Assembly (NCBI RefSeq): GCF_030867095.1 | Contig: NC_081829.1 | Location: 49,287,036 to 49,351,035 of the forward strand | Source of the DNA: Alligator mississippiensis | Taxonomy: Eukaryota > Chordata > Crocodylia > Alligatoridae | Direction: 5' to 3' | DNA length: 64,000 bases | Shown here: positions 1 to 64,000 of the stretch, one piece after another | Numbering within the stretch: position 1 is the stretch's first letter | Layout of the letters: each line of letters starts with the position of its first letter | Position numbers and translations under genes: made by a program | Notes under the pieces: model-generated | Seen by the model: only the letters and a program-made list of their open reading frames with translations | The model's database searches: none | What the model was told of the DNA's origin: nothing

Positions 1-165
1 CAGCCTTTACACATTTAACTGATATTGACTTGAATTGAAAACCGGAAGAAATCAATGGGGGGGGGGAGGTAATCTCAGTATAACTGGGTCCTAATTAATG
101 TGAATATTTATTCTTCTTAAGTCAAATAGCCATTTTAAGTAGCTCATGCATCAAGATTTATCTTT

Positions 166-1524
166 AGTGTTCCACATTTTCAGTTTTTATTAAAAAAAAA
201 AAATTGGGAATTTTTCAGGGTTTATTTTCCAAACATAAAAATTGGGTTGAAATCAGGATAAAAGGAAGAAAAGAAAAAAATTGGGGAAAATAATATGTTC
301 CCGTGGTGGTGAGGAAGGGAGAGAGTAAGGCTGGGACTAGGGAAGGGGTGGAGGGTGCGTGCAGCCCATCCCTCCATTCCCAGGGCTGCAGCACGGAGCA
401 AAGCGGAGGGAACTGTCAGCAGGTGTAGGACAGGGCAGGGCAGGGTAGCTGTTGCTGCTATGTGCACCCCAGGAGGGGGGCAGGCTGTGGGGCTGCACCG
501 GGCTATTCCTAGGGTGGGGGCGCTTGCCCCCAGATCTGCATGCAGGATGAGAGCAGGTTGCCTTTGTAGGCTGGGGCAGGCAGCAGCACCAGGCTCTTCC
601 TGGTGCTCGGGGTGGGCAGCAGCCTGCTCTCAACCAGCATGCAGATCTCGTCCAGCATGCAAGAACGGCCCAGTGCAGCCCTTCCAGGGCTCACAGAACA
701 GCAAGAGCCACACACACCCCCCCTGCGCCCTGCACCCATTGATTTACCTCTGCAGCTGGCGACTGCCGTTCCTGGGGCTGCTGCAGCAGGGACTGGGGTG
801 AGTAGGAACAAATGGAGTCCCGAGGGGTGCGGTGCAGCTTGTACCCACTCACCCCAGCCCCTGCTGCAGCAGCCCTGGAAGCAGCCAACACCACCTGCCT
901 GCACCACAGCACGGCGCAGTCCAGGGGCTGGGGGGAGAGTTGAGCAGCTGACGTGGAGTGGGGGAGACCCGACCCTGGCACCAGCACTGGCACCTCCTGC
1001 TACGCCTATGGTCAGAGGCGGGAGCCCCATGACCCCGGAAAGCGGCTCCAGCCTTGCAGGCCCATGCAGAATGGCCGGGTGCAGCGCCCGCAGGGAGCAG
1101 GGCCAGGCTCTTCTGCCTCCCTTCCTGGCGGGGCTTGCAGCTCCCCAGCACCTGGGCCAGGGCCGCAGCTGGAGCTGCAAGGCCTGGGTTCAGAGCAGAG
1201 AGCCCCAGCAGCCCGCAGGCAGCAGTTCCAGCCAACCTCCCCTGACCCTTGTGCGGCCACCACCCCCTTCTCTGCGTGTGGCAGCTACCACACCCCTTCC
1301 CCACCATGTCCATCTGGAAACCTGTGCCTTGGGTAACTGGCACATTTAGCTTACCGGCACCCCAGCTATTCTCCACTCGTGCCATTTAACAGGGATTTTA
1401 CTGTACCCGGTAAAATTGAGTGAACTAAAAAACGGGTGTAAATCAGTAAAAACCAAATAACTTCAGTAAAAAAATCAGGGAATTTGTTGGTCAGTTTCAG
1501 TAAAAACTGAAATCGTGAAACACT
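166..1524. mobile_element. Non-autonomous DNA element with long imperfect terminal inverted repeats
   Basis: The left end (AGTGTTCCACATTTTCAG...) is the imperfect reverse complement of the right end (...CTGAAATCGTGAAACACT), and similarity continues inward for roughly 100 bp through T/A-rich sequence. The interior is GC-rich and contains a strong internal hairpin at about 775-870. Similar flanks (TTATCTTT on the left, ATCTTATA on the right) hint at a diverged 8-bp duplication, which would fit hAT, but the match is weak. Long open frames on both strands inside (for example 603-1349 plus) arise from stop-poor GC-rich sequence and resemble no protein I know. Confidence 0.55.
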
Positions 1525-3580
1525 ATCTTATATTAAAATATTGCAAAGTTTAATCTTTTATTTACCTACACCTACTTCTTTCTATTTAAAGTCCTTAGTT
1601 TTTCTATAGATCAAATTTTTATTGTTCATTTAATCTGAAAATTTTTCAATTAAAAAAATAAAACACATCAGCAAAAATCTGTAACACAAGCACCCTTCTG
1701 TTTCTTTAAGTAAATATGGAATTAAAGTTTTTAAATTCTATTTGTAGATGTGTCTTTACAGGGCAAAGTAGGTTTTTTTATTGAAAATTTTGCTTAACTT
1801 TGACTATATTGGCTTGCTGTGGAGAGAGGGGCACAAGTTCTGAATGAGGGCTGGATTCACACCATCTATGATAGCCCCTAGATTCATGGGTCAGCAGCAG
1901 ACTAGTCTTGTCCCTAGCCTAATTTTAATGCGAATAGGCAATTCCAGGATGCAGGAATAATTAAGAGCAAACAACCTAGCCATGCCGTCTTCCCCAGGTT
2001 ATGACTCCATGAGGAGGGACTTGAGGGTTTGTGGTACAGAACTGCCATGCTGGCTCTATGTGAAAAGCAAAGTCCCAAGCAATCAGTAAAACCAGCCTTT
2101 TGGCTGCTTGGTGTTGGTAATACTGGAGCATTCAGAGCAGCCCGTGAGGAACCAGAATTAGGCCTGACTGAATAGTAGAGATCTAAATTACTTTCCTGCT
2201 TGACTACTGCACTGGCATATTCTTTTAAATGTTAGGCCCATCATTTTAGTTTAGCAGGTACAAAATGTCTACGCCTACTCTTGATAGCCTTGCAATATTT
2301 TTCTTAATTTCTTGGTTCCTACAGCTTGTTACACCTACTCATTGAATATCATAACAGTTTTCCAGTAGAAACATGTTCAAATCATATTTAAATATTCTGC
2401 TTAATGGAAACATGTCAGATACAAATCTCTGTACACACAAAAGGTTTTACAAGGCTTATAATAATCTGAGGGGGGTTTTATTATTTCTTTTAAAATGGAA
2501 AAGAGGACCATTATCATGGATTACCATTCCATAACACCATTTTAAATATGATAAAGGCACAAACTTATCACTAAAGCAATTTAATGTTTTTTCTTCCACT
2601 TCTTATTAAGATAAAGATTAAGATAAAGGGCGAAACTGTCAGCCCTCACAACTAATATTTTTTTATTTAATTCATTTGAAGTTAGTGAGATTCTTTTCAC
2701 TGACCGGAGGAGGCAACAAATAAAGGCGGGGGGTGGAGTGCACGTTACCTACAGAACAGACTGACATAGGTACCTTCTTTCCACTGCCCTGTGTGAATCT
2801 TCATCTTGAGCTGGACAGACTTCTATGAGTGTAAAATTAATGCTTAAATAAAAGACAGTTGACTGGCTTAATCCAAACAAAGTAGCAATATTGGCTAAGG
2901 AAGAACACTGAGGCTTTGTTGTCTCCATTATCAAGAATGTTTGTCCACCTTTTTTCAAGATGTTTACAAGGTTGACGTGCTCTGCAAGTTGCGTCTGGGC
3001 TTCCGGTGGCATAGTTAGCTAGGGACACCTTTCAGTGAAGGGCTTTTCTATTATATTTATGGCAACATCAATAAATAAATTTATTAGATTATTTTAATAA
3101 ACCATTTTGGTAGCATTTGCCATTTATATTCTTGTAGTATTTCTCACACAAATATTAGGAAACCAAAAACAGCACAAGACATGTAGTTATTAGAATTCAT
3201 TTTTCTCCTTCCATAGAGTATCCAGAAACTGGAACTATTCAAGATGCCTTGGCGTTAAGCACATACTTAAGAGCTTTGCTAAACCAAGATTAGAGTACAC
3301 AGCACTGTAATAAGTACATATGGGATAACTGCATTAAGATTATATTTTGCAATGGAAATATGAACTCACCAAAAATCTGTTCCCATATACATTTGAAAAA
3401 TAATGTACAGTTTCTACGTCAAATTCAAATGCAATAAAAAACAAATTAGCTACATCTGTTTGGTGTTGAATTGCAGTTTGACATACCTCTGGGCACATTA
3501 GACTACTGCAAAGTAAAGCATCACCATTTTCAAGTGTGCTGGACTTACTGTGCATTAAATTAGTAGAATGTTCTGTTTGC
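1525..3580. other. AT-rich intergenic DNA, nothing recognised
   Basis: There is no gene or clear repeat here. Small minus-strand frames at 2749-3012 and 3340-3555 have no splice context or recognisable family. Confidence 0.5.
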
Positions 3581-3587
3581 TAGTACC

Positions 3588-4240
3588 AGCACATATAGGC
3601 ACTAGATAGATGGCACATTAGGTTATGCACAGTAGCACATGTGGAGATGCTGATAGCCCAGGCAGCAGGGGGCCACTGCTGCCTGGCTAATCTCCAATGT
3701 GGGGGTAGCTGTGCTAGCTGCAGAGGCAGCTGTCTCCCAGCCCCATGCACATTAGGACCTGTCCCAACATGCACGGTGCCTGGAGAGCTGTGCCGGCTGC
3801 AGAGGCAGCTCTCTCCTCATCCCAAAGTGCACAGGACAGGGAGAGGTAGGCTGGCTGCACAGGGCCAAGAGACAGATGCCCCTGCAGCTGGCACAGCTCT
3901 TTCAGCTCCATGCACATCAGGACCATTCCCATGTGCATGGGGCTGGGAGAAAGCTGCACCTGCAGCTGGCATAGCTCTTCCAACACCATGCACATCAAAA
4001 CTGGCTCCTGTGCCCTTCTGCCAGCCCCCAGGCTGGCACCTGGTAGAGTCTAGAGCTCCCCCTGGCAGCTGCAGGGGAGAAAAGCATGGCAGGTGCAGGC
4101 CTGGACTGGGCTGCTCCTGTTGAGCACAAATCTGCACCCAACAGGGTGCACATGTAGATGTGTCCCTGGCCACATATTATTGAACCTTATTTTACTGCAC
4201 AGTAACCTTACTATGCATTAATTGCACATGTAGACACACA
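3588..4240. repeat. MITE-like element with internal tandem repeats
   Basis: The ends share inverted motifs of the type GCACATGTAGACAC / ATGCACAGTAGCACATGT. The same end motifs recur at 33188-33705, so this is a repeat family. The interior (3640-4080) is GC-rich and built of imperfect repeats of about 100 bp centred on GCTGCAGAGGCAGCT-like palindromes. Open frames across it on both strands are by-products of this composition. Confidence 0.5.
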
Positions 4241-4244
4241 CTCC

Positions 4245-5430
4245 ATGTACTAAAGTTGCTCATACAAATAATAAGTTATCTACCTTATAGGTGCTATGGT
4301 TCACTAAGAAGTGTTCACCTCAAGCACTTTAGGATATATTCACATGGCCCAGTGCAGTGCTATGCAGAGATAACCCAAGCTAGTTCCTTCAGCTGGCTCT
4401 GATGCTGGAAATGGTAGTTATTTACCCCAAATGGAACTCCAAAGGGAGTTCTAAATGTTTTCATACTCCCTGCTGTGGAGTTGTCAGCCAAGGTCCAATT
4501 GGATCTAGGGTGCCCAGAGCTTTCAGAATCCCAGGTCCTGGGCAGAGCCTGGAAAATCTAGCATAGCTATATATCCTGGAGCTATGGAACTTGTAATACT
4601 AAGGTCCTGAACCTAAGGCAGTCTGCCTGGCGGGTTTGCCCCAGAACCATGACTCTTGAATTCTACCAGGCAGATTGCTTCTGGGCTAGGGGCCCTGGAT
4701 GCTGTAGATCTTTGATTGACTGCTTAACAGGCAGACTGATTAACAGCCAAGGAACTGGAACTTTCAAGGGTCATATATATTTGATGCTTACTTGCCAGGG
4801 GGGGAATCTCCCAAGACTGGAAATCATGGCTTCCAGATTCCCTGGCCTCACTCACTGGGAATTAAGAGAGGCTTCCATCAGAACCTGGTTTGGATTGGAC
4901 AAAAATTCACTGAACCCATGATATTTCTAACTAAACATTTCAGGCTTGATGAACATGCATTTTCCAACAAGCCTGTGTTGTGTCAGAAAACTTGCAACGG
5001 GCACAAACTGTAACTAATAGAGAAGCTCTTTTAATAGACAGATGGTTCAGTGAACATGCTACTAAGGATCTGAGGGAAGGACCCTTTAACTATAATAAGA
5101 TCCTAGGAAGGAAAGGGCTTCCAGATGCCAGAAGGAGGTCCTTTAAGAATTTTACAACTGTAGGATGGGAAATGTGGCATGATTCTAGCCTGAAGAGGAC
5201 TGATCTGCTATTGTTGCTAAGTTCACCTCACACAGCTGCTAAATAGGCCCAAATTCTTATAGGGATTGCTGGTAATCCAAAATAAGAGGAAATAAGGTCT
5301 TTACAGAAGGGGCATCTGTACTGTCTAAATAATGTCTCTTCTACTTGGCAGTCTATATCACTCCACTGGAACCTTTCCAGTTTTGTACTAATAAATTTTG
5401 GATGTCAGTGCAGAGGCTTCGTACAGTAGT
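4245..5430. other. Intergenic DNA, no gene recognised
   Basis: Three short plus-strand frames overlap between 4649 and 5246, but none shows a known domain or exon signals. The block could be an old unrecognised repeat. Confidence 0.4.
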
Positions 5431-5431
5431 A

Positions 5432-5745
5432 GATATTAGGCTAGTATTTGCTTTGGATTCAGATTCAGCCGATTCTGGGGACAGTGATTCGATTCGGCCT
5501 CATCCCCCGTCTGCTCTCCCAGCCCCATCAATGGCTGTCCTGGCTCTTTAAAAAAAAAAAAAAAGCCCTGCATTTATCGGCTGCTACCAGCAGGGGGGCC
5601 ACCCCCACTGCCCCCCACTGCCCCGTGCTGTGTGAGGGGGATCCGGCATGAGCCTGCAGAGGCCCTGATGGCTGCTGCAGCAGCTGTTGGGTGCAAGGCT
5701 TTTTTTTTTTTAAGCGTCAGGATGCTGGGACTGGGCAGGGTATTG
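5432..5745 (+). repeat. MITE fragment sharing a core with 12000-12290
   Basis: This shares with the copy at 12000-12290 a GATTCGG-rich left part, the 21-bp core centred on CCCCATCAATGGCTG, an adjacent A-tract and a following C-rich block. A small inverted piece with the same core sits at about 7010-7050. The ends are not defined here. Confidence 0.5.
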
Positions 5746-6138
5746 CAGCCAAAATTAGAGTCTGGGTCTACGTATAAGGATGAAGACACTATGGAAGACA
5801 CATAGCACAAATGGAAAGTGGGTCACCAAAACTGTGAGTGACCTTGCCTCATGAAAGATGATGTAAGACCCCTGAAAGAGGTGTCGTGTGAAGATTTTGG
5901 AGCTGAGTGCAGAGCCACCTAGGTGCATAAAGGGTGTGTGTGGGCAGAGCTTGGCATGCGTGTCTGGGGCTGTGTGTGGTTTGGGGCATATCTGTGGGTG
6001 AATGTGTGGCTGAGGTTTTGGGTCTGTGTGTCTGAGGGCACATATGTGTGTATGTGGTCAAGGGAGTGCGATTGATTGAGGTCTGTATTGGAGATTGACT
6101 GGGGTGTGAGAGCATAGGAAGAGACTGACTGAAGGAGA

Positions 6139-6341
6139 AGATAGGCCAGAGGCGGGCAATTATTTTGGGCAGAGAGCCGTTTACTGAGTTTTGGCAAGCC
6201 ATTGAGGGCTGCATGACAGGCAGCCCAGGGCAGATTAATATTAATTTTCTACATTTTTTAGGGGCCCCGTGGGCCAGATAGAATGGCTTGGTGGGCCTCA
6301 TCTGGGCCCCAGGCTGCATTTTGCCCACCCCTGAGATAGGC
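6139..6341. mobile_element. hAT-type MITE with perfect 8-bp target duplication
   Basis: The element at 6147-6333 (187 bp) has ends CAGAGGCGGGCAA and, read inward on the other strand, CAGGGGTGGGCAA. It is bounded by identical AGATAGGC at 6139-6146 and 6334-6341. An 8-bp duplication and a CAGNGG terminus are diagnostic of the hAT superfamily. It has no coding capacity and must have been moved by a transposase encoded elsewhere. Confidence 0.88.
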
Positions 6342-6565
6342 ACTCCGTGGATGCTGTGCTGTGTATACTCCAGAGGCTTGAAGGTCTCCTTGTGGTTGCT
6401 CCCCTCTGGCTCGGCTTCTTTATCAAAGTAAATAGAGTTGGCTCCCCAGATTTTTCCTCCCTGGGTGTATGTGTCTTTGACAAAGAGCAGCCCTTTTACT
6501 TTATTAGTATGTATCGCCTCAATCCCTCCACTCCTTCTTCTGTCTTTTTATCAGTTAAGCACCCT

Positions 6566-6845
6566 TGTTAGAAAGGCAGCAAGGTGGGAGATAAGCCACC
6601 ACTGACCTGTACTAGAGGATGGCCAGCTGATGACCAATCAGACGGCGGCAGAGATAAATAAAATTACTCTTGCTCCTCTAATATATTCCACCCCTTCCTC
6701 CCTGTTATAGTTAATTGATTAATGTTTATTGATTAGTTGTGGTTAATATTACTTGTTAAATGTTGTTAGTTGCTCTTGTTATTAATAAACCATGTTATTT
6801 GTTTCAGTGCTAATTGAGTCTGTGTGGTAGTTAAGCCAGCTTCAT
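6566..6845 (+). mobile_element. Possible LTR remnant
   Basis: It starts TGTTAGAAAGG. It has a CCAAT motif near 6636, a GATAAATAAAA TATA-like box near 6653 and an AATAAA near 6784, in the order expected of an LTR. The 3' end and target duplication could not be defined, so this rests on promoter and polyadenylation layout only. Confidence 0.35.
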
Positions 6846-8147
6846 TTAATTGCCTGGTAAATTGGGTAGTGATAGATATACCCTGGTTTACCAGCTAATT
6901 GTCTCAGGGCCAAGAAACACCTCCTTTTACATGAGTAAACAGTATAAGGTACAGCCCATTGAGTGACCTTATTTAATTAGGTGCTTAATTAAGTTCCCAT
7001 GTAACAGGGGCAGCCATTGATGGGGCTGAGAGCGGGAGGAGGATGAGGGCTCATGGCACAGCTCCCCACACAGCACCTGGGGCTCTGCGCCACATCCAAA
7101 TTCTTCATACCACCTCCCAGAAAACACAATACATCCTGGGGTTGGCTCCTGCATCCCTGGATCAGGCCCTGCACCATCTCTGCATGAAAACCCAATGTGC
7201 TATCTGACCCACAAGGCTCCCCAAAGGTGCACAAATTTGGCAGCAGGGGAGTAGCAAGTATTGCTACTACTGCCCTGCTGCCACATTTTCAGATCCCTGG
7301 GAATCCCTGTGGGCTGGATGGCATGGCTCTCAGGTCAGCTTTGGCCAGCAGACCAGGGCTTGAGCAATCCCAGTCTATTCTATGGTGAATAGTTTGAATA
7401 TCTGCTGCCCTCTTCTATGAAACCATTTCATTTTGAAAGCCTGGGAAATGCAAAACTAGTCTGAAAGCAGTCCAGGTGTGCTCCCCACTTGAGTGTAGAA
7501 TAATCTGCCACCAACACATTGGTAGGTAGCAGTGGGAAAAATCATATTCATAAACACACATGGAGGGGTCTTTTTATCACTTTAATGACAAAATGATTTC
7601 CTAGAGGACCTGTGCTCACAGAAACCCAGATGCTGCCTGTTTGGGATAAAGCATATTTCACTTACCCTTGCACACTGGATAGGTGAAAGAGTGCATTAGA
7701 CCACAAAGAATCTGAGACAGCCCCTTACAAATGTCTGAGGCTGAGCCTGCTGCTAGTTGATCACACCTGCTGTGGTACTGCATCTATCCAATAGCAGATA
7801 AGCTCTTGTAGAATCAAGCATTGCTCCTATGAATGCTATTATTTGACTCAGTAACAGTGATTTTTCCTTCTTGATACTGGGTCTCAGGTGGATGAAAAAT
7901 CTTGGCATCAGGTGAAAGAAAACATTGACCTGCTCTGGTGATCTTCCTTAGATGAGCCAAACATCATGTTCTCAATTATCTGTATGCCTTGTTTCTCATA
8001 TGAGGCAAATTCTCAACTGCCAAGTCCTTGTTGAAAACATATGGAGCTCTTTGAAAATAAAAGGACAGAAGTTTGTCCCGATAGCTGGAATTTCCCATTT
8101 GGAATCTAAGGGTGCTTATACACAAGTGTGGAGGCTGATCCCAGGGG
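6845..8147. other. Intergenic DNA, nothing firm
   Basis: Apart from the small inverted MITE core near 7010-7050, no repeat or gene was recognised. Confidence 0.4.
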
Positions 8148-8290
8148 TGTAGGTTGTAGCCGTGTTGGTCTAAGGACCTAGGCAGACAAGATTCCTTGGG
8201 TGAATTTGATATCTTTTATTAGACCAACCCAAATAGTTGGAGAATGGTTATTAAGCAAGCTTTCGAGGTTCATCCCATGCACTGTAATTG
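8148..8290 (+). mobile_element. Penelope-like element tail
   Basis: The sequence GTAGCCGTGTTGGTCTAAGG, then ATCTTTTATTAGACCAACC, then AAGCAAGCTTTCGAGGTTC is the widespread reptilian Penelope-like terminal sequence, including its internal inverted pair (TTGGTCTAA / TTAGACCAA). It is a non-coding fragment. Family assignment is from recognition of the motif, not alignment. Confidence 0.6.
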
Positions 8291-8341
8291 CAGTGCGTTA
8301 GAGCAGACTTCATTAATCCATTAATCCATTAATCACTCAAG

Positions 8342-9827
8342 CACCCTGTCCTGGGGTTAGTGAGAAGTGGGACTGGGAAGCTGCGCCAGCGGGGCTTGGC
8401 ACAGAAAGAAACACTAAAATAAAGAAAGAAATGCAAAATAACCACTTATCTGCAGGAGCGATGCCAGAAGACAGAAGAGAAAAGCCCATGCGGTTTACAA
8501 GCTATGCCTTTATACAATTAAGGCCAGCAGGTGATGTCATAAAGACACACCAGCCGGCAGGGATAAAAGCGGCTGCCAGCAGTAGGGAGGAGAGAGCCAG
8601 TGAGGAGATGTATAAAGTGGTGGTGAGCCAGTGAGGAGATGCCAAGTGGCGGCCTGGTCAATTTGGCGAATGCAAAGAAGAAGTGAAAAACAACCTCAGG
8701 GAAGGGGAGGTCTTCCCACTTGAACGCCCCAGGTATCAGGTCAGGGAGCTGAGCTAAGGCCAGAAGGAAGAGAGGGACCCCGCAGGACCAGCATCAGGGG
8801 AGAACTGCCAAGTTCAGGCAGGAGGGCTAGGAAAGCCAACCGGTAGGATACCGGATAGGAAGACCCCTTTTGGTTCCTTTTTTCTTTATTTCCTTTTGTT
8901 CGTTTTATTTCTTTACCCCTGCTCGACAGGGGCACCCTTAAGGCCCAAGAAGAGATCCAACTGGCTCAAAGTGGATCTCAGGCCCAGAGTTTGGGCTGGC
9001 TAAGTATCCTTCCCCAAGGAGAAAAGGGGATACCACAGAGCACAAGGAACAGCCACACTGGAGTGGCAGCCGAGTCAATATCTGGCACCCTGCCGGAGGT
9101 TGGTGTAAGGCTGGGGTGTAGGGGAGGTGGAGCCCCACGAACATTCCGCAAGTGGATTGGTCATCCCTGAGGGGCGTTTAGAGGCTGAACCCCACACTGA
9201 TGTAACATTCAAAGACGTGGAAGGTGAATTTGGGGGAAGGCCAGTGGGACAACCGAAACCCACCTTGGGGAACCCACGAACCTAGAGAGTGTACACCTTC
9301 TGCTGTCCAGGCCAAGGCAGCCCATGACCGGGCATTCAAAGCCAGGCGGACACAAATTTGCCACACTACCACTTGGTGTCTTCCCCAATGAACTTCTTTA
9401 ATGACACAAGGGGGAACTCACCCCCAGTGTTCCACCCTTCCCGGGGCTCAATCACAGTGCCCATGGTTTGGGGAGCTTTCACTGCTTCCCCAGCCGCCCA
9501 ATGTCCGGGTGCTCCCTGTGCATGCTGGTTCCCCCCATTACCGGCACAGAGAGCCTCCGCCACCTCCCTGGCTCTCCCCTCCCTACTGCTGGCAGCCACT
9601 TTTATCCCTGGCAGCTGGTGCATCCTTATGATGTCACCCGCCGGCCTTAATTGCATAAAGGCGCAGCTTGTAAACCATGTGGGCTTTTCTCTTCTGTCTT
9701 CTGGCATTGCTCCTCCTGCAGGTAAGTGGTTATTTTGCATTTCTTTTTTATTTTAGTGTTTCTTCCCATGCTGAGCCCTGCGGGTGGGGCTTCCCAGTCC
9801 CGCTTCTCACTATCCCAGGACACACCC
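8342..9827. mobile_element. Palindromic element with LTR-like TG...CA ends and 5-bp target duplication
   Basis: The element at 8347-9822 (1476 bp) begins TGTCCTGGGG and ends CCCAGGACA. It is flanked by identical CACCC at 8342-8346 and 9823-9827. The outer about 258 bp on the left (8347-8604) reappears reverse-complemented at about 9565-9822; both arms carry a conserved open stretch reading MPEDRREKP. A GGATAAAAG TATA-like motif lies in the left arm near 8560. The centre (8605-9560) is not repeated and encodes nothing recognisable. It could be a TIR transposon of integrase type, or two LTRs of one family in opposite orientation. Confidence 0.75.
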
Positions 9828-9829
9828 TC

Positions 9830-10300
9830 ACACTCCAGCAGCCTTCTGCATCTTCTGTATCAGCTTCCCTGCACTTCAAAGTGGTCATGGGGATGCTTGA
9901 ACTAAAGTTCATCAAATGAGCTTAGTTCAAGCACCTCCACCGCCATCTTGAAGCACATCTTGAAGCACTGATACATGAGACACTGCGGTCAGGGTTCAAA
10001 TTACACCTAAGACTCTTGGGTGGTGGATGTCTGTGGCGGTGGCAGCTGGAAGGAGCTGCTACCACCACCACCTGGGCTGCTTAGGAAGGTGCAAGGTGGG
10101 CTGGCAGCTGATTGGCCTGCAGGGAGGTTCTTGTCTCTTATGTGGGGGCCCAGCCCCCACCCCCAAACTCCCCTGTAATTTGAACTCTCGCTGTGTTGCT
10201 TTAATTAAAGCAGCACTTGGGGCCACACTAATTAAAGCACCACCCCCTTACATCTCTGGACCATGTGCAAAAGTGCCCTCAGGTATTTTCTGTGTGCTGG
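9830..10300. repeat. Moderately repetitive block sharing a motif with an hAT element
   Basis: The stretch near 9900-9945 (a TTGAACTAAAG inverted pair around AGTTCAAGCACC) closely matches 54990-55035 inside the hAT element at 54346-55415. This marks it as a related repeat fragment. Ends were not found. Confidence 0.4.
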
Positions 10301-11996
10301 ATTAACTGATATTTGAAAGGATGAGATTACTGAGCCCAGAGTTACAAACCATTCTTGGGAATCTAAGAAGGGGGTTGCACATCCTTATGGTTACTTTCTT
10401 TTGTCTTAAATCTAGGACTGAATGTCAATACCTTCTTCTTCAAAACTGGAAAAAAATTAACCGTAATCCTTATTTCCCCTGAACATCTTCCAATGCTCTG
10501 AGATTTAGAAGTGAGTCCATTTCTTGATGCAACGCTACCTCATTAGAAGGCCAGGGTCATTGAATATAATCTCTAAAATGCAGAGATCTGAGGTGATTTA
10601 AGGTCTTCTGAAACAAAAAGTGGTGGTCGTTAAAAACAGAATGGAGAAAAGGACGTTTTCTGCCTCAAAATGGATTGAGGGTGAGTCATTGTAGGGGACA
10701 AGACATAGGGTGGCCTTGGTTGAAATCTTTTCTTTTCCTAAAGTAATTTAGGTGATCTCACATGATTATTATTAGGTAGAGGGCATATGTTTGCAGTAAC
10801 CTTGTGGTCTGGCCTACTTTCTTGTAAGTGCCAGGGGTGTAGACAACCAAGGAGTAGAGTAGCTCACAAATATTTTAAGGAGTGCAGATCTTCACTAGTC
10901 TTTGGGCTGAACAAATCACAGCCTCCCCTGTCACTGTACTCTGTTGGAAGTTCCTAAAACCTGTAACCAAGAGGACCCATGAATGGCAATGGATACAGGC
11001 ATAATCTTGCTATGCTGTCTGGCACTCACACAACCAGCAAAGTATGTTCATCAACTGACCTGCAAAAATAAATGGCCATTTCTTCCCAGCGTAATGATAG
11101 GGAGCACCTGTAGAAACTAGGCAGGCACAGCCCCACGCCCAGTAGTATATCTGCAGGGGAGGAAGGTAGAATGATGACCCCACTCCACCCCAGGAAGTTT
11201 TGTCATGGGAGGCACAGCCCTGTACCTGGAGGGTAGGGGGAGAAAACATGGTACCAGGAGAGTCCCCCAGGAGCCCATACTACTGCCTGTCACTCAACAA
11301 TAGCACCTGCCACTGGAGTGAGGAGAGCCAGGAAGATAAGACTTCTCCCCTACTTCCTTCTCCCCACCCCCCCTGCTCTGTGCTGGTCAGCATAATTTCC
11401 ACCCCTACCTCCAACCCTCCATCTCTGCCCCAAGCACTGAAAGAGCTGACTATACCTCTGGTCTTGAAGCAGTGTTTAAAAAAAGTGCAATTCCATCCCC
11501 TGAATTAGAATTCAGGCAGGCATATTGGGCTCAACAATTACCAATGCACATTTATTAACTCAATCAAGAGAAGTTTCCCTGATGAATTCACCTTTCTTTT
11601 AGGATCTTTGTCTTTTTTATTTGGTAGCCCATGCTTTTTGGATCAGGTCATGAAAAACAGCTATGACCAAAGAGCTAGTGATTGGAAGGGTGGAGGAGTG
11701 TTTGAAGACATTTGTAAATGCCTGATTATCTTTTTGGAAGTGAACAACACAGACAACAGGTATGAAGACATTCTGCTGGCTCTCCTCACTGCTCATTAAT
11801 TGGCATGACAAACCTTCAGTCACTATTGCATGCACTAAGTTAAGCAGTTTTTTGCAATTTATCCTGAAGTCTCACTACAGATTTCAAGTGCATCTGTCAA
11901 TTGATGCTAAAGTCTCAAAAGATCTTCTAAACATATGTTTCAATCAAATAAATGGGCTTGTAGAGAGGCTGAACAGAGCTGCTGGAATTAGCTAAT
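10300..11996. other. Intergenic DNA, nothing recognised
   Basis: This is single-copy-looking sequence. Small frames at 11200-11508 and 11608-11995 lack splice signals and known domains. Confidence 0.45.
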
Positions 11997-11997
11997 A

Positions 11998-12290
11998 GGT
12001 CTGTACAAAGCACTTTGGATTCGGATTTGGCTGATTCGGGGACCAGTGATTCGATTCAGTGTCACTGCCGACTCAGACAAATCTCTGAATTGGCTCCATC
12101 CCTCGCCTGCTCTCCCAGCCCCATCAATGGCTGTCCCACCTGGCCCCAGCTCCCAGATCTTAAAAAAAAAAAAAAGCCCATTGTCCCCCACTGCCCCACA
12201 GTGCATGGGGGGGGGGGCTCTGCCACAATCCCCCATCCCCCACCCACTCTCTCAGCCCCAGCTCCCAGATCTTTAAAAAAAAATTGTAGT
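11998..12290 (+). repeat. hAT-like MITE, left part
   Basis: It begins TAGGTCTGTACAAAGC, like the TAGGGCTGTGYGAA ends of other MITEs here. It then runs through GATTCGG-rich sequence, the CCCCATCAATGGCTG core, an A14 tract and a G-run. An LTR follows directly, and sequence resembling the MITE interior resumes after it at about 13770-13860, suggesting the LTR split it. Confidence 0.5.
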
Positions 12291-12304
12291 CCGGGTACAC
12301 CCTT

Positions 12305-13727
12305 GGGGTATGCCCTGTCCTCAGTTGGAAGGGTTGGGGTGGTCAGGTGAGAGTGCTGTGAGAAGGGTGTGTCATTGGAGGATAATTCCCTCTTTCCTCT
12401 ATAGAGCCAGGCGAATACAAACTCTAAACTATATACAGATTTTTTATTGTTTACCCAACAATAAAATAGCTATTAATATACAATACAATAAGAATATTTA
12501 CAAATCAATAAGGGTCATAAAAGAAACAAATATATTCAATAACCACGGATAAATACACTTAGACAAATAAACACAAATATCTATCAATAAATTCACACAT
12601 CAACTAAATAACCCAAACCCAATCATCTTAATATCATTACAACACATCAATACATATACATATCAATATCTATAACTATCTCTAAAACATAACTGGGTCT
12701 TACATGGGAGGTGCAAGTCTTCCCTCCCTTTTCTACACACTCTATTGGGTGAGACCGTTCATCATTTCCTCAGGGTGGAGAACCTGGCACCTCCCCTGTT
12801 CCTGCTGGGGGGAAAAATGGGGACCCGTTTCCCAGGTATTCACAAGTTCAAAGATCCACCTGGAAGGGATCTCCCTGAGTCATGGGTGCCCTGTTGTGCC
12901 ACCCTGGTCCCTGCTCTTTGGGTCCTCTGTCAGGGTCTGGACTGCCTGATATGCAGGTTCCGATGCCTGCTCTCACCTTCTGCTGTTCGTTGGGGCTTGA
13001 GCCACCTAGCGCAGGTCCCAAAACCCAAATCTCACCTTCTGCCTTCAAACCCAAGCAGCCTGGCGTCACTCCAGGGTTTAGAACACCGTGCACCACCATG
13101 TGCACCAGGTGGCCCACTGGTCCTCCGGGGTTGCAGGCTTGAGCCACTGCTTGCGGCTCCCAAAGCCTGGGCTCTGTGCGCTGAAATGTGCAATGTGATG
13201 CCCAGCCACCTACTGGGGTTGCAGGCTCAAGCCACTACTTGTGGCTCCCAACCCTGGGCTCTGTGCACCGAACTGCATACCATGATGGGCCTAAGTGGTC
13301 TCACACCGCTCCTAGGGCTATGTCTCCATGCACAAACCCTGTGCACCGTCAATAGCCTGAGTGGTCTTGCACCGCTCCCAAGGCTGCTCCTCCAGTGGCG
13401 GCTTCAGGAGCCTGGGGTCTGTTGTTTGCTGGGGAGGAGCTCCCCAGCTTTTCTCAGCTTCATTCTTCTTAAGTCCCTCACTGCATCTCCCCAGCATGCT
13501 AAGCACGCTGTCCTTTTATACACTTCAGGGGCCCTGCCCCTGAAGTCCGGCAGACCTACTGTGCCGCAGTTTACAATCAGGTCGTGGAGCTCTTTTCCCC
13601 TTCCCCCTGGGAAAAGACGCGGTGCCCACTCTCCCAAGCTTGTTTCTGATTGGTGGTTTGGCTCCACCAATCAGAAGTGCGAATTCCCGAGCCCCAAGAT
13701 AAGTTGGAGCTTGGTTGGGTGAGTCTG

Positions 13728-13732
<5 letters not shown>
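12305..13732 (-). mobile_element. LTR (probably solo), minus strand
   Basis: Read on the minus strand it begins TGTGACAGACTC at 13732. It has a TATA box (GTATAAAAGGA) at 13511-13521 and an AATAAA signal near 12444, the layout of U3-R-U5. The same start motif opens the LTR fragment ending at 36384. Imperfect tandem repeats of about 80 bp (CTTGAGCCACTGCTTG-type) occupy 13120-13400. The 3' end near 12305 is approximate. No internal retroviral genes flank it. The 325-codon plus-strand frame at 12745-13722 lies entirely inside and is judged non-coding. Confidence 0.6.

Positions 13733-13768
<36 letters not shown>
13728..13768. repeat. (CA)n microsatellite at the LTR edge
   Basis: About twenty CA dinucleotides in a row directly abut the 5' end of the minus-strand LTR. 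This may have expanded from the CACACA at the junction. Confidence 0.9.
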
Positions 13769-13771
<3 letters not shown>

Positions 13772-13949
13772 CCCCCACTCACCGGCTGGTGCCAGGCAGG
13801 AGGGCAATCCCCACTGCCTCCTGCTGCCCCACTCTGCATGGGGGGACTCTGTCTAGCAATTTCAATGCTAGAGTGGGCAGGGACTCTGCGCTATGGAAAG
13901 GAAGGGGTGGTAAAAATCAATTAAAATGAAATTCTTCTCCTTAACAAGT

Positions 13950-15175
13950 TTGGAACATGATCTCATCATCACAAAATCTTTATTCAGCCAAAGCAACCAA
14001 TGGAAGACCTTATGGATGCACCCCTAATCAAAACGCTGGCACCTGATTGACTGTGTTATACTGTGTCCTGGACCGCCACAATGTTCATATCACTACAGCT
14101 ATGACCAATGCAGAACACTGCTGGACACATCATTGTTTGATATGGCTTCTGAGGTACGGGAAATAATTACCAGAGCCAGGACTGGCCAAGGGCTTGTTGA
14201 AAGAGGAAGATCCTCACCTGCATTCTCCTAAATTGGCTCAGTTGACATTCTATCCAAGTCCCAGTGTGGCTTCAATCACTCAGAGGTAAAAAAATATATG
14301 ATCTTTTTTGCTAGACAGCTGCAAAAGAAGTGCTGTGAGCACCAAGATCTTTATATGTCCTTCATTTACCTGATGCCTACAGAAGAGCCTAATGGGATTT
14401 GGATGCCTGCCAGAATTTGTTGCCATTATCAGATTTCTTCAGGATGATATGACAGCAACTCTCCTAAGCAATGACTCAAAAACAGACCCCTTCACTACTG
14501 GAACTAGAATCAAGCAAGGATGTGTGACTGCACCACTTCTCTTTGCCATCTTTATTGAAGCTATTCTGTTTCGCATTGGTGATAGACTTCCATCTGAAGT
14601 CAGCATTCAGTATCTCATGGATGCGAATCTCTTTAATATCAACTAGTTACATTCCAAATCCAATATAAAGAACACCTCCATCACTGATCTCCAGTACACT
14701 GATGACTGTATGGTGTGTGCCCACTCAATTTAAGAGATCCAGGTCACTCGTGATTGCTTCTGGGAAGTATGTGAAATGCTTGGGCTCACTATCAACTTCA
14801 TGAAAACCAAGATACTTTACCAATCCTCCTGTAAATCAACCAACTGCTACTTCATATATTACAATCAGAAAGCAATCCTTGAAGAATGCTGAGCATTTCC
14901 CCTGCTTGGGGGTAAAATCTGCCAGTGCTGCCTTTGGATGTCTCCAAACGATCAAATGTCTTTGGATGTCTTCAATATCCAAGACATCAGGAACCAAACC
15001 AAACTTCTCATCTACCAGGCTGTTGTCACCCTTATCCTGTTATATGGGTATGAACTTTGGACTTTTTGGAAACACCTGAAAGTGCTGAAATGTTACCATC
15101 AGCAACGCCTTCAGAAAATCATTCATACAAAATGGAAGGATATAAGAATGAATGCTAGTGTTCTGGCTTAAGCAA
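13950..15175 (+). pseudogene. LINE reverse transcriptase remnant, clade uncertain (5' part of split copy)
   Basis: Across frames one can read a reverse transcriptase: IKQGCVTAPLLFAIFIEAIL near 14512-14570 (the GxxQG motif region), YTDDCMVCAHS near 14697 (the YxDD active site, with T for the usual A), then a conserved C-terminal stretch ending near ILLYGYELWTFWKH and HTKWKDIRMNASVL (15035-15165). There are several stops and frameshifts. This organisation, with a C-terminal zinc-finger-like motif further on, matches a non-LTR family distinct from CR1; I do not assign a clade. The copy is interrupted at 15175 and continues at about 17960. Confidence 0.7.
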
Positions 15176-16145
15176 TAAGGCTGTGTGAGGCTTCAGACTG
15201 TGCTTCAGATCTGGAGAAGCTTCAGACGCTTCAGTGTCTGAAGCAGTATGTCCAAATCAAAGCACTGGCTTTTTTAGGCTTTCCAAAGCAGTTTGGAGCT
15301 TCTGAAGTGATTTGGAAAAGCTTCGGAGCCACTTTGGAGATCCAGCTGTAGGGTATAATGGGGAATCAATGAAATATCTATAACTTTGTTGTTTTTTTGT
15401 CTGATTTGGATTAAATTTGAGAGTTGGTAGCCTCTGCTGAGAGCACGAAGCCTGCCAAGTTTCAAGAAGATCAATGGAGGGGTTTGGGAGGAACTGCACC
15501 CCAAATTCTTGAAAGGAAACTCATGTCACATCCGTGTTACACCACAGGGGGGTGAAAACTGCAGGGGTGGTATCCCCTGGTGAGGCCATGAAGCCTGACA
15601 AGTTTCAAGGTGATAGGTGTAGGGGTTTGGGGGGAACTGCATCCCAAATTCTTGAAAGCAAAACTCATGTCACATGTATGTGTTACATCACAGGAGGGTG
15701 AAAACTGCAGGGGTTGTGACCCCTGGCGAGAGTATGAAGCCTGCCAAGTTTCAAGAAGATCGGTGCAGGGGTTTAGGGGGAACTGCACCTCAAGCTGCTG
15801 ACAGGCAAAACTCATGACATAGATGACCCTGGTGTGTTAAGGTGCAGTGGGCTGAAAACTGCAGGAGTGGTGGCCTCTGCTTAGGCCATGAAGCCTGCCA
15901 AGTTTCAAGGAGGTAAGTGCAGGGGTTTGGGGGAAATTGCACCTCAAGCTGTGGACAAACAAAACTCGTGACATGGGTGACACTGTGTGTGCTAAGGTGC
16001 AGCAGGGTGAAAGCTGCAGGGATGGTAGCCCCTGCTATGGCCATGAAGCCTGCCAGCTGTCAAGGAGATAGGTGCAGGGGGGTTCTGGGTCTCTGCACCT
16101 CTGGCTGCTGACAGGCAAAACTCGTGACATGTGTGCTTGTGCAAC
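15176..16145 (+). repeat. hAT-like MITE expanded into a 143-155-bp minisatellite
   Basis: The left end TAAGGCTGTGTGAGGCTTC belongs to the TAGGGCTGTGYGAA family of MITE ends. After a GGGTATAATGGGGAA motif come at least five tandem units. The recurrent AAGCCTGNCAAG motif sits at 15448, 15591, 15736, 15891 and 16045, a spacing of 143-155 bp. It interrupts the LINE reverse transcriptase at 15175. Antisense open frames simply follow the repeat. No right terminal repeat was found. Confidence 0.75.
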
Positions 16146-16359
16146 TATGTCTGTCTTGGGGTGGGGAACTATTGCAGGCCTGGCTGCTAAGCTACTGTGT
16201 TGTCAGTTACCAATCAATCATGATTCACTCAGGGACTAGCTCAAGACAGGGTTGCTAGCTAATGTAACCAGTTAATTGGCAGCAATTAACACCTACAAAA
16301 CCACAGACTAAGGAGAGAAAAGAATCAATATAGACAATCAACTGTCCCAAGACAGAGAC

Positions 16360-16545
16360 AGTTGTACAAGCACCCATGTCATGAGTTTTGTCTGTCAGCA
16401 GCTAGAGGTGCAGGGCCCCAGAACCCCTACACTTATCTTTTCAACAGCTGGCAGGCTTCAAGGCCACAGCAGGGGCCACCATTCCTGCAGCTTTCATCCT
16501 GCTGCACCTTAATACACACACTGCCACCCATGTCACGATTAAAAT
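16360..16545 (-). repeat. Inverted partial unit of the same minisatellite
   Basis: Sequence such as CATGAGTTTTGTCTGTCAGCAG, split here into the CATGAGTTTTG and GTCAGCAGC motifs, plus TGGCAGGCTTCAAGG and CCTGCAGCTTTCA, is the reverse complement of the unit at 15900-16100. It shows that part of the array has been inverted. Confidence 0.65.
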
Positions 16546-16729
16546 GAAACGCCACTATATAGAAAAAGAGATCAGGGAAATGTTTTATTGATATATTTAC
16601 AATTTTAAAGCAAATTGGAAGCCTACCAGTGCCTCCATCACAATAATAAAATAAATTCTAAATATCTTACACTTTGGCATTTGCTTTTTTTTTTTATCAT
16701 AGAAAAATCAGAGCTCCCTCTACCCCCTT

Positions 16730-17745
16730 CATTCACCAGGATGTGGAGATAGCTGCAGCTGGACCCACAGCTGCTTTCTGGTGCTGGACAGCATTGTAAT
16801 GCTGATGCCCTTCCCCCCTCACTCCCAACCCACATCCCCACTTGTGCCCCTCACTCCTGACCCACAGCCCCTTCCTGCCCCCGCTGGCTCCCTCCTGACA
16901 GCAGCTCTTTCCCAGCATCAGGACATGGATCCAGCTGCAGCTGTCCCACCCGCTGCTTTGTAGCTCTGAGTAATGCCACCCCTTGCTGTTCTGTTTCCTG
17001 TGCCAGTACCCAAGCCCCAGCAAACCCTATGTTGTTCCTGGGAAGCTCTTGACTGGGGTTCAGGAACTGGGCTGGGCATGCCCCTTACCTTCCAAGCCAG
17101 CCTTCCTCTGCGCAGGCTGGTCTAGAGGGTCAGGAGGGCTCCTGGGCTGGCTCTGGTGGCCTCTCCTGCCTCCATGTGGCCCTCATACCATCAGGCTGGG
17201 CCGGCTCCTGCCTCCACGTGGCAGGCATGTGGAGTCAGAAGCCAATCCAGCCTGATGGTGCAGGGCTCCTGCCTGCAGTGCCAGGAGTACGGGGTGGCAG
17301 CCGAAGCTGGCCTGGTTTTGCCTGAAGGCACATGCCACTGGATTGGGCCGGCTCCATGAGCTACGTGTAACCTCCACAACTCAGATGGCATCATGGCTGA
17401 GGAGCTCTGCCTACATTGGGCCATGAGAGCCCCGAGGGCCCGCTGCTGGTACTGGTGGCGGGGGCTGTGAGCTGTGGGAGAGCCTGGGAGGGGACCCATC
17501 CCTACCACACAGTCCCTCCCACACAGTCCCCCCACACCCACACAGCTCATAGTTCCTCCACTGTCACATAGTCCCCTCACCCCCACATTCCTGCTTACCA
17601 GGGACAAAGCCTGGGTCCCAGACAGCTCAGAGCCACTGCTGCCAGCCATACCCTGCTTCTATTTCCTCCAGCATGGTGAGGCAGCATGCCAGAGCAGCAG
17701 GGGCATGCAGCAGGCATAGAGATGCTCTGCCTGGGTGCTAGAGCG
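16730..17745. other. GC-rich block of unknown origin
   Basis: This is a C- and GC-rich stretch with imperfect internal repeats (CATCAGGCTGGGCCGGCTCC and its inverse at 17180-17270). It lies between the minisatellite MITE and the resumed LINE, so it probably belongs to the inserted DNA. Open frames on both strands match nothing I know. Confidence 0.4.
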
Positions 17746-17959
17746 TGTCGTCGAAGGACCCAGCCTCTAGTTGCTTTGGGGCATGCTGTAGAATCAAACC
17801 ATGCATCATTTTTACCAGTATGTTTTCTTTTGCTTCCTCAGTAGCAAACTTAGTGTCTGCGCTGCAAATATGCAGCTCAGGGAACATTTTTTAGTTCATT
17901 GTGTGCCTTCTGTAGCATCTCAAACTGCTTTGAGATGCCAAAACAGACATGCTAGCTTG

Positions 17960-18350
17960 GGTGGATGCAGCTGTTACGTCATAAGGATGCCTGACAACCA
18001 GCTCCCGAAACGCTCAGCTCACCAATGGTCATCAGCTTAGTGGCAGACAAAAGAAGAGATTCAAGGACACCTTGAAAGCCAATCTGAAGATGTGCAATAT
18101 TAACATCAATACCTGGAAGATTCGAGAACTGAACTGTTCCCAATGGCACTATGGTGTACGATGAGGCATAGTTCATTTTGAGCAAACTCACCTTACTATG
18201 GAGGCAGATAGACAAGAGAAACAAGAGGAAAGAGCTGTGTCCCAACATCACCCAACATCATTCTTTCCTCCCAGAACTCTTCCCACATCTGCAATCAGAC
18301 ATGCAGATCTTGGATCAGCCTCTTCAGTCAACTACAGACTTACCAATAAC
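17960..18350 (+). pseudogene. 3' part of the split LINE: C-terminal region and zinc-finger-like end
   Basis: It resumes with YVIRMPDNQLPKR, the motif that follows the reverse transcriptase in this LINE family. It continues through RFKDTLKANLK-like and INTWKIRELN-like stretches, and ends in a degraded finger near 18285-18345 (HICNQTCRS...ISLFSQLQTY). In related elements the end is a C-x2-C...H-x3-H motif. It has several frameshifts. It is the natural continuation of the fragment that stops at 15175. Confidence 0.7.
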
Positions 18351-18359
18351 TTCCCTATT

Positions 18360-19555
18360 TACTGGAAGACTGTCATTCTCATAGCAAGGAACTGCCCTTC
18401 CATTATACTGGTGGGTATGAAAGGAAAGAGAAGAGAAGAGAAAGAGAAAAATCATTAAGATAAAAGTTACATACGAGTATGGAAGTAACAATTCTTAATG
18501 AGAAATAATAAAGGACATCTTTTTTAAAAATCAGCATAACTCTTTGCACTTGGAAATTAATTTTATAGGTTTTAAATCTGCAGTCTTTATTCACAGAAAC
18601 TTCAGTTACAGTTCTGCAGTTTCCCAGGAGAGTATATATGAAGAAGATATTGGGTAGTTCAGCAAAATTTATATTTCTAAAGGAATCCACCCATCAGCAA
18701 AATTTGTTTTTAATGTTGAGGATTGACTGTTAGTTTTTCAATTTAAAAGGTTTCCAGTCTGTTTTTTCACTACACCTTCCCTACTAAATCAGAACTTTAA
18801 TACAGTTTTCCTCTTCCACTCATTATTAGAAATAAAACTGTACTTTTTGATGCTTGTGTTCATTCCAGAGTTAAAAAAGCCATATGGAGTTAGAGGATGC
18901 AATGTGTGTTTTTCATGATGTTTCTGTTTATTTGTTCTATTTTATTTACTGTGCAAGAGTCTGGAGAGATTTTGTTTTTATTTGCTGAGGGTTGGGGCGG
19001 GGTGTTTGTCTGTTTATTTAGGATGAAACACAAGTGTGAAATAATTTCCCCCTGTGAAACATCCTCTCAAGAGAATCCAAATTGAAACAAGAACCATTTT
19101 TGCTGAATCACTCTGATATTAGATCAAGTTTGTGCACTAAAATATATGAGCTATTGAAATGGGGCTTTTTGAAGCAGAGGGATATAAAAGCAGACAAATT
19201 CTGAAGAAAGACTCTACATATGAAATGAAATCCTGGTCCTGCTGGGGTTAATAATAGAACACACACTTTGATATATTCAGGTTTCTACTGTATGAATAAG
19301 CAGACTATTTCTTTGCTATTTTTTGGGTAACCATTAGAAGTCAAGCCATAGAAATGGGATACATGTGGACTATATCAGATTGTGTATTTATGCTCTCCTT
19401 AGTGCCAAGTGGGAATTACCACCTACTAATGCTTTTATTTTTGTTTTGCAAAGAACCTTTCTACTCACAGTTATTAGAAAGCAGACATTAATAGGGAGGA
19501 CTAGTGATTACTTTTTCATTGTGGTTGGTTTATCAGAGATTTCTACGGCCCTAAC
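18360..19555. other. AT-rich DNA, nothing recognised
   Basis: There are no convincing frames or repeats between the LINE tail and the second minisatellite. Confidence 0.45.
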
Positions 19556-19559
19556 TGTT

Positions 19560-20240
19560 CAATTCCATGCCATCGAAATAATTTTGCCGTTTCGCCCATA
19601 GGATATAATGGGGAAAGTTAAAACAGCCTGTAACTTTGTCATTTCTGGCCTGATTTTGGTGAAACTTGCAGGAATGGTAGCCACTGTGGAGGGCATGAAG
19701 CCTGTCAAGTTTCAAGGAGATAGGTGCAGGGGATTTGTAGAAACTGCACCCCAAAGTCTTGAAAACAAAACTCCTGTCACTTGTATGTGTTAAGCCACAG
19801 CAGGGTCAAAACTGCAGGCCTGCTAGCCCCTGCTGAGGCCACAAAGTTTGCCAAGTTTCAAGGAGATAGGTGCAGGGGGATTCTGGGTTCTGGGTCCCTG
19901 CACCTCCGGCTGTTGACAAGCAAAACTCATGACATGGGTGCTTGTGGAACTTTGTCTGTCTTGGGGCAGAGAGGGGTGGAAACTACTGCAAGCCTGGCTG
20001 CTAGGCCCTGCTGTGGCCATGAAGCCTGCCAGCTGTGTCTGTCTTAGGGCACAGGGGGGTGAAAAAAACTACTGCAGGCCTGCCAGGCCCTGCTGCAGCC
20101 ACAAAGCCTCCCAGCTGTCAAGGAGATAGGTGCAGGGGGATTCTGCATTCTGGGGCCCTGCACCTCTGGTCACAGGCAGGCAAAACTCATGACATGGGTG
20201 GGTGACACTATGTATTCAGGTGTGCCTGTCCTCGTGGTGG
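19560..20240 (+). repeat. Second minisatellite MITE copy
   Basis: It opens with TTTCGCCCATAGGATATAATGGGGAA, in shorter form CGCCCATAGG...TATAATGGGG, also found at 42690 in a MITE without the array. The AAGCCTGYCAAG unit then repeats at 19698, 19843, 20022 and 20104 with variable spacing (82-179 bp), so this copy is more rearranged than the one at 15.2-16.1 kb. Confidence 0.7.
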
Positions 20241-20554
20241 GGCCTCTGCACAACATGGGAGTGTGCCCCAGTGAGGCTTCCTCCTCCCCTACAGCCTCGG
20301 TCCAGTCCACCACTGTAAATGACAGCAGATGAAAACAATGTAGGTGACTCAGCAGTCAGCACCAGCAGCATCAAAGGTAGCCAAACAGAACTGTCACACA
20401 GAGCCTTTCTTGTTATAAAGGAATCGACAGCAAGAAGTAAAGATGTTGTGTTGGATATATGTTACTCGTGGTATGTGATGACTTATCTTGTGTTGTTATG
20501 TTTATATGTTTGTTATGAAAAAAAAAAACAGAATAGAGAAATATATCTTAGGAA

Positions 20555-20933
20555 GCCTTCAGGTTGAAAAACCCTTTGTCAGGCTGACGAACTACCTGCA
20601 CTTGGTGTGTCTCCTCCTCCTGGATGGAAGGAATAGGCAAGAAGCCAAAGGCTGGCCTAGTGCGCAATGCAGGCAACAAACCCAGTCAGTGAAAATGGAA
20701 ATGGAGGCATCAGGGGGTGAGGGAAAGGCTGGCTTGGGGGGGGGGGGGGGGGGGCGAGGGGAAGGGGGATGTAGCAGTGCAGGTAAAAGTGCAGAGGTAC
20801 CTGAGGGGTCAGATGTTTGGCAGGTCTCAGTGTGCCAGAATTCCACTGTGTATATTAAGTCTATGAGTTTTTATACCTACTACCTAGGAGGCTGTTGAAG
20901 TATAATTCATAGGCCCAGCTCTGAAAAGTGGTT
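20555..20933 (+). repeat. Left arm of inverted Penelope-like end pair
   Basis: It begins GCCTTCAGGTTGAAAAACCC then TTTGTCAGGCTGACGAA, matching the end of the Penelope-like motif recognised at 8148-8290 (AAGCTTTCGRGGTTC followed by CCTTCGTCAGGC in the family). The whole arm recurs inverted at 21151-21518. It carries a run of 19 G at 20736-20754 that is absent from the other arm. Confidence 0.65.
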
Positions 20934-21150
20934 TGTACATTCAAACAAGCACCTAACCTCATCACCAGAACTGAAGCCAACTTCCTCTAGCTCAAAACAC
21001 AAAACCTGCCAACTATCTCCAGTACCCCCACAAACTGCACACCAGAATCTATCAAAGACAACAAAACCCAACTACCTGTGGGGGCACATTCCTCACCAAA
21101 AAATCACTCTGCCTTCAGTCTCTCAAGCCTGATCCTGAGAGGGAACAAAT

Positions 21151-21518
21151 TAAAAACCACTTTTCACAGCTGGGCCTATGAACTTCACTTCTTCAGCCTC
21201 GTAGGTACAGAAACTCATAGACTCAATATAGGCACTGGATTTGTGACACACTGCAACCTGCTGGACATCTGACTTCCCAGGTACCTCTGCAGTTTTGCCT
21301 GCACTGCCACAGCCTCCTTTCCCCCTCTGCCCCACCCCAGCTTGTCCCTCACCCCCTGACACCTCCATTTCCATTTTCACTGACTGTCTTTCTTACCTGC
21401 ATTGCTTGCCAGGCCAGCCTCTGACTTCTTTACTATTCCTTCCATGCAGGACCAGGAGACACAAAAACTGCAGGTACTTCCTCACCCTGACAAAGAGTTT
21501 TTCAATGCAAAAGCTGGC
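21151..21518 (-). repeat. Right arm of inverted Penelope-like end pair, fused to CR1
   Basis: This is the reverse complement of 20555-20933 by eye along nearly its whole length, apart from the G-run and small indels. The 217-bp spacer (20934-21150) continues the right arm's sequence and looks like more of the same element in minus orientation. The arm ends at about 21518, exactly where CR1 ORF1 sequence begins. Confidence 0.65.
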
Positions 21519-22458
21519 ATCCTGGGCAGCTAAGCTGAGCTCATTGGGAGCCTCACAACTGCACTGCAACCAGGCCTGTCAAAAACGTGACAGGGCTCTG
21601 GAGGCGCAGGTGAGGGAGCTCCGGGAGGAGGTTAGCAGGTTGAGGGGTATCAGGGAGGCGGAGGATGAAATTGACGGCTATTTCTTTTCCCTGCAGGACC
21701 AGGCACCTAAGGAAGAAGCAGCCCGGGGAATGCCCTCCACAGCAGAGTGGCAGACGGTCACATCCAGGACCGGAGTTGCTCGCAGCGAACAGGTACCAGT
21801 TCCTCCAGTCCAACTGGAGAACAGGTACAAGGCCCTGGCGACCCTGCAGGAGATGAAAGGAGAGGAGGAAACCCTTGGGCAGGAAGCAACACCACACTCT
21901 CCACGCTCCGAACAGGTCAAGAGATCCAAGCGGACCCAGAGGAGGAGGCGACGAGTGCTCATCATAGGCGACTCCATCCTGAGAGGTACGGAATGGCCCA
22001 TCTGTCGCCAGGACCCCTCAACACAAGAGGTCTACTGCCTGCCCAGAGCAAAGATTTGGGATGTGACGGAAGTAATCCAGGCCAGGATCAAGCCCAACGA
22101 TTACTACCCCATGGTCCTAGTCCATGTGGGTACTAATGATGCGGCCAGGAGAACCCCCGATCACCTGATGGCGGACTACAGTGCTCTGGGCGGTGTGCTG
22201 AGGGTGTTCGGTGCACAGGTGGTATTCTCTTCCATCCTACCAGTGAACGGATGTGGAAGACGGCATGAGAACTGCATCCGAGAGACCAACTGGCGGCTTC
22301 AGCAGTGGTGTCTCGAGGCAGGCTTTGGCTTCCTGAACAACGACCCGCACATCACGACGAGGGACATGCTCAGTTGCGATGGGCTTCACCTGTCCCCCAA
22401 AGGTAAGCATGTGTTTTCTTCTAGGTTGGCGGATCTCCTCCGGCAGGCTTTAAACTAG
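21505..22458 (+). CDS. CR1 ORF1: coiled coil plus SGNH-type esterase
   Basis: The open frame begins upstream at 21295, but its first about 70 residues are encoded by the inverted Penelope-like arm, so I place the start at the in-frame ATG 21505. Numbering from 21295, residues 100-125 form a short coiled coil (RALEAQVRELREEVSRL). Residues 220-380 form an SGNH hydrolase with G225-D226-S227 (block I), HVGTND at 277-282 and D362-G-L-H365, so the Ser-Asp-His set is present. CR1 ORF1 proteins bind RNA and carry this esterase, whose role in retrotransposition is unclear. The frame is intact to its stop five bases before ORF2 opens. Confidence 0.85.
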   Translation: MQKLASWAAKLSSLGASQLHCNQACQKRDRALEAQVRELREEVSRLRGIREAEDEIDGYFFSLQDQAPKEEAARGMPSTAEWQTVTSRTGVARSEQVPVPPVQLENRYKALATLQEMKGEEETLGQEATPHSPRSEQVKRSKRTQRRRRRVLIIGDSILRGTEWPICRQDPSTQEVYCLPRAKIWDVTEVIQARIKPNDYYPMVLVHVGTNDAARRTPDHLMADYSALGGVLRVFGAQVVFSSILPVNGCGRRHENCIRETNWRLQQWCLEAGFGFLNNDPHITTRDMLSCDGLHLSPKGKHVFSSRLADLLRQALN

Positions 22459-25400
22459 GCTCGTTGTGGGGAGGGGAAGATGAGGGCGGGAGAAGCTGTG
22501 GACCACCAAACCTTGTGGCACCCACAAGGACAGCACAGCCTGAAGAAGAACATTGGGAACCTGCAAGCCATGGGGTGTCCAGCACTACAGCACATGTAAG
22601 CAATGAGAAGGTAAGAAATAAGGGGCCCCTTGGGATTCAGAGCGGGGGGGGGCAGCAAAGGCACCAGTCGCAGCTCAAGTGCCTATATACTAGTGCTAGG
22701 AGCATGGGGAACAAGCAGGATGAACTAGAGCTCCTGCTTGCACAAAACAACTATGACTTAGTAGGGCTAACGGAAACCTGGTGGGATTCGTCCCACGACT
22801 GGGCGGTACATATTGAGGGTTATAGACTGTACAGAAAGGACAGGGTGGGAAAGAAAGGGGAAGGGGTTGTGCTCTATGTCAGCGAGCATTATACATCAAC
22901 CCTCATCAAGACGGAATCCAAGGATGAGGAAGTAGAAGGATTGTGGGTTAGGCTACATGGGGGGCAAGGAGAAAGGGATTTGGTGGTAGGGGTCTGCTAC
23001 AGACCCCCACATCAAGGGAAAGAACTAGATTTGAGGCTCCTGGGCAGCTCCCAGAGACCATAAAAGCTAAAGAGGCGGTAGTCGTGGGGGACCTAAACTA
23101 CCCAGACATCTGCTGGGAGACGCAGACGGCAAAGTCCCACTGCTCACGCAGGTTTCTAACCTGTGTACGGGACCTCCACCTGACTCAGGAGGTACACGGT
23201 CCCACTAGGGGGAATGCCATACTGGATCTGGTATTGGCAACAGGGGATGACATGGTAGGGGACCTCCAGATCGGTAGCCATCTGGGGGACAGTGATCACC
23301 TAATAATAGAATTCACCATAAGACGTCGAGTGGCTAAGGTAACTAGTAGGGTGAAAGTGCTAGACTTTAGGAAAGCTGATTTCAATGAACTCAGGCGATT
23401 AGTCAAGGACGCACTGCAGAGTAGGAGATTTGAAGAAATGGAAGCCCAAGAAGGGTGGCTGTGCCTTAAGGAAACGATCCTTCGGGCACAAAGCAAGATG
23501 ATCCCCAAGCAAGGTAAAAGAGGAAAACGGGCCAGGAGGCTTCCCTGGCTGACCACAGAAATCCAGGGCAGCCTAAGGGGCAAAAGGGGAGCACATAAAA
23601 AGTGGAAACAGGGAGAGATCACCAAAGATGAATATACCTCCTCTGCTCGTGCCTGCAGGGAGGCAGTTAGACAGGCCAAAGCTACCATGGAGCTGAGGAT
23701 GGCAACCCAAGTAAAAGACAACAAGAAATTGTTTTTTAGATATATAGGGAGTAAAAGGAAGGCCCAGGGAGGAATAGGACCCCTGCTAAATGGGCAGAAA
23801 CAATTGGTGACGGACAGGGGGGACAAGGCTGAACTCCTCAACGAGTTCTTTGCCTCAGTGTTCCTAAGAGAGGGGCATGACAAGTCTCTCACTGGGGTTG
23901 TAGAGAGGCAGCAGCAAGGTGCCAGACTACCATGCGTAGACCCTGAGATGGTGCAGAGTCACTTGGAAGAACTGGATGCCTTTAAGTCGGCAGGCCCGGA
24001 TGAGCTCCATCCGAGGGTGCTGAAGGCACTGGCCGACATCATTGCAGAGCCACTGGCGGGAATATTTGAACGCTCGTGGCGCATGGGCAAAGTCCCGGAG
24101 GACTGGAAAAGGGCCAATGTGGTCCCCATTTTCAAGAAGGGGAGGAAGGAGGACCCGGGCAACTATAGGCCAGTCAGTCTCACCTCCATCCTTGGCAAAA
24201 TCTTTGAAAAAATTATCAAGGCTCACATTTTCGAGAGCCCGGCAGGACAAATTATGCTGAGGGGAAACCAGCACGGGTTCGTAGCAGGCAGATCGTGCCT
24301 GACTAATCTAGTCTCTTTTTATGACCGGATTACGAAACGCCTGGACACAGGAGGAGAGGTGGATGTCGTATACTTAGACTTCAGGAAGGCCTTCGATACG
24401 GTATCCCACCCCATACTGGTGAACAAGTTAAGAGGCTGTGACTTGGATGACTACACAGTCCGGTGGGTGGTGAATTGGCTAGAGGGTCGCACCCAGAGAG
24501 TCGTGGTGGATGGGTCAGTTTCGACCTGGAAGGGTGTGGGCAGTGGGGTCCCGCAGGGCTCAGTCCTTGGACCAATACTCTTTAATGTCTTCATCAGTGA
24601 CCTGGACGAGGGAGTCAAATGTACTCTGTCCAAGTTTGCAGATGACACAAAGCTATGGGGAGAAGTGGACACGCCGGAGGGCAGGGAACAGCTGCAAGCA
24701 GACCTGGACAGGTTGGACAAGTGGGCAGAAAACAACAGAATGCAGTTCAACAAGGAGAAATGCAAAGTGCTGCACCTAGGGAGGAAAAATGTCCAGCACA
24801 CCTACAGCCTAGGGAATGACCTGCTGGGTGGCACGGAAGTGGAAAGGGATCTTGGAGTCCTAGTGGACTCCAAGATGAACGTGAGTTGGCAGTGTGACGA
24901 AGCCATCAGAAAAGCCAATGGCACTTTATCGTGCATCAGCAGATGCATGACGAATAGATCCAAGGAGGTGATACTTCCCCTCTATCAGGTGCTGGTTAGA
25001 CCGCAGTTGGAGTACTGCATGCAATTCTGGGCGCCGCACTTCAAGAGGGATGCAGATAACCTGGAGAGGGTGCAGAGAAGGGCCACTCATATGGTTAAGG
25101 GCCTGCAGACCAAGCCCTATGAGGAGAGACTAGAGAACCTGGACCTTTTCAGCCTCCGCAAGAGAAGGTTGAGAGGCGAACTTGTGGCTGCCTATAAGTT
25201 CATCACAGGGCACATAAGGGAATTGGTGAAGTTTTATTCACCAAGGCGCCCCCGGGAGTTACAAGAAATAATGGCCACAAGCTAGCAGAGAGCAGATTTA
25301 GATTGGACATTAGGAAGAACTTCTTCACGGTTCGAGTGGTCAAGGTCTGGAACGGGCTCCCAAGGGAGGTGGTGCTCTCCCCTACCCTGGGGGTCTTCAA

Positions 25401-25530
25401 GAGGAGGTTAGATGAGCATCTAGCTGGGGTCATCTAGGCCCAGTACTGTTTCCTGCCTATGCAGGGGGTCGGACTCGATGATCTATTGAGGTCCCTTCCG
25501 ACCCTAACATCTATGAATCTATGAATCTAG
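21519..25530 (+). mobile_element. Near-complete CR1 LINE
   Basis: This holds both CR1 open frames in order, then a 3' end of CR1 type: the conserved tail coding [10 protein letters not shown], a short untranslated region and terminal octamer-like repeats (CTATGAAT twice, 25511-25526). CR1 ends in such short repeats rather than poly-A. It is about 4.0 kb long, the least damaged CR1 here, with two frameshifts visible in ORF2. Its 5' end abuts an inverted Penelope-like arm, so the element may be slightly truncated or begin at that junction. Confidence 0.9.
22464..25437 (+). pseudogene. CR1 ORF2: endonuclease plus reverse transcriptase, two frameshifts
   Basis: The frame opens right after ORF1. 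The first part (to 23063) holds the apurinic-type endonuclease start: SARSMGNKQDELE, then GLTETWW with the catalytic Glu. A one-base shift near 23040-23050 moves to the next frame, which continues GDLNYPDI and DSDHLIIEF (end of endonuclease). It then runs through the reverse transcriptase: YLDFRKAFDTVSH near 24370, GVPQGSVLGP near 24545 and FADDTKLWG with the catalytic Asp pair at 24641-24646. A second shift near 25228-25238 leads to an early stop at 25285; the true tail ([16 protein letters not shown]...) ends at 25437. It is nonfunctional unless the shifts are sequencing errors. Confidence 0.9.
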
Positions 25531-25889
25531 GTCTGGGCTTTCCCCAGCCAGGACTGTGTGCGTGATTGCATTATCTGGAGGTTATGGCGCCTCCTACCCA
25601 CCTTTCACCAGGGGATCATTGGTTCTGGCATTTACAGGGCTGCTGTGTCACCAGCAGTCCCACCAGACCTCCCAACCCTGGCAGGGTGCAGTTTTAGTGT
25701 CATACCCAAGACCTGGGACCTCCTCCTTCCCCATAGCCCCAGGCCATACCTCCAAGTTTGCCCTGGCAGGGGATATGTTCTTTCCCTGCTGGCTAGTGAT
25801 GTGGTGAGTGATCCCTCCAGCTGAGAGCAGGGCATTACCTGGTTTTTAAAAAAAGGAAAAAAGAAAATAGTTATGGATGGAGTGAGGAG

Positions 25890-27870
25890 ACTGGCATTCA
25901 GTCCATCTGCATCTGGAGCTTGGGGAATGCCAGCAGTGGGAGGTTCAGCTTCTGGAACACCAGCTGCTGCACCACATCAGCATCCAAGCAGGTGCAGTGG
26001 GGTGTCACAACATCCCCAGCGATGCTGAACACCCTCTCACTCTGAACATTGTTCCTGGCCCAGGTGTTCCTGGGCAACTGTGGCCAAATCTGGCCACACC
26101 TGGCTGCGGCTTGCCCAGTAGGCCAAGGGGTCACACAGCAGCAGCTCCATGTCCTCAGCAAGATAGGCAGCCACCTATGTGGCAGCCACCTAGGTGCAGC
26201 CACCTATGTGGTATGAGTGCTACCTGCCTGATGCTGGGGTCTGGTGGCTCTGGACCCCACCATAGAAGCCATGCCCTTAGCCCATATTGGCAACACCTGT
26301 GGTGGAGGAGAAGACTGGCTCATGGATGGTGTGCTAGCATGAGACAGTGGATCGCCTTGTTCCACATCCCCCCACCTCCGCCATTCTGCCTCCATGACTT
26401 TCTTTACTAGCACCTCCATTCACTGATTCAGCATTTGGCCATAATGCCCTTCACCCTTGGGTCACACGTGATGGCCAGCATATGTACTATACTGAACCAC
26501 AAGGTTTCAAGACATTTCCTGATGCCCTCCTTCAGCCGCCTCACCAGTGCCTGCATGTCCGGTGAGTGGCTTGCCACAGCCAGGAACACTGATCCCCTGG
26601 AAGCTCTCCATTTGGCTCTGATGTTCCCTCACTACAGGGATCATCTGGCTAAGGAGGGCATTGGCAGCACTGAGGGTCTTGGTGCCCTCGAGGAAGGGCT
26701 TGAGGACCACCAAGATCTGGGAGATGTTATCTCACTCAGCTCTGTTCAGAGGGCCACTGATCCCAATCTCCCTGAGCAAGGCCATCTCATGGATGGCCTT
26801 CTGTTGCTCCACCAGCCTCTCGAGCATCAGGTAAGTGGAGTTCCACCAAGTCTCCACATACTGCATGATTTTGTGTTGTGGGATGTTCAGCTCTTTCTGT
26901 TTATCCCACAGCATCTTGCCCCCCTTGATGCTCCAGTGGAAGTAGCCTGCCACCTTCTTGCATTTTGAAGTTAGCTTGCTGGTGGTACTGGTGCCATCAC
27001 CAGCAGCCCTGCTGCCTCCAAGGTGATCCCTGACAACAAAGTGCAACTTGTGTGCTACACAGCGGATGCCAACGAACATGGCATCGCGGACCACCTTGAC
27101 CATATTGGCCCCATTGTCGATGACCATGAGCCCACGGGTCAGCTTGCCCTGCCCATGGGTGCACTCCCACTTTCCCACACTGTTCCAGGGTGGCCTGTCT
27201 CTGCTTTGTGGGGGACAAGGGCGTTGGAGTGAGCGGGGGACTTTCCTTTGGGCATGCTTCCATTAGTGCCAGGCTGAGAAGGAACAAGGGCAAGGAGGTG
27301 GTGCCTGTGGAGATGCATCAGTATCCCCGTGGTGCTCATATGTTTTTTTCCCTTGCCCCAGCTGGTTTTGACTTGGCAGTGCAGGCAGATAGCATACGTG
27401 GGATCGTCTGCCAGCTCAAAATGATCCCAGACCACACTACCCATTCGCTTCTGGGGTGTGGGTGCATCTGTGAATGCTGCTGCACTTTTCCTCTCCTCAG
27501 CAGGGAGAGGCACAGCAAAAGGAGGAGAAGACTCAGCTGTGCCGCTTGCCTCCACCTGTACATCAGCCTCCTCCGAAGTGCCTTCTGGGGAAGGAGGCCT
27601 GGCTCAAAGGGAAACTTGAGGGGTGTTGAGCACAAACTCAGGTGATCCCCCCTCCTTCCCCAGAATTTCCCTTGCTAGAGCACTCAGATCCAGATCCAGC
27701 ACCCATTCTTCTGGCACTGGAAGGCTCAGCATGGGAAGTGAAATAGGGGTGGAGTAGGCTGCTGTGCTGGTGCTGCTGGTTGTGGTTGTTGTTGTGGTGA
27801 GGGTCACAGGCAGTGGCAGTGGCACTGCTCCTTGATGCTTGTAGCAGCCTCATCCCTTTTAGCTGGAGGA
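25890..27870 (-). mobile_element. Autonomous hAT transposon remnant
   Basis: This covers a minus-strand transposase relic and its glutamine/threonine-rich 5' region (about 27640-27850). Terminal repeats and an 8-bp duplication were not found, so the limits are those of the coding remains. CR1 ends 360 bp to the left and a tandem array starts just to the right. Confidence 0.75.
25898..27555 (-). pseudogene. hAT transposase pseudogene (BED finger, core, dimerisation end)
   Basis: On the minus strand, in order: a BED zinc finger (VWDHFELADD, then C-x2-C in ICLHCQVK and a HLHRHH end) at about 27400-27500. Next comes a core with VIDNGANMVK, a CVAHKLHFVV motif and the TWWNSTYLMLERL segment (26732-27178). 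Then a stop and frameshift lead into ILVVLKPFLEGTKTL near 26700, and finally the hATC dimerisation segment NVQSERVFSIAG near 26010-26060. Several frameshifts separate the parts. Plus-strand frames at 25997-26410, 26435-26968 and 27190-27645 are antisense shadows. Confidence 0.88.
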
Positions 27871-28285
27871 AAGAGGCTCCATCTCAGTTTGGTGGGAGGC
27901 AGGGGGAATTTACAGCTCTCCCTCTACCCGCTCTCCACCTCTCCCTGAAGGTTGACCAGTGTGGCCACCTGCCTTTCCATCACGCTTCATGGTGAGTTTC
28001 ATGTCTTCCTTTTGTACAAATATATAAATGTATTTGCATTCCTATATAAATTTAAAAATGTAGGTGTGGTACAGTGAAGAAATTTATAAAACTGATGGAA
28101 ATACATCTTTCTCCCTATATAAATCTAATAGCATAGGTGTGGTGCAGTGAAGAAATGTATGAAAACCAATAGAAATATATCTGTGTCTGTATATAAATTC
28201 TATAGTGTAGATGTGGTGCAGTGAAGCAATGTATACAAATAGAAATGTCTTTCTTTCTATATAAATGAAAAAATGTAGGTGTGGT

Positions 28286-29207
28286 GCAGTTGTGGTGGTG
28301 AGATGCCCCCACAGGCTCTCGAGGGAGAGAGAGGAGAGCCCACGGACCCCAGACCCCGAGAGCAAGCCCCCAGAGGGGCGTACGTACCTTCAGGAGAACA
28401 GCAGGAGCAGGAGCCGCGTTCGCGGCCACAGCCATGCGAACCCGCATTACGCCGGCTGTGGCTTCAGCTGTTTTCGATAAGGGGAACAGCTGAGCCAATC
28501 CCAGCAGCCGTATCGGCCGCTGCGGGAGGATTAAAAAATGCCGGTGGAGCGGGGAGGGAAAGAGCCGGAGAGAGAGAGAGCACGGGCTGGCAGCTCGTGA
28601 GGCGAGCTCCGGCATGAGAAGGGGACGACCCAGCCTGCAAGGCTTCAGCAGGCAGCCCACGAAAGGGCTTTAAGCCTTCTGCTGGAGGCAGAGCAGGAGG
28701 CAGGCAAGGAGGGCAAGTGGAGGCACTCTTGCAGCCACTGACAGGAGCTTACACTCAGGAGGCAAGGGAGCTCCCTGCTGGTGGTAAGGGAGAGAAAACA
28801 GCAGAGAATCTGGGTGGGAGCTGGCATAAGAGGGATAACCCTGCAGCTCCTCCTGATTCGGAGGAAAATTTTCTATAAAAAAAAAGAGATCTTCCCCAAG
28901 ATGGAAGGGAGAGCGACCGGAACCCTGGGAACCAGTCCAAGGCCGTCGTACGAGGCCAGGAAACATCTGTAATGCATCATCCAGCGGCTGGCGTGTGGAC
29001 GGGGTGCAGGGGAGGCGAAGCCCTGTGGAACACCGTGTCGAACAACCGTGAGTACCATCGTCTATCGGGAGGCCCCATCCGTGCTAAGATCTCCACTGTA
29101 GACCCCTCTTAAAATGCGTTTAACATCCAAGTCGTGGCAGGCGAGTTGAGGGGAGGAGCAAGCCCCGATAGACTGGGAGGTGAGAGGAGCGCAAGCCCCA
29201 CAGAAGT
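28286..29207 (+). mobile_element. Solo LTR inserted in the tandem array
   Basis: The block at 28291-29202 (912 bp) starts TGTGGTGGTG and ends CCCCACA, interrupting the array mid-unit. Flanks are GCAGT (28286-28290) and GAAGT (29203-29207): a 5-bp duplication with one mismatch. It is GC-rich, unlike its surroundings. It has no internal genes, so it is a recombined single LTR of an endogenous retrovirus or gypsy-type element. Strand is not established. Confidence 0.75.
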
Positions 29208-29269
29208 GAAGATATATATGAAACCAATAGAAATATATCTTTCTCCCTGTATAAATTCAATAGCATAGG

Positions 29270-30218
29270 TTTCATAGTTTCATAGTTTCTAGGGTTGGAA
29301 GGGACCTAAACAGATCATCAAGTCTGACCCCCTGCCCTGGGCAGGAATGAGTTCTGGGATCATAATACCCCAGCCAGATAACTATCCAACCTCCTCGTGT
29401 AAGACCCCCAAGGTAGGGGAGAGCACCACCTCCCTTGGGAACCCATTGCAGAGCCTGGCAGTCCTAACTGATATCAAGCCTGAACCTGCTGTCAATCAAT
29501 TTGTGGTCATTATTCATTGTTATCTCGGGTGGTGCCGAGGGGAACAGAGCCTCACCTATTTTCTGCTCATCCCACCTGGTGAGTTTATAGTTGGCCACCA
29601 GATCCCCTCTCTCAGTCTTCTCTTGTGGAGGCTGAATAGATTCAGTATTGGGAGCATTTGCATTTAGTCTATCTTTGTAGGGCCTGGCCTGCTGCCCCCT
29701 GACCATGTGAGTGGCCCTCCTCTGGACCCTCTCAAGGCTAGCCACTTCCCTCTTGAACTGCGGCGCCCAGAACTGGACACAGTACTCCAACTGCAACTTG
29801 ACCAGTGCCACATAAAGGGGAAGGATCACCTCCCTGGACCTGCTTGTGATGCATCTGTAGATGCATGACAAGGTGCAGTTAGCCTTTCTGATCGCTTCCT
29901 CGCTTTAGCAGCTCATGTCCATCCTGGAGCCAACAATGACTCCAAGATCCCTTTCAGTCACTGTGTTGTTGAGAAGGGTGTTACCCAGCCTATAAGTATA
30001 TTGCAGGTTCCTTCTCCCTCGATGCAGCACCTTGCACTTGTCTGTGTTGAATTCCATTCTATTCTCATCCATCCTCCTCTGTAACCTGTCTAGATGTAGT
30101 TGGATTCTGTCCCTCCCCTCCAGTGTGCCCACTTTTCCCCACATCTTTGTGTCATCAGCGATTTTGGACGGCGTGCTTTCCATGCCTGCCTCCAAATTGC
30201 TGATAAAGATGTTGAATA
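29270..30218 (-). mobile_element. 5'-truncated CR1 in the tandem array
   Basis: The minus-strand copy has its 3' end at 29270 (TTTCATAG repeats, then GGTTGGAAGGGACC). It extends upstream through the reverse transcriptase C-terminal region: SREVILPLYVALVKLQLEYCVQFWAPQ is recognisable in parts around 29700-29830, and FNTDKCKVLHRGRRNLQ near 30010-30060. It stops at 30218 at the array. It carries stops and frameshifts. Confidence 0.9.
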
Positions 30219-30744
30219 GTGAAAGTGTGGTGCAATGAAGAAATGTATGAAAACCAATAGAAATATATCTGTCTCTATATATAAATACATTAGTGTAGGT
30301 GTGGTGCAGTGCAGAAATGTATACAAACAAATAGAAATAGGTCTTTCTCCCTATATAAATTAAAAAATGTAGGTGTGGTGCAGTGAAGACATTTGTGAAA
30401 CTGATAGTAATATATTTTTCTCCCTATATGAATTCAATAGTGTAGGTGTGGTACAGTGAAGAAATGTATGAAAACCAATAGAAATATATCTGTCTCTGTA
30501 TATAAATTCAAAAATGTAGGTGTGGTGTAGTGAAGAAATGTATGAAACCAATAGAAATATATCTTTCTCCCTATATAAATTCTATAGCGTATGTGTGGTA
30601 TAAAGAATGAATGTATAAAAACAAATATAAATATATCTTTCTTCCTATATAAAAGCTATAATGTATGATGTATGGTATGCTGCAAAGCTTTAAATGTATA
30701 GAAATAAAATAGAAATGTATTTCCCTTCCTATATAAATAAAATT

Positions 30745-31222
30745 CTATAGTAATCCTATCCAATATCAGTATAAAATTCAAAAGAATAAATCAATGAATA
30801 TAATAATAAAATAAAAGCGCCTAGAAGAAAAAGGTATTCTGAAATCCCTCTTGCTAGGGTAGCAAGCAGGGAATCCTGTAGAAAATTAGTGCTGCTAGTT
30901 ATAGTGATCTGATGGTGTGCTGCTAGAACACACAGCTCAGTAAGCAGAAAGCAGGGGAGTTCAAAAAATGCTGGCTTTTATGCAGTTTTTCCATCCCTCC
31001 CCCAGAGCACTGGGGTTGGAAGGGACCTCAGGGAAGGGTGACAGTCACTGGCCAACTAGACAGTCAATAATAAGAGCACTCCTTCCCCCTCGCCCCAACC
31101 TTTCCCCCTCCTCCCCCTCCCTCTTTTTATTTTACTTTCTCTTTCCCTGCAGGCAAGTCATTGAAGGCAAGCCCCAGCTTCATGGTCAAAACTCAAAACA
31201 TTTTTAATTTTTTGAAACATTT
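30745..31222. other. Spacer with pyrimidine-rich tract, no gene
   Basis: A long C/T-rich run (about 31080-31150) ends in CTTTCCCTGCAGG, resembling a splice acceptor. No exon-like frame follows, so it is not called. Confidence 0.4.
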
Positions 31223-32160
31223 CATAGATTTCATAGACATTAGAGCTGGAAGGGACCTCGGAATATCATCGAGTCCAGCCCCCTGCCCAAAGGGCAGGAA
31301 GTCAGCTGGGGTCATAGGATCCCAGCAAGATAAGCATCCAGTTTGCTCTTGAAGGTGTTCAATGTAGGCGCTTGAACCACCTCCGGTGGCAGGCTGTTCC
31401 ACACCATGGGGGCTCGGACAGTAAAGAAATTCTTCCTTATGTCCAGCCTGAAATGGTCTTGTAGTAGTTTATTACCATTCGACCTAGTCGTCATCCCTTG
31501 GGGCGCTCTGGTGAACAAACGTTCCCCCAGATACTGGTGGTCGCCCCTGATAAACTTATAGGTGGCCATCAGATCACCCCTGAGCCTGCGCTTTTCCAGG
31601 CTAAAAAGCCCCAGGGCTCTCAGCCTGTCATCATAGGGTCTGCTTCCCTGACCTCTGATCATGCGTGTGGCTCTTCTCTGGACTCTCTCAAGCTTCTCCA
31701 CATCCTGTTTGAATTGTGGAGCCCAAAACTGGATGCAATACTCCAGCTGCGGCCTCACCAAGGCCGAGTACGAGGGGAGAATGACATCCCGGGATTTGCT
31801 TGAGAAGCATCTACGGATGCAAGCCAGCGTTTTGGTCGCTTTACTAGCTGCAGCATCGCACTGCAGGCTCATGTTCATCTTGTGGTCAATGATGACCCCC
31901 AAGTCTCTTTCTTGCATAGTGCTAGCCAACGAAGCACTGCTGAGCCTATAAGGATGCTGCGGGTTTTTCTTCCCAAGGTGGAGAACCTTGCATTTATCGG
32001 CGTTGAACACCATCAGATTCTCGTCTGCCCACTTGCTGAGCCTGTCCAGGTCAGCCTGGATCACCCACCTGTCTTCTGGCGTGGATGCTTTGCCCCAAAG
32101 TTTGGTGTCATCGGCGAACTTGGCCAGTCCACTTCTGACTCCAGTGTCCACATCATTATT
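31222..32160 (-). mobile_element. 5'-truncated CR1
   Basis: Its 3' end is at 31222 (TTTCATAGATTTCATAGACAT). The minus-strand frame 31312-32163 (283 codons) is uninterrupted. It contains [47 protein letters not shown] and the [20 protein letters not shown] tail. It is the best preserved of the truncated copies: the reverse transcriptase from the catalytic Asp pair onward is intact, but everything upstream is missing. Confidence 0.92.
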
Positions 32161-32402
32161 CATAGAGTCATAGATGTTAGGGTCGGAAGGGACCTCAATA
32201 GGTCATCGAGTCCGACCCCCTGCATAAGCAGGAAAGAGTGCTGGGTCTAGATGACTCCAGCTAGATACTCATCTAACCTCCTCTTGAAGACCCCCAGGGT
32301 AGGGGAGAGCACCACCTCCCTTGGGAGCCCGTTCCAGACCTTGGCCACTCTAACTGTGAAGAAGTTCTTCCTAATGTCCAATCTAATCTTCCTAATGTCC
32401 AA
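32161..32402 (-). mobile_element. CR1 3' end directly abutting the previous copy
   Basis: A second CR1 3' end (TCATAGAGTCATAGATGTTAG, then GGTCGGAAGGGACCT) starts within a base or two of the truncated 5' end of the neighbouring copy. It covers only the last coding segment ([23 protein letters not shown]) and the 3' untranslated region. Confidence 0.9.
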
Positions 32403-33187
32403 ACTAGGAAGTGTTTCAAATGCAAACACTGTACAAGTGAACTGTTTGTAACTGAACTGGTTGAACAGAACTGGTTTAAGCAAAAGAATTTTGTCAACAT
32501 TAGCTATTACTGCTTCAGTTCAAGAACCATTACCGGTTCGTTGTGTCTATACTAGTGATTTTCCAGCCCCTTTCCATTGCAACAGCATCTGGATATATAC
32601 ATCCCATAGTTCCTAGCACTTCTTCCAGAAGTAATGTATTCTGGCAAAAGACCATCAGTGTTATGGGGGGTGGGGGCAGTAATAGGAAGACTTCATTCAA
32701 CCCTTTCAGTTTTTTTATGCCTGCAATAGAACCAAAATTATTTAGATTGAATAAACTCCCAGGCCAACTGAACATATGATCTATTTCAAACATATTTCCA
32801 CCTAATTTAAATTTGTGGTCTAAATATTTTGGCATACAGATGAGGTGGTAAGTAGATATTAGATCACCTGCCAAAAAGAATCCTAAGTAGCATTAGTCCC
32901 ATTTTTATCAGGGCAAGTGAAGCACAAAGAATGTAGATAACTTGCTTGAAATCAGTAAGACAGTCTGGAATTCTGATTTCCTAGTACTGTACAGGATACA
33001 GCCCTCCTAAGATTCAGCTGAATAGATTACCCTTCTCTGTATGCCTGAGGAGCTTGTACATACCTCTCCTTAGAAGGGGCATTGTGTTTTTTAACTTTAT
33101 ATATTACTCAGTAAGATGAGAGGAAACTGCATCTTGGTCTTTTCTCATACATTTTCTCTCTCAAGGGATTTTCCATGTCCTAAGTAC
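32403..33187. other. AT-rich DNA, nothing recognised
   Basis: No repeat or gene was identified. Short frames on both strands near 32530-32870 have no known relatives. Confidence 0.4.
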
Positions 33188-33705
33188 AAGGCACATCTAC
33201 ATACTGGCTGTATCTAGACAAGATGCTTAATGCACAGTAGACTGATTAGATTAGACATTTAAATTAGACATTGGGAAAAATTTCTTTACAGTCAGGGTTG
33301 CCAAAATCTGGAATGAGCTTCCAAGGGAGGTGGTGCTCTCCCCTACCTTGGAGGTCTTTAATAGGAGACTAGACAATCACCTAGCTGGGGTCATCTGACT
33401 CCAGCACTCTTTGCTGCCTAGGGCAGGAGGTTGGACTCAATGATCTACTGAGGTCCCTTGTGACCCTAAAAATCTATTAAATCTATGACTCACTACACAT
33501 TACAACAGCACAGCAAAAATGTACTATTAGGCTAATGCGCAGTAGTATTAGTCTACTGTGCATTAGCCATCACAAAAAAGCATGGTATCACGCTAATGCA
33601 CAGTAGGGCAGCCTACTGTGCATTTATTTAGTACTTCCTTTTGCAAGTACTACATTTAATGTGCAGTAGGCACTATGTATTAATGAACATGTAGATGCAC
33701 CCACT
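33188..33705. mobile_element. MITE interrupted by a CR1
   Basis: The left end (GGCACATCTACATACTGG, then TTAATGCACAGTAG) and the right end (GTGCAGTAGGCAC, then GAACATGTAGATGCACCC) are inverted relatives, with several TACTGTGCATTAG palindromes between. The same end motifs bound the element at 3588-4240. A CR1 tail interrupts it at 33246-33488. Confidence 0.6.
33246..33488 (+). mobile_element. CR1 3' end inserted in the MITE
   Basis: This plus-strand fragment codes [29 protein letters not shown] sequence, followed by the CR1 3' untranslated region and CTATTAAATCTATGA end repeats. It lies wholly inside the MITE, so it is younger than that MITE copy. Confidence 0.88.
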
Positions 33706-35064
33706 GTTTCATAAAATATGACTGGAAAATATGTCTTAATCTGCCACAATAGTAATTTATTTAAACAAGTGCAAGATCTTCAAAATGCAAACCATCTTCA
33801 TGACTAAAGCCTCTTTTATCCTTCTCATTCCTTTTTTATCTCCTGGAAATATTTCTACAGCCTTCTCAGAAGCCATTAACACTGAGGCTTCATGAACATC
33901 ATCCACTGCAGGTCACACTACACAGGTCATCTTTTAAAAAAAAAGGGCTCATTCTTTATTTTTTACTTAGAAACTGTCTAGAATTTTTTTTACTTTTTTA
34001 CTGTCATGAAACAGTAATTATCCACAGGACAAAAGCTAACCATAGTCATCTCCAGAAAGGGGCTACCTATGGGAATAGTAATTACTTCTGAGAGACCACA
34101 GAAGGGCTGGATGCTGCTGATGTACTTGGCCTGACAAAATACTAGTGGATTAATAGCAGTCCTGCTGTACGCTGCCTCTTTGTTGCCTTGACAACAGAAC
34201 TCATTTGAAACAAAAAGAGATTTCAATTTTTCAGTAAATTGCCTTTAAATGATCAGATCCAAGCTTTTTAAAAAAATAATTAACTTAAATGCACAATTTA
34301 CGCTTTCCCTAACTAACAGCCTGTGGTGGACTAAACAGCATTGAACAGCAATGTAGAGACAGTATGTACAATAATATCCTTTCCTTTTCTGTTGTTCACT
34401 GGACAGCCAACCCTTTCCTCAACTATCAGACCAGAAAGGCTGGACAAATTCTTTATCCTACTTGAAGCTGGACTACAGCATACTGGAACTGTGATAGCAG
34501 TGCTTGCAGTTCCAACATGCTTGCAGTGCCGCCACTAGCATGCCCTGTCCACCTGGGCACCCCCATGGGACATATTTGCCCACCATGATTTGTTATTTTA
34601 CCTGGAGGTGTTGCTCAGTGCTTTTCCTCTGACCCCAGGCACCTCAGCCAGCACTACTTCTGTGGGGCTCCTTTTTCCCTACATCCCACCCCCCTCCACT
34701 CAGGTCCTTCAGTCTTATTGATATCTTGGATGGGCCACAAGCACTGCACACCCCCTCAGAACGCCTGCCCTTGTGGCTGTCAGCAGGAATGAGGTTAGGC
34801 CTTTTCAACCAATGAACACACAACTTAACAATATTGGAACTGAAAGTGCTTGAACAATGCTCCCTGCATCTAACACTTTCCTTCAGAGTTCTGAGATTTG
34901 CATGACATGCTTCACACAGCTCTCATGCTCCCCCACTGTAGATATACCCCAGGCAGGCTGATGTTTTAGACTGGCTGGCGCCCATCCATGTACCACAGCA
35001 CTCCACAATATATTCCCTCATGCCCAGGTGGGCCCCATGAGACTGGTTCTTCCCTATCAGGGAA
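33706..35064. other. Intergenic DNA, nothing recognised
   Basis: Single-copy-looking sequence. Small frames (33990-34226 minus, 34341-34538 plus) show no domain. Confidence 0.4.
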
Positions 35065-35838
35065 TTCATAGTTTCATAGTTTCTAGGGTCAGCAGGGACC
35101 TGAACAGATCATCAAGTCTGACCCCCTTCCCTGGGCAGGAATGAGTGCTGGGATCATAATACCCCAGCCAGATACCTATCCAACCTCCTCTTGAAGACCC
35201 CCAAGATAGGGGAGAGCACCACCTCCCTTGGGAACCCATTCCAGAGCCTGGCAGCCCTAACCATAAAGTAATGCCTCCTGATATCAAGCCTGAACCTACT
35301 CTTAATCAATTTGTGGCTGTTATTCTTTGTTATCCCAGGTGGTGCCTGGGGGAACAGAGACTTACCTATTTTCTATTGGTCCCCCCAGTGAGTTTATAGA
35401 TGACCACTGGATCCCCTCTCAGTCTTCTCTTGTGGAGGCTGAATAGATTCAGGCCCTTTAGTCTATCTTTGTAGGGTCTGGCCTGCTGCCCCCTGACCAT
35501 GTGAGTGGCCCTCCTCTGGACCCTCTCAAGGTTAGCCACATCCCTCTTGAACTGCGGTGCCCAAAACTGGACGCAGTACTCCAACTGTGGCCTGACCAGC
35601 GTTGCATAGAGAGGAAGGATCACCTCCCTGGACCTGCTTGTGATGCATTTGTAGATGCACGAGGTGCAGTTAGCCTTACTGATTGCTTCCTCGGATTGGC
35701 AGCTAATGTCCATTCTGGAGTCAACAATGACTCCAAGATCCCTTTCAGTCACTGTGTTGTTGAGAAGGGTGTTCCCCAGCCTGTAAGTATGTTGCAGGTT
35801 CCTTCTCCCTAGATGCAGCACCTTGCACTTGTCTGGGT
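35065..35838 (-). mobile_element. 5'-truncated CR1
   Basis: Its 3' end is at 35065 (TTTCATAGTTTCTAGGGTC). The minus-strand frame 35366-35866 includes DKCKVLHLGRRNLQHTYRLG, YATLVRPQLEYCVQFWAPQF and LFSLHKRRLRGD. It is the same subfamily as the copy at 29270-30218. It is truncated at about 35838, where LTR-like sequence begins. Confidence 0.9.
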
Positions 35839-35839
35839 C

Positions 35840-36384
35840 TGCAATCTGGGTCTGGTCTGCAATCACTCACTTACAGGAGACAGAGTCAAGGGGTACCACA
35901 CAGGTTCTTCCTGTTGGTGGGTCCCACCGGTCAGTATCGGGTGGGCCCTCCTCCCATCCCAGCCGCCCTCAGTGTACCTGTTGGCGGCACGGTGAGTAGG
36001 TGGGTGCTGGATCAGCTCCACACTTTTTGGCCTGCCTGTCACCACTCCCACACTGACACCTGGTCTCTCTCTCACAGGTGCTTGGTTGTCTTCAATGTTC
36101 TTCAGTCTGGGTGGTCTGAGCTCTGGCAGCCTTACCAAACAGCCAGCTTCCCCAGGGGCATGCTGGTTACACTCCAATGCAGGGAGAGTCTCCAGCAGCA
36201 TGTCTAGTGCTCGCTCTTTCTCTCTTCCCTAGGATATAGCTGGTGAGCTCTTCTTATCCATGGAACTTTTCAGGGCCAGACCAATCCGCAGGCCCTCTTC
36301 CAGCTACATGGTGCTAGCCAATCTGCCTGCAGACCAGCCACCTGGATGTCGATGTTGTGATGGGTAGGTCATGGGTCTGTCACA
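35840..36384 (-). mobile_element. LTR fragment sharing start motif with the LTR at 12.3-13.7 kb
   Basis: On the minus strand it begins TGTGACAGACCC at 36384, the same first ten bases as the LTR beginning at 13732. A weak TATA-like motif (GCTATATCC) lies near 36236. Its other end is cut by the CR1 at 35838. The minus-strand frame 35863-36201 is inside and is not assigned. Confidence 0.45.
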
Positions 36385-37708
36385 CATACAACAATAAAAG
36401 GAACACTGAGGTACATTGTATGCATATAGTATACATAAGCAAAAAGCTGGAAGGGACCCCAATGGTACTTACTATTATAACAGAGGTGATTAATAGTATT
36501 TAACTAATTAATAATAATTCATATTAATTCCATGGACAGAATCCTTAAGTTTTCACTTGGATTTTACTGAGTCATTTCTTAGGCAAATTCCTACTTAACA
36601 TCTAGATTAAATTCAGTAAAAATCTCACAATTTAACCCAATATTAATAACAGTCAAGAATCAATAACACAGTTACCATGTGCATAGATCACTCTCATTAA
36701 AAGTGAACAAAAATATTGACTTTTTCTACTCATACTTCCAGTTTTCATCTGTGCATCTATATAAAGGTTAGCAACAGAAACCTCTTTGGCTTGAGTCTTA
36801 TACTGGTAGGAGTCCTAAGTAATCAGGAAATTCACTGACCTTACAGTAGCGTAAAACTAGTGTGACACCAGTATTGGGCCCATTACCCATAGTTTGAGCT
36901 TATAGTGAAAATATATTTCTCATGCATTTATTAAAAATTAATGACTGTAATGTTATATTAAAATAGAGATCTCTGCAGATTCCAGTCTACCTGCACTTGT
37001 ATAGGCAAAAATAATATAGTACAGGCAAGAGATCTTGAAAGAAAATCTTAACATTCTTTAATTCTCTCCTTATTTTCTATCCCTTTTTCAAAAATCAAAC
37101 CACCAATCAAATGCAAGACAAAGAGATCACAATGAACCTGATTTTTTAAAATCTCTCATACTATTTACAACACAACTGCAGCATTATGAATCTGACAGTG
37201 AAAGTGATTATAAACAAAAGTGAAACTAACATTTATTTTCATTGTTCAGGTGCAAAGAAATTCAAAAGTAAACAAACAACATAATGTGTTAAAATGAAAT
37301 AAGGATTGTTTCTAATCTAATTTAATAATCTTTAATAATGTAGCAATAAAATCGAAATGGAATGGATTTGAGTTTTTAAATACGTTGCTAAACTGAGACT
37401 CCTTAAAAGAAGAGAATCATCCATCAGCTTCCACAAAAATCAGGCATTCTGAGACTGACCTGTAACAGGTGTTGATCACGCCCTTAGGAACCCTAAGCAT
37501 CCTTAACTTCCATTCAACACCTCACATTGTTTGAAATCTATTCTACTCTGCTTCACTTGTCTCGCTTTTATCTTTGGAAGTCTTACTGTAAAGTGCCTGA
37601 AGAGATCATGAATGAAAAGTGCATAAGAATACACTGAATAATGTCCTCCTATCCCTTGGAAACTCAAGGATGAGTCATAAACTGTAGCTATGTGAATAGT
37701 GCCAGATT
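36385..37708. other. AT-rich intergenic DNA
   Basis: No gene, RNA or repeat was recognised. Confidence 0.45.
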
Positions 37709-37866
37709 CATAGATTCATAGACATTAGGGCTGGAAGGGACCAGGGGCAGGAAGTCAGCTAGGGTCAAAGGATCCCAGCAAGATAAGCGTCCAAATGTTT
37801 CTTAAAAGAGTCCAGAGTAGGTGCTTGCACCACCTCTTGAAGGAATCTATTCTAGGCCTTGGGAGC

Positions 37867-40678
37867 TCAGACAGTAAAGAAGTTTTTCCTTATGTCCAGC
37901 CTAAAATGGTCTTGGAGGAGTTTATGACAATTGGACCTTGTCATCCCTTGGGGCACTCTGGTGAACAGGCATCCCCCCAGATCCTGATGCACACCCCTTA
38001 TATACTTATAGGCTGCCACCAGGTCACCCCTGAGCCTGTGCTTTTCCAGGCTGAAGAGTTCCATGGCTCAGCCTCTCTTCATAAGGCTTGTTCTTTTGCC
38101 CTCTGATCATGCACGTGGCTCTCCTCTGGACTCTCTCAAGCTTCTCTACACCCTTCTTGAATTGTGGAGCCCAGAATTGGATGCAGTACTCCAGCTGTGG
38201 CCCCACCACGGCCGAGTACAATGGGAGGATGACATCCTGAGATTTGCTTGAGAAGCATCTATGGATGCAAGCCAGAGTTTTGTTCACTTTACCAGCTGCA
38301 ACATCGCATTGGTGGTTCATGTTCACCTTGTGGTCAATCATGACCCCCAAGTTCCTTTCAGCCGTGGTGCTAGTGAGCATAGCATTGCCAAGCTGATGAG
38401 CGTGATGTGGGGTTTTTTTCCCCCCCGAGGCGGAGTACTTTGCATTTATCTTTATTGAATGTCATCAGGTTTTTATCCACCCACTTTCTAAGCCTATCAA
38501 GGTCAGCCTGGATCACCAGCCTATCCTGTGGATGCTGTACCCCAAAGTTTGGTGTCATTAGCAAACTTGGCCAGTTCATTTCTGACATGAGTGTCAACAT
38601 CATTAATAAAGACGTTAAAGAGTACAGGTCCAAGGACAGAGCCTAGGAGGACACCACCGGTTACGGAGCACCACGATGATTCACTTCTATCAACTACCAC
38701 TCTCTGGGTCTGACCTTGGAGCTAATTTCCCAGCCATTGGACTGTGATGTAGCCGAGGCCACAGTTGGCCAATTTTTCCATGAGGAGATCATGGGACATC
38801 AAATCAAAGACCTTTTTAAAGTCCAGATATATGACGTCAATTTCTTCTCTCTTGTCCAGGTGATATGTCACCTGGTCATAGAAGGAAATGAGATTGGTCA
38901 GGCAAGACCTACCTGCAACAAACTCATGCTGGCTGTCCCTCAGAATGGTGCCATCAGCCAGCTTGTCTAGAATGGTCTCTTTAGTAATTTTTTCCAAAAT
39001 CTTTCCAGGGATCGAGGTCAAGCTGATTGGCCTATAGCTCCCCGGATCTACTTGCCTCCCTTTCTTGAAGATAGGCACCACATTGGCCTTCTTCCAATCT
39101 TTGAGTACTTCACCTGAGTGCCATGAGTTCTCGAATATCCTTGCCAGTGGCTGGGCTATGATGCCTGACAGCTCCTTAAGTACTCTGCAGTGCAAGCTGT
39201 CAGGACCAAGTGACTTGAAGGTGTCCAGCCTCTCAAGGTGTTCCTTTAAGAGGTCTAAACTGAAGCTGGATATAAATTCACCCTCACCCTGGCTACCCCA
39301 CATCATGTTGGGCAGGGCATTCCCTTTGAGCTAGTAAAAAACCAACACAAAGTACCCATTAAGCAGTTTGGCTTTTTCCTGGGTGTCAGTTGTCCCATTT
39401 GGTTTAGCAGGGGTCCAATGTTACCCTTGCTTTTCTTCTGACTCCCCACATATCTGAAAAAGGACTTTTTATTGTCCTTGATATATGTAGCCATTTGGAG
39501 TTCAGTTGCAGCCTTGGCTTTCCTGGTTCGCTCCCTACAGGTATGGACCAGTGCAGAATACTTCTCTTTAGTGGTGATTCCTGTCTTCTATCCTTTATAA
39601 GCCTCTCTTTTTAGACATAGGAGGTCCATGACATCCCTGCTGAGCCAAAGGGGTTGCTGTGCCCTTTTGCTACCTTTCCTCTGAGATGGGATGGACATCC
39701 CTTGCGGTTTCAGGATCACTCCCTTAAGGAACAACCACTCATTTTGGACTCCCCTCCCTGTTGAGTCATGGCCCCTTAGAGCCTTACTAACAAGCTTCCT
39801 AAACTTATCAAAGTCAGCTTTCCTAAAGTCAAGGACTTCTGCATTGCTGACTGACTTGCTAGCTTTGCGATGGATAGTAAAAGTGATCAGCTCGTTGTCA
39901 CTGTCTCCCAGCTTTCCTTCAATTTTTAGGTCACTGACTAGACCATTCCTTTTGGCCAGTACCAGTTCCAGCAGCACTTTACCTCTTGTCGATCCATAGA
40001 TTTCTTGAGTTAGATAGAGCTCATCCATGCACATGAGGAAGCTTTGTGACTGTTCGGATTTGGCCAAGTGCTCTTCCCATGAGATGTCCAGGTAGTTGAA
40101 GTCTCCCATGACAACCATGCACTGAGAGCATGCAGCTTCAGCCAGTGCCCTGGCAAATTCCTGGTCGAGCTCTTGTTCCTGATTAGGAGGTCCATAGTAG
40201 GCTCCTACCACTGTGTCCCCTGTGCCACGTTCCCCACATATTTTAACCCAGAAGGTCTCCAATCATCCTCTGTGGGTACCAATGTCAGAATGCAGGGATG
40301 TCTACCTTTCCTTGACATAGAGGGCTACACCCCCACCCCTTTTTTCCACATAGTCTCTCCTGTACAGGGTAAGTCTCTCCTGTACAGGGTATAGCTGTCT
40401 ACATCTTTGGCCCAGTCATAGGTGGAGTCCCACCAGGTCTCCATTATCCCGATAAGATCATAGTCATTCTCGGTTAGCAGGAGGACCAGTTCCTCCTGTT
40501 TGTTCCCTAAGCTCCTGGCATTGGTATACAGACCTGTAAGTGTCCCGTTGGAAGTCCTAGGCTTCCTTGCACTCCCAGGACACCATTCCAGGGCTGGGGT
40601 AGGAGTGATTTCTTTGAGCGCCCTAACCTGCTGGTTTTGCAGTAGTTGCCTGGTGGGCTTGCTATGGTGGTAGTCCAC
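37867..40678 (-). pseudogene. CR1 ORF2 pseudogene (endonuclease and reverse transcriptase)
   Basis: On the minus strand: LYTNARSLGNKQEELVLLL and IGIMETWWDSTYDW (endonuclease start, 40678-40325), VVMGDFNYLDISWEEH and GDSDNELITF (40262-39588). The reverse transcriptase follows with NVVPIFKKGRQVDPGSYRPIS, AGRSCLTNLISFYDQVT and YLDFKKVFDLMSH (39306-38722). Then comes a broken LLMTPNFG in place of the FADDTKLWG block near 38550, and the C-terminal part [20 protein letters not shown] to 37867. Many frameshifts. Confidence 0.88.
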
Positions 40679-41014
40679 CCATCCCCTGGAGGGCTTTGTT
40701 TACAGCCCAGCCAAGCAGGTCAGCCAATCAGGTTGAGAAGAGCTTCCTCTCCAGTGAAGTGACGTGGAAGCTATCTCTTCCCAGCAGATCACTGCCTCTC
40801 TCACCAAAGAACAGACTGATTGTGGAAGCAGAAGCCTTCACAATGACACCAGCACTGCAGTTTTCAGTTGACTACCTCAATCTGTCTCTCCCTCCTCAGT
40901 CCATGACCCGTAACCAGGAGGATCGAGGAAAAGACCACCTGCACCAACCCCCTAATCCCCACTCCCAGAGCCCAGTAGCCACTCATGACCCAGCTGGGAT
41001 CGCTCTGAGCCGTG

Positions 41015-41395
41015 TCATTCGTGCCCACATGTATAAGGAGTATAGGGGTTGTGGTCAGAGGACCAGATAAACTTGGGGACCCTTTCAGCTATGTCCCTGA
41101 TATGGGCCCCCAGGAGGCAGCAGACATCCCAGGCTAAGGGGTTGGGGTATAAGATTTCTCCCTTAGTCCCTCTCAGGAGGGAGTCTCCTACAACATGCAC
41201 TCTGCGTTTCATCTTAGGGAAGTAGGGATGGTAGCTGTTAGTGTTCCTCCCTTGCCTGCAGGAGCTGGCAGCTCTGCAGGCTCTACTGGGGCTGCAACAG
41301 GTTCATATCTGTTGCAGAGCTCCAGAGGGGAGGGGACCCTGGTGCAGTGGGCCTTGGAGAATTGCCAGGAATTCTGGCAATTCCTGATTTAATTT
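41015..41395 (-). pseudogene. CR1 ORF1 esterase fragment
   Basis: KRRVHVVGDSLLRGTKG holds the GDS block of the SGNH esterase, followed by DVCCLLGAHIRDIAERV, matching the same part of ORF1 in the copy at 21.5 kb. Upstream (41220-41395) a shifted frame gives proline-rich ORF1 linker sequence. The later DxxH block lies in frameshifted sequence toward 40800. Confidence 0.75.
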
Positions 41396-41801
41396 GCAGT
41401 AGATGAAATTCAAGCATGCAGAGAATGAGGTATATTCTACTCTGCAAAATGCACACAACTTGGCATACTGTATTAAGGAGAGACTAATCACCCCATCCCT
41501 GCCAATATGGCACAAGGACTAGAGCACTGAACATACAGATGTGACTGGAAATAGGCAACTAAGAAATGAGTGCTAAATCCCAGTCAGCAAAGCTATTCAA
41601 GAATGTGCTAACTATAAGCATTTGAGTAAGCCCTGTGAAAATCAGAGAGGAGGACAGGAGCAACAGACATTGGAGAGCTGCAGCCTTATACCCAGCCTAA
41701 CACAACTCTACTGGTGCTGTGCAGGTCAGATGGCCAGTGGCTCCTTGAAAGCCACATCTTCCTTTCTTAATTCCAGGATGGTTCCTATTATACCTAAAAG
41801 G

Positions 41802-42500
41802 GCTGTGTGAAGCTTCCGTCCCTGATTCGATTCAGCAGAGATTCAGCCCAGTTCAGTGGCTGAATCTCCAAATTGATTCAAGAGACCCTTTAATCTCTCC
41901 AGATTGAATCGGAACCCTCCGAATTGATTTGGAGAGATTCAAAAAGATTCGGCGATTTGGATATAGACACAGCTTTAAATGTTTTTTCTACATACCTCAA
42001 GGTACCAGGCGGCTCATGAATGCTATGATACTGGGGCAGATGAAGCACCACACAGAAGTATGGGGCCCCCCCAGCGCACTCGGCAGCAGACCTGGAAGTG
42101 GACTAGAAACACTTCTAGTCCACTTCCAGGTCCACTGGGGAGTGCGCTGTGGGGCCCCTGCACCCTCCCAGCTCAGTGACTGGTGCCTTCTGGGTTTGGG
42201 GGGACACCCAGGGTCTCCCCGTGGCTGATTGCCAAGCCACGGGGTGCAGGGAGGCCCCCCTGTGCACTTGGTGGTGGACCCAGAAGTGGACCAGAAGTAC
42301 TTTTGCGCTCAGCCCCCCTGCATTCGGCCAGAAGTGGACTGGCCCCCCTGCACTCCTGTGGGACGATCCATCTGCCCCAGCATCGCAGCGTTCACGAGCT
42401 GTTCCTGGTACCTTGGGGTATGTAGAAAAAACATTTAAAGCTGCGTCTATGGCTGAATTGCTGATTCTCCGAATCAGCATCGAATCTTCAGTAAAAGGCC
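41802..42500. mobile_element. MITE-like element with long imperfect palindrome
   Basis: It begins AGGGCTGTGTGAAGCTTC, the MITE-family end. A left block (TTTAAATGTTTTTTCTACAT, then ACCTCAAGGTACCAGG near 41974-42010) returns inverted as CCTGGTACC, then TATGTAGAAAAAACATTTAAA near 42405-42440. Inside are further inverted pairs (CTTCTAGTCCACTTCCAGG). The right terminus is missing or diverged. Confidence 0.6.
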
Positions 42501-42539
42501 AGACTGCTACGTTTTGACAATGTAATGCAAGGTAAATGG

Positions 42540-43328
42540 TAGGGCTGAGCGAAACAGCACCATTCCATTTCGACTTGCATTTTGAGGCTTCAATGGAACA
42601 GCATTTCATTTTGAATTTCATTTCTATTCGAAACTACTGTTTCATTTCGTTTCATTGAAACAGTGACGCTGTTTCAACGTTTCGCCCATAGGCTATAATG
42701 GGGAAGCTCGAAACAGGCTCTCTCATCCAGCAGACAGATTGGGGGCCTGCAACCCTGGGAGGGCTGTGGGGCCTGTGTCTTTCCTCCCAGGGTTGCGGGC
42801 CTCCGATCTGCCTCCAGATGAGGGAGGGAAGCCGGGTGCTGGGGAGGGAAGTCAGGAGGGAAAGAAACTGAGCCCAGCTGACCTGAGTTCCCTAGCCCGA
42901 TTGTTGCCTTCCCCAGGCTGATCCTAGTGTTAGGAAAGGAAACTCAGCTCAGCTGGGCTGAGTTGCCTTCCTCAGCCTGATCATAGTGCTGGGGAGGGAA
43001 ACTAAGCCTGGGCTCAGTTCCTTTCCCCTGCACTGCGATTGGCTTCTCGCAGCCGGGCCATGGGAGGTGGGGAGAGGCAGGGCTGTGCTCCCACCTGTCT
43101 GAGCCACGTGGGGCCGTGGAGCCTCTGGGAGTGCAGCCCTGGTTCTCCCCTGCCTCCCACCACCTGGCTGCTGGCTGCTTCGAAACTTTCAAAATGTTTT
43201 GACTAGCCTTGTTTTGTTTCAAAGCTGTTTTGAAGCCCTTCGTTTCGTTTTGATTTTGCTGTTTCAAACTCTAAATGAGTCGAAACAGCGTTGAAACAAA
43301 ACAGCCAGTGAAATTTCGCACAGCCCTA
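42540..43328. mobile_element. hAT-like MITE with TAGGGCTGTGCGAAA-type ends
   Basis: Left end TAGGGCTGAGCGAAAC, right end (reverse strand) TAGGGCTGTGCGAAAT, total 789 bp. The flanks GTAAATGG and TTAAATAG agree at six of eight positions, suggesting an old 8-bp duplication. It contains the GCCCATAGGCTATAATGGGG motif shared with the minisatellite copies, but no array; the centre is CTGGGGAGGGAA-rich. Confidence 0.65.
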
Positions 43329-44560
43329 TTAAATAGTGCATACATGATATTTCAGCATGGGTAGTAAGCCACAGACTTAAGGGATTAGATGATGCTCTAA
43401 GATGCAATAAAAATAATTTTCTTTGATATATCATCTATAGAATCATTTATGGGGTTGTCTTAATCACATCAAAGGCATTTATCAATGTGCTTCCAACATC
43501 TAGAGCTATGCTTATATAATTTACTTATTAAAGAGAAGTGCTATAACAGTGTTAAATATTCCAGTATTCCCCTGTCCCAAATTTAAAAATACCATAGCAT
43601 GGTAAAATAAACATCTCTCACACTACCATTTAGAAGAGTGACATTTCCCTATTACCCCAACAGACATACACCTCTGGGCTAGCCTTAATGTTATTTCCTA
43701 AGATTTGCAACAATGTGTATAATGGTCAAGAATACCCAAACAAATTTTAAAACCTTATCTTTTATTGAAAGGGTCCATTTCCAATAACAGAGCTAGATCT
43801 AGAATTTAGAAAAGGGAGGGGGAGAGTGCAGATGGTGAGGTGCATAATCACATACAAAACAACACTTAATTTTCTCTAATTAAAAATAAACTAGAGGCTT
43901 TATTAGTATGCCAGGGGCCTAGGGCTGTATTGTTCAATCTAGAAGTGAAGTAAAAACAAATATAACTTCATTGGTATGAGTTAAAAATGATCTGCAGCGC
44001 TGTAAAATAGGAGCAGCTAACAGACAGCAGCACTTCAGAACAAAGAATAGCTTGACTGGTGGAACATCAAATCCATTTTAAAAAGAGACGGTCATTAACA
44101 CCTGTAGAAGTAAGAGTTTAGAAGGGATCAGGTAGATTATAATATGCCATGAAGTCAATTGACTCAGCACTGCCTGACTAGAAATGCCTCTGCCAGGCAG
44201 TTAGTTTTAAACTTTGGGTGAAGCAGGAATCAAAGTGGGGTGCAAGTGCACTAGTACACCCCTCCACCTCCCCAATCCCTCTCTGAAGTTCTGATCATGC
44301 AGATGAAAGCCACACGGGCAGAAGAGTATATCAGTATGAATGCTGTTATAGAATCTGGGCCTTCCTTGTCACAAAAAAAAAAAAATCCTCCTTTAGTTAC
44401 TGACTACTAATACATTCGCTACTAAAAATTTGCAAGGTCTACTGTGTCTTTGTGAGCTTATTCTGCCATATGAGCAACATATGGCAGAGCTCTCCAAGAG
44501 CAAAGAATCATTTATTAAAATGTTCTTTCTCCAGCCCATCAAATTAAGAAAAAAATTACA
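43329..44560. other. AT-rich DNA, nothing recognised
   Basis: No gene or clear repeat. An A13 tract near 44375 is the only landmark. Confidence 0.4.
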
Positions 44561-44880
44561 GTAGTCTCATATAATGTAAATAGAAAAGGAAGGGATTTCC
44601 TGGGTCATCAAGTCTAGTCCCCTGCTCTTATGAGCAACTACATTATATAATCCTGTTAAAAAATTTGTCATGTCCCATCTTAAAAACAACTAAATGTTTT
44701 ATGCCCTCACTATTCCAACTGTAAGTCTGTTGTAGAATCCCTGATATCTGGAGACCACCTTCTAATTTCCAACCTTAAAGTATCCATTGCTGGTTTATGC
44801 CCATTTGTTCTTGTGCCAGCATTGCACTTTATCTTAAATAGCTTTTTCTCTATCCCTTGCTACAGACTTATGTGCACTAT
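44560..44880 (-). mobile_element. Old degraded CR1-type 3' end
   Basis: GGATTTCCTGGGTCATCAAGTC then CTAGTCCCCTGCTC, and later GCCCATTTGTTCTTGTGCC, are the classic minus-strand CR1 3' landmarks. They are much more diverged than in the other copies, so this is an ancient insertion. Confidence 0.65.
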
Positions 44881-46132
44881 ATTGCTTGCAAAGATGTTAT
44901 GACATATTAAATAAACATGATATAAAATCAACAGATACTAAACAGCATAGCATAGGTCCAAGTCAAAGGAACAAAGTTAATATCAGATAGGCAATGTAAA
45001 CCCAATGGAGTTACAGTGCAGATGCAAAACACAGTTATTATGGAGTCAGACCAGCTGGCTGCTTGGGAAGTAGGCACCAGTAGTGACTAGGTGGTAGGGA
45101 AGCTATTTTGAAATTGAGCAAATGACTGTCCCAGGTTTGGACCAAGGGAGCAGCCATACATGTTCCACATAGTGACATTCCTACACAGTAAAGTTTCTAC
45201 ATAGTTTTTTCAAAAACCGATTTAGCTTTGGATTCAAGTAGGGCTGTCCAAATAGCCTGTGATGGTTTAAATTACCACCCCTGGACTCCCACCCAGCCAC
45301 TGCTACCCCATTGTCTGGCTGGGGACTCCAGGCTCCCCTTCCTCCTGGTTTCCCCTTCCCACCCCAGGAGGCAGGGTAGTACAACATTCAGTGCCAGGTT
45401 AGCCCACAGCCTGTGATGCCTGAGTGGTGTGGTGCAGTGGGGGACCTCAGGCATAGGAAGCCACAGGTGAGTCAGGTGCTTGGATACACAGCGCAGCTGG
45501 GGTGTGTGGGTAGCAGCAAAGAGGCTGAGGTGCCCAGTACAGCAGGGAGGCTTGGGGAGCAGCAGCAAGGGGGGTGCTTCGTACAGCAGCATAGCACCTG
45601 GGAACATGGTGTAGCAGGGGAGGTACAGTGGGAAGACATCCTGCATGCAGTGCAAGTGGGGATACCTGGGCATGGGGTGCAGCCACACTAGGCCGTGCAG
45701 TACAGCGTGGGGGTGGCATGTAGCCTCAAGGGCCCACACCCCACACTGGGCGGTCCCCAGCTACTTCAAAGTTGAACACTGTGGTTCAAGTACTTTACGT
45801 TGCAAAGCTGCGTCACAAGCCTACTCCACTTCTACTGAGCCCTAAAGTAGTAAATGTCACCAATGCACACCCAAGAGAAACACATGGGTTCCCTGTTAAC
45901 TTCCCCATAGTCCGCTATTCTTATACGATTATTGCCAAGAATTGTATCAGGTTGGCTTGGATGTGACCTGGCTCTCTCAGTTCCAAGCATCCTTCCCACC
46001 TGAGAACACAATCGTGGCTAGCAAAGGGGCATTTCGCTTGCAGGCTAGGCTGTTTGCAAGATCTGGAGCACTGCTGGTGAAACTTGGCCCCTACTGAACT
46101 CAGGGGCAAAATCCCTATGAAGTCAGACAAGA
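44880..46132. other. Region upstream of ZNF365 promoter, nothing firm
   Basis: A G/C-rich repeat-like patch with overlapping frames lies at 45230-45770. None is recognisable. Confidence 0.4.
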
Positions 46133-46375
46133 CAAATCATAGAAAATTAAGATTGGAAGAGACCTCAGGAGGTGATCTAGTCCAACCTCTGCTCACCCAA
46201 CTAGTTCATCCCAGCCAAAGTTTTGTCTAACCAGGTTTTGAAAACCCCCAAGGATGGAGAGTTCACAACCTCTCTGGGTAACCTGTTCCCGTGTTTCACT
46301 ACCCTCCAAGCAAGCAAATGCTTCCTAATATCTATCCTAAATTTCCCTTGCTGCAACTTGACACTGAGCTGCACC
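46133..46375 (-). mobile_element. CR1 3' end
   Basis: AATCATAGAAAATTAAGATT then GGAAGAGACCTCAGGAGG is a CR1 3' end on the minus strand. The short frame 46201-46383 reads KFRIDIRKHLLAWRVVKHGNRLPREVV. It ends about 120 bp before the CpG island. Confidence 0.85.
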
Positions 46376-46499
46376 AAACCCACTGCAATGCAAAAGGCCC
46401 AAGCCCTTCCCTCCCCATCCCTTCGCCTCTTTGAAGAGCTTGTTCCTGCCTCCTAGCAGCGCCTAGGTGACGAAACCGGGGCTCATTCATGACCAGGTT

Positions 46500-46734
46500 C
46501 CCCTTGTCTTTCTCCTCCCCTCGCCGGGCTGCTTTGCCTGCCCCGGTGCAGCGGGGCCCGCGCGGCTCCGGCTCCGCGCCCCGAGCTCCCCGCCCCCGGC
46601 TCCTCCCTGCGCCCGCTCCGCGCCGTGGTGCGCGGGGAGGTGGGACGGCGCCGGGCTCAGCGTGATTTACGGCTCTGCTGAAAACGGCTTTACCCGTAGC
46701 ATTAGCCCCGGCCGCGGTAGCGGCAACAAGTCAG
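46500..46734 (+). promoter_or_regulatory. ZNF365: CpG-rich promoter and non-coding first exon of ZNF365
   Basis: This is the only strongly GC- and CpG-dense, non-repetitive patch in the window, with many CG dinucleotides between about 46540 and 46730 in otherwise CpG-poor DNA. It ends in a clean exon/intron boundary: CAACAAGTCAG at 46724-46734 followed by GTAAGT at 46735-46740. It lies 852 bp upstream of the acceptor of the first coding exon. Together this reads as a CpG-island promoter plus a 5' untranslated exon. No TATA box is evident, as is usual for such promoters, and the transcription start cannot be placed. A short open frame across it (46467-46940) runs through the donor and is not needed to explain the sequence. 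Confidence 0.75.
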
Positions 46735-47586
46735 GTAAGTGGTGCTCGCTGCAGCGGGGGAAGGCGACGCGCCTGCTGCAATCTGGGCGTGCGTTTGCCA
46801 ATGCAGGGAAGCGTGCGGGGCAGATGGACGGAGCCCGCAGCCCTGGCACAACTAGGGCCAGGCCGCCTGCCCTGCTGAATGGGGCTGTGCTGAGACAGGC
46901 ACCGGCGGGCTGGACCTCGGCCAAGCCTGTGCAGAAATAGTGACCTTGTCTCGCTGAGCCCGGCGTGCCCTCTGCCTGACTGCTGACCCCCTGTGTACAC
47001 CCCACCTTTGTCTCCTCAAGCCTGCCAGGGTACGAAACTCCCAGCCCAGTCCTGGCACCTCTCTGCATCCCGATCTATACACATCAGTAGGAAATTTTGC
47101 ATCTGTTGTCTTGCATGAAAGGGTTAGGTCTTCTTGCTTGCTGCTCCACATAACTAATGCAGCCATCTCCCTGGCCTTGATCTGTCAGAAACAGGAATAA
47201 CAAATGAATGTCAGAAAAAAAGCATAGTAAGATATTAATTTCTGAGTGCACAGCACTACAAACTAAACCTTTCACATCACTTTCTTGTACAGTCTGCTAA
47301 ACAAGTTCTTTAGGGTCGTGCTTCAGCTTCTCTAGTGAGCATATAGCAACTTCCCTAGTTTTGCAATAACAAAAAATCTTTGTAACTATTTTGTTGTGTC
47401 ACTTTGGGATGAGACGTCTCTGGTTGCTTTTCCCAGAAGCAGGCTTGAAAATTAGTTTAAAGGCTTGTTCAGGGTTTCCCTCCATGGATTGTATTAGTGG
47501 AATATGTGCACTTATTTTTTTTCATTAAGAGATAAGGGCTTCTTTTAAAACAACCTTCAAATGAATCCATCTTTTCTTTCTTACAG
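46735..47586 (+). other. ZNF365: ZNF365 intron 1
   Basis: The intron starts GTAAGT at 46735 and ends with a pyrimidine tract (CTTTTCTTTCTTACAG) at 47571-47586. It is 852 bp long and falls from GC-rich to AT-rich. No repeat was recognised inside it. Small open frames on either strand match nothing known to me. Confidence 0.7.
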
Positions 47587-47599
47587 GAATCTAAGAGTA

Positions 47600-48330
47600 A
47601 TGCAACAGAACACTTTTGAAGAAAGCAGATATTCCTGGCAAGAATCTTTTGAAAATGTCGGTATCTGTATGCCATTTCGTTGCCCACGGTGTGGTGACCA
47701 CACCAGATTCAGAAGCCTGTCTTCTCTGAGGGCACATCTGGAGTATAATCATAGTTACGAGGACAGAAGTCTTTTGACAAAATGCAACCTACTCTCCTCC
47801 CTCAAAGATGCAGATTTGCTTTCTTCCTCAGAGACCTCAACTCAAGGAAAACTGGGGAAAGCCAGCAATGCAATAAAACAAAAACCAGCCTACATAAATT
47901 TTTGTGATGCATCACATGAGAACACAAAAAATAGAAAATTGCTGGAGGTGGAAGCTGAAAGGCCTGTCTCTTTTGTCGCAAGTTACATGCCAGCAAACTC
48001 CCCTGATGAGCAAATTTCTAAACCCGGGATTCCCACAACAGACTCAAAAGCACCTTTTGAGGCACATGTAAGAGAAAAGTTTAATATGATGGTGGAAGCT
48101 GTAGATAAAACAATAGAGAAGAGAATTGACAGGCTTACCAAAGAGTTGGCCCAAAAAACTGCTGAACTGCTGGAAGTTCGGGCAGCTTTTGTGCAGCTGT
48201 CTCAGAAGAAACAGGAAGTTCAAAGGCGAGAGAGGGCCTTGAACAGACAGGTAGATGTTGCAGTTGAGATGATTGCAGTGCTGAAACGACGTCTCACAGA
48301 GTCCGAGGAAGAACTTCACAGGAAAGAAGA
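47600..48330 (+). CDS. ZNF365: ZNF365, first coding exon (residues 1-243)
   Basis: The exon runs from the AG acceptor at 47585-47586 to a GTAAGT donor at 48331, and ends two bases into a codon. The chosen ATG at 47600 starts MQQNTFEESRYSWQES, very close to the start of mammalian ZNF365; the upstream in-frame ATG at 47561 lies in the intron. Residues 28-51 form a C2H2 finger (C28, C31, H46, H51). Residues 154-244 form a long charged coiled coil that is almost unchanged from mammals. The middle (about 55-150) is less conserved. In mammals ZNF365 (DBZ/Su48) acts at the centrosome and in neural differentiation with DISC1 and NDE1, and supports replication-stress recovery and telomere stability. 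The remaining exons are not in this window. Confidence 0.95.
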
Positions 48331-51300
48331 GTAAGTAGAAAGGCAAAAGAAGCAGTGTTAATGGCTTTGTATGTGCTTGGAGAACAGATGTAATATAAGA
48401 AAATATCTAGATGGAAAAAATATTTACGGGTAATGCTACTTTACTGGTTATGAAAGAATGTAAATGAGGGTGGGTCTGGTGTTTCTTGAGTTGTAAGCAA
48501 CCTGATGCTTCTATTGACAGAAAAGTGCATTCTTCAGCAAAATGGGTTTCCTATTAGAAAGCAGTGCTTTTTGGTCACAAGAACCCTTCTGTCAGTACTA
48601 CATTACAGTGCTAGCTTAGGAAGCACCTCAAGAAATACTACCCTCAGTAACATCAGCATAATGTGAATGACTACAGTGGGATGGCACGGGTATAAATGAT
48701 ATTAATAACTGACTGAACCTGAGGCTATAGCTACAACTTGCAATGTAGTATGTACTGATACCCAAGCTGGGTAATGAAATATCATCCTGGTAAATCAGTC
48801 CTGTGGATTGTTGCACTACCATGGCTATTACTACTTCTGGTACCAGAGCTAGGTCAAGTCGGAGTTAGCTTGACTATCTCCTACGTGCCACTACATTGTG
48901 TGGTGTGGACATCCTCTAACTGATATGTTCTAGCACATAACATTTTAAAAAATATGGGTTTAATAGGTGATAGGTGGAAATCCTCTTAAACCTGTTGAAT
49001 ACTATTCTCTGAGTAGTCCTACTGAAGACAGTGGGCCTATTTTTTGGAGGAAGATACTGTCAGTGTGAGCATTATCATTTGCCTCTGTCCAAGGGCCAAA
49101 TCATGCCCTGTGTTGTCCTACAGTAGAATTTTGCAGCAAGGCAGCGTTATAAGGTAGTGCTCAATAGAACCCATATAGAAAGATTTTATTGGGAATTGGA
49201 TCCATAAAAACAGATCTGTTTATTACTAGAACCAGAAGCATATTCTACACTCATTTTTACAAGCCCAGTCCTTCTAAAAATATCTTCATGATGCATCTAT
49301 AAATAATGTACCAGGTTACTACATTTTTAATGTTTGAACTAATTCCTTTTATTTAGCATTCTCCGAAACATTTTCGGGCAGTTTGGAGTAACAACATTAT
49401 TTTTAGGAAAATGCATATTTTTGATAATATAATGTGATTTCATTAGCTTAAAAATAAATTGTGTTGAACACCAGCGGACATACCAGTAAAAGACATAAGA
49501 TCTCAAACAAGGGAGTTGGTGTGGGAGCTAGTATTCCCTAGCCTAAAAAAGAAGGGATGAAAATCCCCCAAACTCCCTCCTACAAAGAGAGCATGATGAT
49601 AACTCCTGGTGCAACGTTACAAGAGTAATGGAGTAAGAGATCACAGAAGTGACTGGATACATAAGTTATGGGATGTATATTATCCTTGAGGGGTTCTTCA
49701 TGGAATTTCTATCTGATATTTCCCCTGAAAGAGCTATGGAAGACAAGAGTTGAGGACTAAAGATGTAGCTGAATATGTTGGTAGAGTTCAGACAGTATCT
49801 GAAAACATGATGATGGTAGGAAGATGAAGGTACCTTAAATGTTCAAGGATTACAGACCACTACTAAACAAGGAGATCTGGAGCAACAGATGGCCCACAGA
49901 AGAATGCGTCCACAAGTATAAGACGGAGAAGACACCGTCTAGTGGAACAGAAACACAGTTGAGCAACTGCTCTCTAATTTCTGCTAAAGAGAGGAGAGAC
50001 TGGATTCCAAGGAAGAGGAAGATCCTATATAGGGGACTGCTAAAAAGAACGGAAAGCAAGATGAACTGCTTACAGAAGAATGAAAAGCCTGAGGCTCACA
50101 CCTGAGCCTGAGGTCTGTTTGATCAGGAACTTGTGACTAAGATGAATTGTCAAGCCTGTCACCAGAAATGAAACAATGTGCTGTCCTCTGGGAGCACCCA
50201 AGATGTAAAGGGTCCAGCTGGAAGTAGGGAAAAGTCTGCTTCATGATATCAGAAATGGCAGTGCCAGATTCTTGCTGACCTGGAAAAAGATACTCAAAGA
50301 AACGAAGGCTTAGAAAATCTTTAGTGAAATTTGTTGGATAAATGAAGGAAGGACAAGATAATGGGAACTGAGATTTGGTGCTGAAAGGAAAGCTTTGAAA
50401 TTCCTTACCACAAGGAAGCATTCTTAGAAAGAGGACTCTTCCTAATGGACTGATTTCCCCTGAGTTATTGGGGTGCGTACCTGATGAATGTTTGAGAACC
50501 TTAGATATACAAATCTTCCACTCTTTTTTTTTTTTTTTTTAATATTGAAGGAATTGATGATTCTAAATGTGGTGCCACCCTGTCAACCAATTCATGAAAG
50601 ATGGCAACAATTTCTGACGGGAAAAGAAGCAGAAGACACTCTCTCATTTTGATCTGGAGAAGTGAGGACATCCACAGTAGATTCATTTAATTGTGATCTT
50701 CCTTTTGTGTCAGCAACTACTATTGAAGATTTGCCTCCTTCATAATAGATCAATCCAGAAATACAACACAAGGAGCCAAGGGAAATTGAGGCTGACTAGA
50801 ATATTGTGTTCAACATGGGTTCAGGTAGAAATGAACAGACCAATAGAACCAACTCCGCCAGAGAGCAATTGATCTGTCCATCCAAGATCCATCGTCAGAT
50901 CCACCTCTTAAGCTTAGCCAAAAGGAAGAAATTGTTAAAGATTCCAAATGCCTTTCCAAGCAGGATTCATCAGTTGGAACTCACAAAAGAAGTGAAATTG
51001 TTAATCACTGAATGATTATGTATACTGCACACAGCAATGTTCAGTAGAGATACACCATCTAGCTTTAAATGAGCTAGCTTGACTAGATTGGGATCAGTCT
51101 AGCCATGGTATCATTAAGTCTGTGGGAGCTAATTTCCCATCTCTTAAACAACACTGATGGTCCTGTGTCCCTAAATTTCCCTGCTTTCTTGATGGAGTAA
51201 GCTAGCCTGTGTGGAATTCCATATAGCCGTAGCTAGACTGCTTCTGGCATCTGAACCAATGTGGGTATTTGACAGTACATTGCAGCCTTGCAGTCTACAT

Positions 51301-51390
51301 ATAGCCAAGGAGACACCAGGATGCCACCATGAAAAAAGCAACTATATTACTTGGTAAGTGGCATTACCAGGATATATCAGGAAAAATATT
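48331..51390. other. Intronic DNA without recognised elements
   Basis: Only a T18 tract near 50525 stands out. A plus frame at 49839-50105 lacks splice support or known relatives. Confidence 0.4.
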
Positions 51391-51810
51391 TGCCATAGAG
51401 GCAGGGAAGTATTAGTGCCACTGTACAAGATCCTGAGGAGATCTCATCTGGAGTATTGCATACAGTTCTGGTCACCTGTGTTCAGGAATAATAAATCCAA
51501 ATTGAAACGGAGGCAGATGGAAGAGGACAACTAGATGAATAAGATGCTGCTTTGCAACAAAGATTAAAACAGCTTGGCTTGTTAAGGTTTAGCAAACCAA
51601 AGGCTAAGTAGGGATATAATTACTTTATGTAAATATATCAATGGTGTAAGAACTAGGAAGTGAGAAAAGGTAAGGGATAGTGTTGACAGAAGAACAAGCG
51701 GGCATAAACTGGTCAGGGGTAAATTGAGGCTGGAAATAAGAGACTGTAAGTGGAGAATTATAACAGCCTGAAACAGACTTCCAATAAGGGTAGCAGGGCA
51801 ATGTCAGAGG
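51390..51810 (+). mobile_element. Ancient degraded CR1/L3-type fragment
   Basis: The plus-strand reading [18 protein letters not shown] at 51430-51490 corresponds to the [10 protein letters not shown] motif of CR1. After it come LVRFSKPKAK-like and a degraded terminal segment near 51740-51800. Several stops interrupt it. Confidence 0.65.
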
Positions 51811-53657
51811 TACAGCTGGAATATCATATAACTGTGTGGTCAGGCCTTGACCCTAGACTAGAGGGTCTCAATCCAGGGGATCAGGAATAAACAAGGTCAG
51901 GGAAGCAAGGGTCCCAACTGCAGTCATGGGATCAGGAGCAGGTACATGCTGAGGTCTCTAAGGGACTGGGATGTGGGCATCGCCTTGGGTAGAACTAAGG
52001 GCGAATTCAGGGGTAGGGGAAAATGTGGGGCTCAGCAGCAGTATTCACCCCTGGGGCTCCAGAGCTGGGTGAACACAGTGGTTCTGGCAGGAGCCCGAAT
52101 TGACCAGCTAGTGAGCTCAGAGAGCTCCTTGCCCAGGTGCAGCCCTCCTAAGAGCCCATGCCAGCCAACCAGGAGCTCAGAGAGCTAATTGCACATGTAC
52201 CGCACAACTGAAGGGCCCTCCCTCCTTTCCTGGATCCACCATCTCCATCCTGGAGATGATCTAGCTCTTGCCAAAATCAGTGGGAGTGCTGCCATTGTCT
52301 GTGTTTGGCCCAACGTTTTGTGTTCTTTCAAGAACAAGTAGTTCCATTAACCTCAATGAGAGCAGTGTCAGACTGGAAAAATAGCAAAATTATAAAGTTT
52401 GGGTTAACACCCCACTGGCCTGCATGCGAGCAGTTTATACCTCTTTAAATGCTGTTTTAGGCTGTCAACACACTCAGGCCTTGTCTACATACAGATTTTG
52501 TATTGTATAGCTATTTACTCCTTTGGATTCTTTTGTGTATTTATTGCATCTTTTCTTCTTAAAAAAAACAAAAACCCAATAGAGTTATGCAACTACAACT
52601 TCTAGTGTGGACATAGATGTATCAGAATAAATTGCTTTTTCAGTTGTGTATTATTCCCCTCACAGGAATAGCTTTGCCAAACTAAAGTACTTTTACCTTG
52701 GTATAATAATAGGGATAAAATGACTTAACCATAACTGTAACAGTAGTTAACAGTAATATGGTAACATGATTAACAGTACACTAGTTTTGTGCCTAGATAG
52801 ACATTACTGCAGATGTCACTGCTCTGGTTATTCTGTTCACAGTTAAAAAAGCCAAGAGGGCAGAAACTTTTATTTTGAAAATGAAAAATTAATATTCTAG
52901 TGCACTAGATACATTTTAATATTTAATGTTTGATGAAGAAGAAAAAGACTCAGTGTGAACACTGTGATTTTGAGAATAATGCAGAACCTGCACACAGGAA
53001 ATACCCATTGAATGTGCTAGCAAGAAGACAACAGAAGCTAAGTGAAACAATGAACTCAACTTAAAAGGAGCATCTAGAGACTTCTTTCTGGAAAATAAGG
53101 GGTTGCATTGATATAGTAAAAAAAATAATCAAGCAGATGAGGTTTGAGTTCAATGAATCTAAACAGGATGGCATGTAAAGTAAGGAGACTTTTGGCTGGC
53201 CCTAATTTCAGGATTTGAAAACACTTAAAAGATTAGGTAAATAATCTAATAAGTAACTGTCTGCCTTTATCATTGTTATGCCTAAGAACAACAGACATTC
53301 TGTAGGAATGCTTTCTTTACAAAAGTCTAAGTTTTCTATGAAGAATTTCTTTTTTGCTTTGTTTTCTTTTGACCATGCTCTTATACCAAAGCCAGAAATG
53401 TTTAACATTGTAAGCCATAAGGATGCTCTTGAAGGGCCATATGTTTAGCAGTTCGAGAAAATTGCCATTGGCTTTGCCCCATACCCCATGTAGGTAGGTT
53501 TTTTTACTCACAAAGGAGAACAATTGCTGTAGATTAAAAGACACTTATTTTGGAGTAATGTGTTTGCACAAGAGGCTACTCAAGAATAGCTATTATGGTA
53601 TAGCCTATTTTGGAATGGCACTGCCAAACAATTTGCCCTACAGGCAAGGCCTCAGAG
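51811..53657. other. Intronic DNA, nothing recognised
   Basis: No gene, RNA or clear repeat. Confidence 0.4.
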
Positions 53658-53881
53658 CAGTTGGTGGTTTTCACACTGTGCTCTGTGGAACCCTTGGGTT
53701 CCATGATAGATTATCAGGGGTTCTAAAAAGAGATTGGGGGCAGAATAGGCTCGGAGGTGGCATGCTGCCATTTGCCAGGCTGGGTCACACAGCTCTGCAT
53801 CAGTCTTAAGGATAGAGGTAAGGGTTCTGCAGCAGAAGTTATATGAAAGGGTTCCATGACTAGGATGTTTGAAAACCACTG
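53658..53881. mobile_element. hAT-type MITE
   Basis: The left end CAGTTGGTGGTTTTCA and the right end, read on the other strand, CAGTGGTTTTCAAACATC are typical hAT termini. Flanks CCTCAGAG and CCTTAAGG match at five of eight positions, consistent with an aged 8-bp duplication. About 224 bp, non-coding. Confidence 0.6.
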
Positions 53882-54337
53882 CCTTAAGGTATAATTGTAA
53901 CTTGCCAGTCCAGGACAGGTTACAAAGCATCATCCTCATGCCCCTAAGTAGCAGACTGGTACAGTTGATGTTAATGTGCTGTCAGCAGCACAGAACCTCT
54001 TCTTTCCAAATGCCTTTTTGGGGTTCCAAATAACATAAAGGGAACAAGGAAGAATCAAAGCCATTATTGCACAAAAAATGTTGAACAAAAAGGATGATAG
54101 AGTGCAAAGCCCTTATTCTTACTCCTAAAGAGTTATTCCTGTTGATGGCCCCACCATCATTCATAAATTTTATGAATAACCATTCATGAATATATCCATT
54201 CACCAATGGTAGAGGTCCTGGGTGTTAGAGACCAATGTAACTCATACTTCTGTACAAATTGTAATGTTCTTCCAGTTATTTTCAGCTGCAAAATAAAAAC
54301 AACAGTCTTTGCCAGTCAGTACAGTAAATTAATAGTG

Positions 54338-55423
54338 GTAATCTGTAGGGGTGCACCGATAAAAGATTTTTCTTGGCCGATACCGACAGCTGATTTTTCA
54401 CCAGGCATATCAGCCAATACCAATCTGATAACTGATTTACAGAAATGCAGCCAGGCAGTGTGGAGAGCAGTGTCCTGCAGGTAAATCTGTGGAGGGGAAG
54501 GAGCATGGGGGGAGCAGATTAAGTCTCCCTTGGTGAGGGCAGGGTGGGGGCAAGGTGGTGAATGGGACCCTGGGGCTAGGGCGAGGAGCAGGACAGAGCC
54601 TTGGGGGCTTGCCCAGGGGATCAGCGTCCCAACACTTAAAAATTGGGTGCTCCCACACCGCTATTTTTAAGTGCTAGGTTGCTTTTATTCAGTGTGGAGC
54701 CAAGTGGGACAAGGGGGGACGTGGGCTTCCCACTGTGGACTCGGGTCTCTTCACCCTGCTGTCTTTGTGGTGGCTGCTGCGCACTGGCTGCACCACACCC
54801 CCTACCTGTCCAGCAGCTGGAGAGACAGCTCGCTGCCACCGCTGCGATTGGATGGGCAAGGGGCACACCATCAGTGCACAGCTCCTGGGGCAAAAGCAGC
54901 AGGGTGAGGCAGACTGCCCTTGCCCCGCTCAGCTCTGCTCCAGGTAAAAGCATTCTGGCACTTAAAAATGGTTGTGGCAGCACTTTAACTAAAGCTCATT
55001 CGATGAGCTTCAGTTCAAGCACCCCTGCCACCACTTTTAAGTGCTGGGACACTGATCCTCTAGACAAGGCACTTGTGGCCCTGTCCCACTCCCCTGGTGT
55101 TCCATTCACCACCCTGCCTCAGCCCCAGCACCTCCCCCCTGCATGCCTGCCCTCACCATGGGGGTCTCGATCTGCCCTTTCCCCTCCACAGACTTACCTA
55201 CAGGGCACTGCTGTCTACTCTGCCTAGCTGTATTCCTGGCCAGTGCATAAGTGTGGCAGTGCATGTATGTGGCATCTGGAGACCCTGGCTGAAGACCCTG
55301 TATTTACCAGTACGTTATTGGCTACACCAGCCAAAAAAAGCTGATAGCCGATAATGTTAATTTTCCTTTTATTGGTGCCAATCCCATATGGCACCAATAT
55401 ATCAGTGGACCTCTAGTAATCTG
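54338..55423. mobile_element. 1.07-kb hAT-type element with perfect 8-bp duplication
   Basis: The element at 54346-55415 begins TAGGGGTGCACCGATA and ends, on the other strand, TAGAGGTCCACTGATATA. It is flanked by identical GTAATCTG at 54338-54345 and 55416-55423. The interior contains two inverted copies of a G/C-rich segment (about 54460-54680 and about 54960-55220, sharing CAGTGTCCTGCAGGTAA / TACAGGGCACTGCTG and AGTGCTGGGACGCTGATC-like blocks). Frames such as 54643-55227 read through these and are not genes. Confidence 0.88.
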
Positions 55424-56654
55424 CCTTAAAGTGATAATACCAACTCTGCTGATAAAATGCCATTAGGGCCGCAATCTTAATTACTAACTATACCTAAATA
55501 CTTATACAATGCTTACCACCAAGCTAAGAATGTAGCCTGCTAATCTTTAAAAAAACAAAATCAAAGTTTGCTGCATTACAAATGTAACATTTTTTGTCTT
55601 AAAGTAACATGAAGGTTTTCTTTTATTTTGGACAAAATTGTTCAAAATATAATTGTTTAATAGGATGGAGTGCTTAGATCCTGAACCTGAATGTTTGCAA
55701 GATATGAAGGTGCTTTCATAATGTATTGTAAATAACCTTGAGAATATGATGTATTTATTTTCAGGTACAGTCAAGATGGCTGACTGAAAAATATTATCTT
55801 CCTATGAATAGTCTTTAAAGAAAGAGGAATATCGTCACTGTCATACTTGAGATACCACAAACTCTGCTTCTGCTAAAACATATGGTGGTTGTCAGCTGAA
55901 AATCATGTAGAAAACCAAGAGAACTGCAATATGCCCAATCCTAATACCAATAGAAAATAAGAAATCTGTTATTGGTACAAGTACATTTACAAGACAAGAA
56001 AAAATCCAAATGCTAAAAAACTCAGAGGAATGACTCTGACTTAATCTTTCCATCTGATTCCTTGCTTACTAAGACTCATGCAGGTTGGATGAACTAGCCA
56101 CTGTGACTGAGGTCCACAGAGATTCCAAGTTCCATTGAGTATAAGTCTCCCTGCTCAGAAGAGTCTGAAGCAAGGCTTGGTATTATACATTTAAAGGCAC
56201 AAACAGTAGCAGGAGCAGCTTACATTTTTGAGGAAGGGAGTGGTAAGAATTGTTAGGGTGTATTGAACAGAAGGGGTAAAAGGGCAGTTTAGTGTTGGAG
56301 AGTGAAGATAGGATAGAAATGAAATCAAGAAGAGAAGGGTTCAGGGAGATTTGAAAAAAATTTTGGAACATTGAACATGTGCAGAATGTACTAATACTCT
56401 TTGGAAGGGATTGTACCCCAGCTTTGAATTGGCCTTTAACAAATGTTTCCCATTTCACCTTTACATTGCTGAAGAGGCTGTTTGGTTTGGAAACTTAGTG
56501 CAACTTGATGTGTACTCTCTATTGTAGCACTCTAAAGAGAGGCCTAAAATTAGGGAGGTTTGCTACAGACTTCTGTAGAAGTAGTATTTGACCCAGAGAG
56601 AATATCAGTTAGTTTGCAAAGTAAATAGCACAATGTGGAAATCCAACATAAGTA
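55424..56654. other. Intronic DNA, nothing recognised
   Basis: A TTTTCAG/G at 55762 resembles an acceptor but is followed by stops in all useful frames. No known ZNF365 exon sequence follows. Confidence 0.4.
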
Positions 56655-56982
56655 ATGTAAACTGTCAGTTCTCAACCGGGGGTCACAAGCAAGTTTCAGG
56701 AGGTCTGCTGAGCCTGGAGCAGGTGCCTCAACCCCCTGGGCCTGAGGCAAGTCCTGAAGAAGGGGCAGACCTGCCCCACCTGACCCCACAGCTTCCATCT
56801 TGCAGATGATGCTGTGGGCAGACAAGCAAGGCTCTGTGCTATTGCTTCTCAGGTGAATGGGATCCCAAGGCTACACACAGCTGAGTCCTGCCCACTGTAC
56901 CTGGGGCCATGGAGTTGTTATAGCATGCTGGGGGTGGGATGGGGGTTCAGGAAGAAAAAGGTTGAGAACCCCTGATGTAAAC
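56655..56982. mobile_element. hAT-type MITE with perfect 8-bp duplication
   Basis: The element at 56663-56974 (312 bp) ends in TGTCAGTTCTCAACC and, on the other strand, CAGGGGTTCTCAACC. Identical ATGTAAAC flanks it at 56655-56662 and 56975-56982. Non-coding. Confidence 0.88.
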
Positions 56983-57831
56983 AATACTGGTTAGCATAGG
57001 CACTGTATGAAAACAAAATAAAAGAGGCAAGACTTAAGAGCAAAGAGGCAAGGCTTTTAATAATGGATTTTAAAAATATATCTGAAGCAAGAAGGTCTGT
57101 GCAAGCTGTAAGTTCATACAAACTGCAGGGTGTGACAAGAGCAATAAAAAAGACAAAGTGGGTTCTGTGGATCAGCCTTCTTGATTATGGGTGACAGAAA
57201 AAAGAATCCCAAGGGAACTTTTTTTAGTTAATCAAGAGTAAACAATGACAAAGGGAGAGGTCTCTAAGGAAAAAATAGTTGGAACAGCTAGAGAAACTTA
57301 ATAGTAGCAAATCCTTCAGGGCTTTATGTTGTTCCTCAGGGAATTGAAATAAAAAATAAAAATTCTAAATATAAATAAATAATGCAAATGGAGCTAGGCT
57401 ATTAACAGCAGTATGTCATTTACCTTTGTGATATGGGAGCTATGGCTGAGGTTTGGGGGTGGCCACTAGTGTTCAAATCTTTACAGATATTGTAGGAAGT
57501 ATAGAGTGATGAGGGTCACTTCAGTCTGGAGAAAAAGTAATTGCCAGTATAATCATTAAAGGAAGGTTAATAAGCTGTGTGAATGAATCCAAACTAGCAA
57601 GGACAAAGAGCATGGTAATTCTACTAGTACTAATGGCTTCCCTAAATTTAGGTATCCTTAAAATTAATAATTTATACATTTATTAATGATTAATTATTAA
57701 TTAATAACAAATATTAATTATTAATTAACAGTAATTATTAATGAATTCCCTAAATTTAGGCTTCCCTAAATGTGGCAGAATTCCATCTCAGTCTCTCCCA
57801 AAACTGCCATCTGACAATTTGGTTACCATGG
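56983..57831. other. Intronic AT-rich DNA with a palindromic TTAAT tract
   Basis: 57661-57742 is an almost pure A/T stretch of TTAATAATTAAT-type inverted repeats, bracketed by two copies of CCCTAAATTTAGG (near 57640 and 57748), itself a perfect palindrome. Confidence 0.6.
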
Positions 57832-58642
57832 TGTCACAGACTGGCTAGGCGCTGTGAGTGTATTAGCCATTAGGCTGCTGGGTTCAGGATCAAGGAGGCG
57901 AGTTGGGAGTGAAGTAAAGGCAATTTTACTTATAGCTTAGCATACAGCAGTTAACAGAAAGTGCAATAATAAAAAGCTAATAGTAAATAACAACAACAGA
58001 TAGACAAAATGACAAAGAGTTCCCACATGGGATTGGTAATTTATCAGCAGTCCCTGTATGCCAGGTGCACACCAAGTTGTTCCAGTGAAGTCAGACATCC
58101 CCGATCAACGCTGTCCGAGGGGTCACCGGGAAGGTTCCTAGGTCAGGATCTGGTCCTCACTCACACTGGGAGTCCAGGGTTCAGGCTTGGTACAGCAATG
58201 GTCCTTCTCCTTCATGCTGGTCACTTGACATATGTGCTTCTTTATACCTTATTTTATGCTAATCTGTTAGCTCAGAGCCACTCACAGTCTTGCCCTACAG
58301 CTGTTACCCTATGAGATTAAAAAGTGTTAGAAATTATCATAAAAGGTTATTGCCTAAACTTGGACTCACCCAATAAGCAAATCACACCACATCACTTTGG
58401 GGTTTGAGATTAGCATTTACTCTGCCCAAGTTCAACCCCTTGGTTTCTTCCTCTTTTTTCAGCTCCTCCTTGGATTTACGAAACGTGCTAATTATATTTT
58501 GTGGTCAGGGTTTGGCGTTATGGCTGAACCTTAAGTAAGAACCATTAGATTAGCTGATGTTTGCAGTTTTATTGTTGGGGCCCAGTTAATCTCATGATCA
58601 GTGCAGACCATTAGTTTCAACACTTTGGTTAAACTTATGACA
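57832..58642. mobile_element. LTR-like block
   Basis: It begins TGTCACAGACTGG and ends ACTTATGACA (811 bp), so both ends are TGTCA/TGACA. A TATA-like GGTATAAAG lies on the minus strand near 58240. No target duplication was found, and orientation is uncertain. Confidence 0.45.
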
Positions 58643-58763
58643 GACAAGTTACATTTGTGGATTACAAACCTGCAAGCTTTGCATTAGCTAATATTAACTG
58701 TCAGACAATTACCAGATGTCTCCAAGAGCATATATTTATTGATTTAACCCCTCTGGTTCTGGC

Positions 58764-59714
58764 TGTCACATATGGTCATTGCAGAGGGCAGGCACCCCGG
58801 CCCCATCTACTTCAGGTAATAACCCTGAGTTGTAACCTGAGCTGGATACATTCCTGAGGGAGGGGGGCACCTGCTCTCTTTGCCTACATGAGTGGCTTCA
58901 CACCTGGGTGTAGGGCCTTGACCTCCCTTTTGTTCTGGGCAGTGACATTATGGCTGGGAGGTGGGGCTAGAGACTGTCAGTCTACCCAGCGATGCATTTC
59001 AAATTGGTTGTCTGGCAACCAACAAATGCTGGACTTCATTGGATCAGGTAAATTAGTTCATAAGATCTATATAAGTTAAGGACTGCCCAGGAGATGGGGC
59101 AGCAGCCATGATGAAGACTGGACCATCCAAAACTTACTCTCTTGAAACTCATGAACTTCTTGCCTCCAGAAGGAATCTCCATCTATCTCTGGATGATACT
59201 TGTGAGTAAGCTATTTGAGATCTAACTAGATATGTAGCTTACAGTAACTCAGATGCGTGATCAAAGGCTACCATGCCACTTTGCTCTAAGGATTATTCTT
59301 TGATATTGCTCCACCCTGTACCCTATTCCAAACCTACTCCTTGTAATCAATAAAGTTCTCTGTACCTAGTGTGGGAGAGTTATTGGGAGAGGGTCTAGAT
59401 TATGCCTTGGGGTCCCCTTGGTCCGGCTGACTAAGGGAGAACACTGTTGGTGCTTCAGACTAAGGGAAGCACCCCAAGTTCTTGCAGTGGGTCGAGTACC
59501 CTCAAGGACTACTAGGCCTATGTTTCCAAGGGGGCACATGGCCAAGATCAGTCCAGACCCTGGGTGGTGGCAGCATTATCCCCCAGCTTGTAGGTGTGCT
59601 CTAGGACAGGGGCCGGCCAGATGTGAGGTGTCCCCAGGGAGGCACTTGGAGCCTGGAAGGTGGTCGGGCATAGTGAGGTGGGTGGCTCAGGGCACCCCCT
59701 ACTGGCCCGCCACA
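58764..59714 (+). mobile_element. LTR-like block, plus strand
   Basis: It begins TGTCACATATGG and ends GCCCGCCACA (951 bp). A TATA box (CTATATAAG) sits near 59067 and AATAAA at about 59348, correctly ordered for an LTR on the plus strand. GGCT occurs at both edges (58761-58764 and 59715-59718) but would overlap the first base, so the duplication is tentative. No internal viral genes. Confidence 0.6.
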
Positions 59715-60573
59715 GGCTACATAAAGGAAAATAGCATAGAATTTACCATACTCAATAAGATCATTTGCTTGTCTACCTTGGCATTCAGATTTTGACAGTG
59801 AAATGCAAAAATAAGTTCTGCCTGTATTCCCTAACTGTATATATAGGAAAAGGGAGAATTCCTTCCTGATCTGTCCTTTCTAACCCAGCTGAAGTAGGCG
59901 TATCTTGAATCAGGAGGTTAACATACAAGTTGATTATGTACAACTATAAGGAATTAAGACTTTTTTTAGATAAAACGTAATAAAGTGCAGGGAGAAATGT
60001 TTGAGTTCTCTTAAACAAACTAAGCTTTAGAAGATGTTATCTCTCTAATTTTTCTTTATCTTTTTTTTTTAACACTCGTCTCCAATTATATTTTTCCCAC
60101 GAGCTAATTTTTTGTCATTAGGCAAATATGAGTTTTGCCCTATATCCCATACTCCAAGTTTTGAATGAAGCTAAAGCAAATAAGGCTGCGTCTACATACC
60201 AGCAATCTCAGTTTATTAATTGTTTATTATTAGGGGCAAGTCCTGGCATGATCTGAGTTGCTCCTAAACCCATACCTCCTAAATGTGGAGTGTTCATTTT
60301 ATACCTACATGCTGTCTACTCAGAACTCCTACAACATGCTTTTTCTTCACCTCTACCCTTTCCCTTCACTTCTTATATAGGGAGAGAAAATGTTTATCCT
60401 GGCTTACACTTGTCTGAATCACAACAGTCTTGTTCTAGCTACTGGCTCCTTGCAAGTTCAGGGAGGATAAAAGTTAAAATGCAACTTCGTGACCCTTATA
60501 ACTGGCTATTAAGACATAGCCTGCATTAGATGCTGAAAATAAAGTGGGAAGGCAAAATACCGAACACATAGGT
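59715..60573. other. Intronic DNA, nothing recognised
   Basis: No gene or clear repeat. Confidence 0.4.
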
Positions 60574-63392
60574 GCTGTGTTACCTCTCAGCTCCGTGTTC
60601 TTGTGGAACCCTGGCACAGGATGCAGCCTGTCTGACTCACAAAGAATTTCCTCCCCTCGGCCCCCGCTCTACCTAAGCAAGAACTGATTATGAAAGACAA
60701 TGAAGATGCAGTGGGAGATGCACCTAAAGCCCTCCAGATAAGGGAGCAACTCTCTAGGTCTCATTTGCATCCGAGATGGAACCAGATGACAATTCATTTA
60801 CATGGGAGATGGAGAACAGAAAGCCCCAAGCAAAGACTGCAGTGAATTCTGGGATCAGAGAAGCAGCGGAGCACTGCATGATGGGGAATCTGTGCTCCAA
60901 ATGCTAATCAATGCACATTTTCACACACCCAGCTCAGCATTTATCAGACCAATTCTAATCTGGATTTACAAAGGACTTGTCATCCTCCCCACCTACACAC
61001 ACACCCCTCATCTAACTAGAACTAAGCAGAAATAAAGTTTAATAGGCATCTTGGGCCGTACATTCCCTGGTCCCACTATGGGAGGCCTATTTAAACTTGG
61101 TTGCCAGGTTAGGGAATGCTGAAGCAAGAGACCAAGTCAGAGGGGGTATGGGCAACATTTGAACAATGGTTAAGGGTTCATCACAGCGTCAAGCCCGTTG
61201 GAGCCCTGACCACAAATGCAGTCATACTTTTCCTGGGGTGACTGGTGGAAGTCCTCCCCACAAAGTTTATGAACACTTCAAGTAATCAATCCCTTTTAGT
61301 AAGATCTGGAAAAGTCATGCTAAGCTGAGGCTTATTCTTAACAGGTAAAACTACAAATTCTGATGCTGCAAGCTATCTATTGTTTCTGAAGAAACAATGA
61401 GGTATCCCATCCAGTACATCTGCTATCCGTAAGAATTTCAAGCTGGCTCCGAAGTGTCTGGTTACTCCTTAAAAACTTATGTTTTTTTCTGGTTGTTAAT
61501 CAGTTTCTTGAGATGTTCCAAACCAGATAACCCCTTGTCAATAGAAAAGACAATTATTTACGCTATTAAAAGAATGCTTTGAAGAAGCTGAACTGAGGGT
61601 ATAAAAATCTGTAAAAAAACCCGCAAAGTCATGCTTCAAGAGGAGAAATCTTTCTGACGCCATCCGCTGTTGTTCCTGAGAAGCTGGAAGAAACATAGAA
61701 TCTCCTGTAACTTTGAAGTTAAGAACTGTGCTAGAATAACTTTAAGTCCATGCTATAGAGTTAAGAGTTGTACTTTAGAACTAAGATTGTAGAGTAATAC
61801 TCTGTCAGTGTGAAATCTAGGTGACTATGTAAAGGAGGCTTTTTGATAGTGATTATTAGTGTGATAAGGGAAACAGATGTCTGGAAAAAACCCTTTAGCT
61901 GCTTGTTTGAGGCAGGGGAAACCCTGCAGGTTAGAGAGATGGGTAATGAAGAAGGAAAAATATACCCATTTATTACCAGTTTGACTATAAAAGTTATTTA
62001 TTGTTAAGTATATGAAATATATAATGGTACTAGTAGTAATAGACATGCAAAGGAAAACAAACACAGACAATTACAATACTACTCTGGTTTCACTAAGTAT
62101 TTGGGGAAACTTAGCTCAAGCTTAACTAATACAGTTCAGGTTCAGAAATCTATGGCTAGAGAGAAAAGAGAGAGAGCGAGAGCTGGGATCTCACCAGCCC
62201 AAGGTACTCAGGTTCCAGTGCTGACAGGTAAAGTTCTTAGCACAATCCTTGAGGGGAGATGATCTATTTCTTCCAGCGTCTCAGGAACAACAGCGGATGG
62301 TGTCGGAGTGATTTCTCTTCCTGAAGCACAACTTTGCTGCTTTTTTTACAGATTTTTATACCCTCAGTTTAGCTTCTTCAAAGCATTCTTTTATTAGTGT
62401 AAATTATTGTCTTTTCTATTGACAAGGGGTTATCTGGTTTGGAACATCTCAAGAAACTCATTTACAACCAGAAAAAACATAAGTTTTTAAGGAGTAACCA
62501 GACACTTTGGAGCCAGCTTGAAATTCTTATGGATAGCAGATGTACTGGATGAGATACCTCATTGTTTCTTCAGAAACAATAGATAGCTTGCAGCATCAGG
62601 GTTTGTAGTTTTACGTGTTGTGAATAAGCCTCAGCTTAGCATGACTTTTCCAGATCTTACTAAAAGGGATTGATTACTTGAAGTGTTCATAAACTTTGTG
62701 GGGAGGACTTCCACCAGTCACCCCAGGAAAAGTATGACTGCATTTGTGGTCAGGGCTCCAACGGACTTGATGCTGTGATGAACCCTTAACCATTGTTCAA
62801 ATGTTGCCCATACCTCCTCTAACTTGGTCTCTTGCTTCAGCTTTCCCTAACCCAGCAACCAAGTGTTAGTCAATCAAGATTAAATAGGCTTCCCATAGTG
62901 GGACCGGGGAATGTATGGCCCAATATGCCTATTAAACTTTACTTCTGCTTAGTTCTGGTTAGATGAGGTTGGGGTGGGGCGGGGGGGAACAACAAGTCCT
63001 CTGTAAATCCAGATTAGAATTGGTCTGATAAATGCTGAGCTGGGTGTGTGTAAATGTGGGTTGATTAGCATTTGGAGCACAGATTCCCCATCATGCAGTG
63101 CTCCGCTGCTTCTCTGATCCCAGAATTCACTGCAGTCTTTGCTTGGGGCTTTCTGTTCTCCATCTCCTATGTAAATGAATTGTCATCTGGTTCCATCTCG
63201 GATGCAAATGAGACATAGAGAGTTGCTCCCTTATCTGGAGGGCTTTAGGTGTGTCTCCCACTGCATCTTGTCTTTCGTAATCAGTTCTTGCTCAGGGAGA
63301 GGAGGGCAGGGGGGAAGGAAACTCTTTGAGTCAGACAGACTGCGTCCTGTGCCAGGGTTCCACAAAAACACGGAGCTGAGAGGTAGCAGCTG
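60574..63392. mobile_element. 2.8-kb palindromic element with TG...CA ends and 4-bp duplication
   Basis: The element at 60578-63388 begins TGTTACCTCTCAGCTCC and ends GGAGCTGAGAGGTAGCA. It is flanked by GCTG at 60574-60577 and 63389-63392. The left arm (60578 to about 61703) returns reverse-complemented at about 62258-63388 with scattered substitutions and small indels, leaving an about 555-bp unpaired centre. Each arm holds an AATAAA (near 61031 and its mirror near 62940). Nothing in the arms or centre codes for a recognisable protein. It could be an integrase-type TIR transposon, or two long LTRs of one family in opposite orientation. Confidence 0.8.
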
Positions 63393-63419
63393 GAGCACAC
63401 AGGACTCACACACTTAGAA

Positions 63420-63898
63420 ATCACTATTAAGAAGAGGAGGTTGCAATGGCTTGGCTATGTTAGGAGCATGGGAGGAAAACAATATCCCCAAGAATATTTT
63501 GTACAGAGAGTTTTGAGATGGCTCCAGAAAGCAGGGTTGCCCTCTATGGTGGTATCATGACATATGCAAAAATGATATGAAGTCATTCAGCATAAATGTA
63601 GAAGGCTGGGAAGAGTATGCAGAATCCCATCTGATCTGGAGGGAACAACTGGCATTGGATGCAGCTAAACATGAAGTGGCTTTGATCCAGAGGATAGAAG
63701 CAAAGCGAGAAAAAAGAAGGCAGCATTCTGTAAACTGGACTCCTTCTCAGACAACACATGGATCTATGAAACTTGTAACAAGCTGTATCACTCTCAACTT
63801 GAATTTGTCAGCCACAAGTGGATTCATCAGGCACATGACTTATGCATACACCATGATCCAGAGGATTGATGATTGCCTGTATAGAGAATCAGGATAAA
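63420..63898 (+). pseudogene. 3' end of the same LINE family as 14-18 kb
   Basis: Across frames: IKKRRLQWLGYVRSMGGKQ, then a region rich in basic residues (EAKREKRRQHS), then a finger-like ETCNKLYHSQLEFVSHKWIH (C...H-x3-H type; only one Cys remains). This parallels YVIRMPDNQLPK and the degraded finger at 17960-18350. It has stops and frameshifts. It starts 31 bp after the palindrome. Confidence 0.65.
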
Positions 63899-64000
63899 AT
63901 AAAACTATTTGGGAACATATAATTTAGTTAATTTAAACCAAATCTATCAAATTACACTGGCAGGATTCAAGGACAAATTTTATTTTTTTTTTCTATTTCT

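What the first reader, a model, noticed from the sequence alone, without database searches (positions are those of the whole stretch)
8342..9827. Palindromic TG...CA element with a perfect 5-bp duplication
Both ends start TGTCCTGGG when read inward, arms of about 258 bp are inverted copies, and CACCC flanks the whole on both sides in direct orientation. The duplication shows the palindrome was inserted as one unit, so it is not two chance LTRs. LTR-type termini combined with inverted rather than direct terminal repeats do not fit ordinary LTR elements or common DNA transposons here.
Basis: partly seen in the sequence, partly recalled or inferred. Interest (0 to 1): 0.72.

Follow-up and report, generated by a model that had tools for sequence, protein, structure and literature searches.

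The report
One-off inverted pair of retrotransposon LTRs
The palindrome is not a new kind of transposon but a single scrambled copy of an ordinary Gypsy-type retrotransposon end (LTR) joined to an upside-down piece of a second LTR, with one target duplication around the pair; it may be a fossil of a retrotransposon copy that integrated the wrong way.

Summary
In detail: 8347-9822 has inverted TGTCCTGGG ends, 259/260-bp arms 86% alike, and CACCC on both outer sides. The host genome (2.35 Gb) shows what it is. The arms are the 5' part of a ~1.16-kb LTR: in 37 of the 39 other scored places the same two parts form one ordinary colinear LTR, and the other 2 hold only part of it. Of 18 copies measured, 15 have 5-bp target duplications with at most one mismatch, against 3 of 306 control pairs. 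A proviral copy carries SCAN-type gag, integrase, then reverse transcriptase: Gmr1-like Ty3/Gypsy. The window unit is a whole LTR (8347-9354, internally deleted) whose terminal CA abuts an inverted 468-bp LTR fragment (9355-9822). Of 28 candidates scored, only the window carries that junction, so it shows no sign of having spread. The duplication surrounds the pair, and nine unoccupied copies of the target repeat align across the site. I favour integration of a chimeric reverse transcript with two U3-type ends; nested insertion plus an exactly placed microhomology deletion remains open. Low to moderate interest.

The parts
8342..8346 (.). Left copy of the 5-bp target duplication CACCC
   Evidence: exact match to 9823-9827
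8347..9354 (+). LTR A: complete LTR of the ~1.16-kb family from TGTCC to terminal CA, with an internal deletion
   Evidence: Matches LTR reference (copy L007) 1-264 and 449-1157 at 86-87%; terminal CA set by comparing letters with the other copies
8608..8641 (+). About 34 bp of filler at the place of LTR A's ~184-bp internal deletion, holding the second copy of a 17-mer (8594-8610, 8625-8641)
   Evidence: L010 has a similar deletion with different borders
9354..9355 (.). Junction: terminal CA of LTR A directly abuts LTR B at LTR position ~470
   Evidence: letters; of 28 candidates, all scored, only the window carries it; the other 27 reach at most 6 bases past it
9355..9822 (-). LTR B: inverted 5' fragment (LTR positions 470 to 1) of a second LTR, without LTR A's deletion
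   Evidence: 86% to LTR reference 1-470; alignment
9823..9827 (.). Right copy of the 5-bp target duplication CACCC
8287..8341 (.). Left flank: part of an older dispersed repeat that was the target
   Evidence: Eight places align through the joined flanks, starting at flank positions that correspond to window 8264-8287; nine rows aligned
9828..9921 (.). Right flank: rest of the target repeat

Best explanation
A one-off rearranged copy of a Gmr1-like Ty3/Gypsy LTR retrotransposon, not a transposon family with terminal inverted repeats. Shown: LTR A is complete, its terminal CA abuts an inverted 5' fragment of another LTR, and one 5-bp duplication surrounds the pair. Inferred: the activated CA end of one cDNA was joined by integrase to an internal site (position ~470) of an LTR on another, or the same, cDNA, as in autointegration. 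This made a molecule with two U3-type TGT ends, which integrase inserted at CACCC inside an older repeat; the interior was later lost by ordinary LTR-LTR recombination, and LTR A suffered a further internal deletion. The number below is for this mechanism; for the identity as a rearranged LTR derivative I would say 0.97.
For: The arms are LTR 5' ends: 37 of 39 other scored places hold the two parts as one colinear LTR; 5-bp duplications with at most one mismatch in 15 of 18 copies, 3 of 306 controls; a provirus with SCAN gag, zinc knuckle, integrase and RT in that order. The join starts directly at the LTR's terminal CA, the end that integrase uses. LTR A lacks a duplication of its own while the outer CACCC copies match exactly. 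Nine unoccupied target copies align across the site. LTR B does not look older than LTR A: mean divergence from 12 family copies A 0.139 (positions 471-1157; family 0.132-0.159), B 0.147 (positions 1-470; family 0.134-0.184), and at positions 1-262 A 0.154, B 0.128. [quoted passage not shown]
Against: Those passages call autointegration products nonproductive circles; I found no paper showing one integrated. Integration of two U3 ends is assumed, not shown. LTR A and B are not sisters in the tree, which is poorly resolved (1 of 17 inner branches starred), so they need not come from one molecule. The letters CACCC are not conserved in the nine target copies, and a short repeat upstream makes their length comparison uncertain by a few bases.
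Confidence: 0.55

Rival explanations
1. Nested insertion, then deletion: LTR B inserted first, inverted, with CACCC duplications; LTR A inserted into it in the opposite orientation at LTR position ~470; a deletion from B's left terminus to A's left terminus (both TGT, 3 bp of microhomology) removed the left part of B and A's own left duplication.
For: Needs only common processes; the join CA|internal LTR site is what a nested insertion leaves. A tree does not join A and B, as expected for separate insertions.
Against: The deletion must fall exactly on two element borders; I judge this rare but did not compute it. B is not visibly older than A, though a short burst would hide the difference. 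No remnant of B's left part lies within 3 kb or elsewhere in the window.
Confidence: 0.3
2. Another later rearrangement at the locus (inversion, gene conversion or break repair between LTR copies) or an assembly error made the inverted fragment.
For: Opposed LTR copies are unstable; LTR A already carries a deletion with filler. Only one assembly was available.
Against: Such events would have to keep both outer termini and the duplication exact.
Confidence: 0.1
3. A transposon family with terminal inverted repeats (Ginger-like or new), moving as this unit.
For: TGT ends, short duplications and TIRs of 40-270 bp occur in Ginger elements (passages of PMC2836005).
Against: No second copy of the layout among 40 scored places or of the centre among 28; ends TGTCC, not TGTNR; no match of weight in Pfam for typed pieces from five of the six frames (frame -3 was not scanned and frame +2 only in part); the arms belong to a retrotransposon's LTR.
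Confidence: 0.02

Closest known systems
Gmr1-like Ty3/Gypsy LTR retrotransposons of vertebrates (solo LTRs and proviruses)
   Same: Both parts of the unit are LTR sequence of this family; TG...CA ends and 5-bp duplications; family provirus with SCAN gag and integrase before RT.
   Different: Ordinary copies have one LTR or two direct LTRs; here one whole LTR is followed directly by an inverted LTR fragment, and one duplication surrounds both.
Autointegration products of retroviruses and Ty1 (inversion and deletion circles; PMC2644782 passages)
   Same: A CA end joined to an internal site of the element in inverted sense.
   Different: Those are described as nonproductive circles; this unit is in a chromosome with a target duplication and two U3-type ends.
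Ginger1 and Ginger2/Tdd DNA transposons (PMC2836005 passages)
   Same: Inverted ends beginning TGT, short duplications; that paper suggests Ginger1 TIRs arose from two LTRs in opposite orientation.
   Different: TGTCC instead of TGTNR, CACCC instead of CCGG/CCGT, no transposase seen, single copy.

Membership tests
Gmr1-like Ty3/Gypsy LTR retrotransposon (source of both parts) | LTR with TG...CA ends in multiple copies | tested here: met
   Of 18 copies, 17 start TG, 16 end CA, 15 do both
Gmr1-like Ty3/Gypsy LTR retrotransposon (source of both parts) | Short target duplication of fixed length | tested here: met
   5 bp in 15 of 18 copies with at most one mismatch (7 exact) against 3 of 306 control pairs (0 exact)
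Gmr1-like Ty3/Gypsy LTR retrotransposon (source of both parts) | SCAN-type gag in the family's provirus | tested here: met
   Pfam SCAN E 4.9e-15 in a piece of L020; SCAN is derived from Gmr1-like gag (PMC3424704 passage)
Gmr1-like Ty3/Gypsy LTR retrotransposon (source of both parts) | Integrase before reverse transcriptase | tested here: met
   Sense order in L020: integrase pieces (C-terminal domain E 2.5e-8; zinc-binding 0.0028, below cut-off), then RVT_1 (1.9e-5, below cut-off). That this order marks Gmr1 is recalled; a matching reference title is
Gmr1-like Ty3/Gypsy LTR retrotransposon (source of both parts) | Placement in a tree of reverse transcriptases | not tested
   Not done
Ordinary solo LTR (the window unit itself) | One LTR with a duplication directly at its two ends | tested here: not met
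   LTR A has CACCC before and AATTT after it; the second CACCC lies beyond LTR B
Ginger DNA transposon | TGTNR termini | tested here: not met
   TGTCC; definition from passages of PMC2836005
Ginger DNA transposon | CCGG/CCGT (Ginger1) or AT-rich (Ginger2) target | tested here: not met
   CACCC (definition)
Ginger DNA transposon | Multiple copies of the TIR unit | tested here: not met
   Junction seen once among 28 scored candidates; no other inverted layout among 40 scored places
Integrated autointegration-type product | Terminal CA joined directly to an internal LTR site in inverted sense | tested here: met
   a nested insertion would meet it too
Integrated autointegration-type product | Both parts arrived in one event | tested here: inconclusive
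   Divergences of A and B do not differ from the family's; no orthologous locus was available

The most novel reading that the evidence does not exclude
A germline fossil of an LTR retrotransposon cDNA that attacked another cDNA through its CA end and then integrated into the chromosome by two U3-type ends, making in one event the opposed-LTR layout once proposed as a first step from LTR retrotransposons to Ginger-type DNA transposons.
Probability: 0.5. Interest if true: 0.42.

Novelty: new variant of a known kind. Interest (0 to 1): 0.28.

Why it matters
If the one-event reading holds, it is natural evidence that a Gypsy-type integrase can insert DNA with two U3-type ends, and that autointegration-like chimeras are not always dead ends. 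It would also be a real example of the two opposed LTRs that the Ginger paper suggested as the origin of Ginger1 inverted repeats (passage). If the nested reading holds, it is a warning that an LTR pair trimmed by a microhomology deletion can mimic a TIR transposon with a perfect duplication.

Tried and rejected
Ginger or another TIR transposon family: rejected on terminus letters, single copy and LTR homology. Coding remnants in the element (a KRAB-like string and an integrase-C-terminus-like string seen in translation): six typed pieces, from five of the six frames (frame -3 not scanned, frame +2 only in part), gave one Pfam match among six, E 2.6; not used as evidence. A signal-peptide-plus-splice-donor look on one strand of the right arm: judged chance, because the start codon is not at the same place in the two arms. 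RNA families: no Rfam match at gathering score in the window. Relatives outside the host: none in IMG/VR by two exact patterns, GTDB contigs by one, plasmids or phages by blastn. Age difference between LTR A and B: none clear. B is lower than all 12 family copies at positions 1-262 (0.128) but has the highest transversion rate at 263-470 (0.043); A has the highest transversion rate at 471-1157 (0.039). A shared deletion between LTR A and L010: borders differ, taken as independent.

Literature on inverted-LTR or palindromic insertions: one search held 0 papers, two, none, two, forty (20 listed). No title or start of abstract in these listings describes such an insertion; of them I opened only PMC2644782 (passages). 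The library lacks most subscription papers, so I do not claim it is unreported. One search used a mistyped 20-mer and is void.

Not completed: the genome searches for LTR A's deletion junction (window 8540-8720) and for one arm alone (8347-8606) did not complete.

Full report
What is there. Positions 8347-9822 (1476 bp) have inverted ends TGTCCTGGG; the outer 259 and 260 bp align at 86% identity (E 6e-85), and CACCC stands on both outer sides in direct orientation. At this spacing two random places in the window share a 5-mer in 293 of 200,000 draws. No other copy lies in the window; nothing similar was found in plasmids or phages by blastn, or by exact patterns in IMG/VR and GTDB contigs.

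The host genome. The window is G000:C6:49287036-49351035 in a 2.35-Gb assembly. A search with the whole element scored 40 of 575 candidate places. In 37 of the 39 others, query ~300-1008 and query ~1014-1481 lie side by side on opposite strands, that is, as one colinear sequence beginning at the TGTCC end. The other two (C11:16894238 and C4:107245878) hold only part of it. None of the 39 has the window's layout. Compared with copy L007, five of seven other loci share one unit of about 1.16 kb end to end and nothing outside it; the remaining two are the window copy and the internally deleted L002. Twenty larger cuts, the window's place included, agree.

The unit is an LTR. Of 18 copies whose borders were set by alignment, 17 start TG, 16 end CA and 15 do both; 15 have 5-bp duplications with at most one mismatch (7 exact), against 3 of 306 mismatched left-right pairs (0 exact). 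These are 18 of the 39 other scored places; the window copy and the proviral L020 were left out, and 19 further places could not be fetched. The three misses are L017, L024 and L025; L024 is proviral, so a mismatch is expected there. L020 has two LTRs in the same orientation, one of them interrupted, around about 3.75 kb; L024 shares that interior at about 81% identity. Nine separate stop-to-stop pieces of L020 were scanned; five match, in sense order: SCAN (E 4.9e-15), zinc knuckle (7.4e-5), integrase zinc-binding (0.0028, below cut-off), integrase C-terminus (2.5e-8), reverse transcriptase (1.9e-5, below cut-off). SCAN derives from the gag of a Gmr1-like Gypsy element (passage of PMC3424704) and occurs in over half of frog Gmr elements (passage of PMC4131045). 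Integrase before reverse transcriptase as a mark of Gmr1 is recalled; a matching reference title appears. After the LTR in L020 and L024 comes a stretch starting TGGTGCATTGGCC, which I recall as the complement of a tRNA-Gly 3' end; not tested.

Anatomy of the window copy. LTR A, 8347-9354, runs from TGTCC to CA but lacks LTR positions ~265-448; in their place are about 34 bp that hold the second copy of a 17-mer. At its terminal CA it meets, without extra bases, an inverted 5' fragment of another LTR, positions 470 to 1 (9355-9822), which does not have LTR A's deletion. LTR A's flanks are CACCC and AATTT, so it has no duplication of its own; CACCC recurs only beyond LTR B. A 131-bp query over the join gave 28 candidates, all scored: only the window carries the join, and the other 27 matches stop or start near it, reaching at most 6 bases past it.

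The target. The flanks belong to an older dispersed repeat. With the flanks joined, eight places align through the join (40 of 1419 candidates scored). These eight and L018:5970-6160 align without a gap at the join (columns 89-128). The letters CACCC are not conserved there, and the window has four extra bases about 25 bp upstream, where an ATTAATCC repeat lies; two of the nine rows have further gaps there. So this shows an unoccupied target of about the right length, not the exact five letters.

How it arose. Two readings give the same final letters. In the first, the activated CA end of one cDNA was joined to position ~470 of an LTR on another cDNA, as in autointegration (reaction described in passages of PMC2644782). 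The product had two U3-type ends, which integrase placed at CACCC; LTR-LTR recombination then removed the interior. In the second, LTR A inserted into an older inverted LTR B, and a deletion between two TGT triplets removed exactly the left part of B. The second needs a deletion exact at two borders, which I judge rare but did not compute. Divergences do not show B to be older: A 0.139 at positions 471-1157 (12 family copies 0.132-0.159), B 0.147 at 1-470 (0.134-0.184; L010 covers only part), and at 1-262 A 0.154 and B 0.128 (0.130-0.182). Transversions point to neither: B is highest at 263-470, A at 471-1157. The tree does not join A with B but is poorly resolved.

Verdict. It is a single rearranged LTR derivative. 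Its interest lies in being a possible fossil of an integrated autointegration-type product and an example of the opposed-LTR layout once suggested for the origin of Ginger1 inverted repeats. The host looks like a vertebrate with CR1-like LINEs, to my recollection crocodilian-like; this was not tested.

Noticed in passing
window 28041-28290 and 30215-30653: Tandem arrays of a similar 74-bp unit at two places about 2 kb apart.
   Followed up: no
window 15425-16130: Tandem array with units of about 146-154 bp.
   Followed up: no
window 9874-9953; L018:5704-5838: A short inverted repeat (32-nt arms) in the right flank, related to stretches in L018 on both strands; part of the dispersed repeat that was the insertion target.
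   Followed up: partly
L020:6445-7119, minus strand: In this provirus an open frame runs from inside the 5' LTR (which ends near 6910) on into the gag region without a stop.
   Followed up: no
L020:7778-8847 and L018:4043-4427: Two LTR copies are interrupted by unrelated stretches of about 1.07 kb and 0.39 kb.
   Followed up: no
window 47549-48334: Open frame that by recollection looks like a zinc-finger/coiled-coil gene exon (ZNF365-like); not tested.
   Followed up: no
window 26732-27603, minus strand: Open frames that by recollection look like a hAT-type transposase with a BED-like finger; not tested.
   Followed up: no
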